The position numbers and the translations under genes are program-made. 64,000 nucleotides of DNA from Polytrichum commune. Its lineage: Eukaryota > Streptophyta > Polytrichopsida > Polytrichales > Polytrichaceae. Below are positions 1 through 64,000 of the stretch, piece after piece (positions within the stretch are counted from its first letter, which is position 1; the number at the start of each line of letters is the position of its first letter). Where the stretch lies: positions 11,532,001 to 11,596,000 of the forward strand of contig OX485803.1 of NCBI GenBank assembly GCA_950295325.1. Reading direction: 5' to 3'. The notes below the pieces were generated by a model, which saw only the letters and a program-made list of their open reading frames with translations, did no database searches and was not told where the DNA came from.

Positions 1-2089
1 TATGACCCTGGTGTTGGTTGGAGTCTTGCAGTGGGTACCCAATACCTACCTAGCCGCTAGCTCACCCAGCTATACATCATCAGCGCTTACTACTACTACC
101 TGTGGGAAGGCTTTCCGCATCCATACCTAGTTCATAGTAGACTCTAGTGCAGTAAGATTCACTTTTTGTGAGTGTTCTTCAAGGGGTTTAACATGTGATT
201 GTCGGGCCTGTATACTTGGACCATGAAGAACAATCGAAAAGAGGGAACAGGTAGTTCTTTTTTCTTTATGTTCCTATCACATTTCACAGCTTTAGTGAGA
301 TAAGGGAAGATGGTCTATTCAGATTTTTATAGGTTATGACACTTTGATTGGCGTTCTGTACATTGTACAACATCAGGGCACTGCACATAGACGCATGTTA
401 TTTGGGCTGCCCTTGCAGAAACTAGTCTCAACTGTGGAAGTTTTGGAGGCTCAGGACGAAGGATCAAGAACCCCATTCTGATATATTCAATGCAAACTTA
501 ACTAGTTCAAGGCATCTGTTATGGTGCTCTTGTCAGTCATTTCAGAAAACCAAATTAAGCCCCAAGTGGAGTTTGTGGCCATTTATGTCTTAATGATTTC
601 TATTTATCCAATTTTATGCATCAGAATTCTGTAAGCACATTTCAAGAATTTTTGGCCCTCAAGGGGCCACAGTTATTTATCTCCAAACTCATTATTTCTT
701 GGGTCTATGGTGCTGCAACTTATAATTGACAAACCCAATTTTAAGCAGCCAAAATTGAAGCTGAAAAAAGTAAATCAATTTAACCCATTTATTAATCAAT
801 TTAATCTATACTACGCTACATCTTTGGTTCCTCACCCATCCCTTTGCTTGTTCTCTCAAAAAGAAAAGTATATTCCACCTCAAGATTAACAAGCTTGTGT
901 CACACTTCCAAGCAAAAGCAATAGAATCTTTTAAGTAGGTTCTCAAGTGTCTAATAACAAAAAAGGTTCCTCCGATTGACTAGTTTGCGATGAAAACATA
1001 AAAGACTACAACATTTATATTCATTTTCATTGGTACTCGTTTACCAATACTAGTAACTTGTTATATTGCTAATTTGCCTTATCTTTGAACATCTATGGCT
1101 CTGTGAAAAATTCAAATTCAAATTCAAATTGAAAAATGATAGAATGAAGCCAGAGCAAAGCTCTCTCTAATTGCATTCCAACATTGTGTCTAACTGGTGT
1201 GCAAACATTTTCCTTAACAATTCCAACAAAGGGAAAATATTGCTAGTTGAAAGTGTCCGGCACTATATAAGTACAAAATGTAGCCTCTCTCAAGTTTGTG
1301 CCTCAACACAAAATTCGCTTCTCAGCTTTGGAAATATTATTGTTTCACAAAGTTCCAACCCTTAGAGGGTGCAGATTTTGTGCCGGAATTGTTGTTCGAA
1401 GGGAAGCAAGATATGCCTTCTAGAGCAGTCATTTTATGCGGAATGTTGGGGATGTTTTTTTCTATCTGTTTGGCAGAAGCCGCAACTCCCCATAGTATCT
1501 GGAAGTGGATCAAAGTCCTACATCTTATTAAACAATTGTTTGAACGGTATCATATTTGCCTATGACGTTTGATTTCTTAGTGACTTTGAGAATAACCTTA
1601 CTTTGTGACATTGTTGAAATTTCAGTGTTTGAACCATTCATGTACACAGGAAGTACTTATGCACTAACAACCTGTAGCACCTAATATTGCATTCTAATCT
1701 CCATAACTGAGTAGACAGATGCCGCAACCTCATGGACTGGTGATGATGATCTGAGGATGCAACTCAATGTAAATTTCAGTGCAATTTGGCAATTTGTTTT
1801 GATAAAATCGGCTCCTGGAGCTGAATGGGGTCTTCTGAATGATGAAAACCTGAAGGTCACTGACGAAATTGCACTTTTCCACACAGATTACAAAGCCTCA
1901 ATCAAATTCCCTGATCCTGCACATGAATGTGCGCGCAGCTGCTCCTGAGATGCTCATCTCACTGTTGACGAGTGCCTTGAACCTAGCAACAATCAGTTGG
2001 TTGATTTGTTAAAGGCCATTTTGCATCCCACCATAATTTCATGTTCGCAAGAAGAAATCTTCCCCATAATTCCATCCTGTGGCGAGGCC
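1..2089. other. AT-rich stretch, no gene seen
   Basis: No open frame here is long or family-like enough to support a gene. Short frames occur around 1296-1565 and 1757-1948, but they match no family I recognise and have no clear splice context. A short direct repeat of the AAATTC type lies near 1110-1130. Confidence 0.55.
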
Positions 2090-2199
2090 TGTGCGAAACC
2101 AGTTCATCACAGTCCTCGTCCTCAAAAGATTTTGGGTAACAAAGTTCTCTTACCCCAACACTTTTGAGCACGAGGACTGCGATGAACTGGTTTCGCACA
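2090..2199 (+). ncRNA. Candidate miRNA-like hairpin precursor
   Basis: Two 39-nt arms (2090-2128 and 2161-2199) are reverse complements with only 2 mismatches. The 32-nt loop can extend the stem through a TTGGGTAA / TTACCCCAA pairing. The length and near-perfect pairing suit a young plant miRNA or inverted-repeat siRNA precursor. On a + strand transcript the 3' arm (2166-2190) is complementary to 22 of 25 bases of the STIG1-like coding sequence at 5437-5461. No known miRNA family is recognised. Expression cannot be judged from sequence, and a plain inverted-repeat remnant is the main alternative. Confidence 0.4.
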
Positions 2200-4458
2200 T
2201 GCCGAACATCGATCTGCACAAGTAATAATAAATATGTTGCGATGAGGTCACAAAGTTTATACTGGACCTGCGCAGAGGAGGTGTTAGCATGGAAACTCCT
2301 AATTCTTAATCGAGATGTAGCGTTACGTTCGCAGCCGTGGAAAGTATGGAAACTTCAAATCGCGAAAGGAAAATTCCTATATTCATTCGACATAGCAAGA
2401 ATGTCTAAATCTGTGACTTCATCATCAGGACGTAAGATTTAGTAATATCAGTTCCCAATTTCTAAAATTCAACGTCATCCATCAGGTTAAGCTTTCAATG
2501 ACCTGAGGTTATGCGACATTGAGAATCAGTCCAGTGGAAATTAACACAACATGATAAACTCATTGGTTCGAATGGTTCTCCAGAAATCCCTACCTATTGG
2601 GGTGCACTTATACCTCCTGGGTACTACCCAATCATGAGTACACGAACCTGTGCAATCACCGATACCCTCTGGCCGTTGCCCAGTACAAGTCTAAGAAATC
2701 ATAACCTTAACGGTCACAGGGTTACTACCCATCAATTACTTCAGACTGGATGCGGTACATCTATCTTGGTGACAACAAAGAAGCATCTTGACTTTTTATG
2801 TTCGATTCTACTTAGATACTTCAGTTGGGAGAAATTTAGCATATTTTAATTAAGCCGAAATGCAAGTGACTTGCTTGAGATGGGCCTGAGATTCAAACCC
2901 CTTTTACACAATTTATTTCCCTTGAGTGAGCCGGTGATCTCCAAAATAGATGAATTGGTGATCAATCAGAAGACCTAAGTTCCTGCCTCCTTTAGTTACA
3001 AGGTTTTCAGATTGCCCACCTGCGAGGTCATATTCATTGGGGGACTCGAAGTTCCGTTAAACCTCAGTTATCGATAATTAAGAAAGTACACCCAAAACTG
3101 ATCTACGAGGATTTAAGTACCAAAGGAGTCGGAGATAACAGGGATACGAAGTCTCGGTAATTTAATTAAATGCCGTTTTGTGGGTTGCTAGGTAGTTATT
3201 GCGCATCGAGATCAACAGGCATAGAAATGATTGTTTCAATTCCAGAAACTTCTTCTTGCGAGTTCAGTCCACTTCCGACTTGCTTGATCAAAATCAAGAG
3301 CATTTGAAGAACAGCTGAGTTGGCAAGTACATTTCTGCCGACGACGCTGTTGCCTTTAGTTAAAGGACCTGCTCGCAAGTTTTCCCAAATAAAAACCAGG
3401 AGCAGCTGCTTTGTTTCAATTATCCTCTGCTTGAACTAATCAACTGGAGGAGCACGAAGTACCTCCAGCATATTTCTGACATTCCGAGAGAAAACGTTAG
3501 GATCGGCAAGAAGTAGAGTTTGAGTATTATAGCTGCCTCAAGCGAAATAGCAGTTACTCAAACACTTAAGCACAGGTGTCCATTCTTCTAATCTCATTGA
3601 AATTGCACGTTTATTTTCTCGCAAAGGTTCTCATACTCCAATCTACGGTCAGAATGTGATGTTCTTGAAATTCATTTTCTGCGTCTCAAGAGGCCTGTAA
3701 GCGACATCATATGTTTTTTACAAGAATTTCCGAATTGGTCATGTCAACATCGACCTACATCGTAAATTTTGTAGCCTAGTGTACACGATGTCCATTCTTT
3801 CCAAGCCTACTATATGGTGTAGAATCCTTTGTGGGTTCATTACCTACTTCCAGCCTGGAGAAATGCCATTTTTATAAATGACTAACTAATTAGAATAAAC
3901 TGAATGTAACTTTCATAACTGCAAATTAAACTTCATGGAAGCATATATAGTAGTGTGTTTTATAATAGTTTACGTACTTCTGAGAGCAGGACAAAGAACA
4001 CTTGACTTCATCATAGTAAGAAATCTCACTGCCCAGAATTTGCACGGAAACCACGCCGAGAGCAGAAACTTACTGTTTTTTCTCGGAGTGACGAGTGTCG
4101 TCACCAACCGGAGGATAGTAAACTCTGAATCTTGTACTGATCTGAACTATATGTGAAATCCACACCCTCCATTGGACATAATTTCCTCTCCTGTAGATGC
4201 CCTCCTTTAAAAGCCTTCCGTTGCCTCATTTCCAGCGTCTTCAGTCTACTCCTCGTAGTCGCTGCAGTGGGTCCGCTCCTGCTCCGGGACCGATCGACTA
4301 CAAGGTAGTAGCAGATGTACTCATCATCTACTCGGAGGTCATCCATTTCGGACCTCATTGCAGTTATTTTTGCAGTCACCGGTGTAACTATAAGTTCTGC
4401 AGCTCATCACGCTCTGAAGCAGTACTGGCGCTGCAGGTTACATTGATCGACCCGCGAC
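2200..4458. other. Upstream region of STIG1-like gene
   Basis: No supported gene. The stretch presumably holds the promoter and 5' leader of the STIG1-like gene. A TATATA tract at 3944-3949 is the only TATA-like candidate I see; it would imply a leader of roughly 480 bases. Short frames at 3935-4156 and 4197-4481 match no known family. Confidence 0.4.
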
Positions 4459-5622
4459 ATGGCGAGAGGGTTAAGTCGTAGATTCAGATTCCTGTGGCTT
4501 GCGGGGATCGTCTTTGTCGTTGTAGCTCTGTATGTTGTGCAGGCAGCAGAGGTGGAGGGAATTCATCACGAATCTGTTCAGGATGAGGTTAGTGGTGATG
4601 ACGGTAGGCCCACGATGCTGATGTCGCCGGCGGCGGGGATGATTAATCGAGGCAAGAGCCGGTTTCTGTCAACCTCTTCATACTACGGAGGCTACAACAT
4701 TGGTCACTGCAAGGTGGAGGTGTGTCAGAACGAGCAAAGACCCGACGGTCGCGGCCCTCGCTACGGCAAGGCAGGTTGCTGTAACGACCAGTGCATCGAC
4801 TTGTTCCACGACAAGCGACACTGCGGAGCCTGTGGTAGGCGGTGCGGCCCTGTCGACGTCTGCTGCGAGGGGACGTGCAGGAACATCTACGGCAGCGATC
4901 GGAACAACTGCGGTGGATGTTTCAAGCGTTGTGGATATGGCGTCCGATGCATGTTTGGCATGTGTGGATACACCTCCGGTGGTGGTGGTGGTGGTGGATA
5001 TCAACCTCCTCTGAGTCCTCCTCCTCACCATGGCGGTGGTCGTCCTCCCAAAACACCTCCGGCACCAAAACCTCGTCCTCGCAAGCCGAAACCACCACCT
5101 GGCCGACATCATTATCCGAAACCTCCATCTCACCATTATCCGAAACCTCCATCTCACCATTATCCGAAACCTCCATCTCACCATTATCCGAAACCTCCAT
5201 CTCACCATCATCCGAAACCTCCATCTCACCATCATCCGAAACCTCCGTTTCGGCATGAACCCCGCCCGAGACCTAGACATGGTGGAGGACATCATAATCA
5301 CCAGCACAGACCGCCCAGCCACAGCAGGCCCCGGCGGCATCGTCACGGCAGAAGTCCTCCGACCTACCACAATCCTCGAACACCTGGCACTCGGGGTCGA
5401 CCGTCATCACCATCTCGCAATCCTCGACACAGTAAGCCAGTTCATCGCAGGTCTCGTGGTCCCAGCTCTTATGGCGGCACACCTCGCCGTCCCAAGCCGC
5501 AGCCTTACAACCCTTATGGCGGCACACCTCGCCATCCCAAGCCACAGCCTTACAACCCTTATGGCGGCACACCTCGCCATCCCAAGCCGCAGCCTTACAA
5601 CCCTTATGGCGGGACGCCGTAA
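4459..5622 (+). CDS. STIG1-like secreted Cys-rich protein with Pro/His-rich tail
   Basis: Single exon, 387 aa, ATG start. Residues 1-30 are basic then strongly hydrophobic and end in VVQAA, a typical signal peptide. Residues 84-170 carry 16 cysteines in the STIG1 pattern (CC...C..D, then two CG.C...C blocks, ending CMFGMCGY). STIG1 proteins are apoplastic or extracellular-matrix plant proteins, first described in stigma exudate. From about residue 181 to the end the protein is Pro/His/Arg-rich with two repeat types: SHHYPKPP octads and a 15-residue YGGTPRHPKPQPYNP unit. Such a tail resembles hydroxyproline-rich wall proteins and roughly doubles the usual STIG1 length. The repeats keep frame. 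The long open frame on the opposite strand (4678-5370) is a compositional shadow. Role inferred: secreted, possibly cell-wall-anchored. The exact function is unknown. Confidence 0.85.
   Translation: MARGLSRRFRFLWLAGIVFVVVALYVVQAAEVEGIHHESVQDEVSGDDGRPTMLMSPAAGMINRGKSRFLSTSSYYGGYNIGHCKVEVCQNEQRPDGRGPRYGKAGCCNDQCIDLFHDKRHCGACGRRCGPVDVCCEGTCRNIYGSDRNNCGGCFKRCGYGVRCMFGMCGYTSGGGGGGGYQPPLSPPPHHGGGRPPKTPPAPKPRPRKPKPPPGRHHYPKPPSHHYPKPPSHHYPKPPSHHYPKPPSHHHPKPPSHHHPKPPFRHEPRPRPRHGGGHHNHQHRPPSHSRPRRHRHGRSPPTYHNPRTPGTRGRPSSPSRNPRHSKPVHRRSRGPSSYGGTPRRPKPQPYNPYGGTPRHPKPQPYNPYGGTPRHPKPQPYNPYGGTP
5107..5250 (+). repeat. Six 24-bp tandem repeats in STIG1-like CDS
   Basis: Six consecutive 24-bp units encode SHHYPKPP-type octads (first unit HHYPKPPS phase). 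The units are nearly identical; the last two use CAT for the TAT tyrosine codon and the final unit ends in CCGTTT. Near-identity suggests recent slippage or unequal exchange, so copy number may vary between individuals. Confidence 0.9.
5470..5619 (+). repeat. Three and one-third 45-bp repeats at STIG1-like C-terminus
   Basis: Units at 5470-5514, 5515-5559 and 5560-5604 are followed by a 15-bp partial unit that runs into the stop codon. Each full unit encodes a Tyr-Gly-Gly-Thr-Pro...Pro-Tyr-Asn-Pro block. Only a few bases differ between units. Confidence 0.9.
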
Positions 5623-6570
5623 ACAGTATTTACAACATTCCATCAGGAGTCGGAATTGAACCCGAACGACGTGAATCTGACGGAGACATGATCATCATTG
5701 GCCCATGCCGAATGTAATAGAAGTCATCTAGTACATGATGTAATTCTGTCACCTAATTGATACCTCACCCATAGAGCTCAGGTTAACATTGTTTCAGATG
5801 AAAATGTCGTGTGCGGTCGTGTCTATAGAATAAGTCGGAAACAGTGGACTCCGGATTCATAGACTTTCCTCCATGATTTTAGTACGACTGCTTGAAGCAC
5901 TTTTGTATCCTGGATTGGAGTGAGCATAGTGCACCTCTGAATGTCTTGGCCAGACTTACAGGCTCTGGTTGTTTCAGTTATTAAAGTGTAGACTGGAGAT
6001 TAGCTAGCCTTGAAGTCAATTCAATTGTAGGAGGTGCATGATAATGCCGCTCCTTCAGCTCAGCGGTGGCGAGGTATTAATTAATTTAATGCTTTTTTTT
6101 TCACGTCCAATGGATGTTGTAAAAAATAATGAGATTTTTGAATAGCCCTTTGTGAATAATATCCTGATCTGAATGCACTACGTCGGGTCTTAAGGTTGCA
6201 TCATTTTCAGATTTCCAGTGTTAGCGGCAGTTGTTGTTTTGCATTAAGTGCTTACGGTCGACTTAAATTCTTCTTTCTCACTCTAGGCGAGGTGAGCTTT
6301 CAAGTGTTCGAAGGTCTGTACGACTTGCATTTGTAATTTCGGTGCATACTGTGGTACGAAGTGGTAAATCCTGAATAAATGTACAGAGTATTGACGACTA
6401 AACCTCTGTTTGGATTCTCTTCATTCTTCTCGTTACATTCATTCCTTATCTAAATCTCGCTGTCAGTTACATATTTCGAACATCATTTTACAAGATAGGT
6501 GAAGAACCGACTTAGATGAAGAAACTCAACAATGAGATAGCCTTCTCACCCACAAAGAGCCTTTGAATAT
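5623..6570. other. 3' flank of STIG1-like gene
   Basis: No coding potential recognised. An AATAAA at 6374-6379 is a candidate poly(A) signal about 750 bases past the stop; shorter 3' UTRs are equally possible. Confidence 0.4.
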
Positions 6571-8248
6571 CCCGGGGTGGCAACTCACCCTTTCAGAACA
6601 GGTGTTCTAAATCACTTCTAATACTTCTAATGATTTGATGATCTGTTCTTTCACAATGAGAAGAAAATTGCGATTTGTTTCTGAATTAGAAAAAAAAATC
6701 ACTTTCAAATGCCATATTTTAGAAGAATTTATCTGGCTTGTCACAGTTTTTCACCGGACCAAACTTGTTACCACTTTTATGTCTAACGACCATTAAAAAA
6801 TGTAGTTCGCATTTTCTCAGTGCACCCAATTTCTTCGTGTACTAAATTCATAATCTTAGAAGGATAGTGGATCCGGTCTTTTTGATTGTCGAACGGCGAA
6901 ATTGTATACATGTGTGCTTCTAATCATGTCAGTTAGTCCAGCTTCTTGTTTCTTACAATTTGGGTAATTCACCTAAATATTTATTCGGCATTCTGCTTTC
7001 ATCAAAATGACATGGGTAGCCTACCGGGTATTTGACCTACCGTAAATGCAACAAATCCTACAGGCTAGGCTTATCTCAGATTTCAACGCAGTCGGAGACG
7101 GTGGAGGCTAATGGGAGCTGCAGGACAACATAAGACAAATGGGACAAGATCAATGCCATAACCTCCGCTTCTTGCTTCTTTAGGTGAACACTCCATTGCC
7201 TTTTATAGTAGCCAAGCTCTTGCAGGCTACTTGTCAACGATGGCCTGGAGATTTATGGAGATTATGAACACCTTGACTGATGTAGAAATCATCATCTTTA
7301 AGAAACTTCAAGAAATAGTTAACACGTTGTTTAGAAAGGATTCACAGCAATTTCCACTGAAACAGTTGTAGGTGACAGAAAAATCGGGTTTGAGGAAAAG
7401 GAGAGCAAAAGAATTAAGATCCAAAGAAACGATCGATGCGGGCCAGGCATCTCTTTTTGAACTTGACAGAAAATTAGAAGGATTTGATCCTACCATTAAG
7501 TAAAAGAACCTCTGACAGGCATCAAGGCATCATCAGTGGAGTTATATAACTTGTTTGATTATCCACAGAATTCAAGCTTCTTCAATTATACATGAATATG
7601 ATTCAAGCAGTCTGTAATATGAAGGTGACCGCCACGGGATATGTCGACTTGAAATTTTTAAGAGAGGTGCATGACACGGAATATCCTGAATTGCATGATG
7701 GTCGCCATGTCGGAAGACCCATCTCCTATGATCTGCAATTTCCAATTTCCACCTGGAATTTTCTGCTGCCTCGCACTCGTGTGCAATATGCACTTTTTTT
7801 GAAGGAAACAAATGCAATTTCTACCTGGAGTTATCCGTCGCCTGACCCTGGGGTAGCAACTCTCCCTTTTAGAACAGTTGTTTCTAAAACACTTCTAATA
7901 CTTTCTAATGAATTGATGATTTCTTCTTTCACAAAGTGGAGAAACATGCTTGGAAAGAGGGGATTTTGAGGAATCCATTGATACAATTTGTGCTTGAAAC
8001 TGAAAGGTTTGCACTTTCAACTGTCCTTTTTAGAATTAATTAAAAGCCACTTTTCTAAAACAGGGATCACCATCCAGGACCCCTAGGTGTTGGATATCAC
8101 TTCTTAGAAGTAAAGAAGTCCTGAAATTGCTTCTAATGTAAAAATAGCTCCCAATTGATGCTTCTTAGAAATGGTTTAGCAGCTCCAAATCATTTTCTAA
8201 AGACGGTGGCCCCGGCGAGTGCTACAGAATATTAGTTGCCACCCCGGG
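6571..8248. repeat. Diverged repeat modules with inverted CCCGGGGTGGCAACT end
   Basis: A module starting CCCGGGGTGGCAACT at 6571-6665 recurs in diverged form at 7846-7945 (shared wording: AGAACA..TTCTAAA.CACTTCTAATACTT). The exact reverse complement of the 15-bp start lies at 8234-8248. This looks like an old, partly duplicated inverted-repeat element. I found no target-site duplication, so the boundaries are approximate. Confidence 0.5.
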
Positions 8249-11200
8249 CGTTTGTCAGAAGCTTTTATGCGACTTTTCATGTGTGCAAATTGTACACACG
8301 GAGTCTTCTATAATCACTACATACTAATGTGCATTTTGAATTTATGACACAGATTTGCATACTTATATTGCTGCGTCACCAATTAATTTATATATTCAGA
8401 TGTGATATTGCAGAAGCTTGTCAGTAGTCGGATTGAAAGTGTAAGTGTGAAGGGTTTCGCATAATTACACATGTCAAATTCAGCTTGTTCGAGGTTTCCT
8501 ACGCACAGGCAGGCAGTTTCTATAGATGCTCTACGAGTCCGTTATGCAATGCTTGCGGGACTCGAAGTGGCAGAGATATGTTGCCATTTTAGGGTTTTTT
8601 TCAGTTTAAGGTGGCGGCACTCAAAATGTTAATTACTTCCCTCAGGAGTAAGGTAAGATGCTGAAAACCTTCTTGCGGCAGTTTGAGTGGCGGGAAACGG
8701 TAAGGTAATTCGGGGATCCACCTGCCCAAATTCCCTGTTCTCGTCCTTCTCCTTCCTCGCTTTCTTTAGAAAGCTACCAGCTGAATGCTCCAACTCATCC
8801 GGGAAAGTCTGGGCCTCCCTCCGAATCTTGCTTGCGGACACGGCGCCATGGATGTCCGAGAGTCTATGGCTCATATCAGCAACAAAACGAAAAACACTTG
8901 TCCAAAGCGAACTTCAGTGACCATTTGGCGGCTGAGGTGGCGTCCGAGCTGGACCCATGTTTCGACCCTCTGGCGAGTCTGGGCCCCACCTCCCCTTTCT
9001 ATCCGGGGTGGGCCCCGCACAGGCTGTGGGGCAGGCCCGCAGGCCCGCAGGCAGGCACATGAGGCAGGCTTCAGCGCCTGGGCGGAGTTTGTGTGGTACA
9101 AAGTCTGGAAAGTTTTTGGGCATGGACGGTCAAGATCTTAGTGATTCTAAATCCATCCGGTCATATGTTGGCACCTTCCGGTTTTGCTTTATTCAATTGA
9201 GGTGTATTATATAGATTCCTCTAAATTGATAGGTAATTCTCCTAAAGTCTCAAACTTCAACCGGTTCATCTGTGACTAACCGCCGGTTCTCCTCGAGCCC
9301 TAGTGTGGTAATTAGGGGTTGGGTTGAAATTTGAGTGTTCTCGGTTGATATTTTTATTTCTTAATTTCAACAACGGTGGTTCATTAAATGAGTTTAGGGT
9401 TTAGCCTAGAGTATGGCTTGGTAAAGGGTATAGGGTTTAGATCTTGAGGTGGTAATTTGGGGTTTAAAGGGTTTAAGTTATATGAAGATATTTTTTATAA
9501 TGACGTATGGAATGGAAAACATAAGAGTTCTTTGTTTGATTGTCTAAGGAAAGACTAATGTGAATATGCATTTGACAATTTTGGGGTTGTTTTAACTCTA
9601 TTCCCTTCCCAAAAAAAATTGACTTTGTGGTGTCCAAATATCTACTGAAGCCTTAAGGTCCGAAAAGACCATTTTTTGGAATTTTGTGCATGAATTTTAG
9701 AAAAAAATATGTGAATTTCACGGAGATTTTAGTACGATGTAATTAATGTGACTAATGCCAAGCTAGGGCATTAGTCACATTAGTCACAATGCACTATATC
9801 TTCCATAATTCTCACATGGAAACAATCCATTTACTTTGTAGCTTTCGCGAATGCCTATACATGGCAAGGCTTTGATCTATTCAAGATTTGTAAGAAGAAA
9901 ACTTGTTTAACATTGTTACAACTTCATATGGTAATTGAAAAATATATATGGAAATAACTGAAAATGCAAAGAGGAAGATGCAACCTTGGCAGAGTGTGTG
10001 TAAGCAGCAGTAAAAAAAGTTGTTATTTACCCATGTAATTCCCTGTTATTTTACTAAAAAGTGAAAGTGGTTAACCTCGGGCACCTGTCACCTAGGCGGT
10101 ACCAGCTACAGCCCCTGGCCCTGCACCCTCAGGCCCCGTGGCAAGCACAACCATGGCGACAACTACCGCCGCAGTAGGGCGCAAAACAACCCCATTTTGG
10201 CCCATGTGCCATGCCTATCTACTGGCCTTGTCGCAGTCGCTGACCCCAAGGGTGGAAACCTCCTCCATGCAGCAGGACATGCCCACCATAGTTGGCATCA
10301 AACCTTCATACTTTGATTGCCCGGCTTGGGGGCTTGAGCAATTCAACACAGTAAAAATTTGTACCACCCTATGTTTCTCCAAATTTGGCGTAAGATCTCT
10401 TAAGTGATCGGTTATGGGCGGCTCCACCTTAAGGGTCGGTTTAGACTCCCCGGGATGCATCTTTCATAACACATATATACGAGTATATGTGAGTGCACAA
10501 AAGGGGCATTAATTTGAACCTTGCCATAACAACACAAAAACCACAACTTCTAAACGTTTGTATTCCATATTCATCAACCATCATATTTGTAGTTTTGCAA
10601 TCTAGTGTATGTCAAATCCATAGTTGGAATTGTCCAAAATTCATGCATAAATCTAAATGGACTTAAATCCTAGTTAGAAGTACATTGAAGTTTGGAATGC
10701 AAGGATGGCTAATAATGAATCATACGCCAAGGCCATGACATGCCATATGGACTAATAGAAATGCATATTGGAAAAATTAAGAAAGCCCATACCAACACAA
10801 CACTTGCCACATAGATTGAGAGGTTAAGGGCGTGCACAGACTGGAGGAGGTGCCATGTTGTAGTTGGAAAGGGCACGGTGGTTGGTGATGATGACAAGAC
10901 ACCCGAGGAGGAGGAGGAGGTTGATTATTGCATTCTAGCAAGAGATCAACCAAACCACATGTTGAATCCTTGGAAAGATATACTAGTAGGGTAAGTGTGC
11001 CATTGACCGAACGCGGCCCACGGACCACACAGCCACTACACAACCACCGCACAACCACCACACAATTTTCAATCCTGAGAACTCTCGCGGGAACTTCGGG
11101 AACGTTTAGGGAATTTCGGAGAGAACGTGAATGTGCATGTACCGCACACTGTGCGGTGAAGGGCTCACTAAGCTCTTGAGATCCACCTGTGTATGTTTGG

Positions 11201-11335
11201 ATTCAATTTGTAATAGCTTTCACAAATTAAAATATCTTTCATTTTTATTTTTTTGTAAGAGAATCGTCACTTCACAATTAACAATCCTTCAAAATTTGAA
11301 ACAATTTAAGCTTGTAAATTTGTACTTACAAGGTT
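8249..11335. other. No gene seen; mixed repeats
   Basis: The sequence alternates between a GC-richer patch (8680-9120, with short GCAGGCCC repeats near 9030) and AT-rich DNA. Frames at 8629-9214, 10138-10460 and 10777-11061 overlap on both strands and match no family I recognise. A small hairpin sits at 9745-9781. Confidence 0.5.
9745..9781. repeat. 15-bp perfect inverted repeat
   Basis: AATGTGACTAATGCC and its exact reverse complement are separated by a 7-base AAGCTAG loop. It may be a small foldback; nothing ties it to a gene. Confidence 0.6.
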
Positions 11336-11640
11336 TTGAAGATTGATCGTGCGGTCATTGGCGCACTTACCTTAGGAGATTTTGTTCTTGTGAGGATAAA
11401 TAATGAAGATGATCACGTGTGGCAAGCAAGAGGTTTGATTGTTGTGGATCGTGATGAAACCACCCCATTTCGTGGGCAATTCATAATGCAGTGGTGGGTG
11501 TCTTCAGCAAAGGCAAGAGCTTCAAAAAGATCATTATACAAGGTTCGTTGGATGAAGCAATGGACAAAGGGTTTGACGCTTGTCGAGTACATCCATTGTG
11601 CAAGTGTGGTGCACATGAAGCATGACACGAAGCGCAACAA
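11336..11640 (+). pseudogene. Possible transposon-derived ORF fragment
   Basis: A roughly 100-codon open frame starts without an ATG (TTG). It contains DFVLVR followed by FIMQWWV and a basic stretch. I associate the DFVLVR...IQWW wording with the C-terminal part of a repetitive plant transposon protein, but cannot name the family. No splice or promoter context supports a host gene. Confidence 0.3.
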
Positions 11641-12137
11641 GTGACAAGATCAAACAACGCACTTCATAACACCGAAAGTTGTCAAGCACACAATCACAAC
11701 ACTAAACATAACAAACGCTCTTGAAATGGAGGCAACATGACTAAAGAGGAATACATGAGGGGGTAGTGGATTAGTGCACATGAGTATTTGTATCCTCCTA
11801 GACACTTTCGCCAAAGGAGAACCAGGAAACCAAACATTTCACATACACCTCATGTATAGGACATCACATGCAGATACATGTAAATGTATTGGGACCAAAA
11901 ATTGTTCTTGTATGAATATTCTATCCGCACACCATTTCCACGGACATGTTTGCAATGTCCATTTCACATGCCCAACACTCCCATATTGCTATTTTAAATA
12001 TTGATGGGTCAACTACAATACCTACATGTGTGCAAGGACATGGGAGTTTGCATGGTTTCATTTATGTCCGGGAAAAGATGTTATATTAAGAAGAAGAAGA
12101 ACTCCGGTCTCTAGAGGAGGCCAAAATGAATAGTGTT
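11641..12137. other. No feature seen
   Basis: AT-rich sequence without a supported gene or a clear repeat boundary. Confidence 0.5.
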
Positions 12138-13211
12138 TTGTTAAGGTAGAATTTAGCATTGTGTTTTAAGCCATCAAAAACTAACTAGTTGGTCACAAAT
12201 TGTTGAAAGGGCAAAAAAATGTCAATTTACTAGTTGACGTCAAATATGCCCCTAATGCAATATATTGTTAGAACATCCACTAGTTAGTTTTTATTGTTTA
12301 TTACTGAATAGTCTATTCAGTAGAAGTAATTATTTGGTGTTAGTAACTTAGTTGATCATAAAATGACTTGTAGGTCTAAAGTTATTGAAATGGCATTGGG
12401 AGTCTTAACTAGTTGATCGTTTTTTATGATCTCAGTGCGCCAACTGGTCATGAATTGGACAAAGGGCAGGAACGCATCAAGACAGCTAGTTGCAGTGTTT
12501 TGACAAGGTGGCAACCTACCAAGTTGACCCACCTAGTAGGTAGTTGTTTTGAAGTATATAAGGATTGTCCTAGAGCCTATTGGCTCTCTTGGTACATATA
12601 TGCAAAGATAGCTTAGACTCTTAGAAAAGATGTGTATATTTGTGAGTCTTAGATCTAAACGGGTTGCCGCGTGGAAGTGTATGGCAGTCCGAACATACCA
12701 CAATCCTAGAAAAACAAGTAGTAAGTGTTGAAAGAAGGATTTGAAGAGTAAATTCATTGTTGGTGATCTCCTATCATTGCTCTTCTTGTAAGCTAACATA
12801 GTCCTTAGTGTTGACACGACGAAGGTGTTGAATGGGATACTGAAAATGTGCATTGGACAACTTGTGATGTAGTACCAAAGAATGCATTAGAAAGTAGAAA
12901 GGCTGGGTATGCGCAGACGTGACACTCATGGGAGGATGTCCAGAGCAAGTAGTTAGAATGACCTAAAAAATGTACCATAAGTTGGTAGAAGGTTAGAGAG
13001 GTCGGATCCATACTCGGTTTGCGGAAACCACCTCCAAAAGTTGGTGGATCTTACCAAAAACGTGACCTGGTCAAAAATATGAAAGTGGTCAGAGTGGCCC
13101 GAAAAACTCTACCATAGGTTGGTAGGATGTTAGAGATGCTAGATCCAAGCTTGTATTATGGAAACAACCTTCGGAAGTTGACCAATCAGGCCAAAAATGT
13201 TAGCTGGTAGG
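12138..13211. repeat. Dispersed ~1-kb repeat, copy A (MITE-free)
   Basis: This segment aligns almost throughout with 62309-63627: same start (TTGTTAAGGT.GAATTTAGC), same GAAGTATATAAGGATTGTC TATA-like block, same order of blocks. That promoter-like block makes a solo LTR or LTR-like unit possible, but no terminal TG/CA pair or target duplication was established. The last 200 bases contain an internal near-duplication (ACCATA.GTTGGTAG). Copy A keeps the undisturbed site (CTAG at 12486-12489) where copy B carries a MITE. Confidence 0.75.
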
Positions 13212-13463
13212 TAATGTCCAAGGCATGTTTTCAAGCCTTAAACAAATGTTTTAACGGATTATACATCAAAGGGGATTTCTAGGGATGAGGAACTAGCTTG
13301 GGAGGTGTTATTGCAAGGCTTGGATATGACTAGCGGCGAACTAGTTAATGGAGCAAGGAAGGAGTGCGAAAATCCATTAACATGTTTGTTCGTGAAACAT
13401 CTTTGGCCACGCCCTAGGGGAATGGCGTTAGATGTAAAAGTACTTCACCCTTATCAGGGAGTA

Positions 13464-14432
13464 CCGTACGTTAAGGGCAGCTTCGGCGCTCTCTTGCCGA
13501 ATAATTATTAAAAGTAAAAAAACAGTGTTCGGCGGGAAAAAAAAATTACTAAAAATTTCAGCATTTTAAATAGTTTAATAATGCAATTTCGGCATACATC
13601 CAAGAAGGTATTACCTAACGGTAAACAAGAATGTTTATTCACGATTTCACAATTTGTGTGAAGAGTTTTACAAAAGATATAAATCTTTCACGATTTTGTG
13701 AAGAGCTGAGAATGCTCTGTGCTTTATACAAGTAGAGTGGAGTTGTGTTCAACAATGCATATGGGATATGTAAAGTTTGAGGTGAAGCACCTAGTTAGAC
13801 TTCATTTTTATAACACGCATAACTTTTGCATAGAGTCTTCAAATGACATAAAATTTGTTGGAGGTGAAAGATTACTTGATTTCTAAACTTTTCTTAGAGC
13901 AACAAAATTCCAAAAAAGTTGATCTTCTATGCACAAATGAGCTCCGAAAAACTTTTATGAACGCATTTTAATTTTTTGATCTTTACACGGCTGCAATGTT
14001 TTGTCCATATCTTTTGCATAAAGATTTATTCTGACACAAAACTTGTTGGGGGTGGAAGATTACTTGATTTCTCAACTTTTGTTAGTTGGACAAAATTCTA
14101 TAAAACTTCATCTTCTATGCTCAATTGGACTCCAAAAAATTGTGTACAACACGTTTGAAAAGCCTCACTTAGAGTCTTGCTACTTCTTAACCCATATTCT
14201 TTGTGGACTAATGTAAGTGAGCTTGATTACAAAAGGAGCACCTTCTCTCCATCAGAATTCATATATGCTTCCAGTGTAAGTAAAATTCTAGTGAGAAGTT
14301 AAAATTTCTTACTTTTCGGCAATTTTGAAAATTAATTAATTTTATATTCGGCAAAAAATGTCAATAATTTTCCAAAATTTTCGGCGTCTATTTTTAGAAT
14401 TATTTTGTGCCGAAGCTGCCCTTAACGTACGG
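13464..14432. mobile_element. 969-bp non-autonomous DNA element with long TIRs
   Basis: The ends are exact inverted copies: CCGTACGTTAAGGGCAGCTT continues to CGGC at the left, and the reverse complement closes the right end (24 bp, or 26 with the flanking TA). TA on both sides fits a TA target duplication. Because the outer TIR contains TTAA and GTAC palindromes, other target lengths cannot be excluded. Inside, two diverged copies of a segment (about 13810-13960 and 13985-14155, sharing GGAAGATTACTTGATTTCT-like wording) form a direct repeat. No transposase is present. Confidence 0.8.
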
Positions 14433-14434
14433 TA

Positions 14435-17400
14435 GATGCTAATTCTACATTGGTAACTAATAGCTATTACCGGTAACCGGTAGCATGTGACCGTAATTAG
14501 CAGAAGTCCTCCAATAATATGGCACTACTTTAAGGGGGGGAGGCATGGCGGGTTATAAGTTTAATTATTTAGTTATGGTAAGTCCTAGAGGTCCATGATA
14601 GGTTGGCGGTTCTCTAGTCTTTGTTTATGGACTAGTATCGAGTGTGCATATTGTATGGTGATTATGTTAATTTGTTTGAATGTAATTTTGATTTTCATGG
14701 CAGGGAGTTTAAGTTTTGTTTCCAAGTTTTTCATTGATGGGATGTGTAAGCTCAAAATTTTGGCTATAGCCTAGCATGTAGGCTCAATTTCATAGATTAG
14801 TGATAATTAGAAGGCAATAGGCAGTTAGGAATTCATCATGAGTGGATTCAGGGGGCTATTGCCGCCCCAAGATGGTTGTAGTAATCACCTCCTCCTCCCT
14901 TTTGATAAGGAGGGGGTTGGCCACTCGAAGAGAAGACTGTTATCAATTTGCAAATATCCGACATAGTCTCAAATTAGCATTAGCTTTAGCAATAGTCTTA
15001 GAAGGCATGAGACTCAATGGCTGAGCGAGGCCTTAGTCACATCCCAAAGCAAGAGGCTTGAAGGGATTAACCATATACAAAAGAGTCAAGTGATTCGAAC
15101 TCAACAATTGTTTTGGAAATCTTGATAGTAAAGATTGGAAGTCATATGAGCAATTGTATTTGTTGTTTTTGGAAGAGAGAGCAAGGTATGTTGTTGTTTG
15201 GTTGTGTGTGAAGTTATGATATAAAGTTTGTCAGTGTTGATGTGGACCAGGGCAAGTAGTCTTGTGTTGCAACAGAGATTAAGGCGAAGGTTGAGCAAAC
15301 CAGTGTTGAAGAAAGAGAGGGAGTTATTTTGGCTATTGGCCAAGACTTACAATGTCTTTAAAATAATTTAAAGAGGGAAATGTCTGAAGTATGAACTAGC
15401 AATGAAGGTTGTGTTGTAATGTGGAAATGTGTGAAGCAATAGTCTCTGAGAGGCCAAAGAGTAGCGAAACATCTATTCCAAAAAGGAACCTGACGAGTAA
15501 GAAAAGCATTTTAAAAAGAAGCCAAGAGAAGAATAATGGCAGTAAGAAGTATGAGAGGCAATAAACTTAGAATAAGACACTTAGCCTAAGAGAGGTAAGT
15601 GTAAGCAATTAGCCGAGTGAGGAAAGACAAAAGTGATAATCTTGAGGGAATAATCGAGAGATCAGTAGCTAAGTAAGAACGCAATAGGCTGCTAAGAGCA
15701 AGAGAGGGTTAGAGAGATCCTGAGAGGCCATAGCTTGACAGTGGACGAGGCAAAGCTAGGTTGCCGAAACCAGGTTGGATAGAGGAAGATGTAGAAACTT
15801 GAGATGGGTAACGTATGGGAAGGAGAAGCATCTAGTAGGCCATAGCCAGGACAGGTGTTTAGGTCCCACCAAGATATTAGTCGATTAAAGTAAGAATCAT
15901 ATACGTATAGAAAGACTAATCATCTATGTGCCGAACATTGGAAGGGTTAGAAGCAGGCGATAGGCAACAAAGATAATACATCCAGAAGAAGGAGAAATTA
16001 CCTTATTGAAGCCAAGTCCTCTATACATGTATCATACTGGATAGGGGGGGTCTAGGGGTGTTGGTATAATATTGTAAGTGTGGTTGCGGATTTCTTTGAT
16101 GATAGGATGGTTTCGTCAACTTTAATTTTTTTAATGATATATATTTTCTTTAGTATGAGGTAGTAGGTTGAGAGGTTTCTTTTGTATTTCTTTTGAGATT
16201 TTTCTGGGGGGGTAACCTCTCTGTTTGGCAATTCTGTTTGGTAGTGTCGGGAATTGATGGGGCACTACATGTTTCTAGGACGGTGGTGGAGATGTTAGAG
16301 ATAAGGATGTCTAGTGAGGTGCAAGTCATGTGCCGTTGTTCCCCTGTTAGATGGTCATTGTTCTCAAGTAACTATGTGAGTTCGTTTATTTGGTTTGAAT
16401 TCGTCTCGAAGAATTGTGTGTGAAGGTTTTCCAGGTTCTCCTTTGGTATGGGTTTAGTATTCTTAGGGATGGCTTGGGTATTGGTGATGGTATTTTGGCA
16501 ATCAATATGTTTGGTGGGATATATATAGGTAGGTGGTCTAAGTTGAGGTTGATATTTTGGTTTATGATTAAGATGTATTGATTGTTGTTGGGGGGTTTCA
16601 TGAAGAAACCATCATTTATGTTGTTTTATGTGTAGTTGTATCCTCCTTGTTTAGAGAAGGTTATGTCTGTTTGGGATGTATGTTAGTTATGTCGATCAAC
16701 TAGATTATGTAAGCATGGTATTGCGGTGTTAAATGAGGAGACATTCCAAGTCATGATGTGTGCTTCTTGGCTTGTGAGTGATATTGGCTAGTGTGGCCGA
16801 GTCTGGGTGTTTAGTATTTGGAGAGTAGGGTGCCTATATTATGTTATTGGTTCATTATATTTTAGTGTTTCTATAAGGAGTTGTTGTGGTAGGTATGAGA
16901 ATATTTCTTGCATGTTTTGAATACTTGGTGGTTTTGGACTGAGATGTATATGGTCATAGAGTTTTGTATGAATTGTGTTTGAAGGGGAGATTTTGTCAAG
17001 ATATGTATTATGGAATTATGTATATGAGTGCGGGGTTCCTATGTGGTGTTTTGGTGGATTGGATAGCCTTGTCATTTATCTAATAATTGTAAGGTCCAAT
17101 TTGGGGTTGGTTGTTGTTATAGGTGTATGTTACATATTTTAGTGGAGGGGTTAATTGTTACGATTAGTGAGGGAGGATAGTTAGTATGTTATTGTATGTA
17201 ATTGTGTATGTGTGGGAGTGGGAATGTTGTTTGTATGTGTAGATGGTGTGTATATTTGAAGAGTGGTTTGAATGTTTTGGCCAAGTGCTGGTATTCTAGT
17301 TGGAGTTTTATTGTGCTAGGCAAGAAGTATGTTGTTTGTCGTCTTTTGTGGGTGGTTGGCTGTGTTTTTAATAAATTTGGCATTGGACTGAGATTAGCTT

Positions 17401-17850
17401 CGATATCTCCACAACTTAACAAAAAGAGATGATTGGGAACAAAATATGTTTTGATTATGTATAGTTATGATTTTCTAGTATGTGTTTTTATGATAAGTTG
17501 CATTCAAGTTACATTAGATGAAAAAAGATTTGGTATTGGTGGAGTATGTTGTTTATATATATATATATATGAATATATGAATATATGTATATTGTGTTGG
17601 TCGTTTGTATCATTGTGTTTAATCTTATGATATGTCGGTTGTTGGTATAAGTTTTATTTTATTTTTTTGGTATTTTTTTCTTTGGTAATGATTTTGGTGA
17701 TAAATGTTTTTATAAGGGTGGTGGTATTTATAAATTCCATCTTATTTTGTTTATAAGTTTGTTGGAGGTTTAAATTCTTTGGTGGCGAAAGTATCAAGAT
17801 GCTAGTCAAGCTCAGTTTAACGCCATTAAATCGTCTTTATCACTGGATGA
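14435..17850. other. Low-complexity, strand-biased sequence, no gene
   Basis: From about 15360 to 16000 the + strand is purine-rich. From about 16080 to 17850 it is strongly G+T-rich. A short G run at 16045 precedes TGTTGGTATAATATTG, which could be a polypurine tract and LTR start, but I found no matching second LTR. A TA dinucleotide run lies near 17556-17570. No supported coding region. Confidence 0.45.
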
Positions 17851-18920
17851 ATCCCCTTTGTCGAGCATGTCCATAGATTCAAGGGTTGTCATAGTTCTAT
17901 TGAAGGTTTGTCTTAGCGTGGCCATTTATTTCTTGAGGGCTTTAGCTACTTTGTCTGCTACATATGTGACAACGTTTTTGACTTGGCTTGTGATGCGTGT
18001 TTCCATTGTTTGTATTTTGTCGCAAACTATTGTTGTTCCTTTAGCCATGGCTTCATGTATTATTTTATGTATATATTTTTTTCCTAGTCCGTTGGATGGG
18101 ACATTTTCCATTGCTTCTACAGTGTTGGCTAAGACCATGTTGATATCATTAAAACCTAGTCATATGAGTTCCTCCACCGAGGGTTTGGATATATCATCCA
18201 AACTCTTTGGATGAGGGCAGATTCGACAATTTTTTTGCAAATATCATAATTTTCAAAAATTCAATTTGTTGTATACCGCAACACTCGAGCATTGAACATT
18301 GCATACTCTAGTGAATTTGTCGTTGTCATCATTCTTAGAGTAGATGTTTAATACATTTTAGGCCATGTTGACTGCTTTATGTTTAATACATTTTAGGCTT
18401 GCATACCTTATGTGGGTTCCATGTAGCATGCATAATCACATTTGATGCTGAAACTGAATAGTGGAGACATGAAAAGACTTGAAAGAATGGTCTACTAAGT
18501 AAAGGTGATTCAAGCCTGCAGGCTTTCAAGAAAATGTCAAACAACATGAAGCCACTGGACCCATTTGCAGATGGTTTTAGTGCACAATGAGTTTTCTGGG
18601 ACATTGACATTGACATTGTATCATACTTCACATTTTTAAAAGTCTCCTCTCTAGTAGGCACAGGCAAAATGACAGAAGCATATCTGAAGCAACATAAGAA
18701 GCAAAAAGGTCTTCTGCAATTCTTTATACTATTGTGTGTGAAGCATGCCACAATCTTTACATCAAGCCCATATATGGCATAAAATGTATATTTATCAAAT
18801 AATAGTGTAGATGAGCCTATACTCATAAATTGAAGTGATTATGTTGTTGACTTGATTGTGAATTTTGTGGCAAGACTCGAGGTTGTAGATTTCCCTGCAT
18901 GAATGTACCTACACACCATT
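17851..18920. other. 3' flank of thiolase gene
   Basis: Contains the 3' UTR and flank of the thiolase gene (which reads leftward). The minus-strand frames 17926-18138 and 18383-18826 have no recognisable family features, so I do not call genes. Confidence 0.45.
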
Positions 18921-21900
18921 TTACTTGGCATCCTTTGACAATAAATTGTGTTGGTTAATGGGTCGAGCATTACTTAGCCTGTCCACCACACTCCCGCGCT
19001 CAAATACAGCAGCAGCACCCATTCCAGAGCCTGTCAAAGATGTAAGAAATTGAAGTTGAAAAATAATTCCAATGGAAATGTACAAGGATTTCAGGTCAAC
19101 ACACAATATCACAACCAAAGCACCATACAGGTGCTCTGTTTGTTTCTCATCAAAGGATCCAACTATAACTTAATAAAAAAATTATGTCTACAAGTCACCA
19201 GGGAGCAAAGCCATATACTGGAGAAATGAATTAAGTGAGGAAAAAATAGATAATAACAGTTATCCTTAACCCCGCTGACTTTTAGTCGGGAGTTGGTTGT
19301 TTTGCACACAACACTTTTCATGTTTGGTAACTTTTCAAGCATGCTCGGATTTAATGTGGAGATTTGAACCAAAATCATACCATATCAGTTCATTGAGGGT
19401 CAAATTCATTGTGGCATGCCAAGATGTGCTAAAATGAGTTTGACCCTCATTAACCAAAATAGGGTGTTGTTCAAACAAATTCAAACACTGTCTCCAGGCA
19501 TGCACCACAAGTGGAAAGAAATTATGGATAATTTATGCAAAACAACCAATGGGTTATCATAAGAGACGAACTCCCAGAAAAGTATCCATTCAGTTAATGA
19601 TGACCCTAATGCAGTCTTGTAAAAATTATTGGAACCAAAACTCTTGTGTGTTTTTCACCTAAAAAAACATCAACCAACAGAGTAGTGCAGAATCAGAGCC
19701 TATGACAACCTCAATAATCTATGCTGGAAACTAAAACCTGAAAGCACATTAAGCAAGATAATTTCATTATCAAGTAACAAAGTTGCACACTAAGGAAGAA
19801 GGGGGAAGTGTACACACCAATACACATTGAAACAACACCGTAACGGCAGTCCTTGCCACGTTTCTTCATTTCATGCAAAAGTGTTGCAACACATCGTGCA
19901 CCTGCTCAAGCGAAAACGAAAGTTGGTCCCAAAATATGCAAACAAAGGTAGGTGTCTAATATCTGCTTGATGTTTGAACTTGGAAAAGCCAGTACACATG
20001 CACACTTATTTACGTAATATCCAAAAAACCTTTAAGAAAATCCAACAACTGGTGATTTCTCTAAAGTTCAAACTCACCAGTAGCTCCCAGTGGATGACCA
20101 AGAGCAATAGCACCCCCATTCACATTGATCTTCGCTTCATCTAGTCCAAGCTCTTGTGCACAATATGTGAACTGTGATGCAAATGCCTGCACTCAAAAAG
20201 ATTGTTTTTACTTAAATTCCAAGACATAGGTGTCCAATTAGGATAAGTAACCGAATTCAGCCTCACTTACATTAGTGATATGACAACAGCTCAACAAAGC
20301 AGGGTGCATCTTAAAGCAGCAGTTTTATAGTAGGCCACGCTTTGTCAAATTCCATTTGAAAATTTATATGCACATGTAATCTTCATACCTCATTAATCTC
20401 AAAAAGGTCAATGTCATCAATCTCGAGCCCTGCGGCTTTCACAGCAGCTGGAATGGCAACAGCAGGGCCAATACCCATGACAGCTGGATCAACACCAACA
20501 GCAGCAAAGCTCCTGCACACCACACCATCATTAATTTCACTTGTTATCTGCAAGATTCTATTCATAATTGCAATTTCAAGTCCATAATATTTGGTGATGA
20601 CCAGCCATGAACCTACTCCCTGAAGAACCAAAACGTCCACAAGCTTGCAAGCACCAAATCACAGAAAATAACCAGAATAATTAGACATGAGTTAAACAGC
20701 GCTGATTGTTTAGACTTCAGAAGCAATACGAGAAGTCCTTAAAAGACACTGCTACATTTGACAGCTTCCCAATTTTTATTGCAACTACACTAAATTGTCC
20801 TATTAGAATAGGCCACAGTAATTCTCTAGAATCCACACCAATTTACAACCCGTGCCAAATCTCTAGTTTTAAACTAGTGTGGGCCAAATTAATTATTTTT
20901 TAAGAAATCAATGGGGATGACTATTTTATTTTGTGGTGCTTTTCTCCTTGAATGAATACTCAAGATGTTGGTCACAAGCCTCCAGGGAGACTAAGAGAAG
21001 ACCCATGTCTTGGGCCCACATTATTTCCACCCTGCCTAGGTAGAGAATTAAAATTGCCCACATTTATTATTTCCACATTAATTATCCACCCACATTAAGA
21101 GAACATTGAAATTTCAGCATATACAAGCACCAAGAAGGCTGCCTGAGATATGTTATAAGGTAATACATAAAAACCTCTAAGTAATGCAACAAAAATGCAC
21201 CTGAATACACCAAGGATTGGTAGGTTCTTCTCCAAAGCTGTCCTACGCTTCATGAGCAGCACAGCACCTGCTCCATCACTCACTTGTGACGAATTTCCTG
21301 AAAATGTCGATAAAAAAATATCAATCAGTAAAAAATCCTGAATAGAAACCTCTTTAATTTCCACATCAAATTTCAGCTGCTAGTATGAATTCTAAAATAA
21401 CCATTGAAGGCACAACTTCTATTACAATGTAAAACACAGATTAGACACTGACAACAATTTGAATCATCTTGAAACCTACACATGAAGGAGCTACCCAAAC
21501 CCAGAAGACCATAAGTAGGAAAAAGCTCAAGTCTAGAGACATACCAGCAGTGGTCGTGCCAGACTTCTTAAACACAGTCTTCAACTTTGACAAATCAGCG
21601 AGAGATGCATTAGGGCGAATGCCGTCATCCTCAGTAATTGTGACTTTCTTCTCGTCTCCAGTTTTAGGGTCAACCAACTGCCAGAAAAAGCACCACTTTG
21701 AGAACCAATTGACCACTCGCTGAGAGTATCCACACTATTACCAAAGGACAGAACAAAATTGGCTGATAACAAGCAAATGAAAAGAGGTTCAACCATCGAC
21801 TGAAACCATACAAATTTATTGATTTATGAAAAACTTGCAAACTTTACAATGTGCTGCCAGTTAACAAAAGGAAGAGGTTTAGTAACCTTAGTGTGAACAG

Positions 21901-24900
21901 GGATTATCTCATCTTTGAATCTGCCAGAAGATCTGGCCGCTGCCGCCTTATGATGTGAGGCAACCTGCCAGTAGGACAAATTTCAGGCATTTTTCAGTGG
22001 CCACCAAAGGTAGAAATGAAGCACAAATTGTTCATGCAGACGTAACTTTTCATTAAGAAAAGTGATGGATGTTTAACTTACTGCAGCAGTATCTTGTTGC
22101 TTACGACCAACTCCATAGCGCTCTGCCACATTCTCTGAAGTAATGCCCATGGGCAGCAAGCAGTCCTGAGCTCTTTGATCAATCTCCACCTGCTCATATT
22201 CAAAAAATAATAATAATAATAAATTAATCAATCAAATTAATGAAGAAATAAAAACATTGCTGCCGCCATGGAAAAACAGTATGAATGGATAGACTATATA
22301 ATGATTCTGGAAAAACAGAGAAGAGCAGGCAACTAGACATGGACAAGTAAAGTAGTGACAAGTACCCAAGCCTACAACACAACAATTGTATATCCTCAAT
22401 CATGTTATCTTGAGATCAAATGCACAAAACAACATAACATTCATAGCACATGCTCATTACTTCAGCACTAAAGCAGAGCAAGACACGACCATAGCAGCCA
22501 CAACAACAAAGTCACAGAATACACTTTTATAGTGATGGAATAATACCCGTGGATTAACAGATCCTTCCCATGACATAGGATTCACAGACATAGACTCCAA
22601 GCCAGCTCCAATACCTGTTGATATCAAAGTGGTAAATTAGCAGCTAATTTATTGAACAGGCCTTGTTAAACTATCATTAAACAACTACCTATTGAAATTA
22701 GGAGAGAGTAAAAATTAATTCTCTCCCACCCAATTTTTCAAGGAAAAAATGTCATATACTTCCCACACTCAATCCTGAATAGGTTGAATACCACTTAAAT
22801 CTGACATGTTTTTAAAGAAGCGATTCACTCCCAAATGTGTAAAACCATTGCATTTGAAACACCCATAGACAAAAACACCCATAAAGGTATTTCTTTGAGC
22901 TTTTAAGTACAATGAAGAAGAGCATGGACATACCAATGTCATAAAAGCCAGCTTTAATTGCTGCCACTACATCGGCAACTGCTTGCAGTCCAGAGGAGCA
23001 CTGTCTATTCACAGTTCTGACAGGCACCGTCTCTGCTTCCAAAAAGAGGCTTGTTAGACAATTTCAGAATGCAAAAGCTTTACAAACAAAACATGGAGAA
23101 TAACATTGCTTCTTCATCAAGGCAACTCTATTCGTATAAGGACCGCAACACGAAGTTGCTCTGGAACATGCAATAACTCAGAGTTGAAGACCTATCACTT
23201 ATCTTCAAAGAAGCATATATGATTGGCAACTATTTCATCAACAAGAGAACATTGAGAATGAGAGAAAAATTTGATTTAAAACTTAGCTGCACGATTGTTA
23301 CATTGTTACAATATACCCAAATTTTATCACCTACTGCCCCTGAACCCCAGTAGAAGAATAACTCCACCTTGAAGAAACCTAGAGAAAGGGAACGCTAAGT
23401 AAACCCCACATTTCCTTTTCATATTAGTGATAAGGACCAAATCAGGTCTTCTTCAAAACAAAGAGAGACAAATGTGGTTATAGGAGGAAGAGTGATGGTG
23501 GACCTGGAAAACCAGCAAAAAATGCCGCCATACGGCACTCATTTGCTCTTTGTGCACCTGGAGCTAGTACAGTACCAACCACAATGTCTCCAACCTCAGC
23601 AGGGTTGACACCTGTACTTTCCACAACAGCCTGGTCCCAACCCCAAAAACCCAATCAAATCACTAAGCAACCAGCTCCCACCAAACTGTATACCATACCA
23701 TTTCTCCAACATCCAACCACAAATCCAGTAAAACAAAGATTACCTTACCATTCTTTCCACAGTACATGAACACCGTCTACCCAGCAAGTTTTGAGACCTA
23801 TTTCAGTACTAGCTTCACCGAGATTATTAGTTGAGGTTCAATAAAGTATACTCATGTAAGCATAGATGAGGTTGAACCAGTTCAAAATCAGCCAACTCTG
23901 AGAGTATAAAGGGCAATATAGGGGGGAGAGGAGGGGACTGTGATAGAATATAGGCAATATGGAGAGCAAGACCAGAAGTAGAACAAAGAAGGATTTGAGA
24001 AAATTTAATCAGGTATGAGGAACTGCATTGAACCTTCAGGACGGGGGCCAAAAGGTCATCTGGGAAGGTATCCTTGAAACCTCCTCGCTTCGCACGACAA
24101 ATCGGTGTTCGAAATGCACTGCACATAATACATCCAGGGAAAAAACAAATCACTTCAGAACACTAGTGATCAATAGGGCACCGATGGTGGAAAGCAGAAA
24201 CAAGCTAGCATTACTCCCAATTGGCTTTATTTACCAAGTCAAGTCAAGTCAAGTGAAATGAAGTGAAGTGAAGTGAAGTGAAGCGAAGCGAAGTGCTTGA
24301 AGTGCTTACGCAACAATTACAACATCGTCAAGTAGATCCGAGGCCCTTGTATAAGCGGTGGTGTCGCCAGCAGCACAAATTGATGACTGCAAAAATCCAT
24401 CCACACACCAATCAACATACATAACTACTACATCAACTTCCAAAATCAACACACAGACTCAGCCAAAGGTTAAAAAGAGTCAATCCTAATAAGATTTCAT
24501 GGTAAAGTTCCAGCTTTTGTGAGCTCTTCAACAACACTGTTAGGTTGCAAAACACCAGAAAATCTGACCCATCTACTACATAATTCCTCCAAAAGATGCT
24601 AATCCTCTCTATTGCTTCACTTCTGCAGAGAAATCTTATTAACAATTCTTGAACATTGCAGACAACATGTTTGTCAACTAAGTACAAGTTAAATATCGAG
24701 ATAATCCAGATAAATATGTCTTAAGGGGTTCTATTTATGAATTATAATTCTAAAATGGAGCATTGAGAACAAAGTGGAGAAGATGTCCATGTTAAGCATC
24801 TTGATTACCATCACCTTTGATGTGTCCACATTATTGTTTATATTGATTAGGTCAAACTCATAGTGAGATTCAGGCTGAAAGTTTTGTGAATGTTTCTATC

Positions 24901-25106
24901 CAGGTGAAGACAATAAGTGAGAGGTTGGCATCAATTTTCCTAACTATTAAGTTCGCTCGAACCTTTTGGCAAAACTATATCTCCAAAAAGAAGAAAAGAT
25001 TAGAGTCATATCGGAGGCTCACAACGACGTTGGCGGATGCCCGAGGGCCAGATTCGGGCTTCAAGTGGTCGAGCAGCACCTGCTGCCTCATCCTCATTTT
25101 CTCCAT
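18921..25106 (-). CDS. Peroxisomal 3-ketoacyl-CoA thiolase, 14 exons
   Basis: Catalyses thiolytic cleavage of 3-ketoacyl-CoA, the last step of peroxisomal fatty-acid beta-oxidation (also used in jasmonate and IBA metabolism in plants). Coding exons: 25106-25023, 24386-24310, 24118-24034, 23630-23504, 23032-22934, 22614-22547, 22189-22082, 21964-21887, 21677-21545, 21297-21201, 20512-20389, 20186-20078, 19901-19818, 19030-18921. All junctions are GT/AG and in phase, giving 460 aa; plant KAT2 is about 462. Residues 7-15 (RQQVLLDHL) are a PTS2 signal, and Cys32 matches the presequence processing site. Catalytic residues: Cys136 (NRQCSSG), His391 (GHPLGATG), Cys423 (SMCIGSG). The start is the first ATG that places PTS2 correctly. 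A 5' leader intron probably spans about 25155-25948. No sign of decay. Confidence 0.96.
24232..24296. repeat. AAGTG/AAGTC pentanucleotide microsatellite in thiolase intron 2
   Basis: Runs of CAAGT, then GAAGT, then GAAGC units lie just 3' of the exon ending at 24310 on the genomic map, inside the intron between coding exons 2 and 3. Confidence 0.8.
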
Positions 25107-26263
25107 CTCTAAGTTTCGCCTCCACCAAATCCCAAATCTTCAACTCTTCGATTAACACCACACCGAAATCCTACAAATCCCAGAGGCACCAAAAAAATTG
25201 GTAAGATGAAAATGTATAAGGATTTCAAGTCAACACTGATGTACACGTATAAGCGTCAACTAGTGATTTTTTTTTTAAAATTAAAAAGGTATCCGAAGTA
25301 ACTCTCTCTCCCTTTCTATATCCCTCTCCTAAAAAAATAAAAGACGCAGCAGACACGTACGCCCTAACAACCCCAAACTAAAATTAAACAAAATTCTGAA
25401 TCCACATAGAATTGCATGTATGTGCACACAGCGAGATAGATTTGCCCTGACCCGTCACACTTCCTAACAATCACGACCGAAAATAGACAGAACAGGAAAC
25501 TCGCACACATCCACTTTGCCTTAAAAAAAGAGGAAACATGAAACTCAAATACTACCTACACTCAAACCCATAAAACAAACCGAATGTGCATCCAAACTCT
25601 TGCACAGCTTGCAAAATAGAAGAAGACGAGAAGACACAAAGAATTTACACAAACCCAACAAAAGTTCCTCACCAGATTGAACTCAAAGTCGCTTAACAGC
25701 GTGTGTTTCAAAACCCAAAACTAATTATGCATGGCGTTGATCACCATCTCTCACATGTCAATTCCATAACCTGATCACCGGCAAACATTGGCCTAATTGG
25801 GTCTCAAAAAGGAAAAAGATTGAAAAATAAATCCATTCTGCACCTGCGACTTACAAGCAGCAGGTTCAAACCCCTGATCGGAGAGCAACTGCAACTTACA
25901 AGGAGCTCAAAAGCGGCACAGAAGAAGAGAGAGAGAGAGCGCTCCCACCTGTAAGTTCCGGTAGCTGGATTGGTGAATGATCGAGAAGCACAAGAGACCT
26001 CAGAGGGTGTGGAATTTATAACTTAAGTTTAAAGGAAGAATCACTTCTTAGAGGGTGGTGGAATGCTTGCTCGCTTGCTCGCTTGCTTGTGGGGATGTTA
26101 CAGTGAGTCATCATCGCCGGAAGCTTCGTCGGTGGGTCGGCGGTGATTGGATAATTGGATAAGCCAAACGGTAGTAATTCTAAATTAACTTTACTCCCCA
26201 AATATTTTACCTTCATTGCAATTCTTTAACCCAGGCTAAACGCTTATAGCAAATTTAAACGAA
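25107..26263 (-). other. Thiolase 5' leader, leader intron and proximal promoter
   Basis: Read on the minus strand, a TTTGTAG acceptor sits near 25155 and a CAG/GTGGGA donor near 25948, suggesting a roughly 790-bp leader intron. A GA-rich tract (25921-25942) and the probable transcription start near 25980-26030 precede it. No other gene seen. Confidence 0.5.
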
Positions 26264-26271
26264 ACACGTGT
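26264..26271. promoter_or_regulatory. G-box palindrome upstream of thiolase gene
   Basis: ACACGTGT is a perfect palindrome with a CACGTG core, a few hundred bases upstream of the probable thiolase transcription start. bZIP/bHLH binding is the usual meaning in plants; function here is inferred. Confidence 0.4.
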
Positions 26272-27202
26272 TGTAATAGCAAATCTACGACAAAGCATCG
26301 ACAGAAATTGAACCTCTCCTTGTCCAGAAATGATTATTGAAAGTGCATGTTTGTTGATTCTTTAACTAAATATATAGGTCCTCCTAATTATGTTCAATAT
26401 TGAGTGTGAAGTAGTTTTTGAAGACGTAGTCCAATCTTTTTTAAACATGTGTTTCTATGGTGCTTGCTTTTTGATCGTCACCAACCCACACACCAATCAA
26501 ATACAGGTGTCTGATTGAGAGACATAACCAAACAATGTATGCATACCTTATACTAGATGATATGCAACCTTCATAAAAACTCTCTCTAAGTTGCTTTGTG
26601 TGTGTGCGTGTGTGTGTGTCAAGAAGCTTAACCTTCCAAGACTATAAGCTATCACTCTACCAATTGGTCTCTGTACATCACATTGTATATTCATGTTGTA
26701 CAAGTCTGAAATATCGCATGTAAATGTATATTCAGGTTGTACAAGTATGAAATTTCACATGTATGAGAGGCTCAAATTGGGCTCCAAAAGCATTTAGGTT
26801 AAACTTGATTCATGTCATGTCTTTGGTAGAAGATCCATGGAAGATGTACAAAAGGTAAAGATGTTTCATGACAACTACTATGTAGTGGGGATTAGTGAAA
26901 TGCAGAGAAAAATTGTGTAGCTTGGGGTTTTCAAAATTTGATAACATTAGGGTCAAAGATTCCGATTTAGTCCAATAGAACTTAGTTGAAATGAAACAAC
27001 AACAAATTTGAGAGGACAAGAGGGAATTATTGCATATGAACATACCTCTCAATTATCCAACTTAAAAGCCCATAAGCATTGTGCAATCCAAAGAGTATTT
27101 TTTTAAAGTTAATTTGACACCAAACGTAGCTACAAAGACCTCAACTTAGTCTACTTGATGTTATTTGAGATGATACAGCCACGAACTTGTAAGGTTAGGT
27201 TT
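26272..27202. other. Intergenic, one diverged repeat
   Basis: No gene. A TG microsatellite lies near 26597-26620, and a dispersed repeat (26418-26530) recurs at 35488-35595. Confidence 0.5.
26418..26530. repeat. Dispersed repeat, copy 1
   Basis: Shares AGTCCAATCT, TTTTAAACA, CAAATA.AGGTGTCTGATT and other blocks in the same order with 35488-35595 inside a HIBCH-like intron. Old and diverged; superfamily not recognisable. Confidence 0.55.
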
Positions 27203-27210
27203 GTAGGATG

Positions 27211-27970
27211 CCCTAGGGGGGGCACTAGATGTAATTTAGAAATGACGTGCGATAAAATATAGGGTATTTAATATTCATTTGAGGTAAAATTTTGAAATAA
27301 AAAATAAAAAATATAAGGGGTACATTAATGTTGGAAACCAATTATTAAAAAATTCCATGCAATATAACATGTGTAAGGGCTCACATTTTGCTTCATCAAA
27401 GAAGATGGAGGGCTTAGTTTTATTTCATGAAGGTTTCTCTTCATTAAGGATACTTTGAACTCCACTATGTTTAAATGTTGACATAAGGGGGTATATTTGA
27501 GACAATATTTGATGTTTGAAATTCTTTTGCAAATGTTGTACGAACTCTTGCTATCCTGCAAATGTTGGACAATTGTGTTTCTTAACTCACTCAATTTTAA
27601 GGTTGCACCCTACTTGCATTCTTCATTACAATCTTGTTGTTGTAATTAAGTTCTATTGTGTTTTCTTCTTGTCATACCACAACAATGCAATCCCGTTATT
27701 AAAATGCCAATTCACAATGCACCCCCCTCCCTCGGCTAAAAACTAAAGGCTATCAAAAATTTGTAAGAAAAATAAGATATTTAATATTGAATGCATCCTA
27801 GATTTTTGATTACCAATAGGGTATTAAAAGTTCAAGCTCGATAGGATTTTTTCTACTTTAAGGACTCCTAATATTCTAATTCTTAAAGATAAATACCCCC
27901 CTTGAAAATAAGTGGTTGTCACAGGTGTTTCCAAAAATTTACTATGAGTGCCCCCCCCCCCCCCCCCGCG
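27211..27970. mobile_element. hAT-like non-autonomous element with G-run termini
   Basis: An 8-bp direct repeat, GTAGGATG, flanks the segment (27203-27210 and 27971-27978), as expected for hAT target duplication. The ends are imperfect inverted repeats: CCCTAGGGGGGGGCACTAG at the left against a right end whose complement reads CGCGGGG...GGCACTCATAG. The right end contains a 17-base C run. No transposase inside. Confidence 0.65.
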
Positions 27971-27978
27971 GTAGGATG

Positions 27979-30873
27979 AGCATCCAACATAAAATATTGA
28001 ATCCCTATAAGTTTGTTGTTGATTCATCTCACATGACTCAAACTAGATTAATTCCAGAGTCTTTTTAAAGCTAATTATGATGTCGAATTGGCTAGAATAG
28101 TATTATTCATATTACATCTTATTTCAAGGCTTTCAAATTGGATGAATGAGAGGTATGCTCATATGCAATAATTTCATAATAATTTCCTCTCTCATGTGCG
28201 CATAAAGTGACAATGCCTTGTGGAAACTTGGGAGGGGCATCTTTTTATCGCACTATCCATGAACTAGGATTTGACTATATTTGGATTTATGCATTAATTT
28301 TGGACAATTTCAACCACGAATATGATACACATTGGATCTCAAAACCACACAAATATGGTGGTTGGCGAACATGGAATGCAAATATATTGAAGTTGTGATT
28401 GTTGTGTATTGTGTTTTTTTTTTTTGTGAACATGATATTCATGAAAACAACACATTCAGATGTGGCTTTTGTTTTTCAAGGCCGACTCAAATTCTAGTCT
28501 TGCGGAGTGCACTTCAACTTTTAGAAATTTTGTATGGGCACCTATGTTACACGTTCATAGAGTAAGAAGAAGTCATTTTCTATCATGATTGTTATGTTTT
28601 GATTGCTATCAAGAGTGTTTGAAATAGCAATGAAAAACATAACATTGGTGATATAAAAATATTTTTTCCCTCATTATCACTTGCACATGCTACTAGCATT
28701 TTGTAAATACATTTGGATGTAATTGGCAAAAGTTGCATTCAAAGACCAATCCAAGACGCCCTACCTTGTATTTGAGAGAACGGCATTTGTGGCATTTTTG
28801 CATGCCATGTGACATTTTCACGGATACCATGTTAGATGTTTTTGTCCCCACAAGTGCACAATGATCCCCTATTATTGGAATCAATGTCACCCTCACATGA
28901 GCTCCCAACACAACAAAAACATGACCACTTCCCACTTTGACATTCTTTTTCCACATTCTAATCATCTCCAAACTGCACGGCTCATGTGTCTATGGGTAGG
29001 TATCCATGTTAGCTCGATGTTTTATAGTTGTTACGATTGCGGATTAATGAGTTCAGTGGGATTTTAAAGTAAGGATAAAATCATCCATCAACCAAAAATT
29101 GGGTTGCTTGGGAAGCTAGGGGGGCAATGTTCAAGATTGAAGTCCTCATGTGAGTGTCATGTTGAAGGGCTGGTTCAAATCCAAGACGTTAATCCAAGAA
29201 TATAGAAATGAAATACAAAATTCATATCAAACTTGTGCATGAATGATAGGGTACATGTTTCTAGTACAATGTGAAGAATTAAGAATCAACCATCTAACTT
29301 CACTTCTTATAATGACAATGCCCTACGCTTATTGGTTCTTGTGGCGGACATATTATATTGAGGACTTCAAGTGATATCTTCATTTTCAATTTGGGGTTGC
29401 ATTTTGAAGGGCTATTTTGAGAAAGGTATATTTTGAAGGACCGAATCACGTTTGAAGGGCATTGAAGACTTCAATCTTGAATATTGCTAGGGGATTAAGT
29501 GAGCGTTGTTGGAAGGGTCATGTAGTCAAGGATATGTGGCATGTTTAGAAGTCAAAGGAGCAAACTAGGGAACAATAAAGTTTTGTTGCTTGGAATTTTC
29601 AATTCTAGTCAAATTGACTCCGGAATTAGCACGTATCAGAAACTCGGGACTTAACAACAAGTGCAACTGATCATGACAAAAACACACAACTTAAGGCCCC
29701 GCCCCACCTGAACCATAAAAGTGGCCGGGATTTTGATAGTTTTCTGTAATTGTTGTCTGTCTGTCCACTGTTCAACCCTCTGGAGGTAGTTTCCGGCTAT
29801 GTTCGGGGAAAACCGACGGCTAGTTCATTATCAACCGATGGATTTTCCCTCATGGCCGGTCCAAATTTCCAACCATCGGATGGCAATCCGACTGTAATTT
29901 CAATCCTCCGGCAATTAGCCGATGGACCAGAAAATGTCCCAGAAATGTAGCCAATTCTTCTTGTGAGTTACTGGATTTCAGCCGGAAGCATCCAGAGCGC
30001 TATTTGTCTGGGGCATCTGATGATGCACTTGAGGAAGTACCCTAAACCTTAAACTTTTGAATTATGCAACCTTTCCATGACCAAATCCAATTGCTTCTAT
30101 GAAGAATTGGGGGACCCTTGGCCTTCAAGCGGTGAAGGCATTGCTAGGTTCAATTCCTGCCAAGGATATTAACTCTTCAAATTTAAAGTTTTGAACATGC
30201 CTTTCTTTTCACTTATTCAAAATTTTGTACTAAGAAATGATTTCTAATAACTTTTCATACATTTTTAAAACAATTAGTGCCGATATGAATTCCATTTAAT
30301 CGGATATTCGCCAATGAAAATATGAAAATATAGGCAATTGGCCAATTGCTTTCACAAAAGACTGGCTCTTGCCGATGTAAATTGGAAAAAATCCAACCCT
30401 TCCTAGCAACTACCAGCAATTAGCCACTAAGGCTTCAAAAACTTCCTGAACTCTGGTTTCCGGTGAAGAGATACCGAGTCAATGAATGCTAATTATTTTT
30501 TTATTTTTTTGAGACAGAAGGCTGACATGCCAACACCAAAGTACAAGAAGCAGTTGATCACTTGGCAAGTTTTTTGTCAAGTAGAGAGGAGATTCACATC
30601 CGGGATTCGAATCGCCACCCTCTTCCTTGAGATTTGGGTATCTCTCCACCATCATCTGGTAGTTTAGGGTCATCTCGGACCTTCAATATCCACTCTCGAT
30701 TACACACCTGCACTAGAGGTGCAGTGTTCAAGAGATTTATGGGCATGATCGGTCAAAATCCTAGTGTTTCTCTATCCCGTCAACGATCTTCCGCCAACTG
30801 CCATGGTTGTTCAAAGTTAAGGATGTCGAAATACTGTCGTTAACTAAAACTTAGCTCCGGACAATCTGATGAC
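27979..30873. other. Intergenic, no gene seen
   Basis: AT-rich with many short frames on both strands, none family-like. A GGGATTCGAATC string near 30602 recalls a tRNA T-arm, but no tRNA fold surrounds it. Confidence 0.5.
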
Positions 30874-30875
30874 TA

Positions 30876-31213
30876 CACTAAATAGGTAGATTAGTGTTGG
30901 AAACACTAATAGTCGACGAAAACGCTAAATGTAAATTGTCTCTATAGTGTTAGAACACTAAATGTCAACTCTAACACTATTTGTACCAAGTAGTAACTTT
31001 AAATATTTACATGAGCGCATTTAGTGTTAGATGATATTTTGTAAATCTTGGAATGAAGAATTGAAGGAAGAAGAATATGAGAACCTCGTAAAAGGTATAA
31101 TTTGTTCAAACCCTATTCAAACACTAATTGTAATATCAGTTGAAAATTAGTGTTTTAGGTAACTATTGTATCTAACACTAATCTTCATCTAACACTAATC
31201 TACCTATTTAGTG
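30876..31213. mobile_element. TA-flanked MITE (Tc1/mariner-Stowaway type), 338 bp
   Basis: Begins CACTAAATAGGTAGATTAGT and ends with the exact reverse complement (about 24-bp TIR), with TA on both sides (30874-30875, 31214-31215). The interior repeats ACACTAAATGT/TTAGTGTT motifs. The similar element at 62691-63038 shares these interior motifs. Confidence 0.85.
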
Positions 31214-31499
31214 TAGCAGGTTGCATGTTTAGCGTTGTGGAAGTATCAGCAGAGTATGTTGGTTGCTAGATGCCGGAGGCAAGCTCAGAGGTTAGCTCTC
31301 CATTTTATCGAAGCCACGTATTATGCCAGTTATGATTGTGACTTAGTTACAAATCCTGTCGGGAAGGTATAGTAAATAAGCAACCTGCCCATACTTGAAA
31401 CCCTTGAGATAGAGTCAGGTGGGGCAAGCCCTTTATTCTAGTGAGTTCCATTCACAAGCTTACCTTATAAGGGATAGATTTTTACAGGACCCCTTCGTA

Positions 31500-31648
31500 A
31501 AATTATTCAAATCCATAACAATGTTTTGTGGGACTGACAATATTTCACAGATTATTCTCGGATATTCCCATATTCAATTTGAATAATTGGGAATATTATG
31601 TGGAATATTGTCAGTCCCACAAAACATTGTTATGGATTTGAATAATGT
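31500..31648. mobile_element. Foldback element with 43-bp perfect arms
   Basis: Arms 31502-31544 and 31604-31646 are exact reverse complements. The roughly 60-bp spacer can itself partly pair (ATATTCCCA / GGGAATAT). TA dinucleotides at 31498-31499 and 31649-31650 allow a small TA-inserting MITE. A transcribed hairpin source of small RNA is the alternative. Confidence 0.65.
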
Positions 31649-31650
31649 TA

Positions 31651-32816
31651 TGCTTACAACTTCCACAAATCCCAAAGCATGGTTATTCCCAACAATATCA
31701 TAGCAACTATCTAGTTCAACACTTTAAGTGCCAAAACATATTTCCATGTCATAATTCTTTGCATCACAAATCAATGTGATAACAACTATGGACAAACTTA
31801 TTCCATAACTCATTCATTTTATGTCAAAAATAAATGAAACGACTACGGTAATTTGTTGAGCTCCCATGATAGTCTGTTAAGTGCAACATATTATTTTGGG
31901 GATCACGGATCAAATTACTAGCGTGTTTTTGCATGTATTAACCGTAATATTGGACATTACCAAACATATATTTTGGGATTGATTGAGCATTCCTCCGATC
32001 ACTCCAAAAGTGCTAGCCTTTGTTTATTGGCACCTTTCATCTTTCTCAATAAGTTTCATGGGTGGTAGTTATATGGATTTCATTTCTCAAAACCTACTGT
32101 CAAGGGCATAATAATTGTTTGTCCCTACACATTGATGTACTGTTGATAGGTCTATTGGTGTATCTCGATTGATTGATTGAGTTATTTGATCCCAAGCAGG
32201 TGTTAGTTTGGTTTGAAATTATAATCACCAAGTTGTACATAGATTCAACATTCTTATCCTCCTAGATGGTAGGTATCATGAGCATGTGCCTCAATTACAT
32301 CCACAAGCTTCATTTACAATTTGTTTATCCATTTAAGGTAGGCAAACCTAAGTTGTTCATCTTTATTGACACCTATATTTGAGTGATAACTCATGTGCTT
32401 ATGTGTGGATCTAAGAACAAACACCAAAAGATATAATGTATTAAAAAGAGAATTGGACTACATGCTTAAATTTGTTAATTAGTCTAAATGCAATAGTCAA
32501 CATAATTGAAGAACCTATGTGATCATTTAATGAGAAAGAGAATCTTCAGTTTGACAACGAATTAGACATTCATATGAGCTTGATTTGGACTTGCTAATCA
32601 ACTTGCACTAATTGCATGTTTGTTCAGTTGTTTGGATGTGGGCCAAATATATATTCGAGAAGGTTTCCTTGATTTTAGGCAATTTATGTCTTCCTTTATG
32701 TAGAGCAAATGAAACCATTAAGTTTCTGGGGGTGTTTCTTTAGGGGCCGCATGCCTTACCTTATTATTGTGTCATTGTGGAAAAGCCCTGAGAAAACAGA
32801 GGTCGCCCACCATATA
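31651..32816. other. Intergenic, no gene seen
   Basis: AT-rich sequence; no supported gene or repeat boundary. It leads into the HIBCH-like promoter. Confidence 0.5.
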
Positions 32817-32858
32817 CACGTGGCCAAGAAAAAGGCCCATCTGGACACGTGACGTGGC
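32817..32858 (+). promoter_or_regulatory. Clustered G-box/ABRE motifs at HIBCH-like promoter
   Basis: CACGTGGC (32817-32824) and CACGTGACGTGGC (32846-32858) lie about 100 bases before a likely non-coding first exon that ends at 32956 with a CAG/GTGGGT donor. Paired ACGT cores are typical of ABA-, light- or sugar-responsive plant promoters; activity is inferred. Confidence 0.5.
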
Positions 32859-33500
32859 CTTCCTCTCCATTCCTCACTCGGTCTTGCGCCCCTCGCATTC
32901 TTCAAAGCTCAAAGTTTTCCTGCACCCGATTTCGCATCTTTCCTCATCACCTTCAGGTGGGTTGCATGCATTCTAAACAGTCATGTTTCTCTCTTTCACA
33001 ACTTCTACTCAAAATGAAGACTTTGCAAGTCATCTGCTGTTACTGCAGAGCTCAACATCGTCGAAAGGGGGTGCAATTGGCATCTTCTTTGAAGCTTTTT
33101 GATGTGGTGCATCAATCTGGCATGTTGTAAACATCCCTACATATTTCCACTGATCAGATTTTTCCCCGCGTTTATTTTTCCTTGATGACCAAATGGTCGC
33201 ACAAATTCTAATCCTAATTGGCCCTTGTTGATGAGGGTTCGCCTTCCTCTGAGCGATTGTAACCAAGTGTTTCAGTAGCTTTGTGGATCAATTCTCTCAC
33301 AGACACTAAACCTTAGAGCCACCACGAGTTTCTCTGTCCTTCCTCAGTAATCCTCCCAGTATAGAGCGAAATGCTGTGTCACATTTACTATTTGATTCCT
33401 GTAAGAATCGATTCTGAGCTTAAGCTGGAATTCGTGTCTGTTTGTGGAGCATCGATGATGATCCCTGTTGCCAGAAACCCTAACATATTGTCTTTTGTTC

Positions 33501-34258
33501 GGAGCATGTTCCGCATTTGCCATTCTATAGGGCTCATTCTTTTTCACTACATGCTATCAATCTCTGTATGATGTTCGTGACCAGGGCACTTCGATTCCGT
33601 GCTAAATAACCGTGTTGTTGAGCACTGAGAATTCTCTACTTCCCTGGTTGAGATTTTGCTCTGAGAATTAGATGCATCCTTAGATGCATATAGCCACCTT
33701 GTCATCCACATTTCAGCTAAGAAATCCTCGATTCTTATGGCCCCCGGATCCAAAAAATTGCATGCTCAAACTGTTACTTAGCATGTGCACTGTGTAACAT
33801 CTGATTTGCGTTTGCAAGTTTCCTGACCATTGATGCGCGATTCAGCTGTTTGCAGCATGTTCTGCATTCACCGGTCTATAGGGCTCATTCTTCTTCACTA
33901 CATGCTATCAATCTTTGTATGATGTTCGTGACCAGTGCACTTCGTTTCTTTGCTGAGTTGTGAAATGTACCCTCAAGTTCACGGTGTTGTTGAGCAAAGA
34001 GAATTCTCTACTTCCCTGGTTGAGATTTTGCTTCGAGAATTAGCTACACCCTTAGATGATATAGCCACCTTTATCATCCACATTTCAGCTAAGAAATCCT
34101 CGATCTGATGCTCCTCGGATCCAAAACATTATACCGTAATTCTGAATAGAATGCATGCTCAAACTCTTACCTTAGCATCAACAGCATGTGTGCTATGTAA
34201 CTTCTGATTTGTGTTTGCAAGTTTCTGACAAAATGTGCACGATTTCAGCTGCAATTGG
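33501..34258 (+). repeat. Tandem duplication in HIBCH-like leader intron
   Basis: About 33501-33851 and 33852-34258 are tandem copies (shared blocks: CTATAGGGCTCATTCTT, ACTACATGCTATCAATCT, GAGAATTCTCTACTTCCC, CATTTCAGCTAAGAAATCC). The second copy has an extra 30-odd bases. Both copies end in a GATT(T)CAG/CTG acceptor-like site; the second is the probable acceptor (34249/34250) used for the coding part of the gene. Confidence 0.8.
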
Positions 34259-34331
34259 CATTCGTTTGTACAGGTCTCAAGGTGTAAGGGGACATTAAGT
34301 GACGGGGAGGGAAGCAGTGAAGGCTTGGAGG

Positions 34332-37300
34332 ATGGCAGGCTCAGTGGTAGACTGGGTGAAGGGCGCCGTGCTCCCGAATGGCCTCGCTGTCATCACATTA
34401 GATCGTCCCAAGCCCCTGAACGCCATGAACGCCGGTAAAATTTTGGTTCAATCTTCAATTATTAGAATGCCCAATTTAGTTAATCTCTCGTCCATCAACA
34501 ACCATTCCAAGAGTTTTGGGTTTAGGGTTGATACTAGTGGTGGACTGGTATCACTTTTTTGTATTCATACCACTTGGGTATATATAATGAGGAGTTTGCA
34601 TCTTTTGGATACAAGTAGGGTATGTGTACTTGGGGACATTTTGGTATTTGATACTATTCGGGTCTATATACCATCTAAGAACCTTCATACCTAAGTCAAG
34701 TGACCCCCGTATCAATTTGGTATTAGGATGGTAATGACCCAAATAATGATTTGGATAAACAAAGATTCTCTCATCTTGTGGTACCCAGCCAGTATTAATA
34801 TTTAACTACTGTTATAATTTTGATACCAGTTGGGTAGGCTATTTGATACCATTATTGATATTGTGTATCGATACCTTGCATTCACTTGTACACCAGTCCA
34901 ACATTGGTTGGTACAAGATGATGAGGTGCAAATTCTAACCTCCCTCTTTGCACAACAGATATGACTGAACTGTATAAGAAATACCTCGACGAATGGGCGA
35001 ACAGCAGTAAGGTGCAGGCAGTCCTGGTTCAAAGTTCCTCAGCTCGTGCATTTTCTTCAGGTGTGCATCCCTCTTGTCCTTGCTTCATTTGAATATACTT
35101 TTGTAGAATAACCCACTTCTGTGGCCTCTTTAATTGTTGTCATCACATTCCTAGGCCCTTGATGGATGCTCATGGGCTCCAGAGCAATATATGCATTTAT
35201 TGGCAGTGATGTTTACTACATATGGCCCTCTTTTTTGTCTTCTAATAAGGTAAGCGGGCCTGAAATGGACACTTTTCTTTCTTCACATACTTCTTGTAGG
35301 ATGAAACCACGCAATATTGTGCAAGTTGATTGCCAAGTCCAAATCTTGTCCGTGGCCATTTTCCTCATGAATTTTGGAGCTCATATGAATGTCTTGTTCA
35401 TTATCAAATTGAAGATTATCGAGCTCATTAAATAGTCATATAGCCCCCCCCGATTGTGTTGACTATTGAGCGTATGGTTATCAAAACTTGAGCACGCAGT
35501 CCAATCTCTTTTAAACACATGTCTTTTTGCTGTCCGTTCTTAGATCCATACCTAATCACACTCCACTCAAATATAGGTGTCTGATTAAGAAAAATACCTG
35601 AGTAAGGCCCACATAGCTTATGTTTGTTATAGATCTATTATAGATGTGGCCATGCAGGAGTGGTGATGATCTAGGGTTTCCTTGATTGTAATTTTGCAGG
35701 TATGGATGTAAAAGTGGGTGCAGCTGCAGTTCAAGAGGATGTGAATACACCTGTCATTCCCAAGGTCGTTTCAATCTCTCAGAGTAATTTAACAATCGGT
35801 TGGTCATAGGAATGATTTGAAAGAGCGTCACATGCTTGCATGCAGGTGGGGATGTGAAAGCAATGGCGACTGCACCCAGGCATGCAGTGCTAACAATGGC
35901 GTGCCAGGTCTGTACCAATGTTGGGCTGGTATATAGGTTAATGCATGGCATCAAAACACAATATTCATAATCGCATCAAAGAACCTACCTGACCAGTAAC
36001 ACAAATTACTTGTCAAATTTTGATACTTGGTGGGTATCACAAGACAAGAGAACCTTTGTTTATCTAAGATAGTCAATACCATCCTAATACCATATTGATA
36101 CCAGGGCCATTATATCTAGGTATAAAAGTTCTTGCATGGCATATAGACCTTGATGGTATCAAAATATCCTCAAATATCTGTACCTTACGGGTATCAAAAA
36201 ATTACAAATAGCTCTTTATATTTACCTGAGTGATATCAAAAAAAGATGGTGTGGGTCCAACACTGGTCTGTACCAACCTGAGCAGGACCTCTGTTATCAA
36301 AGAGACAGTGAAAGATGTTAGTGCAATTCAATGGGTGTTTTTTTGGTATAGTGAAACCCTTTAGGAGTACCCAATGGAGTAGAAGGACATATTCCTGCCC
36401 TGACAGTATTTTGGTTGGTTGCAAGTCATAGTAACAGATTCTAGAGTCTAGGGTCCATGAGCCCAAAGAGATTTGGTGTTGCCCATAGTGGCCCAAATGG
36501 GTGAAGCCTCAGGGCATTGATGTTTGGCAGGGACAAATAGCATAATCATCACATCTTGAGGTTATAACCTCTTCAAGCTTACCTGAACTTACAGTTCTGT
36601 TGAAGGGCCACTTGTTTATCCAGCGAAGAGAAGTCTGTAGTTGAATATAGTCTAAATTGTGAGAGGTACAGTACAGGGTCATGCTTGCACACAGAAGCTT
36701 AACAGCTTGACTTAGGCTTCTTGAAATAGTAACCGTTTTAACATTCTTCATCGTCTCTATCCAGATAATTCTTCTTTTAGTGTTTGAACCTCTCCCCTAG
36801 TAGCTCACTATAAAGTTGTGCCAAGGGTGCAGGCATTGAGTAATGAATACAAGTTAATTTGTGCTATAGCTCGGTACAAGAAGCCCTATATTTCTTTGAT
36901 GGACGGTGTCACCATGGGATTTGGGATTGGACTTTCTGGTCATGGGCGCTTCCGTGTGATCACTGAGGTAAGATTTTACTGAATTCCTTGAATTTTTATT
37001 TTGGCCCCACTAATCTGGGAAGTTTATAACTTTCCACTTTTTAATCCTGAAGTTTTGTTCTTTCTAAGGACAGTTAATTTAGAGATGAATGTGCAAGTAG
37101 TTCCAAAGTACACGCTGATGCTTTCTAAATAAACACACTGAAATTTTCTTACAAAATTTAGAAGTCTGTAAATCGGGTGAGAGAGGTGATAGCTATGTAT
37201 GACATGGCAGAAAACACTGCTTGCAATGCCGGAGAATGGAATCGGCCTCTTTCCAGATGTTGGCTTTGCACACATTGCTAGCAGAACTCCAGGACAAGGA

Positions 37301-40266
37301 GCTGTTGGTGAGCCTCTAAGACTTACAAGCCCTTGCTCTCATGTAACTTATGAGGACTTATTATGGAAATATTCCTTGATGGTTGTCGTTCCACAAAATC
37401 TCTAATTTTGTTTCCAATCACCTGGTATGTACTGTAAGTTTTCCATCTTTCCTGTATTGTGGATGTATGTTGTTGGTATGCACTCATGGAGAATGCCCCT
37501 GCAATCAACTTTCACTGTATTCTGGGGATAGTGCTTTTTCAAAGCATGTATTTGTTGCCTCATCTGCTATTGTGTCCCTTTATTTTTTTGTGTGAGTTGT
37601 GAACATAATGGAAGATTATGTTGATCGTGAATGACATTGATATGTGTTGGTGTTATGAATTCGTAGGTGCATACATGGGGATGACAGGAGCAAGGCTTGG
37701 CAACCCAGCTGATGCTCTCTACGTTGGTTTAGGTACACACTATGTACCTTGTGAGAAGCTGCCAGCATTGCAGGAGGCTCTCCGCAATCAAGAATTGTAA
37801 GTTTTTCCTGGACTTTGTACTCAACTTATCTACTTAATCCACCAAAGGGGAATCTCCGCTGGCAGTGGGAGAAGAGTTGGTTTGGCAATCTCAAATGTCT
37901 CTAGTCTGCGTTCCTGACTCTCTATGTGTGAGGATTCTTGTAATTCACAACATTATATGTATTATGTGTTATGGACCCATGAAAGGAGAGAAAGCCCCTG
38001 ATGATCTGCTTTGGAATAAATTGCGCTAGCCATCATTCCTTGGTGTTCTGTTAAGATATTCATGCATAATTTGGAGCAAATATCTTGGGGCTGAATTTTG
38101 TCCATGTTTTTTCAATATATCTAGGTTTTCTGTTGGTTGTGCAGGTCAGGAAATGCGTGGGAAGCTGTTGAAGAAGTTCTAGGGCGTTATCATGTGGTAC
38201 CGGACTCTGAGCCTCCACTGAAGGCTCTTCTGCCTGCCATCACTGCTTGCTTTGGTCATCTCTCAGTGTCAGAAACTATTGAAGCTCTGAAAAAGCACGA
38301 AAGTTCTGATGACCCCTCAGGTAGGTTATTTGCTTTCTTCTAAGATGATGTCTGATTCCATTATGCAGATTAAAATTGTTATAATCTGTTTAAATGGCAC
38401 ACACCTATGCTCCAATGACTGACGTCATTTAGAAAGACTCCCCTGAAACTTATGCAAAACCTCAGGCCTTCAAAGTCTTACATATGGAAGGTCTTTACTA
38501 CAGATTCTGGATACGAATGTAATGACTGACATTCCAAGGGTTTCCCTGCAGTGTCAGAATGGGCGAAAGGGGCACTTGCTGGCTTGGCCAAGGGAGCTCC
38601 GTTTAGTTTGAGTGTGACAAAGCATCACTATGCGGCTGTAGCTCACGCTGCAAAATCACCTGCAACTGATCTTGCTGAGGTCCATAAACTGCACCCTTTC
38701 TGGTTCAAATACTTTCAAGTTTAGTTTTGCTTGCAACATGGCAACAAGAATGTGCATCAGGTAACTGTATTTTTATTATAAGAAGTGTTTACTCGGGCCT
38801 ATATGTTCAGGGGAAGCCTTGATGCAACTGAAAGTTTATGAAGCACTGTAAATATTGTGCTCTGTGATATTCCTTACATCCTAATCATTGGGCATAAGCC
38901 TGGTGAAGAAGAGGACCTACTTCCCATCAGAAATCTATGAGCTCTTTTTACTAAATTTAGCTGTTAACATGCAAAACCAAGCCTTTATGTGTTGTATAGT
39001 ACTGGAGTTAAAAGCAGCTTGAGAAACTAATGTATTCTTTCATTGCAGATTGAAGGGGTCATGAAACTTGAGTTTAGACTTGCTGTGCGGATGGCAACAC
39101 GGCCAGATTTTGTGGAAGGTGTCAGGGCAGTGCTTGTTGATAAAGACCAGGTATTTTGGCATACTATCTCTTGATTGTTATGAGGTACCTCTTGAATGGC
39201 CTATTCAATTGTATTATAATGCTTTCAACGAGACCATAGTTCTGTGTGAAATTTTTTTAACAAACCCCTGGGGGTGCACCTCTCATTAAAACCAAGAATC
39301 ATGTGCATTCACAATGTACTCTAAAAACCCCCTATATACAAGTTTTTTGTTGTAAAATTAAGCAATACACGTACAATTTCAACGATAAAAATACAAGTGA
39401 CAATATGTGTACATTAAAAAAAAAAAACCATTTTCATATATAGTCATCAACATAAGTATACACATGTACTTTTGAATAACAATCAATCTCTATCATATTT
39501 ATAATGCAAAATCCTAGCAACCATTAATAAATTTATCAGACTTTTTCACCCCCTGGATGTAAGTTTGCAATATATATCATAGAAGCAAATGCAATTATTG
39601 TTTTTAAGTCTATCATCAAATGATTAATGAGAGTGTATATCGACTTGTTGGTTCCTTTTTGATACCAACAAATGCCAATCTCCATGTTTGATGGACAGTC
39701 CATTGATTCAATTGGATCCCTATACTCCAACCGACGTTTACCAAACTTTCTACGCATCCTCTAAACCCTTCCAACAAATTAACCCTAATTGGAGATGGTT
39801 TTTTTTTGGGTTATCTCATTTTTTTACCTTCAAGTGTGTTCAAAATACACACACCACATTCACAACCAAGAATACAATGCAAATGTTGTATATATTTTAA
39901 GTGTCCTCCATACATGTACATAACTACAAGTTATAATTTATGTAGCATATGTATATGCTGTACGGCGAAGTTCAAATTAATACCCCTTTTCTACACTCAC
40001 ATATAGTCATATGTGTTTAGTATAGTGCACCTCCTGGGTTCCAAACTTTAGCACTCATGCATGTGTCTGCAATTATCTTTCAAAACATCAGTTTGATGTA
40101 TTCATGCTAGTGTGTGTGATTCAGCGTGTACATCATAACTTAAATCTTCAACTGAGTTTTGCAGAAACCTAAGTGGCAGCCATCCACTATTGATGAAGTA
40201 GAAACAAGAGATGTGGAGGCCCTGTTTGAAGAGTACAAAAATTCTGCTGAGGAATTAGAGGTTTGA
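34332..40266 (+). CDS. 3-hydroxyisobutyryl-CoA hydrolase-like protein (crotonase fold)
   Basis: HIBCH-type enzymes hydrolyse 3-hydroxyisobutyryl-CoA in valine breakdown; this resembles the plant HIBCH-like protein 3 branch. Coding exons: 34332-34434, 34959-35060, then either 35700-35764 or 35846-35907, 36833-36967, 37211-37307, 37667-37796, 38145-38320, 38552-38679, 39049-39150, 40165-40266. All are GT/AG and in phase, giving 379 or 378 aa. Motifs: [13 protein letters not shown] near the start; [11 protein letters not shown] (oxyanion and CoA loop); [13 protein letters not shown] with the family's Glu and Asp eight residues apart (143 and 151 with the first alternative exon); [11 protein letters not shown] near the end. 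The frame open from 34299 begins with GTG, and TAA precedes it, so ATG 34332 is the likely start. No obvious transit peptide follows, so location is uncertain unless an upstream coding exon exists. Confidence 0.9.
34530..34915. repeat. MITE-like repeat in HIBCH-like intron 1
   Basis: Ends are imperfect inverted copies around TGGACTGGTAT and ACCAGTCCAACA. The same terminal wording (TGTACCAATGTTGG.CTGGT) occurs at 35908-36278 in another intron of the same gene. The interior is rich in GGTATCAA/TTGATACC. Confidence 0.55.
35488..35595. repeat. Dispersed repeat, copy 2
   Basis: Diverged copy of 26418-26530, inside the intron before the first alternative exon of the HIBCH-like gene. A short C run at 35444-35451 precedes it. 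Confidence 0.55.
35700..35764 (+). other. Alternative exon A of HIBCH-like gene
   Basis: 65 bp, phase 2-in/0-out. Encodes (G)[21 protein letters not shown], which resembles the GMDIKGVAAEI-type segment of the Arabidopsis relative. Acceptor TTTTGCAG is strong; donor AAG/GTCGTT is weak. Joined to exon 36833 it keeps the frame. Confidence 0.75.
35846..35907 (+). other. Alternative exon B of HIBCH-like gene
   Basis: 62 bp, same phases as exon A. Encodes (G)[20 protein letters not shown], which has the GGDVK wording common in HIBCH enzymes. It lies 81 bp after exon A. Donor CAG/GTCTGT is weak and abuts a repeat (35908-36278). Using both exons gives an immediate TGA; using neither gives a TAA after three codons. 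Confidence 0.7.
35908..36278. repeat. MITE-like repeat abutting alternative exon B
   Basis: Related to 34530-34915. The 12-base string GGTCTGTACCAA occurs at both ends (35907-35918 and 36265-36276) as a direct repeat and could be a target duplication. Inverted TGTTGG.C wording lies just inside. Its left edge coincides with the 5' splice site of exon B. Confidence 0.5.
39263..40040. mobile_element. Putative MITE in last HIBCH-like intron
   Basis: Left AACCCCTGGGGGTGCAC and right complement AACCCAGGAGGTGCAC are imperfect inverted ends of a roughly 780-bp AT-rich insert. Interior wording ACCCCCTATATACAAG also occurs in the element near 50480. No target duplication established. Confidence 0.4.
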
Positions 40267-40466
40267 ATGGCAACTATAGGAGCCCATTAGCTGTGACATC
40301 CAGTTCCATTGGCGTTTTGGTATTCCAGTAAGAATCCAATCTTGTCGGCAATGCCATGGGTCAAATACTTTGCTTAATGACTTACATGCTTCAGTCTAGA
40401 TTGTTGAGCACTTAGTGCTACACTTATTGGACAGTCCTGTGTCGAGTATATATATACAGTCCATAA

Positions 40467-40826
40467 GTCTCGGGGGGGGGGGGGGGGGGGCAGTGTGTTG
40501 AAAAGTTAAGGATATAGGTGCGAACAACCACTATTTTATAAGGGGGTATTACTTTCAATTCTCTTTTTTTTTTCACATGCTATCATTATGTAATTTTCTA
40601 CTTTGGGTTAATAGGAAAATGGCTTGCATTACTTATAATATCAAATTACCTATTATTCCATACCCTATAGTACTTTAAAGATGTTGAGTGCCATTTTTGA
40701 TACCCTATATTACTCTTAAGTCCATTTATAATTTTTTGCCCCCATGTTTTTAAAATACCCTATCATTTGTTCGCACGTGTATTGCTACTCCAACCAATGA
40801 CTACCCCCCCCCCCCCCCCCCGAGAC
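40467..40826. mobile_element. 360-bp element with long G-run termini
   Basis: Begins GTCTC then a run of about 20 G; ends with a run of about 18 C then GAGAC. ATAA flanks both sides (40463-40466, 40827-40830). GTGCGAACAA recurs inverted near both ends. It sits about 200 bp past the HIBCH-like stop codon, so it may lie in or just after the 3' UTR. Homopolymer lengths may be assembly-limited. Confidence 0.6.
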
Positions 40827-41351
40827 ATAAGTATAAGGAATTGCCTATGGCAGTACAATTTCTGCATATTATAGACAAGACAATCTTTCAAAATACCATT
40901 ATACTAACATTTTTTTCTGACATTCCTGGGAGCCAGTTGCACTGTAGTTGGTCAGCGAGAGGGCATTATTGCATACAAGCGTCCTCTCACCCAGCCAACA
41001 AAAACGCCCCTGAAGTAGAATGCAGGTTGAAGGTTGCTATTGTGGGACCCTGAATTAATCTAGTGGGCCACAATTAAAATGAATCAACCACAACAACATA
41101 GCAGGTAGGTGGTGTTTTAAATGGATGGATGGATGATAGGTATGCTCGTAGGCAACAGTTCCCTCTCGCTTAGTTGATCCCTCAAGTTTGTGTCAAAGTG
41201 CTTGCTTTGGAATTGATTCGTTCCAAATTAAAGTCTAGGGAATATTGACTTAGCACAAGTCCTCCATTTAAGGACATATTGGACTAGAATTTTGTAGTCA
41301 AGATGACTACTTTGTGAAACTTATTACAAGCAATGCGTGTTATCAATAATC

Positions 41352-42360
41352 AGGGTTGTCTATCGCGACGTCATGACGGGGTCGTGCCGTCATGACGCGT
41401 CGTGTCGGGTCGGACCCCTCTGTCACGACACAATAGGCTCCTCGTAGGGTCAAACTAGGGTCAACCTAGTAGGGTGGGTAAAATACTTACCTTCTTGCCA
41501 AGGTGGCGTCCTATGTGGCAAAAAATGCCGACGTGGATGTGCATATTTCCTTTGGCATGTAAACCATTTTGCCACTGTGTTTACCATTTTGTTAAAATCA
41601 AAGTAATAAAATATTACTAAGGAGGGTGTAGGTCGGACGGGGGAGAGGGTCGGACGGGGGGGGGGGGGGGAGGATCGGGTGGGGTGGGAAGGTAGGGAGG
41701 GAAGGTAGGGTAGGGTCGGGGTAGGGTCGGGGAGGGAAGGTCGGTCGGGGAGGGAAGGTCGGTCGGGGAGGGAAGGTCGGACGGGGAGGGAGGACGGGAA
41801 GGTACGGGGTTAGGGTACGGGGAACGGGGGGAAGGTAAGTGGGAACGGGGGGGGGGGGGGCGGACGGGGGGGGAACGCGGGGAGCGTGTGGGAACGTGGG
41901 GAGCGGGGGATGGGAGCGGGTTTAGGAGGTTTGGATAGGACGGGATGGATGGGAACAGGATTAGGGGAACGGGGGAGGGGAACGAGAGGGAGGACGGGGG
42001 GTCGGACGGGGGGGTCGGACGGGAGGGAACGTAGGGAACGGGTTAGGGAACATGTTAATGGGCTAAGGGAGCGGGGTTAGGGTACGGGGAATGGGGGGGA
42101 ACGGGGGCGGACGGGAGGGCGGATGGGCGCTAGTAATTTTATTCCCCACTTTACCTCTATTTTGCTGACATGTCATCACACGTGGACATCGTAACTCCTA
42201 CGTGTCCGCAATGGGGTAATGTAAATACACAAAAAATTCGGTAAAATTCAAGTCCGGCAGAATAAAGACATCATCCGGCATAATGTCGTGACGGATACGT
42301 GTCGTGACGGCACGACATTATGTCGGGATTACCCTCCGTCACGACACAATAGACAACCCT
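41352..42360. mobile_element. 1-kb MULE-like element with G-rich core
   Basis: Flanked by the 10-bp direct repeat ATCAATAATC (41342-41351, 42361-42370), a length in the Mutator range. The ends are inverted: AGGGTTGTCTAT is shared exactly, then CGTCATGACGG-like palindromes fill the terminal 70-90 bp on each side. The core is G-rich repeat DNA, and no transposase is present. It is inserted in the gag part of the Copia copy. Confidence 0.75.
41621..42127 (+). repeat. ~500-bp G-rich imperfect minisatellite
   Basis: Almost C-free apart from GGTCGG and GGACGG units; long tracts of GGGAAGGT, GGTCGGGG, GGAACGGGG repeat irregularly, including several runs of 10 or more G. It has very high G-quadruplex potential on the + strand. 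Confidence 0.85.
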
Positions 42361-42370
42361 ATCAATAATC

Positions 42371-45056
42371 CTATATGAAGCTATCAACAATCCTGGAAAA
42401 ATATTTTTGATTGACAAGTTTTTTTCTACTAAGAAAATTGGCTCCATGAGCATGCATGAATACCTCACTGTTATGAAGGAAACATTAGACAAGTTAGAGG
42501 ATGTGAATGTGCTGCTATCAGAGCCTGTGATCGTTTGGAACACACTAAGGAACTTGCCAAAGGAGTATGACATCTTGAAGCAAATGATACCAGGGGACAA
42601 GTTACCCATACATCTTGAAGCTTGAGATGGCCATGAAGACCCAAAACTTAGACAAAAAGGAAGGTGAAACACTTGCCATGTACCAGAACAACTACCAATG
42701 CCACTACTGCCGTGGAGCCAACAACCATCACCAAACATCTCACCAAGGAGGACGATTGAACCACTCAACACCCGGCTTCCAAAGCCATTATGGAAACAAT
42801 TCAAATACCTATTTGGCATGACGTACTTACTCAAGCAACAACCATAGTTGCGGCAATATCGGATCTTGCGGTGGCTACAACAATGGCCGACCCTTGTCAA
42901 AGCCCACAATGGACCAACCAAAGACAGACAACCTTGAAGTCGAAATCAAATCGATGATGGAGAGACTAAAAGAGATGGAGATGAAACCCCAAGACGATCG
43001 ATGGGCTCACAAGCCAAGCCCATGTCTGACATACAATAATCATGGCCACGCAAACAATGTCGAAGAGTGCTTCGATGATGATGGGCACCTTGAAAATGGC
43101 CATCAATGTGAAAATGACCAACTTGATAGTGATTGCACCGTTTTTCAAGTAATAGACGCATGCTTTGTTGAAGTCAACATAGCAGAAATCAATAGCGACC
43201 CATCACCATGGTGCCTATATTCCGGAGCATCCCATCATGTCTATGGTGACTCCAAAGCTTTCTCTACTATACACCCTAGCAATGGTACTAAGATCACCTC
43301 TATTGGAGGACATGATCACAATGTAACTGATGTGGGCAGTGTAGCCATTCAGCTCCCCACATGTGAAATTCAGAATGTCACACACATTCTCTATTCCCTT
43401 GGTATCACAAAAAAATTACTCTATGTAGGTTTTCTTATTGAGAGAGGATCCTCCCTAGAATTTAGATGTCATGTTTGTCTTATCCAAGATCATAGTGAGA
43501 AGACAACAATTACTACTAAGAGAAACCCAAGAAATGGGCTCTACAAATTGAAAGGGAAAACAATCACCAATTGCACTGAGGTATTGATCGCCGCATTAGA
43601 CCACCTCTCATAGATCATGTGATGGCACAAATGGCTAGGCCATTTCAACTTTCAAGGCATTAGACGCATGATCAAGGAAGAGGTAGTCGCTGGCCTCCCA
43701 AGGGCATCCCCTACCTTGTAGTCGGCAACCTATCATGTGAAACTTGCCTTTGTGCAAATAGAGCCGGACCAAGATACCGAAATTATGAACAACAGAGACA
43801 ACTCAAGTATTGGAATTGGTATACATAGACATCAATGGTCCATTTTGTGTGAAGTCCCTTGGTGGAGCAAAGTACTTCATTAGCTTTATCAATGATTATT
43901 CACGCAAAACCTTTGTCTACTTTATTCATGACAAAATGGAGTTTTTGTGAAGTTCCAAACATTCCACTAAAAGATCAAGAGACAAACAAAGTAGAAGCCG
44001 CGTATGCTTAGGTCCGATAATGGGGGAGAATTCACCTCTTGAGAATTGAATGAATACTGCACCTTGAATGGCATCAAGAGACAACTAATCTAGTTGCCCG
44101 GGTACGCAACACCCATATTATACGCAGGGGGCATCGTACTTAAAACGGCTTAGAGGACGGCTTTTGTAAAAATTATATCAAATTATATCAAATTAAAAAG
44201 ATCAAAAAGTTAGGTGAAGACCAAATTAAATAAAATGAGATGAAAAAAAAGTTGGGTTGCATATTTATTAAGCCTCCCATTAAAATTATAAGCCACGAAT
44301 AGTTGCCTCCCATTAAAATTATAATTCATTCACAATGTTAAAATTTTAAAAGTCCAAAAAGTTGGGTAGTTTGACCTATGGTACATGTATTAAAAAAATT
44401 CATATAATTAGGTTTTTAATGCAATTATATGCTTCAAAATATATTAATTTCCTATATATAATTACATTTTTGGATTCCTTGTTAGAAGGGCTACAAGGGT
44501 TTCCTACATTAAAACAAATTGTATCACTCAATATTGGACTAAAACGCATTATAAATGATTATAATCAGGACCATATAATACGGGAGTTGCGTACCCGGGC
44601 CTAGTTGTACACACCACAACACAATGGGGTGGCAAAACAACAAAATTGGTCCTTGTTTGATATCACACGGTGTCTATTACTTGATCAAGACCTACTAGGG
44701 AGTCTCTGGGCGGAAGTCACATAAGCTGCATGCAATATTCTCAACCTCCGCTCTACAAAACTATTGCCTAGTAAAACTGCAAATGAACTCTTCATTGGCT
44801 CAAAACTATGAATCTTTGGATCAACTATATTGTTTGAGACCAAACCATGAAAAAACAAACTAGATAGTTGTTTAAGGAAATGCCTACACCTAAATGCAAA
44901 TGATAAGACTAAAGGATATTGTTGCTTTGACACTGCCACACGTCATGTAATAGTGTCCGAAGATGTACGTTTCCTTGAGGACATACCACCAATAAAGATC
45001 TATCTTGATCCATTAGCCATGCCAAAACTATCAAAGCCCTACCTAAGCGGTGCCAA
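42371..45056 (+). pseudogene. Copia gag-protease-integrase remnant
   Basis: Gag residue pattern is open at 42407-42625 (...YLTVMKETLDKLEDVNVLLS). A partly lost zinc knuckle (CHYCRG) follows. The open frame 42894-43613 covers the protease region, where the usual catalytic Asp of the DSGA motif is Tyr (YSGASHHV), then a GAG-pre-integrase stretch. Integrase wording continues with frameshifts and stops to 44095, resumes at 44601 after a nested element, and reaches the KGY.CFD..TR..IVSEDVRF segment before 45056. Multiple stops make it non-functional. Confidence 0.75.
44096..44600. mobile_element. 505-bp TIR element nested in Copia integrase
   Basis: GCCCGGGTACGCAAC at the left is repeated inverted at the right end, with further similarity to about 30 bp (26 of 30). 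CTAGTT is duplicated at 44090-44095 and 44601-44606. The interior contains a GCCTCCCATTAAAATTATAA direct repeat. No transposase. A 6-bp duplication does not point to a single superfamily. Confidence 0.75.
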
Positions 45057-45647
45057 CTCGGGGGGGAGGGGGGGGGGGTTACTCCCTCTTGTGTTATGTA
45101 ACCACATGCGTACACAGGGTATTTTTATGGGGGCTCTTTACCTCCTCATTTAATTTTAGGGAACCCTTTAAGTAGAAAAAAACAACTTTACCAAATATTC
45201 AACACCCTATAGGTAATTAAAAAAGAAAACCTAGACTATTTCAAATGATGTTGAATTAGTTATAAAATTTTGATTTACTCGTTCCGTATGAAAGCAAACT
45301 TAAGACTTCAATATGGCATGGCGTATATCCACGTTGCTATATATTGGTGAAAGAAGACTGTGCACATCATAGCCAAGTCGTTCAATTTTCATTCATTTTG
45401 CATGTATTATATGTGAATAAACTGATTTTATTTATTTATCAAAAATCCTTTATTATTTTTGTCATATTAATTTCTTTCTGCCTCAAACCTAAAGTGGGAG
45501 TTTTCCTTTTATGCTAAATTATATATAATCACATGTATTGCAATTTAAGTAGGCTATGGTTTTTATATTTTATTCTTGCCAATGAATAAAAAACACCCTA
45601 TAGTTGTCCTCACGTGGTTTCTATTTTGCGGTCGGTCACCCCTTGAG
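45057..45647. mobile_element. 591-bp hAT-like element with G-rich terminus nested in Copia
   Basis: An 8-bp duplication, GGTGCCAA, flanks it (45049-45056 and 45648-45655). The left end starts CTCGGGGGGG; the right end complement starts CTCAAGGGGTGACC. Inverted AACCAC.TG..GACA..GGGT.TTTTTAT wording lies further in at both ends. Copia-like coding sense continues past 45655. No transposase. Confidence 0.65.
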
Positions 45648-46040
45648 GGTGCCAAGACTCTTGACATGTGTGCTCCTCCCACCAACAAAGCAATGCCTTG
45701 CACGGAAGAGTCAACATTTATCACACCGAAGACTTGATGAACCCCGGTGTAGCGGCGACCCCCGATGCAGTGAGCCTTTGCTCAATTCCATTGGTCCAAC
45801 TCAACACTCCCACCATCACTTATCGACGTTGCAAATGGCCACCTCCCATTTGAGGGAAGTTAAGACATGAGCAATGAGCAGTGAGTGGTTACACATGAAC
45901 AATGAGTGGGTAACATGCGAGCAATGACGCCAAATTTAGTAATTGAGCACGGTTTTAAGGTCCACATTTTAAAATTGGTACTCATTTTAGAGCAATTTAT
46001 CACTCATGAAGTATCAAAATGTGAGTGAATAAGAGTGATG

Positions 46041-46768
46041 GGGATCTATAACCATAGATACTTCCATAATATCATTGCTGATTTTTATTATAAAAATCCA
46101 TACTAATACATGCCAAATAATGACATTTTCAAGCATGTAGTTGAACACAACACTTAGAACATTACTCATTGGCAAGTTCAAGTAACCACATAATCTTGTT
46201 GTATGTGTAGGTTGGAGCAATAACAAACTTGTCACTCTCGTAATCCACCTTACACAAAAATCTAAGTACATAATAAAGATATTTGCAGTACATTCATTTC
46301 CCTTTCTTTCCCAAAGCTTGAGATGACATTTTCGTGAAGTCCGGGCATATGCAATACGATATGTCACCAATTGTGACACGGTATGTGATGTCCTTATTGG
46401 AGACAATGTTGATCAACACATTAAATCAAGGATATGAACTGATAGTGATTCCAAACATATAATAACCATCCATGAGTCTAACAGTCTCCCATTTGTTTTT
46501 ATGATTTGCTGTTGATTTGATAGGTTGTGATGTACTATTTTCCTAAACTTGGAAGTTGAGTGTGTGTCTAGATTTGGTGGCAAGTGGAAATGCAACCGAG
46601 GGATAATGAGTGTGGTAGAAAGCCTACATCGAGGAGGTAAAACCTCCTTCTACTCACATGCCTCTACTATAATTGGAACCCGGTGTCTTTGAGGGCCAAC
46701 ACCTCCTCCCTTGAGAGTAGAGTGTTACACATGAACAATGAACAAATTAGCTCAAGTGTTATCACTTA

Positions 46769-46801
<33 letters not shown>

Positions 46802-49660
46802 ATGACAACACCTATGACAAGTTTAACTATATGAACATAATTGTTTTTATAATATCCCACATGCGTAGTCAAACATTACCATAATAATCTCACTTGTGAC
46901 ACAAAATTCAAGACATTTGTTATCTCTTAGTAATTTACTCCTGCAAAACATCTCAACTTAAAGTGAGTAAATCCTTGATTTTATAATGAAAGATATGCAC
47001 TTGTTAATACTCATTTTTAAGAAGTTTCAAAATTAAAGATGAAAGGAATAGACTTGATCTCTCAAGCTTCGATATCTATCGAGGTTAACCCAATCATCAT
47101 GTTGATTCAAAGTCACAGTCATATTCCAAAATCTCACCCTTACACTAATCTTTTAAGTGTTTGCTCAAAAGAGGCTACTCTTGTTTTCATTGATAATTCA
47201 CTCAAGTATCATAACATCCAACAACTCAGACGTGATTTGAGATCACATTCTTGAGTAAAATGTAATATAAATATATGTTAAAAGAGTGTCTCCAAGATAC
47301 AAGGTAAGCTCAAGTGTTGTTGGACACTCAATCTTAAGATTACTTTGGTGCTATGAAAAGAGGCACGTCTCCTAAAAAGATCTCCATGTATATAGTATAT
47401 TTCCTTTAAAATAGAACCTACACTTTATTTAATAACTTTCTTTTCTTGTCTAGAGCTTAGTCTATCTACGACATTCATAGATGAGAGCTTCCTTGAATGG
47501 TTATAATTGTTACACCTCTTAGATGTTCATAAACCTAAGTTTTTGCTTCAATCTTCATGAGGGTGACATGATCCAAGTTCCATATGAGTGTAAAATTACC
47601 AATTTTCTATACTAAACTCAATCCTCAAGTAATACTCAATCCTCAAGGTATAGGTTATGTTGCTTCAAAATGGTTGAGTTGGCAAAGATTCATTTTGAAT
47701 GTATTAAATCTCTCATACTCTAATACTACATTCTAGTTTATCCATAAAAATATTTTCATAAGTTGTTTCTCAAAATGATGGTGTTAAGATCTCCTCATTT
47801 AATACCTTTTATCTACTCCTACTACCGTGGGTTGGAAACCCTAGAGCTACATGTCTTCCGTGTAATTTCATGGTAGCTTTTAACTCCATGGTCGGTCCCC
47901 AAGCATTCCATTTTGTCCCCATGCATCCCCTTGCATGCCTTGTGGGTTCTTGTTTCCAACCGTTAACCCCTCAACAACTCTACGTTTTTCTCCAAGGTTG
48001 TTGGCAATGGCAATTGTGATGGGGTCCATTTATGTTGGGTTGTTGTTGATCCTTTGCCCCTTGTTGTCGATCTCCTACCCTTGTTGATATTGGCGCTCTC
48101 CTTAAGGTTTTTCCCTACTGTGGTTTTTTGGTGGTTCTCTTGACTCCTAATTTTTGGTACTATCATCCAAATATTGTACTCCACATTGTTGGCGGACCGA
48201 TAGATTTTCTTCATACCTTTGTATATAGGAGCCATGGTGCCATGTTTTTTAGCTCCGATTTTGGCATTGCACAAAGTCCCTATATTCGCTTGCATTGCCC
48301 AACATCTTTTGGTTGAGGTGGGGGCCAATTTGGCAATGTGCCATTGAGAGGCAGGGTAGTCGATTTCTTAAACATATGTAGTGTAAGCCACACCATGCTC
48401 AATAGAATTCAAGAACTCCTTTATGTATGCCCTTTTACCTCGAGTGTTGGGGTGAGGAATTTAGTAGTTCATTTTGTCAGCTTGATGGGAGTTGCAATTG
48501 GCACCGGGTGGCAAGTTAAGCTTCCGTTTGGTGGACCCAAATAGCTCCGACCTCTTCAAGGCATAATCCCTATTGTTAAGATCTTCTACATAAGGATAAG
48601 ACTTCATGGCATTTGCGAGAAGCTTGGGATTTCTACACTTGGCTACATCCTTCAACTTCAAGGACACTAAATCAAGGCTTTTACTAATAGAACCACCTTT
48701 CAACTACAACCTATAATTTGTAATATGCATGTATGCATGAATCGAATCGTCCATCGTTGCTTTATACAAGCATGTCACTTTGTACAAGCAAATCACCTTA
48801 TAACCGAATTGTTGGAGCCACTTGTTGTGCACTGCCTCTATAAGATTACAAGTTGGCATCTCCGCATGTTCATTTATTGACATAGCCTATGAACACCACA
48901 CAAATTGAGGCGAATTGCATATATTTCTTAGATATTCAAAATAACATACATTGCAAAACACATTTTGATAATTCACTTACTATATTTATATAACCACTCC
49001 ATTGTCTATAACAAAAGTGCCATAAACATTGCCACTCTATGAGAGTGAGGATTCCTTCTTTGGTGGCAACGCCGGATGACAACCAACATGACCAAATCAC
49101 ATGATATTAGTTTTGGTGCCGTTCAATGTTTCTGCATCCTTGTAATCTTTGCATACTAATTGATTGTATTGAAACTGTAATGATGCATTAATATATTTTT
49201 GCGTCACCTTACCCAACCTAGCAGACCAATGGAAAAGACAAATGCATTTACGATTGACCATTGGCAAACTTGGGTCACCGTCCCCATAGGTCTTCTTAAT
49301 TGCATTTCAATTAGCGTGAGCACTATCCACCATGAAAGCCTTGAGATTTAAATTTGGCACTCCATTCAAAGCCACAATATAATTCAATTTTTACTAGAAA
49401 AGAATTTGTACAACATTCAATCGTCAACAATTTATGATACTTGCTATCATACACATAGTATGCCAAGGCGGTCTTGCCTTTCAAATATTTGACATAATCA
49501 AGCATCATCTATGGAAATTTTATGTCCCCTTGACATGCATACGCTTCAAAACATCCACACCACTCCCTGGAAGGTCCACTAACATTTTGAAGAGAAACAC
49601 TTTATCTTTGGATTAATTTGGAAACATGCTCCATGAGCATACTTGAAAATATAATGGTTT
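46041..49660 (-). pseudogene. Decayed MULE/SWIM-type transposase-like gene
   Basis: Read on the minus strand from 49660 to 46041, blocks of a repetitive plant protein follow in order with many stops and frameshifts: KMLVDLPGSGVDVLKRM; MMLDYVKYLKGKTALAYYVYD; PTCNLIEAVHNKWLQQFG; LKGGSISKSL...LFGSTKRKLNLPPG; WHIAKLAPTSTKRCWAMQA; and near 46390-46290 a SWIM-like C-x-C...C-x-H zinc finger (CICPDFTKMSSQALGKKG...), where the His is Tyr and a stop interrupts it. I recognise these phrases as a transposon-type family with a transposase-like core and SWIM finger, but cannot name the family firmly. Confidence 0.55.
46768..46801. repeat. GT/TA compound microsatellite
   Basis: A (GT)n run passes directly into (AT)n, inside the decayed transposase region. 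Confidence 0.85.
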
Positions 49661-50404
49661 TTGATCGTCATAATGCTATCCATGGTACCCATTCCACTAA
49701 AAAGAAAACGCTTTGAACCCAATACATAGTTACAACAATTTGGGAATGCAAGAGTATTGAATTTATCTAACCACCTCTAATGACAAACCTTTGGGGTGAT
49801 GGCCTTCACTATTTGATGGAGAGTTTAGCAAATAATTTGTTAAAAACTATTAAGCTGCTACCATCACTATAGCAGAGATTCTGGTAGTGGGTGTTTTCAT
49901 TACCTTATTAGCAATGCATTAGTAAGCCATGTCCAATGACTCATGACATGTACTATTAGATACAAAATGGTCATGCACACCTAAATGAATACAAACCCTA
50001 GATATCCTAGAGGATGTGGAGTGAACATATGTTATATGAGGAAGGCACAAAGCAATGCAAATTGGTGTGGAACAACATAACTTACACTCCAATCTAGATT
50101 TTACACAGACCATATTGCCCACAAAGAATGGTATAGGAATTGATCCAATTCATTTGTTGTTGTTGCAAACATCCCATTGTGATACATGTAATTACAGTAG
50201 TTGTTTGTGTGTTGGAGATAATCGGCACAAGACGAACGAGTGAATGAGAATTTAAAATTGTTTTGGATATTTGGTATTTTTGTTGTGCACCAAGGGTGTT
50301 CATTGCACATCTTGTTCATACCAACCATGAAATGTTCATACACTCTGGGAACACCCATGGACATAAGAGGCAATACAAAACAAAACATCACCATCAAAAG
50401 ATGG
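49661..50404. other. No gene seen
   Basis: AT-rich; overlapping short frames on both strands around 50055-50454 match nothing recognisable. Confidence 0.45.
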
Positions 50405-51136
50405 TGGCAAGCACTTGTGGGGGGTGGACTCTTCATTGGAAACCTAAATGACATGCGTGGGTCACTATGAAATTAAACCCCCTATATACAAGAAGTTTAT
50501 TGAGAAGAAATATTGTGTGTGTGTGTGTGTGTGTGTACTTACGGCATGCAAAAAATGGTACTCATGTACTTATACTAAGCCTTTCAATTTAATGTGATTA
50601 ATAAGTCTACTATATATACCATATATAAATCATGAATTAAATAAACCTTTATCATATATAAAATTCATTTTCATTTCCTAGTCATTGAATATTTTTTCAT
50701 TCATAGCATGTAAGTCATGATTGTTTTAAACAAGAGTACAATAAGTTAACCACAATCTTGAGAGAAAATTTCAAAGAAGCCCATGTGCGCTTTAAAGACC
50801 TTTAGTTTGTAATAACCTAGAACCCAAATGCAAACCCCTAACAAGAACATACATGGTAGTTATTAAGGAATATGACACCAATGGATGATAACGTGAATAG
50901 GATCAAAACTAGTAACTTAATTGTCAATTTTTTTTCCTAAACCTTAGGGCCCTTTTTTGTACATCTATCTTTACCTCGAAAAAAATATTAGCCTTTCTAG
51001 ATGTACACACTAGAGGAAAATAATATCTCTCCCTTTTCTATACCATGTACACTAATACCTCAAATAATACCCCTTCTTACACTCACGTTAGTGCGTATGT
51101 GGTATGAAGAGTCCACTCCTTGGACAAATACTTGAC
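50405..51136. mobile_element. Putative ~730-bp MITE
   Basis: Left TGGCAAGCACTTGTGG...GTGGACTCTTCAT (50405-50436) and right 51104-51136 are imperfect inverted repeats; GTGGACTCTTCAT is exact. Contains a TG microsatellite (about 50516-50536) and AACCCCCTATATACAAG wording shared with the element at 39263. Target duplication not resolved. Confidence 0.5.
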
Positions 51137-51601
51137 ATCATGCACATCTATATTGTCAAAGTCAACAATGGTAAGATTCAATTTGGACTGTTTCCTAGAT
51201 TGTCAATTTCAATCCCTTGACAATATTCAAATTAGAAGAGGATGAATTAGGATAAAGAGGTAAAGGTTGAGATGGACAATCCTCCCTAGCCAACCTCATG
51301 TAAAGTGGATTGACTTGGTTATTTTTCTTGTAATTTCTGAAGATTATATTGAATATCAGTGAAGCATATGCCCATGTCCTCAACAACTAGATTAGATTTT
51401 TTTTTATTGAAGGTATCTAAAAAACAAACCTCAGTATCCATAGAGACATTGACCGGAGTGGGAGACTCGATTCTATAACAAAAAGGTGATGTGTCATGAA
51501 GATCAACTACCAGACAAAGAGAGACATTAAAATCCAACAAGACAAGAATGTTGTCATCATTTACTTTCCTCCAAATCAAGGAATCACAATGCAACACAAA
51601 G
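51137..51601. other. No gene seen
   Basis: Short AT-rich spacer between two putative elements; nothing supported. Confidence 0.45.
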
Positions 51602-52138
51602 TAAGGACCGGTTTACACTATGGTGGAGAAGGCCTCCGGTCGGTCAAGAATGCTTGGCCAAGACATGGTTATATGAGGCAAATGGTGGATGTGCCGGAGA
51701 AGAATTAAAGGCAATAAAATATTTCTTAAGGAGTCTTGACCGGTTGAAGTCTAAACACCTAGAGGAGAAGTTTAGCGGAGAAGTCCACCGGAGAAGTCCA
51801 CCGGTGAAGAGAAGTTCACCTAATGGTGAAGATTTTTTGTGATAAAAAACCATAATTCTCTACATTCACATTGTACCAAAAGATTTCAACAAGAATTGTG
51901 TTCATAAGAATTGTGTAATATAATGTTCAATTTTATTCAAAAGATCATGAAAATTGCCAAATTGCCAATTGTCAAGTTTGGCCCATGTAGGAAATAAATG
52001 TCTCCTTGGGTGTTTAAGAATGAAGAGGGGAAAATCCATACACATTGGACAAAACACTACTCTTTGGTATTATTTAAGACATGCTCTCCTCTTAATCATC
52101 CTCATCAATTTCTCTCTTCTTATCTTTGATCTTCAATC

Positions 52139-52530
52139 ATGGATAATCGAAGAAGAGAGATTTTGTGCTCTCTTATGATCTTTATGGTTTTGAAGTATTT
52201 TATCGTTTCAACTATGGCGATACAAAAAACCATCATGTATCACCATAATGCTTCAATTATGATGATGGCATATTTTTGTTTGGGAGCAAGGAGAGGGTGG
52301 TGTGGAAATTTGACCGGCCAAGTGGATATGTGTCACAATTTCTTCTTGGATCATATAATGCAAAAATGTTCAAAGATCGTGTACGGATGAGTAAGCCTAC
52401 TTTTTATTTATTTATGTCATTTGCTTGGACCCATGTTGAGCAAGAAAGATACAAAATTAAGACTTTGTATTCCAATAGAGTGTAGAATTTCTTTGACATT
52501 GCATCGATTGGCAATCTACGGTCCAAATCT
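52139..52530 (+). pseudogene. Harbinger transposase N-terminal fragment
   Basis: Read through two frame changes, the segment gives MDNRRREIL..., then GSYNAKMFKDRVRMSKPTFY, then LGPMLSKKDTKLRL...SLTLHRLA. This is the helical N-terminal region before the DDE domain in PIF/HARBI-type transposases. The catalytic domain is absent. Confidence 0.6.
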
Positions 52531-52554
52531 GTTTTTTAAAATTAAATTTTTATT

Positions 52555-52638
52555 GAGTTGGGCTTCTCCGGAGGAGGAATTTCTTGTACGGCCTCTTGAG
52601 GCCGGACAAGAAACTCCTCCTCCGGAGAAGCCCAACTC
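52555..52638. repeat. 84-bp near-perfect palindrome
   Basis: 41-bp arms (52555-52595, 52598-52638) pair with 2 mismatches around a 2-base loop. The centre is GGCCTCTTGAGGCC; the arms include CTTCTCCGGAGGAGGAA. It lies directly after the transposase remnant inside the 1.2-kb element. Confidence 0.9.
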
Positions 52639-52826
52639 CAAAAAGTGCCGCCATGTAGGCGGCCATGTCATTTTATCATCCATGAGAAAAGTTCACCACC
52701 ATTGTTTTCTTCACCTCGTGTAAACACCCACCGGTCAAGAGTTGCATTTTCGACCAATCACAATTGAGAAACACCTTTTTTTTCATGACCGGTGGACTTC
52801 TCCACCGTAGTGTAAACCGGCCCTAA

Positions 52827-53756
52827 GTACACATCTATATAGTGTACGCATTTACATTACGACAATGTGAGTAAAAGGAATTTGAAGCATGCATTATGCT
52901 CAATTTTTTTTTAAGGATGTGGTGGGTTCCACATGATGCAGGTGAAGAAAAAGGTCATTTGGGGGGGGTGTAAGGTTTCCACAAATGACCTTCCTCTTGA
53001 AACCCTAATGAGGCTCATTGTTCTCAAATGTTGGTGCTCATGGAGAAGGAGTTTTGTTGGATACAAAGAGAAGAGAATGAGGGATGGTAGGGGAAGTAAG
53101 GGAATGGTTGAGGGTGAGGGAGAGGATGTAAGGGAAATGGAGGAGATGATGGATGTGGAGGTTGGTGGCAAGGATAGGGGAAAAGGCAATGGGGTAGTGA
53201 ATGTGGAGGTGGACAATACAAAGGGGGAGGCGGTTGGTAGCACATAGGCGGTGGCTAGTATGGAGGCAAATGCAACAACCGAGGTAAAAGTGTTTTTTGG
53301 ATGTGGGTGTTTGCTAGTTCATGGTTGGTTGTTGTGTGTGTATTGCTAGCGCTTTAAGGGTGCCCACATGGCCACATGAAGTGCCTTCATGGTTAGCACC
53401 AAGGTGGGGGTTGGGTTCAAAACCCCACCCACCTCCCACCCCAAACAATGAATATAATGGCCTTGGTGTGGTGTGGGTTGAGGGCCACCTATTAAAGAAT
53501 AATTCTTTCTATCCCTGGTTAATTAAGTATTCCTACCCATTCATAACACCATGGTCATTCCCCTTACCAATTAGATTACATGTTCTTGCATGACTTTTGG
53601 GCTTACCCGTTCTTTTAGATACTCTCCTGATGGGTACAAAACTACTACAACTCTTGGGTATCTATCATTAAGGAAATATAAACCATCTTGGTTCCCTACA
53701 CATGCTTGCGATTGGCATATTCTAACTATCAATACTACATGTACTTCATGTTGCAC
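52827..53756. other. Spacer between two Harbinger-type elements
   Basis: No gene. 53050-53240 is G-rich/purine-rich on the + strand (GGAGATGATGGATGTGGAGG-like), and 53300-53700 is low-complexity. Open frames here mirror base composition. Confidence 0.45.
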
Positions 53757-53780
53757 TAAGGGGCTGCCCGCACCAGGTGG

Positions 53781-56700
53781 TGTTGGGCCGGCGCCGGTGC
53801 CGTTCCGGCACCACATAGAGCCCACGAACCGGGTAGGCAGCGTACCGGGATGGCGAAGCGGGTCCAGGATGGGGGCCGCAGTCAGCGGGCTTGAACCGGA
53901 GCCACGGATGAGCTTCATCCAGTGCTGAGGTGGCCCCACCCTCGGCTGTACTCCCACACTCCCACTGCCACACACTTGCATCCGGCCACGTTTCCCCTTA
54001 CGCGCTCGTCTCCGCCCACGCTTCGACGCACACCTGTGTAGATTCCCGCAGAGAGCGATGCCGCAACAGACACCGATGGCGATTGACACAGAACTCCGCC
54101 AACTGCATTTTGGGTGAGCTACCGCTCCAGGTCTCTCCCCTCCTCTTTGTGTTCGCCCTCCTCCACGCGCGGGTTTTGTTTATCCGCTTTGTTGCGCCGT
54201 CCGTGTTCCTGGCTGTTGGGGTCGATGCTTTGCAGAGGGTGCTAGTGCTTCACATCGCCTAAGCTTCGACATTTGCTGTGGGTTCATGCTGCACCTTCAC
54301 AGTGGACGGGACGTGTGTTCACCGGGAGTTCATCTACTGCCCTTGGTTGCCCACACAGTCCACATGGGCCTGTGTGGTTTCGATGGCCACGTGCAGTCGC
54401 GGAGCGCGGTGGGCTGGAGCTCTGGTCCGGTGTTCCCTCCCTGGGGGGGTTTTCACAGGACGATGTGTCCGCGTCATGTTTGTAGGGTTCGGGGTAGCAA
54501 TTCCGCAAGGCAGCGCGGATCCAGGCATGCCTGTATTGGCTGTCTTTTACATAATTCATCTCCATGCGGGGAATTTTTTTTGAAACCTCTCGCTCCTCGT
54601 GTCTGCGTCCTGGGTCAATTGCACACCCAATTGCATGCGTTGAATCCTCCTCCTCGTCGTCTTTTTCCTGCACCCTCCTTGTCTTTTGTGAATGTGGCTT
54701 GTTGTTGGCAAGAGGGTGTTGTGGCGGTGTTTGTTGGACCTCAATTGGCAGTCCCCAAGGCTCCGCGACCTTTGTTATTTTCAAGTCTGCGCTGTGCCCA
54801 TGGCTTTGTTGGTGCCCCCGCCATGCGGGTTTGTGTCTCACCGATGCTGGAGTCCCCATCGTCAATTTTTTTTCGCTGCATACACTCCCCTGGTATTCGA
54901 CTCTCTCCCCATCCACATGTTGCTCCCATTCATCACAGTGCGGGGAGCACACTTCCCATTCAATTCTTTTCGCCGCGTTCTAAACTCTGTTGCTGCAACT
55001 GGATTGCATTCGCGTCGTTGGTTGTGGACTCCGCCACATCCTCACATGCCGAGTGTTGTTGTTTCTCACCGCATTTCCTGCTCCAACTTCCCTTGGCTGT
55101 CCAGCTCTCCCTCGCTGCATGTCCACGCTCATCTCGAACTAGTCCACCATGCGGTTGGGCTCCTGGGCTGCCAGGATTTGGTATCGCAGATGCTATCTGC
55201 TCTCCCTTGCACAGCTCCCTCCGCCACAGGGATGTGCACACCCACAGACACAGCCAGGTCCCCTGGAACCATCGCCGGGATTTCGCACCTCTCTTCGGCA
55301 GGCGTTGCTGTTTTGAATCAAATCATGGAGTGGCCGTGAATTTGATTTCCCTTCGCTGCTCTTAATGCTAAACATTGAAATCTTGTGCCACATTATGCCA
55401 CAGTTCGATCACAGTCGTCGAGACGTATGTGGTGCCTCACATTGCCCTCTCCTGCCACAGGACCCTCAAATTGTGAATTGCTATGCACAACACTGTTTGT
55501 TTTGGCTCTGTGACAAATTAGAGATGTTTTTGCAGAGCGGCGGACTACTAGGAGGGCTACAAGCTCTTTTGCTTCGCGTATTACTCGCATTCTTTACAAC
55601 ATGAGACAGAATTTTTGCATTCAAAACTAGGTTCGTTTTTTGTTGTGGAGCGTATGTTTTCTGCTATGTGGCTGTCCGTGTTGGGTGCCTTTCCACACAA
55701 CTGGGAGTAACAACTGTTGGGCTTTGTCTATGCCTCTATGTGCTGGGTGTTTCCGCAGGCCAGCTTGTTTGGAGGCGTCACACTCAATTCCCTCCTCCCT
55801 CCCATCATGCACTACGCACCACATGCATGCAACTTCTCCCACTTGTTGAGATGTTCTGCAAGTGGGAGTTGCTAGAGGACTGCAGCGATCTTGGAGCCCT
55901 CATGCACCGCTTCGACTCCGAAACCGAGCTAGAATCCCATGAACTGGGCCGCTCTCTATTGTACATGATTCGAAATGACGACGCTGCCCTCCCACATGGC
56001 TTACCCTCGTTCCAGGCAACCCTTTTTCCGTTCTGAGAGAGAGACTGGCAGCTGTGGATTTGGCAATCCACGGCCTCCACCCCCAGGTGCACTGCTCTCT
56101 GGTTGTTACCTGTCGGCACTATACCGGATTCAAGTTTGGTGTCTCTAAAATGTTGGTATTCACACATTCTATTGCCTGCAACAACAGCAGACTCGTGACA
56201 ATTAAACCACAGAACTCCCATTCACCATTTCTCGACAATTTCTGTGTGCAAGTGCAGTACAGTCTGCCAAAAAATTCCTTGCCATACAGGCAGCTTTAAA
56301 TGCCTCTTAAAAAACAGGGCGACAAGCCCAGCAGTAGTTCGGCAACTAGTGCCAGATGCATGTCACGGCTATGGGATGTGTCGAACCAAAATAAAAAAAG
56401 CCTGGACCATTTCTGTGCTGCAAACTAAAATTCCAGCTGCCAAAAATTCAAGCTTGCAAGCTACCCTGTGTGGCTAATCCCTTTCATTTCGGTGGCAGGT
56501 GCCTGCTCCAGATGAGATTGCGGGGCCTCATTCTGATTCCGACTCTGAGTCTCCCACAACCGCTCGACTTCCCGAAGCTCCTCCAATACCTGCGTGTGAG
56601 GTCCCAACTCACCTCCATCGCCTCCAGGTGCCGTTCTTCGGGAGACACCTCCTCCCGAACGGTGGTTTCCACCCGGCCTCGCTTCGGGAGCCATAGAGGA

Positions 56701-56823
56701 GGCCCGAGTGCCTCCTGTTCCAGGAGCAGCAAGCATTCCCCTACACATACCCTTAACCACAATTAGGAGTGACACACTCGATATGGCCTCCTGCATCCAT
56801 TCACTCCTCACTTCCATACAGAT
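53781..56823. other. Left subterminal region of the Harbinger element
   Basis: C/T-rich DNA with few stops, so long frames appear in several registers (for example 54286-55365 and 54692-55339 on +, 54284-54952 on -). None has recognisable domains. It probably holds promoter and leader of the transposase; a spliced 5' exon cannot be excluded. Confidence 0.5.
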
Positions 56824-58221
56824 ATGTGTGTCCATGATTGTCATGCACATAACAACAACAGAAACGAGCGAAGCTCGTTTAGCACAGAGAAGGAAACTGA
56901 GGAGGAGGGGGGGGGGGGAGATGTGTCCACTTCGACACAGGACACGGCAGAGGCCCATGATGAGGAGGATGAGGTGGTTCGACGCATACATGGCAAGCAA
57001 GTGGTTGATCTCCTTGCCTGCCACGTTCATGCCATGCACGGAAGATGGTATGTGAAGCCCAGGTCCACCTGCTGGTTTGATGAGTACCTGTTCAACATCT
57101 ATACCCCCGATATGTTTTACGACATATTGCGGATGCGCAAGCAAACATTCGACAGACTCGTTCAAGACCTTCGCCCACACATTCAGGGACAACACACGCA
57201 TTGGAGGGAGCCCATAGGCGTTGAGAAGAAAGTTGTTGTGGCAATGTTTAAGCTCATGCACGGCGTCTGCATACCGTTGGTCGCAGACAAAGCTGCGCTT
57301 GGGAAGTCAACCGTGCACGAAATCCTACGCCAAGTGTGCTCTGCCATTAGCATCCACTTTGGTCATCTTATTGCTTGGCCAACCGGACGGCGGCCAATGC
57401 GGGTTGCCGCCGGCTTTCAGGCCAAACAAGGTTTCCCTAATTGCATAGGAGCCATTGACGGGACGCACATTTATGTTAATTCCCCTCCTACCACTATTGC
57501 CGCTGCAGACCACCGAAATCGACACAAATCCTTTTCAGTGCTCCTGCAAGGAGTGGTGGATAGCAAATGCTATTTCACCTCAATAAATACAGGACCCCCG
57601 GGTTCCCTCCACGATAGTGCTCACTTCAAGAGCACGGAGCTCTATCGAAAGGCAGAGGCGGGAACAATGGGTGGGTTCCACGACGACCCTTTGGGTTGGG
57701 ATCTGGGTCTGCCATTTCCTCCCTATTTGGTGGCAGACCGTGGCTACCCGCTTCTAAGCTGGTGCATAACTCCCTTCAAGCTGGGGCCCATGGGTTTACC
57801 ATTGTCAGGAGAGGAGGCTTGGTTCAACCGAAAGCACTCCTCCACCCGCATGAGTGTGGAGAGGGGGTTTGGAATACTTAAAGCCAGGTTTAAAGAGATA
57901 GGCACTAGATCGTCATTAAAACTGGACTTCATGCCTACAGTGATCCACTGTTGTTGTATTCTTCACAACATATTGCTTGCAAGTAAAGACAGAACACTTG
58001 AACAAATTCTCGAGGATTGCAACCTCCCACCAATGGATGGGGAGTACCCGACACACAGAGAGGAAGATGATTGTTTTCAGCCACCTAGACCAATGGGCCT
58101 CGTGAGCGAGGAAAGGGCTCTATTGGAAGGTCAAATGGCCAGGGAGGACATCCTGGACTACCTGGTGCGAGTTCAAAATGCAGGACACATGCCAACCCAA
58201 CCAAGGACACGGAGAAGATGA
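56824..58221 (+). CDS. PIF/Harbinger (HARBI1-like) DDE transposase
   Basis: Single open frame, 465 aa, ATG start, no internal stop. The N-terminus is acidic with a poly-Gly tract encoded by an 11-base G run. Residues about 75-180 are the helical region preceding the catalytic domain (YDILRMRKQTFDRLVQDL; KSTVHEILRQ). The DDE domain carries Asp212 in GAIDGTHIYV, Asp305 in YLVADRGYPL and Glu346 in MSVERGFGILKARF, the standard DDE_4 spacing. The C-terminus is basic (PRTRRR). It cuts and pastes the element with help of the Myb-like partner, whose gene converges from the right 37 bp or 250 bp away depending on its true end. Full family length and intact triad suggest it could be functional. Confidence 0.93.
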   Translation: MCVHDCHAHNNNRNERSSFSTEKETEEEGGGGDVSTSTQDTAEAHDEEDEVVRRIHGKQVVDLLACHVHAMHGRWYVKPRSTCWFDEYLFNIYTPDMFYDILRMRKQTFDRLVQDLRPHIQGQHTHWREPIGVEKKVVVAMFKLMHGVCIPLVADKAALGKSTVHEILRQVCSAISIHFGHLIAWPTGRRPMRVAAGFQAKQGFPNCIGAIDGTHIYVNSPPTTIAAADHRNRHKSFSVLLQGVVDSKCYFTSINTGPPGSLHDSAHFKSTELYRKAEAGTMGGFHDDPLGWDLGLPFPPYLVADRGYPLLSWCITPFKLGPMGLPLSGEEAWFNRKHSSTRMSVERGFGILKARFKEIGTRSSLKLDFMPTVIHCCCILHNILLASKDRTLEQILEDCNLPPMDGEYPTHREEDDCFQPPRPMGLVSEERALLEGQMAREDILDYLVRVQNAGHMPTQPRTRRR

Positions 58222-58258
58222 TGACATGAAAAAAACGAATTGCATAGGATAGCATAGC

Positions 58259-58471
58259 TTACCTTGTTAGAGCGTCCATGGTGGATGCCAACATGAGCAG
58301 GGCACTTGTCATATTACCCAGATTCTTGGTTCTCTCGACCTCAAGTTCATAAAGTTTGTGATCCATGTTTATTGCCTCTAAGTCTTTATGAGCAATTCGT
58401 GCCTCCCTTGCAGTGTCGAATGCTAGCATCTGAGTCCGCCAGGCACGCTTGTCTTTGTCCTGGGCCTCAAC
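58259..58471 (-). other. In-frame continuation of Myb-like ORF beyond TGA
   Basis: After the TGA at 58474-58472 the same frame stays open for 70 more codons to a TAA at 58261-58259. The residues look coding (DKDKRAWRTQMLAF; HKLYELEVERTKNLG) and suit a C-terminal helix. At the end ACAAG/GTAAGC is also a good 5' splice site. Reading the TGA as a mutated CGA would join both parts. Confidence 0.6.
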
Positions 58472-59329
58472 TCACGCCAGGTACTCAACATTGAAGTCCT
58501 TCACAAAATCCACCAAATGGTCTGTGCCCGCAGCCTTTCTTTTTCGACCTGTCGACCCAGGTGTATCGTCTCCGGGGGTTGCCCTGGTTGGGGAATCCGG
58601 TGCGGTATTGGCACTTCCAATGGGGCTCCCCGCACCACCCAGCGATCGACTGGACGGAGAGGGTGGGGATCTCCCAAAACGTCTGGGAGCCGACGGTGGC
58701 ACACGGTCTGAATCCACAACATCAGCGGCTCTTCCAAATATTTGCCTCTTGCCTACGAATCCCTCCATTTCTATGTACATCGACTCACTAAACTCTAATG
58801 GCATTTTTCTAGTCCTCGATAAATGCTTCTTCTCCTCTCTACTCAATCCCCACCAGTTGGCCGAACCTGTGCCATCTATGTAATCCTTAAGCTTCTTGTA
58901 GTCTTTAATTAAACCATCCCACTTGTTAGTGATCTGGTCGGTGTCCCTAGCCCTAAATCCCACCACAGCCATGCATCCAGCTAGCACCAATTTCCATGCC
59001 GTAGCCCCATACACAAATTTGGCAAGGGCTGGTTGATTGCAATTATGCCTCCCATCCCACTCAAGACGTTTCTGAGCGATGAGGACTAGCATTTCTGCCT
59101 CCGTCCAGTTAGGACCCCTAACCTTTTGGGGATGTGCAGTCTGCGATTGCGATGGTGAAGAGAAGGAACGTGCGCTTCCCGATCTCACTCTTGCATGGGA
59201 GGCCTCAATTGTAGAGGCAGGTAGACAAGAAACAGGGACATCCTCGTCCACATACTCCGAGCCGTATTCAAAATCCACATCTATGACAGGACGTTGAGAG
59301 GGCTCCCCCAATTGCACAATGTCATCCAT
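58472..59329 (-). CDS. Harbinger Myb/trihelix-like partner protein
   Basis: 285 aa from the first ATG (59329); the frame is open a little further upstream only from a TTG. Residues about 74-155 form a Myb/SANT or trihelix-type domain: NWTEAEMLVLIAQKR, then a long helix pair with ITNKWDGLIKDYKKLKDY and a W-rich WWGLSREEKK block. A Ser/Pro-rich stretch and a GRKRKAAG nuclear-localisation-like motif follow (about residue 260). In PIF/Harbinger elements such a protein binds subterminal DNA and brings the transposase to the nucleus. The frame stops at TGA, but coding-like sequence goes on (58259-58471), so this product may be truncated by one recent mutation. Confidence 0.8.
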   Translation of the reverse strand: MDDIVQLGEPSQRPVIDVDFEYGSEYVDEDVPVSCLPASTIEASHARVRSGSARSFSSPSQSQTAHPQKVRGPNWTEAEMLVLIAQKRLEWDGRHNCNQPALAKFVYGATAWKLVLAGCMAVVGFRARDTDQITNKWDGLIKDYKKLKDYIDGTGSANWWGLSREEKKHLSRTRKMPLEFSESMYIEMEGFVGKRQIFGRAADVVDSDRVPPSAPRRFGRSPPSPSSRSLGGAGSPIGSANTAPDSPTRATPGDDTPGSTGRKRKAAGTDHLVDFVKDFNVEYLA

Positions 59330-60836
59330 TGGCCAATAAACACTCAGTGCATCCAAGAAGGAGAAACAGCAGCCACAATTTCTGCAGCAACAACAACAGA
59401 ACGCTGCACGGAATTACTCAATGTATACTGCCCCTACATGATGCCCACAACCTTGGACAAAACAAACAGTAGCGCAGGGAAACTCCATCCGAAGGGATTG
59501 TGCAGCCAGCAGCAGCATAGACAACGACAGGTAATATTGAACATACGGCAAGCACAGAGGCCACATCCACACTGCAGAGTCCATGGCGACATTGGGAATC
59601 AACTGTGACTGTGTGCAGAGTGCAGCAATGGGAGAGAGGATAAACACAGCACAGGTTGGCAGAATCACATGGGGACCTCGGTTGACGCGGGGAGCCTGGA
59701 ATTCGAGCAAAGAAGGCAGTGGAATGTGAAGTGCACTCGGGGGAATGCAATCAGACCGAAGGGCGGCACACTGCAAACGATTGCAGACACAGCCACCAAC
59801 TACACCCAACACCGCAACAATTGAACAGACAGGAAATTCATGTACGGAATGACAGCAGCCACGCCAAGGGGGCTCTCCCATTCTGAAATTTTGAGCCAGG
59901 CGTCCATGATGTGCACTGCAATGCACACAGTTCAAATGAATTCAGAATTTCGCTATCTGTCTGTACTCGCCACCTCTCCTGTGGTCCATGGGGTTCACCG
60001 CCATTCGTGGCGACTGCTGTCACAGTACGCGAGCTCCTCGCGGCCGGCCGATGCACGTGATCTTCGCAATTTATCTGGGTGCCGCACTTCGGTGCAGTGC
60101 CGCTCAAGCAAGCAGCAAGGAACATGCCAGAAACGGGAAGAGGAGGCCACGATCGCAGCACCCCCACTGTGCGCGCTAGGAGGCAGGTCTGCCTGCTTTG
60201 CGAGGGCGTGACGATGCCCAAAAAAATCCTAGCAAACGGTGTATTTGACAGTGGCCCGAGCTGGTCCACATGGCACCTGGCCACGCTGCCACAGACTCCC
60301 TCCGCGATCCAAACACAACGTCGATGTGTGCTGCCGGCTACCTCTTGCGCAGGAGCAGAGGTTATGCTCACAACCCACAATGTTGTCTTCTGTATCCGAA
60401 ACTATAAAATGTGAGGACATCGCGAGGTTGCAGACAGCGGGGAAGCTCACCTGAAGAGAAGCGCAGGCCGCGATGGCACGGCGGAAGAGATCGCCCTCGC
60501 CACACAGCATCACACATCCACAGACTCCCACTCGCAGAGCTACGCAAACCCTCCGCTCCAGATTGCGGTGCCGCTTGCGTCGAGGGACGTCTGTCGCGCA
60601 GGATGACGGTCATCTGTAGTCAATGAAATTCATCGCCTTCATCCATATGGTCGCCCAGAACGTTGGTATACACCAACGGTGAGAGCGTTGTGGAAAGAGC
60701 AGGGAGTTGAAGAATTCCGGCAGGAAGGAGTCTCCGACAAACTCTGACACACCTAAACCCGCTCCGTTCTGGGACCTCTGTGTGCGGTGTCAGTTAGCTG
60801 ATTTCCCCCGGGTCCATGCCCATTTCCGGCATTAAG
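59330..60836. other. Right subterminal region of the Harbinger element
   Basis: Probable leader and promoter of the Myb-like gene, which reads leftward. GC-rich, with overlapping frames on both strands (59414-59935, 59838-60380) that lack any recognisable domain. Confidence 0.5.
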
Positions 60837-60860
60837 CCACCGGGTGCGGCCCCCCCCTAA

Positions 60861-62308
60861 GACCACTAACCGGTCATTCCCCTTATGGTATGCACCTCCC
60901 TAGTAGCTGACATCAATTCTTAATCCTAGTGTTCACCCCCCCATCCGTTAAGTGTTCTACCGGAATGGTTATTTAAAATTCTTGGTAATATCCCAAAGCA
61001 TTACTCCAATGTTAATTACCATAGTTCTCCCAATTACCAAGTTTGACTCTACCTTCCAAACACCCGTCTTCTCTAAATCATAATGTCCCTACCATCTTTG
61101 ATATCTTCCTTGCTACTAGCATGCCAGTTCCCTACATTATCTACTGTCACCTACGGGGTTTGAATCCTCTTACTGCCTCAACTGATCTACTAGTACTTGA
61201 CTCTAGCATATATAAGTAACCTATAAGAATACTACCTTCTAACTCTAGTTTTTTTTTGACTTGTCAGACTCCTTGATAGAATGCAATGTTAGCAATATTG
61301 ACATGGGATCCCAACACTTAAGGTTCCTGACATGGCTAACTACATATGCTTCTTCAAAACAAAGCCAACTACTTCACAACCTTGAACTTAACATGCATCC
61401 CTTTATAGTACAAAAGTCTAACAACATCCTCACTCATTTACCTAAAATGGTAACCACTTCCAAAAACCTTCACAACATTTGGTCGGCTTTGAAGAAGATG
61501 AGGAGATGAGGAGATGAGGAGAAAGGCAAATCCAATAGAGTTACCTCCGGATGATGTAGACATGATGGACTCTGAGGATGTGGTAGAAGTAGTTGCCAAA
61601 CCTACATGAAAGGTTCAGCGTAAATGTGGCTCTAAGATTGACAAGGATAAGAATACACATGCCTCCAAAAATGTAGTTGTAGCACCCACTCCAAGTCCTC
61701 CCAGAACTATGCCTAGTTCATCTATGCAGAATGCCTTTGTGCATCTCCCGAGCTCCCATACTTTGTGATTTAAAAGGTTCCGGAAAAAATCATGAATAAT
61801 GCCTCTCCATCTAAGCTAGTTTGTTCAGTGTTGTTGGAAAAGACTTCCATGTTCGATGCTTGGGTGGTTAAAATTTGGAACTCAGGTGGCCGAGCCTATC
61901 CATTGGTGCTTGGGTCTTGAGTGCATGAGATTTTTTACTTGCCTCTTTGATTTGAAGCTATGAAGTGTCCATCTTGTATTGCCATGGGGCAAGATCTTTT
62001 AGAACTAGGGGTTTGATACCTCTACATGACATTCAAACACATTCAATGTTGCTAGCCAATTTGCGGCAAGTTGGAACCAAATGTACTTGCATATCAATGT
62101 TTTTAGACACTTCATTAACATACTTGGTTAATTTCCTTGAAGCCTGCATATATGCATCACTTGAGCTCGAGTAGCCACCTCACCATATGAAAATGGGCAC
62201 ATGTAGCCACATCTCAGCGTCTTATTTACATGTAGCAGCCTTAGTGCTATGTGGGAGACTCATACTATCGCCTACATTTTTTGACTCCTAAAGTTGTTTG
62301 ACTTATTA
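60861..62308. other. Degenerate repeat DNA, no gene
   Basis: C-rich tracts (60940-60950) and short frames. 61510-61620 and the next 130 bases read as acidic then Pro/Ser-rich, gag-like peptide with a stop between, but no motif confirms it. Confidence 0.4.
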
Positions 62309-63627
62309 TTGTTAAGGTGGAATTTAGCATTGTGTTTTAAGAACATAAATATCCTTAAGAAACCAACCCGTCAAATATTGACTAGTTGGTCACAAATTGT
62401 CAACGAGGCAAAAAAATGCTAGTTTATTATTTGACATCAAATTTGTCCTTAATACAATTAGTTGTTAGATTGTCCACTAGTTTGTTTTTTTACTCTTGCA
62501 CTACTGAACAGTCTATTCAATAGTAATAATTATTTGTTCTTAGTAACTTAGTTGGTCAGATAATGACTTGTAGCTCCAAAGACAATATTATGGCATTGTG
62601 AGTATTTTACCTTGTTGACTGTTTTTTATGACCTCAGTGTGCCAGCTGATCATGAACTGGATAGAGGGTAAAAATGCGTCAGGATAGCTACACAAAATAT
62701 GATATTTAGTGTACACTAAATATCATAAATAGATACACTAAATAGATACACTAAATACGTATGCATAAACTAAATATCAATAACCCTATGAAAGTAAGTA
62801 AACTTAAATGTAAACTCAAACACTAAATATCAACTATGGTAATATGTGGAAGTTACATGTTTGAATTTAGTGTTAGTAAGGATATGAAAAAATATATATA
62901 ATAAGGGAGGTGGCAGTAGGGAAGGTAGCGGCACATTTATGGCTAACACTAAATGTCAAAGAATAGAAAATTAGTGTTGACCATGATAGGGTGGTAACAA
63001 CACTAAATGTAATCAAACACTAAATATCATATTTTGTGTAGTTGCAGTGTTTTGTGTGGGTGTCAACCTACCAAGTTGACCAACCTAGTAGGTAATTATT
63101 TTGAAGTATATAAGGATTGTCATAGAGCCTTTTGGCTCGCTTACTTCACATGTGCAAAGATCACTTAGACACTTAGTGAGAGTGTGTATGCTTGTGAGTT
63201 TTAGATCTAAACAAGTAGAGTCTTGGAAATATGGGGCAGTTTAGACGGACAACAACCTTGGAAAACAAGGAGTAAAGTGATGAAAGGAGGATCTAAATAG
63301 TAGTCACATTCTTGGTATTCTCTTAATATTGCTATTCTTGTAAGCTAACATAGTCAACAATGTTGACAAGACGAAGGTGTTGAATGTGGTACTGAAAGTG
63401 TGTACTGGACAACTTGTGATGTATTACTTAGGAATGCATTAGGAACTAAAGAGGGTGGGTATGTGCGGACGTGATGCTCATGGGAGGACGTCCGGAGAAA
63501 GTGGTCAAAATGACCCAAAAACTGTACCATAGGTTGGTAGAACATTAGAGAGGTCAAATTCGGACTCGTTTTTGCGAAAACCACCTTCAAAAGTTGGCCA
63601 ATTCAACTGAAAATGTTGGTTGGTCAG
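62309..63627. repeat. Dispersed ~1-kb repeat, copy B (split by a MITE)
   Basis: Same block order as 12138-13211, including GAAGTATATAAGGATTGTC. A 348-bp MITE (62691-63038) splits it at the TA of GCTAGTTGC, which is intact in copy A. The two copies have diverged clearly, so duplication is not recent. Confidence 0.75.
62691..63038. mobile_element. TA-flanked MITE (Tc1/mariner-Stowaway type), 348 bp
   Basis: Starts CACAAAATATGATATTTAGT and ends with the exact inverse (about 22-bp TIR), with TA duplicated (62689-62690, 63039-63040). Interior ACACTAAATGT/ACACTAAATATC repeats resemble the MITE at 30876. The empty site in repeat copy A proves the insertion boundaries. Confidence 0.92.
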
Positions 63628-63635
63628 CAATTGAG

Positions 63636-63860
63636 GGTACAGTTCATCATAAACTGACCATCGTTCCAGAGGGTCTTCCATATTTTGTGTGTGAAGAGAA
63701 GAAATGAACGACTACTATGCTCTTGTGTGATCAGTGTCAACGTGGTTGGCATATGGCATGCTTGAAGCCACCCTTGACTTCTCTACCATCTGGACAACGG
63801 AGTTGTCCTCGCTGTCGAGGATCTTCGGTACTTGGTGCTTCCACCAATCGTACTCAATGA
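63636..63860 (+). pseudogene. Decayed PHD-finger fragment
   Basis: In one frame: a lead-in ending PYFVCEEKK, a TGA (63705-63707), then TTTMLLCDQCQRGWHMACLK and PSGQRSCPRC before a second TGA (63858-63860). This is the second part of a PHD zinc finger (C-x2-C...H-x2-C...C-x2-C). The first zinc pair is incomplete and the usual Trp of the GxWxCPxC end is Arg. It directly follows repeat copy B, so a transposon-borne PHD is likely. No host gene is supported in the remaining 140 bases. Confidence 0.6.
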
Positions 63861-64000
63861 TCCTATGTGGTTTTCATTACCTTATACCTGTCCAAATGGA
63901 AAATGATGAATTATGGCTTAGAGACGCAATCAAACATGAGACGGTGGAATTAATTCTTTGGAATTTGATGGCCAAACATCAGAGGCGATTAAGGATGGGG

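Follow-up and report, generated by a model that had tools for sequence, protein, structure and literature searches.

A pair of mutually exclusive exons is described from flowering plants in Wang, O'Toole, Brendel and Young 2008 (PMC2277414). Medicago AC145449_47 (enoyl-CoA hydratase/isomerase) is given there with 11 exons, and its ESTs carry exon 3 (65 nt) or exon 4 (53 nt) in a mutually exclusive way. No isoform containing both exons is reported, one EST is named as skipping both, and the two isoforms have 418 and 414 aa. An identical pattern of exon choice is reported for Lotus LjTC_2465, At3g24360 and rice LOC_Os06g39344. For At4g13360, constitutive use of the 65-nt exon is reported, with no trace found of the 53-nt exon. 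The same source gives more retention for introns under 70 nt. Altered metabolites are reported for a knock-out of At3g24360 (PMC6314165).

The mutually exclusive exon pair itself is already published from angiosperm transcripts and is not new. No report of the pair in a moss was found in the literature searched, mostly at the level of search results.

Gene model and comparison with the published pair

The window (the whole stretch analysed, 64,000 nt of Polytrichum commune) contains a HIBCH-like gene at 34332-40266 (+) with 11 coding exons; 5′ untranslated exons lie outside the model. Exon borders were read from the genomic sequence, and the products of skipping and of double inclusion were computed. 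GT-AG borders are found at all introns. The reading frame is uninterrupted with either alternative exon (379 aa with A, 378 aa with B). The features of the model are as follows.

34332..34434, +: coding exon 1; begins at ATG, with an in-frame TAA at 34296-34298
34959..35060, +: coding exon 2; phase 1 end (TCA G|)
35700..35764, +: exon 3, alternative exon A; 65 nt, codes (G) and 21 residues
35765..35845, +: A-B intron; 81 nt
35846..35907, +: exon 4, alternative exon B; 62 nt, codes (G) and 20 residues
36833..36967, +: exon 5, common downstream exon; phase 0 entry, holds the MGFG motif
37211..37307, +: exon 6; catalytic-type motif
37667..37796, +: exon 7 of the gene model
38145..38320, +: exon 8 of the gene model
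38552..38679, +: exon 9 of the gene model
39049..39150, +: exon 10 of the gene model
40165..40266, +: exon 11; includes the stop TGA

A and B both have a phase 1 entry and a phase 0 exit, and each completes the glycine codon begun in exon 2. Both lengths are 2 mod 3; inclusion of both exons therefore shifts the frame and meets a TGA after three codons (V-G-M-stop after A). Omission of both gives I-E-stop (TAA). A single exon, whether A or B, preserves the frame; both or none breaks it. The original prediction had read A and B as mutually exclusive. Its coordinates, its lengths of 65 and 62 nt, the 81-nt gap, the phases and the wordings GMDVK (A) and GGDVK (B) were all exact on recomputation, as were its TGA within four codons for A plus B (three codons past the junction) and its early TAA for the skipping of both. 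The mutually exclusive reading is supported by the ESTs of the orthologous pair in Medicago, Lotus, At3g24360 and rice (PMC2277414).

The moss gene and the Medicago model have in common 11 exons, a pair at exons 3 and 4, and a first exon of the pair of 65 nt. The moss and angiosperm pairs also agree in that both exons are 2 mod 3 and the ECH domain is altered. Exon B is likened to the angiosperm exon 4 by its order, exon number and frame; it has 62 nt, whereas the Medicago exon 4 has 53 nt (9 nt more, frame kept). The moss isoforms are 36-39 residues shorter than those of Medicago. The 65-nt exon 3 type is kept in both At4g13360 and the moss gene, but the moss gene retains both exons. The use of one or the other exon is seen in angiosperm ESTs, whereas the moss pair is known here from genomic sequence alone. 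In the list of AG..GT cassettes, no GT follows 53 nt of B. A GT does follow 53 nt of exon A (35700-35752); as a match to the published 53-nt exon it was taken as a coincidence, since in the published gene the 53 nt form an exon of their own beside the 65-nt exon.

Most likely A and B correspond, in the moss, to exons 3 and 4 of the plant HIBCH-like gene, the pair published as mutually exclusive, and would give two enzyme isoforms. Exon 2 would be spliced to the acceptor of A or to that of B, and either would then be joined to exon 5. Both A and B would be used in Polytrichum commune; messages with A and B together or with neither would be lost, presumably by nonsense-mediated decay. Counting against this reading are the length of B (62 nt, not 53), the weak match of its tail (beyond the first four residues) to the bacterial profile, the transposon-like insert next to its donor and the relatedness of the bacterial rows.

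No second gene copy was seen: 10 of the 13 listed genome matches are exons of this locus (gaps could hide a copy), and the remaining 3 have E 0.06 or worse. A paralogue or retrocopy recording a spliced isoform was likewise not seen among these 13 listed matches. An in-frame TAA stands 36 bases upstream of the start codon (34296-34332), and no transit peptide is obvious in the predicted protein. The Medicago isoforms are 36-39 aa longer; a further 5′ exon outside the model is possible, as is another location of the HIBCH-like protein in the cell.

Other features of the flanks are recorded here. Upstream of the start codon, 33496-33822 and 33847-34225 form a direct duplication (spacing 351-403 bases, blocks 81-97% alike). 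Shortly downstream of the gene, 19 consecutive G (40472-40490) and 18 consecutive C (40804-40821) lie about 310 bases apart; CATAAGTCTC precedes them and GAGACATAAG follows them. This pair of runs resembles an element whose terminal inverted repeats are G runs. At 41640-42140, about 500 bases are G-rich on the + strand, with degenerate short tandem repeats.

Protein family and the exchanged segment

Pfam ECH_2 (PF16113) is matched with 341.9 bits by isoform A and with 348.3 bits by isoform B (cut-off 27.2), over profile positions 2-335 of 335 in both. The closest solved structures of both isoforms are 3-hydroxyisobutyryl-CoA hydrolases (PDB 3bpt, 4hdt). By sequence, the gene is HIBCH-like, of a predicted hydrolase class. 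The Glu and Asp of the motif MPE..IGLFPD, which we take to be catalytic, are present and aligned to those of the bacterial relatives and of 3bpt. The moss gene shares with 3bpt and 4hdt the ECH_2 class by sequence, the motif MPE..IG..PDVG and, in isoform B, GGD. It differs from them in the GMD of isoform A and in a second motif, which is MGFG instead of MGGG; MGGG is also found in the 9 rows shown of the 29 bacterial ones. We know of no alternative exon for the 3-hydroxyisobutyryl-CoA hydrolases of 3bpt and 4hdt.

The bacterial relatives are 32 loci found with isoform B as query. By their titles they are mostly related Alphaproteobacteria, so that the rows are not independent. GGD is found in 30 of the 30 bacterial rows that cover the segment, and GMD in none; B thus has the wording of the relatives and A departs from it. 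These rows give no support to the earlier statement that the family contains both wordings, and neither do the four PDB alignments shown, which have GGD or GAD.

The swapped segment had been placed after the oxyanion-loop glycine. It does follow that glycine, but it also alters the next residue (Gly or Met). Judged by rat enoyl-CoA hydratase, this position is presumably the first oxyanion-hole residue, and the swap would then reach the oxyanion-hole residue itself as well as the segment after it. The isoforms would differ in 20-21 residues, beginning at this presumed first oxyanion-hole residue (Gly in B, Met in A), and the segment would continue, by analogy, into the stretch lining the acyl pocket. 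With a swap at the oxyanion residue and in the acyl pocket, exon choice should alter substrate preference or rate; the Glu/Asp pair would be retained.

The repeat at the exon B donor

A MITE-like repeat lies at the donor of exon B, and a second copy of it lies in intron 1. The features are as follows.

35907..35916, +: left copy of GGTCTGTACC; spans the exon B 5′ splice site, apparent target-site duplication
35917..36264, +: MITE-like repeat, inserted at the exon B donor
36265-36274: right copy of GGTCTGTACC; apparent target-site duplication
34533..34908, -: second, inverted copy of the MITE-like repeat, in intron 1

An insert of this kind at the exon 4 donor is a feature of the moss gene, unlike the published angiosperm pair. 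In a wider match around the duplication of GGTCTGTACC, 13 of 14 bases are alike. The MITE-like family has at least 40 other matches in the genome. Near-full-length copies, 15 in all, are 13 of the 18 retrieved repeat loci (two of which are one place) and both copies of the window. A flanking direct repeat of at least 7 nt is found at 10 of these 15 copies, compared with 13 of 210 cross-paired flanks; one of at least 9 nt is found at 7 of 15 (cross-paired flanks, 13 of 210). By the rule of at least 7 nt, 5 of the 15 are without a flanking repeat. The simplest reading is that a MITE-like element inserted at the 5′ splice site of B and that the donor survived within the target duplication: the B donor would be intact as a result of the duplication having kept GGTCTGTACC. 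The other near-full-length copies are 70-73% identical to the copy at the B donor, and the insertion may for this reason be old.

Together, the two copies make a long inverted repeat that encloses exons 2, A and B. Their predicted duplex has an energy of -330.2 kcal/mol (50 shuffles: -115.3 +/- 8.6), and about 259 base pairs between the two copies are expected in the fold of 34332-37000. In this fold the mean unpaired probability is 0.24 for the B donor, 0.33 for the A donor and 0.10-0.17 for the donors of exons 1, 2 and 5. The inverted copies are a possible source of circular RNA or of a changed exon choice; effects of the inverted repeat on splicing are a guess.

The transposon-like insert abuts the B donor and might impair it. 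The pair could accordingly be homologous to the angiosperm exons with B dying since the insertion and only isoform A made now. The insert begins ten bases beyond the end of the exon, and a long duplex with the copy of intron 1 could start beside the donor; the tail of B is poorly conserved; and the 53-nt exon has been lost in At4g13360 (PMC2277414). Nevertheless, the donor is intact through the duplication of GGTCTGTACC and has better U1 pairing than that of A, B is open in frame with its GGDVK and its acceptor kept, in the fold the B donor is at least as unpaired as those of exons 1, 2 and 5, and the insertion, given the divergence of the other copies, may be old. The loss of B is considered unlikely, and its use as a second coding exon is preferred.

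Exon choice, coding support and age of the pair

The 5′ splice sites of A and B had both been called weak. This stands for A at most: its U1 duplex energy (-4.1 kcal/mol) is the weakest of the ten donors, next to exon 9 (-4.2). It does not stand for B, whose energy of -8.3 is the third strongest of ten (helix with an internal loop, reaching +8). Matches to the donor consensus are 6/9 for A and 7/9 for B, within the range of the ten donors (5-8), so that neither stands out by consensus. Weakness of both donors was therefore set aside as the basis of exclusivity, as it holds for A at most. RNA structure as a selector between A and B was also rejected: the fold of 35660-35930 has a z of 0.13, and 110 of 200 shuffles are as good. 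Steric exclusion by a short A-B intron is not favoured; its 81 nt exceed the 70-nt retention threshold of PMC2277414. We thus infer that exclusivity is most simply enforced by the frame and by decay of the wrong messages, together with some selector.

Decay of the wrong messages could also be the purpose of the arrangement. Both exons would then be used and unproductive splicing would control dosage, which is compatible with two enzymes. Both wrong combinations (A plus B, skip) terminate at once, and a skip-both EST exists in Medicago; an isoform containing both exons is, however, not reported for Medicago (PMC2277414), and both single-exon isoforms are open and family-like. Dosage control as the purpose is rated quite improbable, and production of two enzyme isoforms remains the preferred account.

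The coding support of A and B was assessed by shuffling. When 35765-36832 was shuffled 3000 times with its dinucleotides preserved, an AG followed by in-frame GGD[VI][KR] arose in 3 cases, with donor, length and open frame not demanded. In 35061-36832 there are 43 phase-compatible open AG..GT cassettes of 41-130 nt, A and B included; those beginning with G-x-D (8 of 43) are all on the acceptor of A or of B. The start of B is more than chance. A and B are identical at 12 of their first 15 bases and at 17 of the next 47, so that a common origin is visible at the start only. Segments were also scored with a profile of 29 bacterial relatives (300 shuffles each). The B segment has 315.1 bits (shuffled: 301.7 +/- 2.7, none of 300 as high) and the A segment 310.1 bits (shuffled: 301.6 +/- 3.0, 2 of 300 as high). 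When the first four residues are held and the tail is shuffled, scores as high are obtained in 36/300 for B and 35/300 for A; the profile support thus comes mostly from xDVK, and the tails are weakly informative in A and B alike.

That B is a chance pseudo-exon of the intron, with isoform A alone made, is highly improbable: AG...GT pairs are many (the 43 cassettes) and 36/300 shuffles of the B tail score as high against the family profile, but the G-x-D start is restricted to cassettes on the A or B acceptor, AG|GGD[VI][KR] arises in 3/3000 shuffles, and order, exon number and frame agree with the published pair (PMC2277414).

The plant was also placed by its plastid proteins. Within the 407.8-Mb genome assembly, PsaB scores highest with PDB 7ksq, 6l35 and 8htu (1700.6 bits), which are photosystem I structures of the moss Physcomitrium, followed by 9lut (1663.2 bits); the others among the 60 shown of 84 matches have 1627.4 bits or less. 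A search with rbcL (best match 9chz) added nothing to this placement. The presence of the pair in both a moss and angiosperms would make it older than their split, and the exon pair probably predates the divergence of mosses and flowering plants. This suggests that the exon switch may go back to the origin of land plants. To our knowledge, plant genes seldom have mutually exclusive exons, and a great age is known for few of them. A fuller history is held to be fairly likely: the pair would have arisen before the split and been kept since, among the oldest mutually exclusive pairs of plants, as a Gly-to-Met switch of the oxyanion position and pocket in a single-copy gene; one exon would later have been lost in one of the two Arabidopsis copies, and here a transposon would have landed on one donor, which stays readable through the target duplication.

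What gives the moss pair its value is its apparent age, together with the Gly/Met exchange at the oxyanion position. The effect of Gly versus Met at this position on the enzyme becomes a testable question. If the pair is shared by moss and angiosperms through this history, it would be a clear example of a splicing switch that alters a protein and has been maintained for a very long time.
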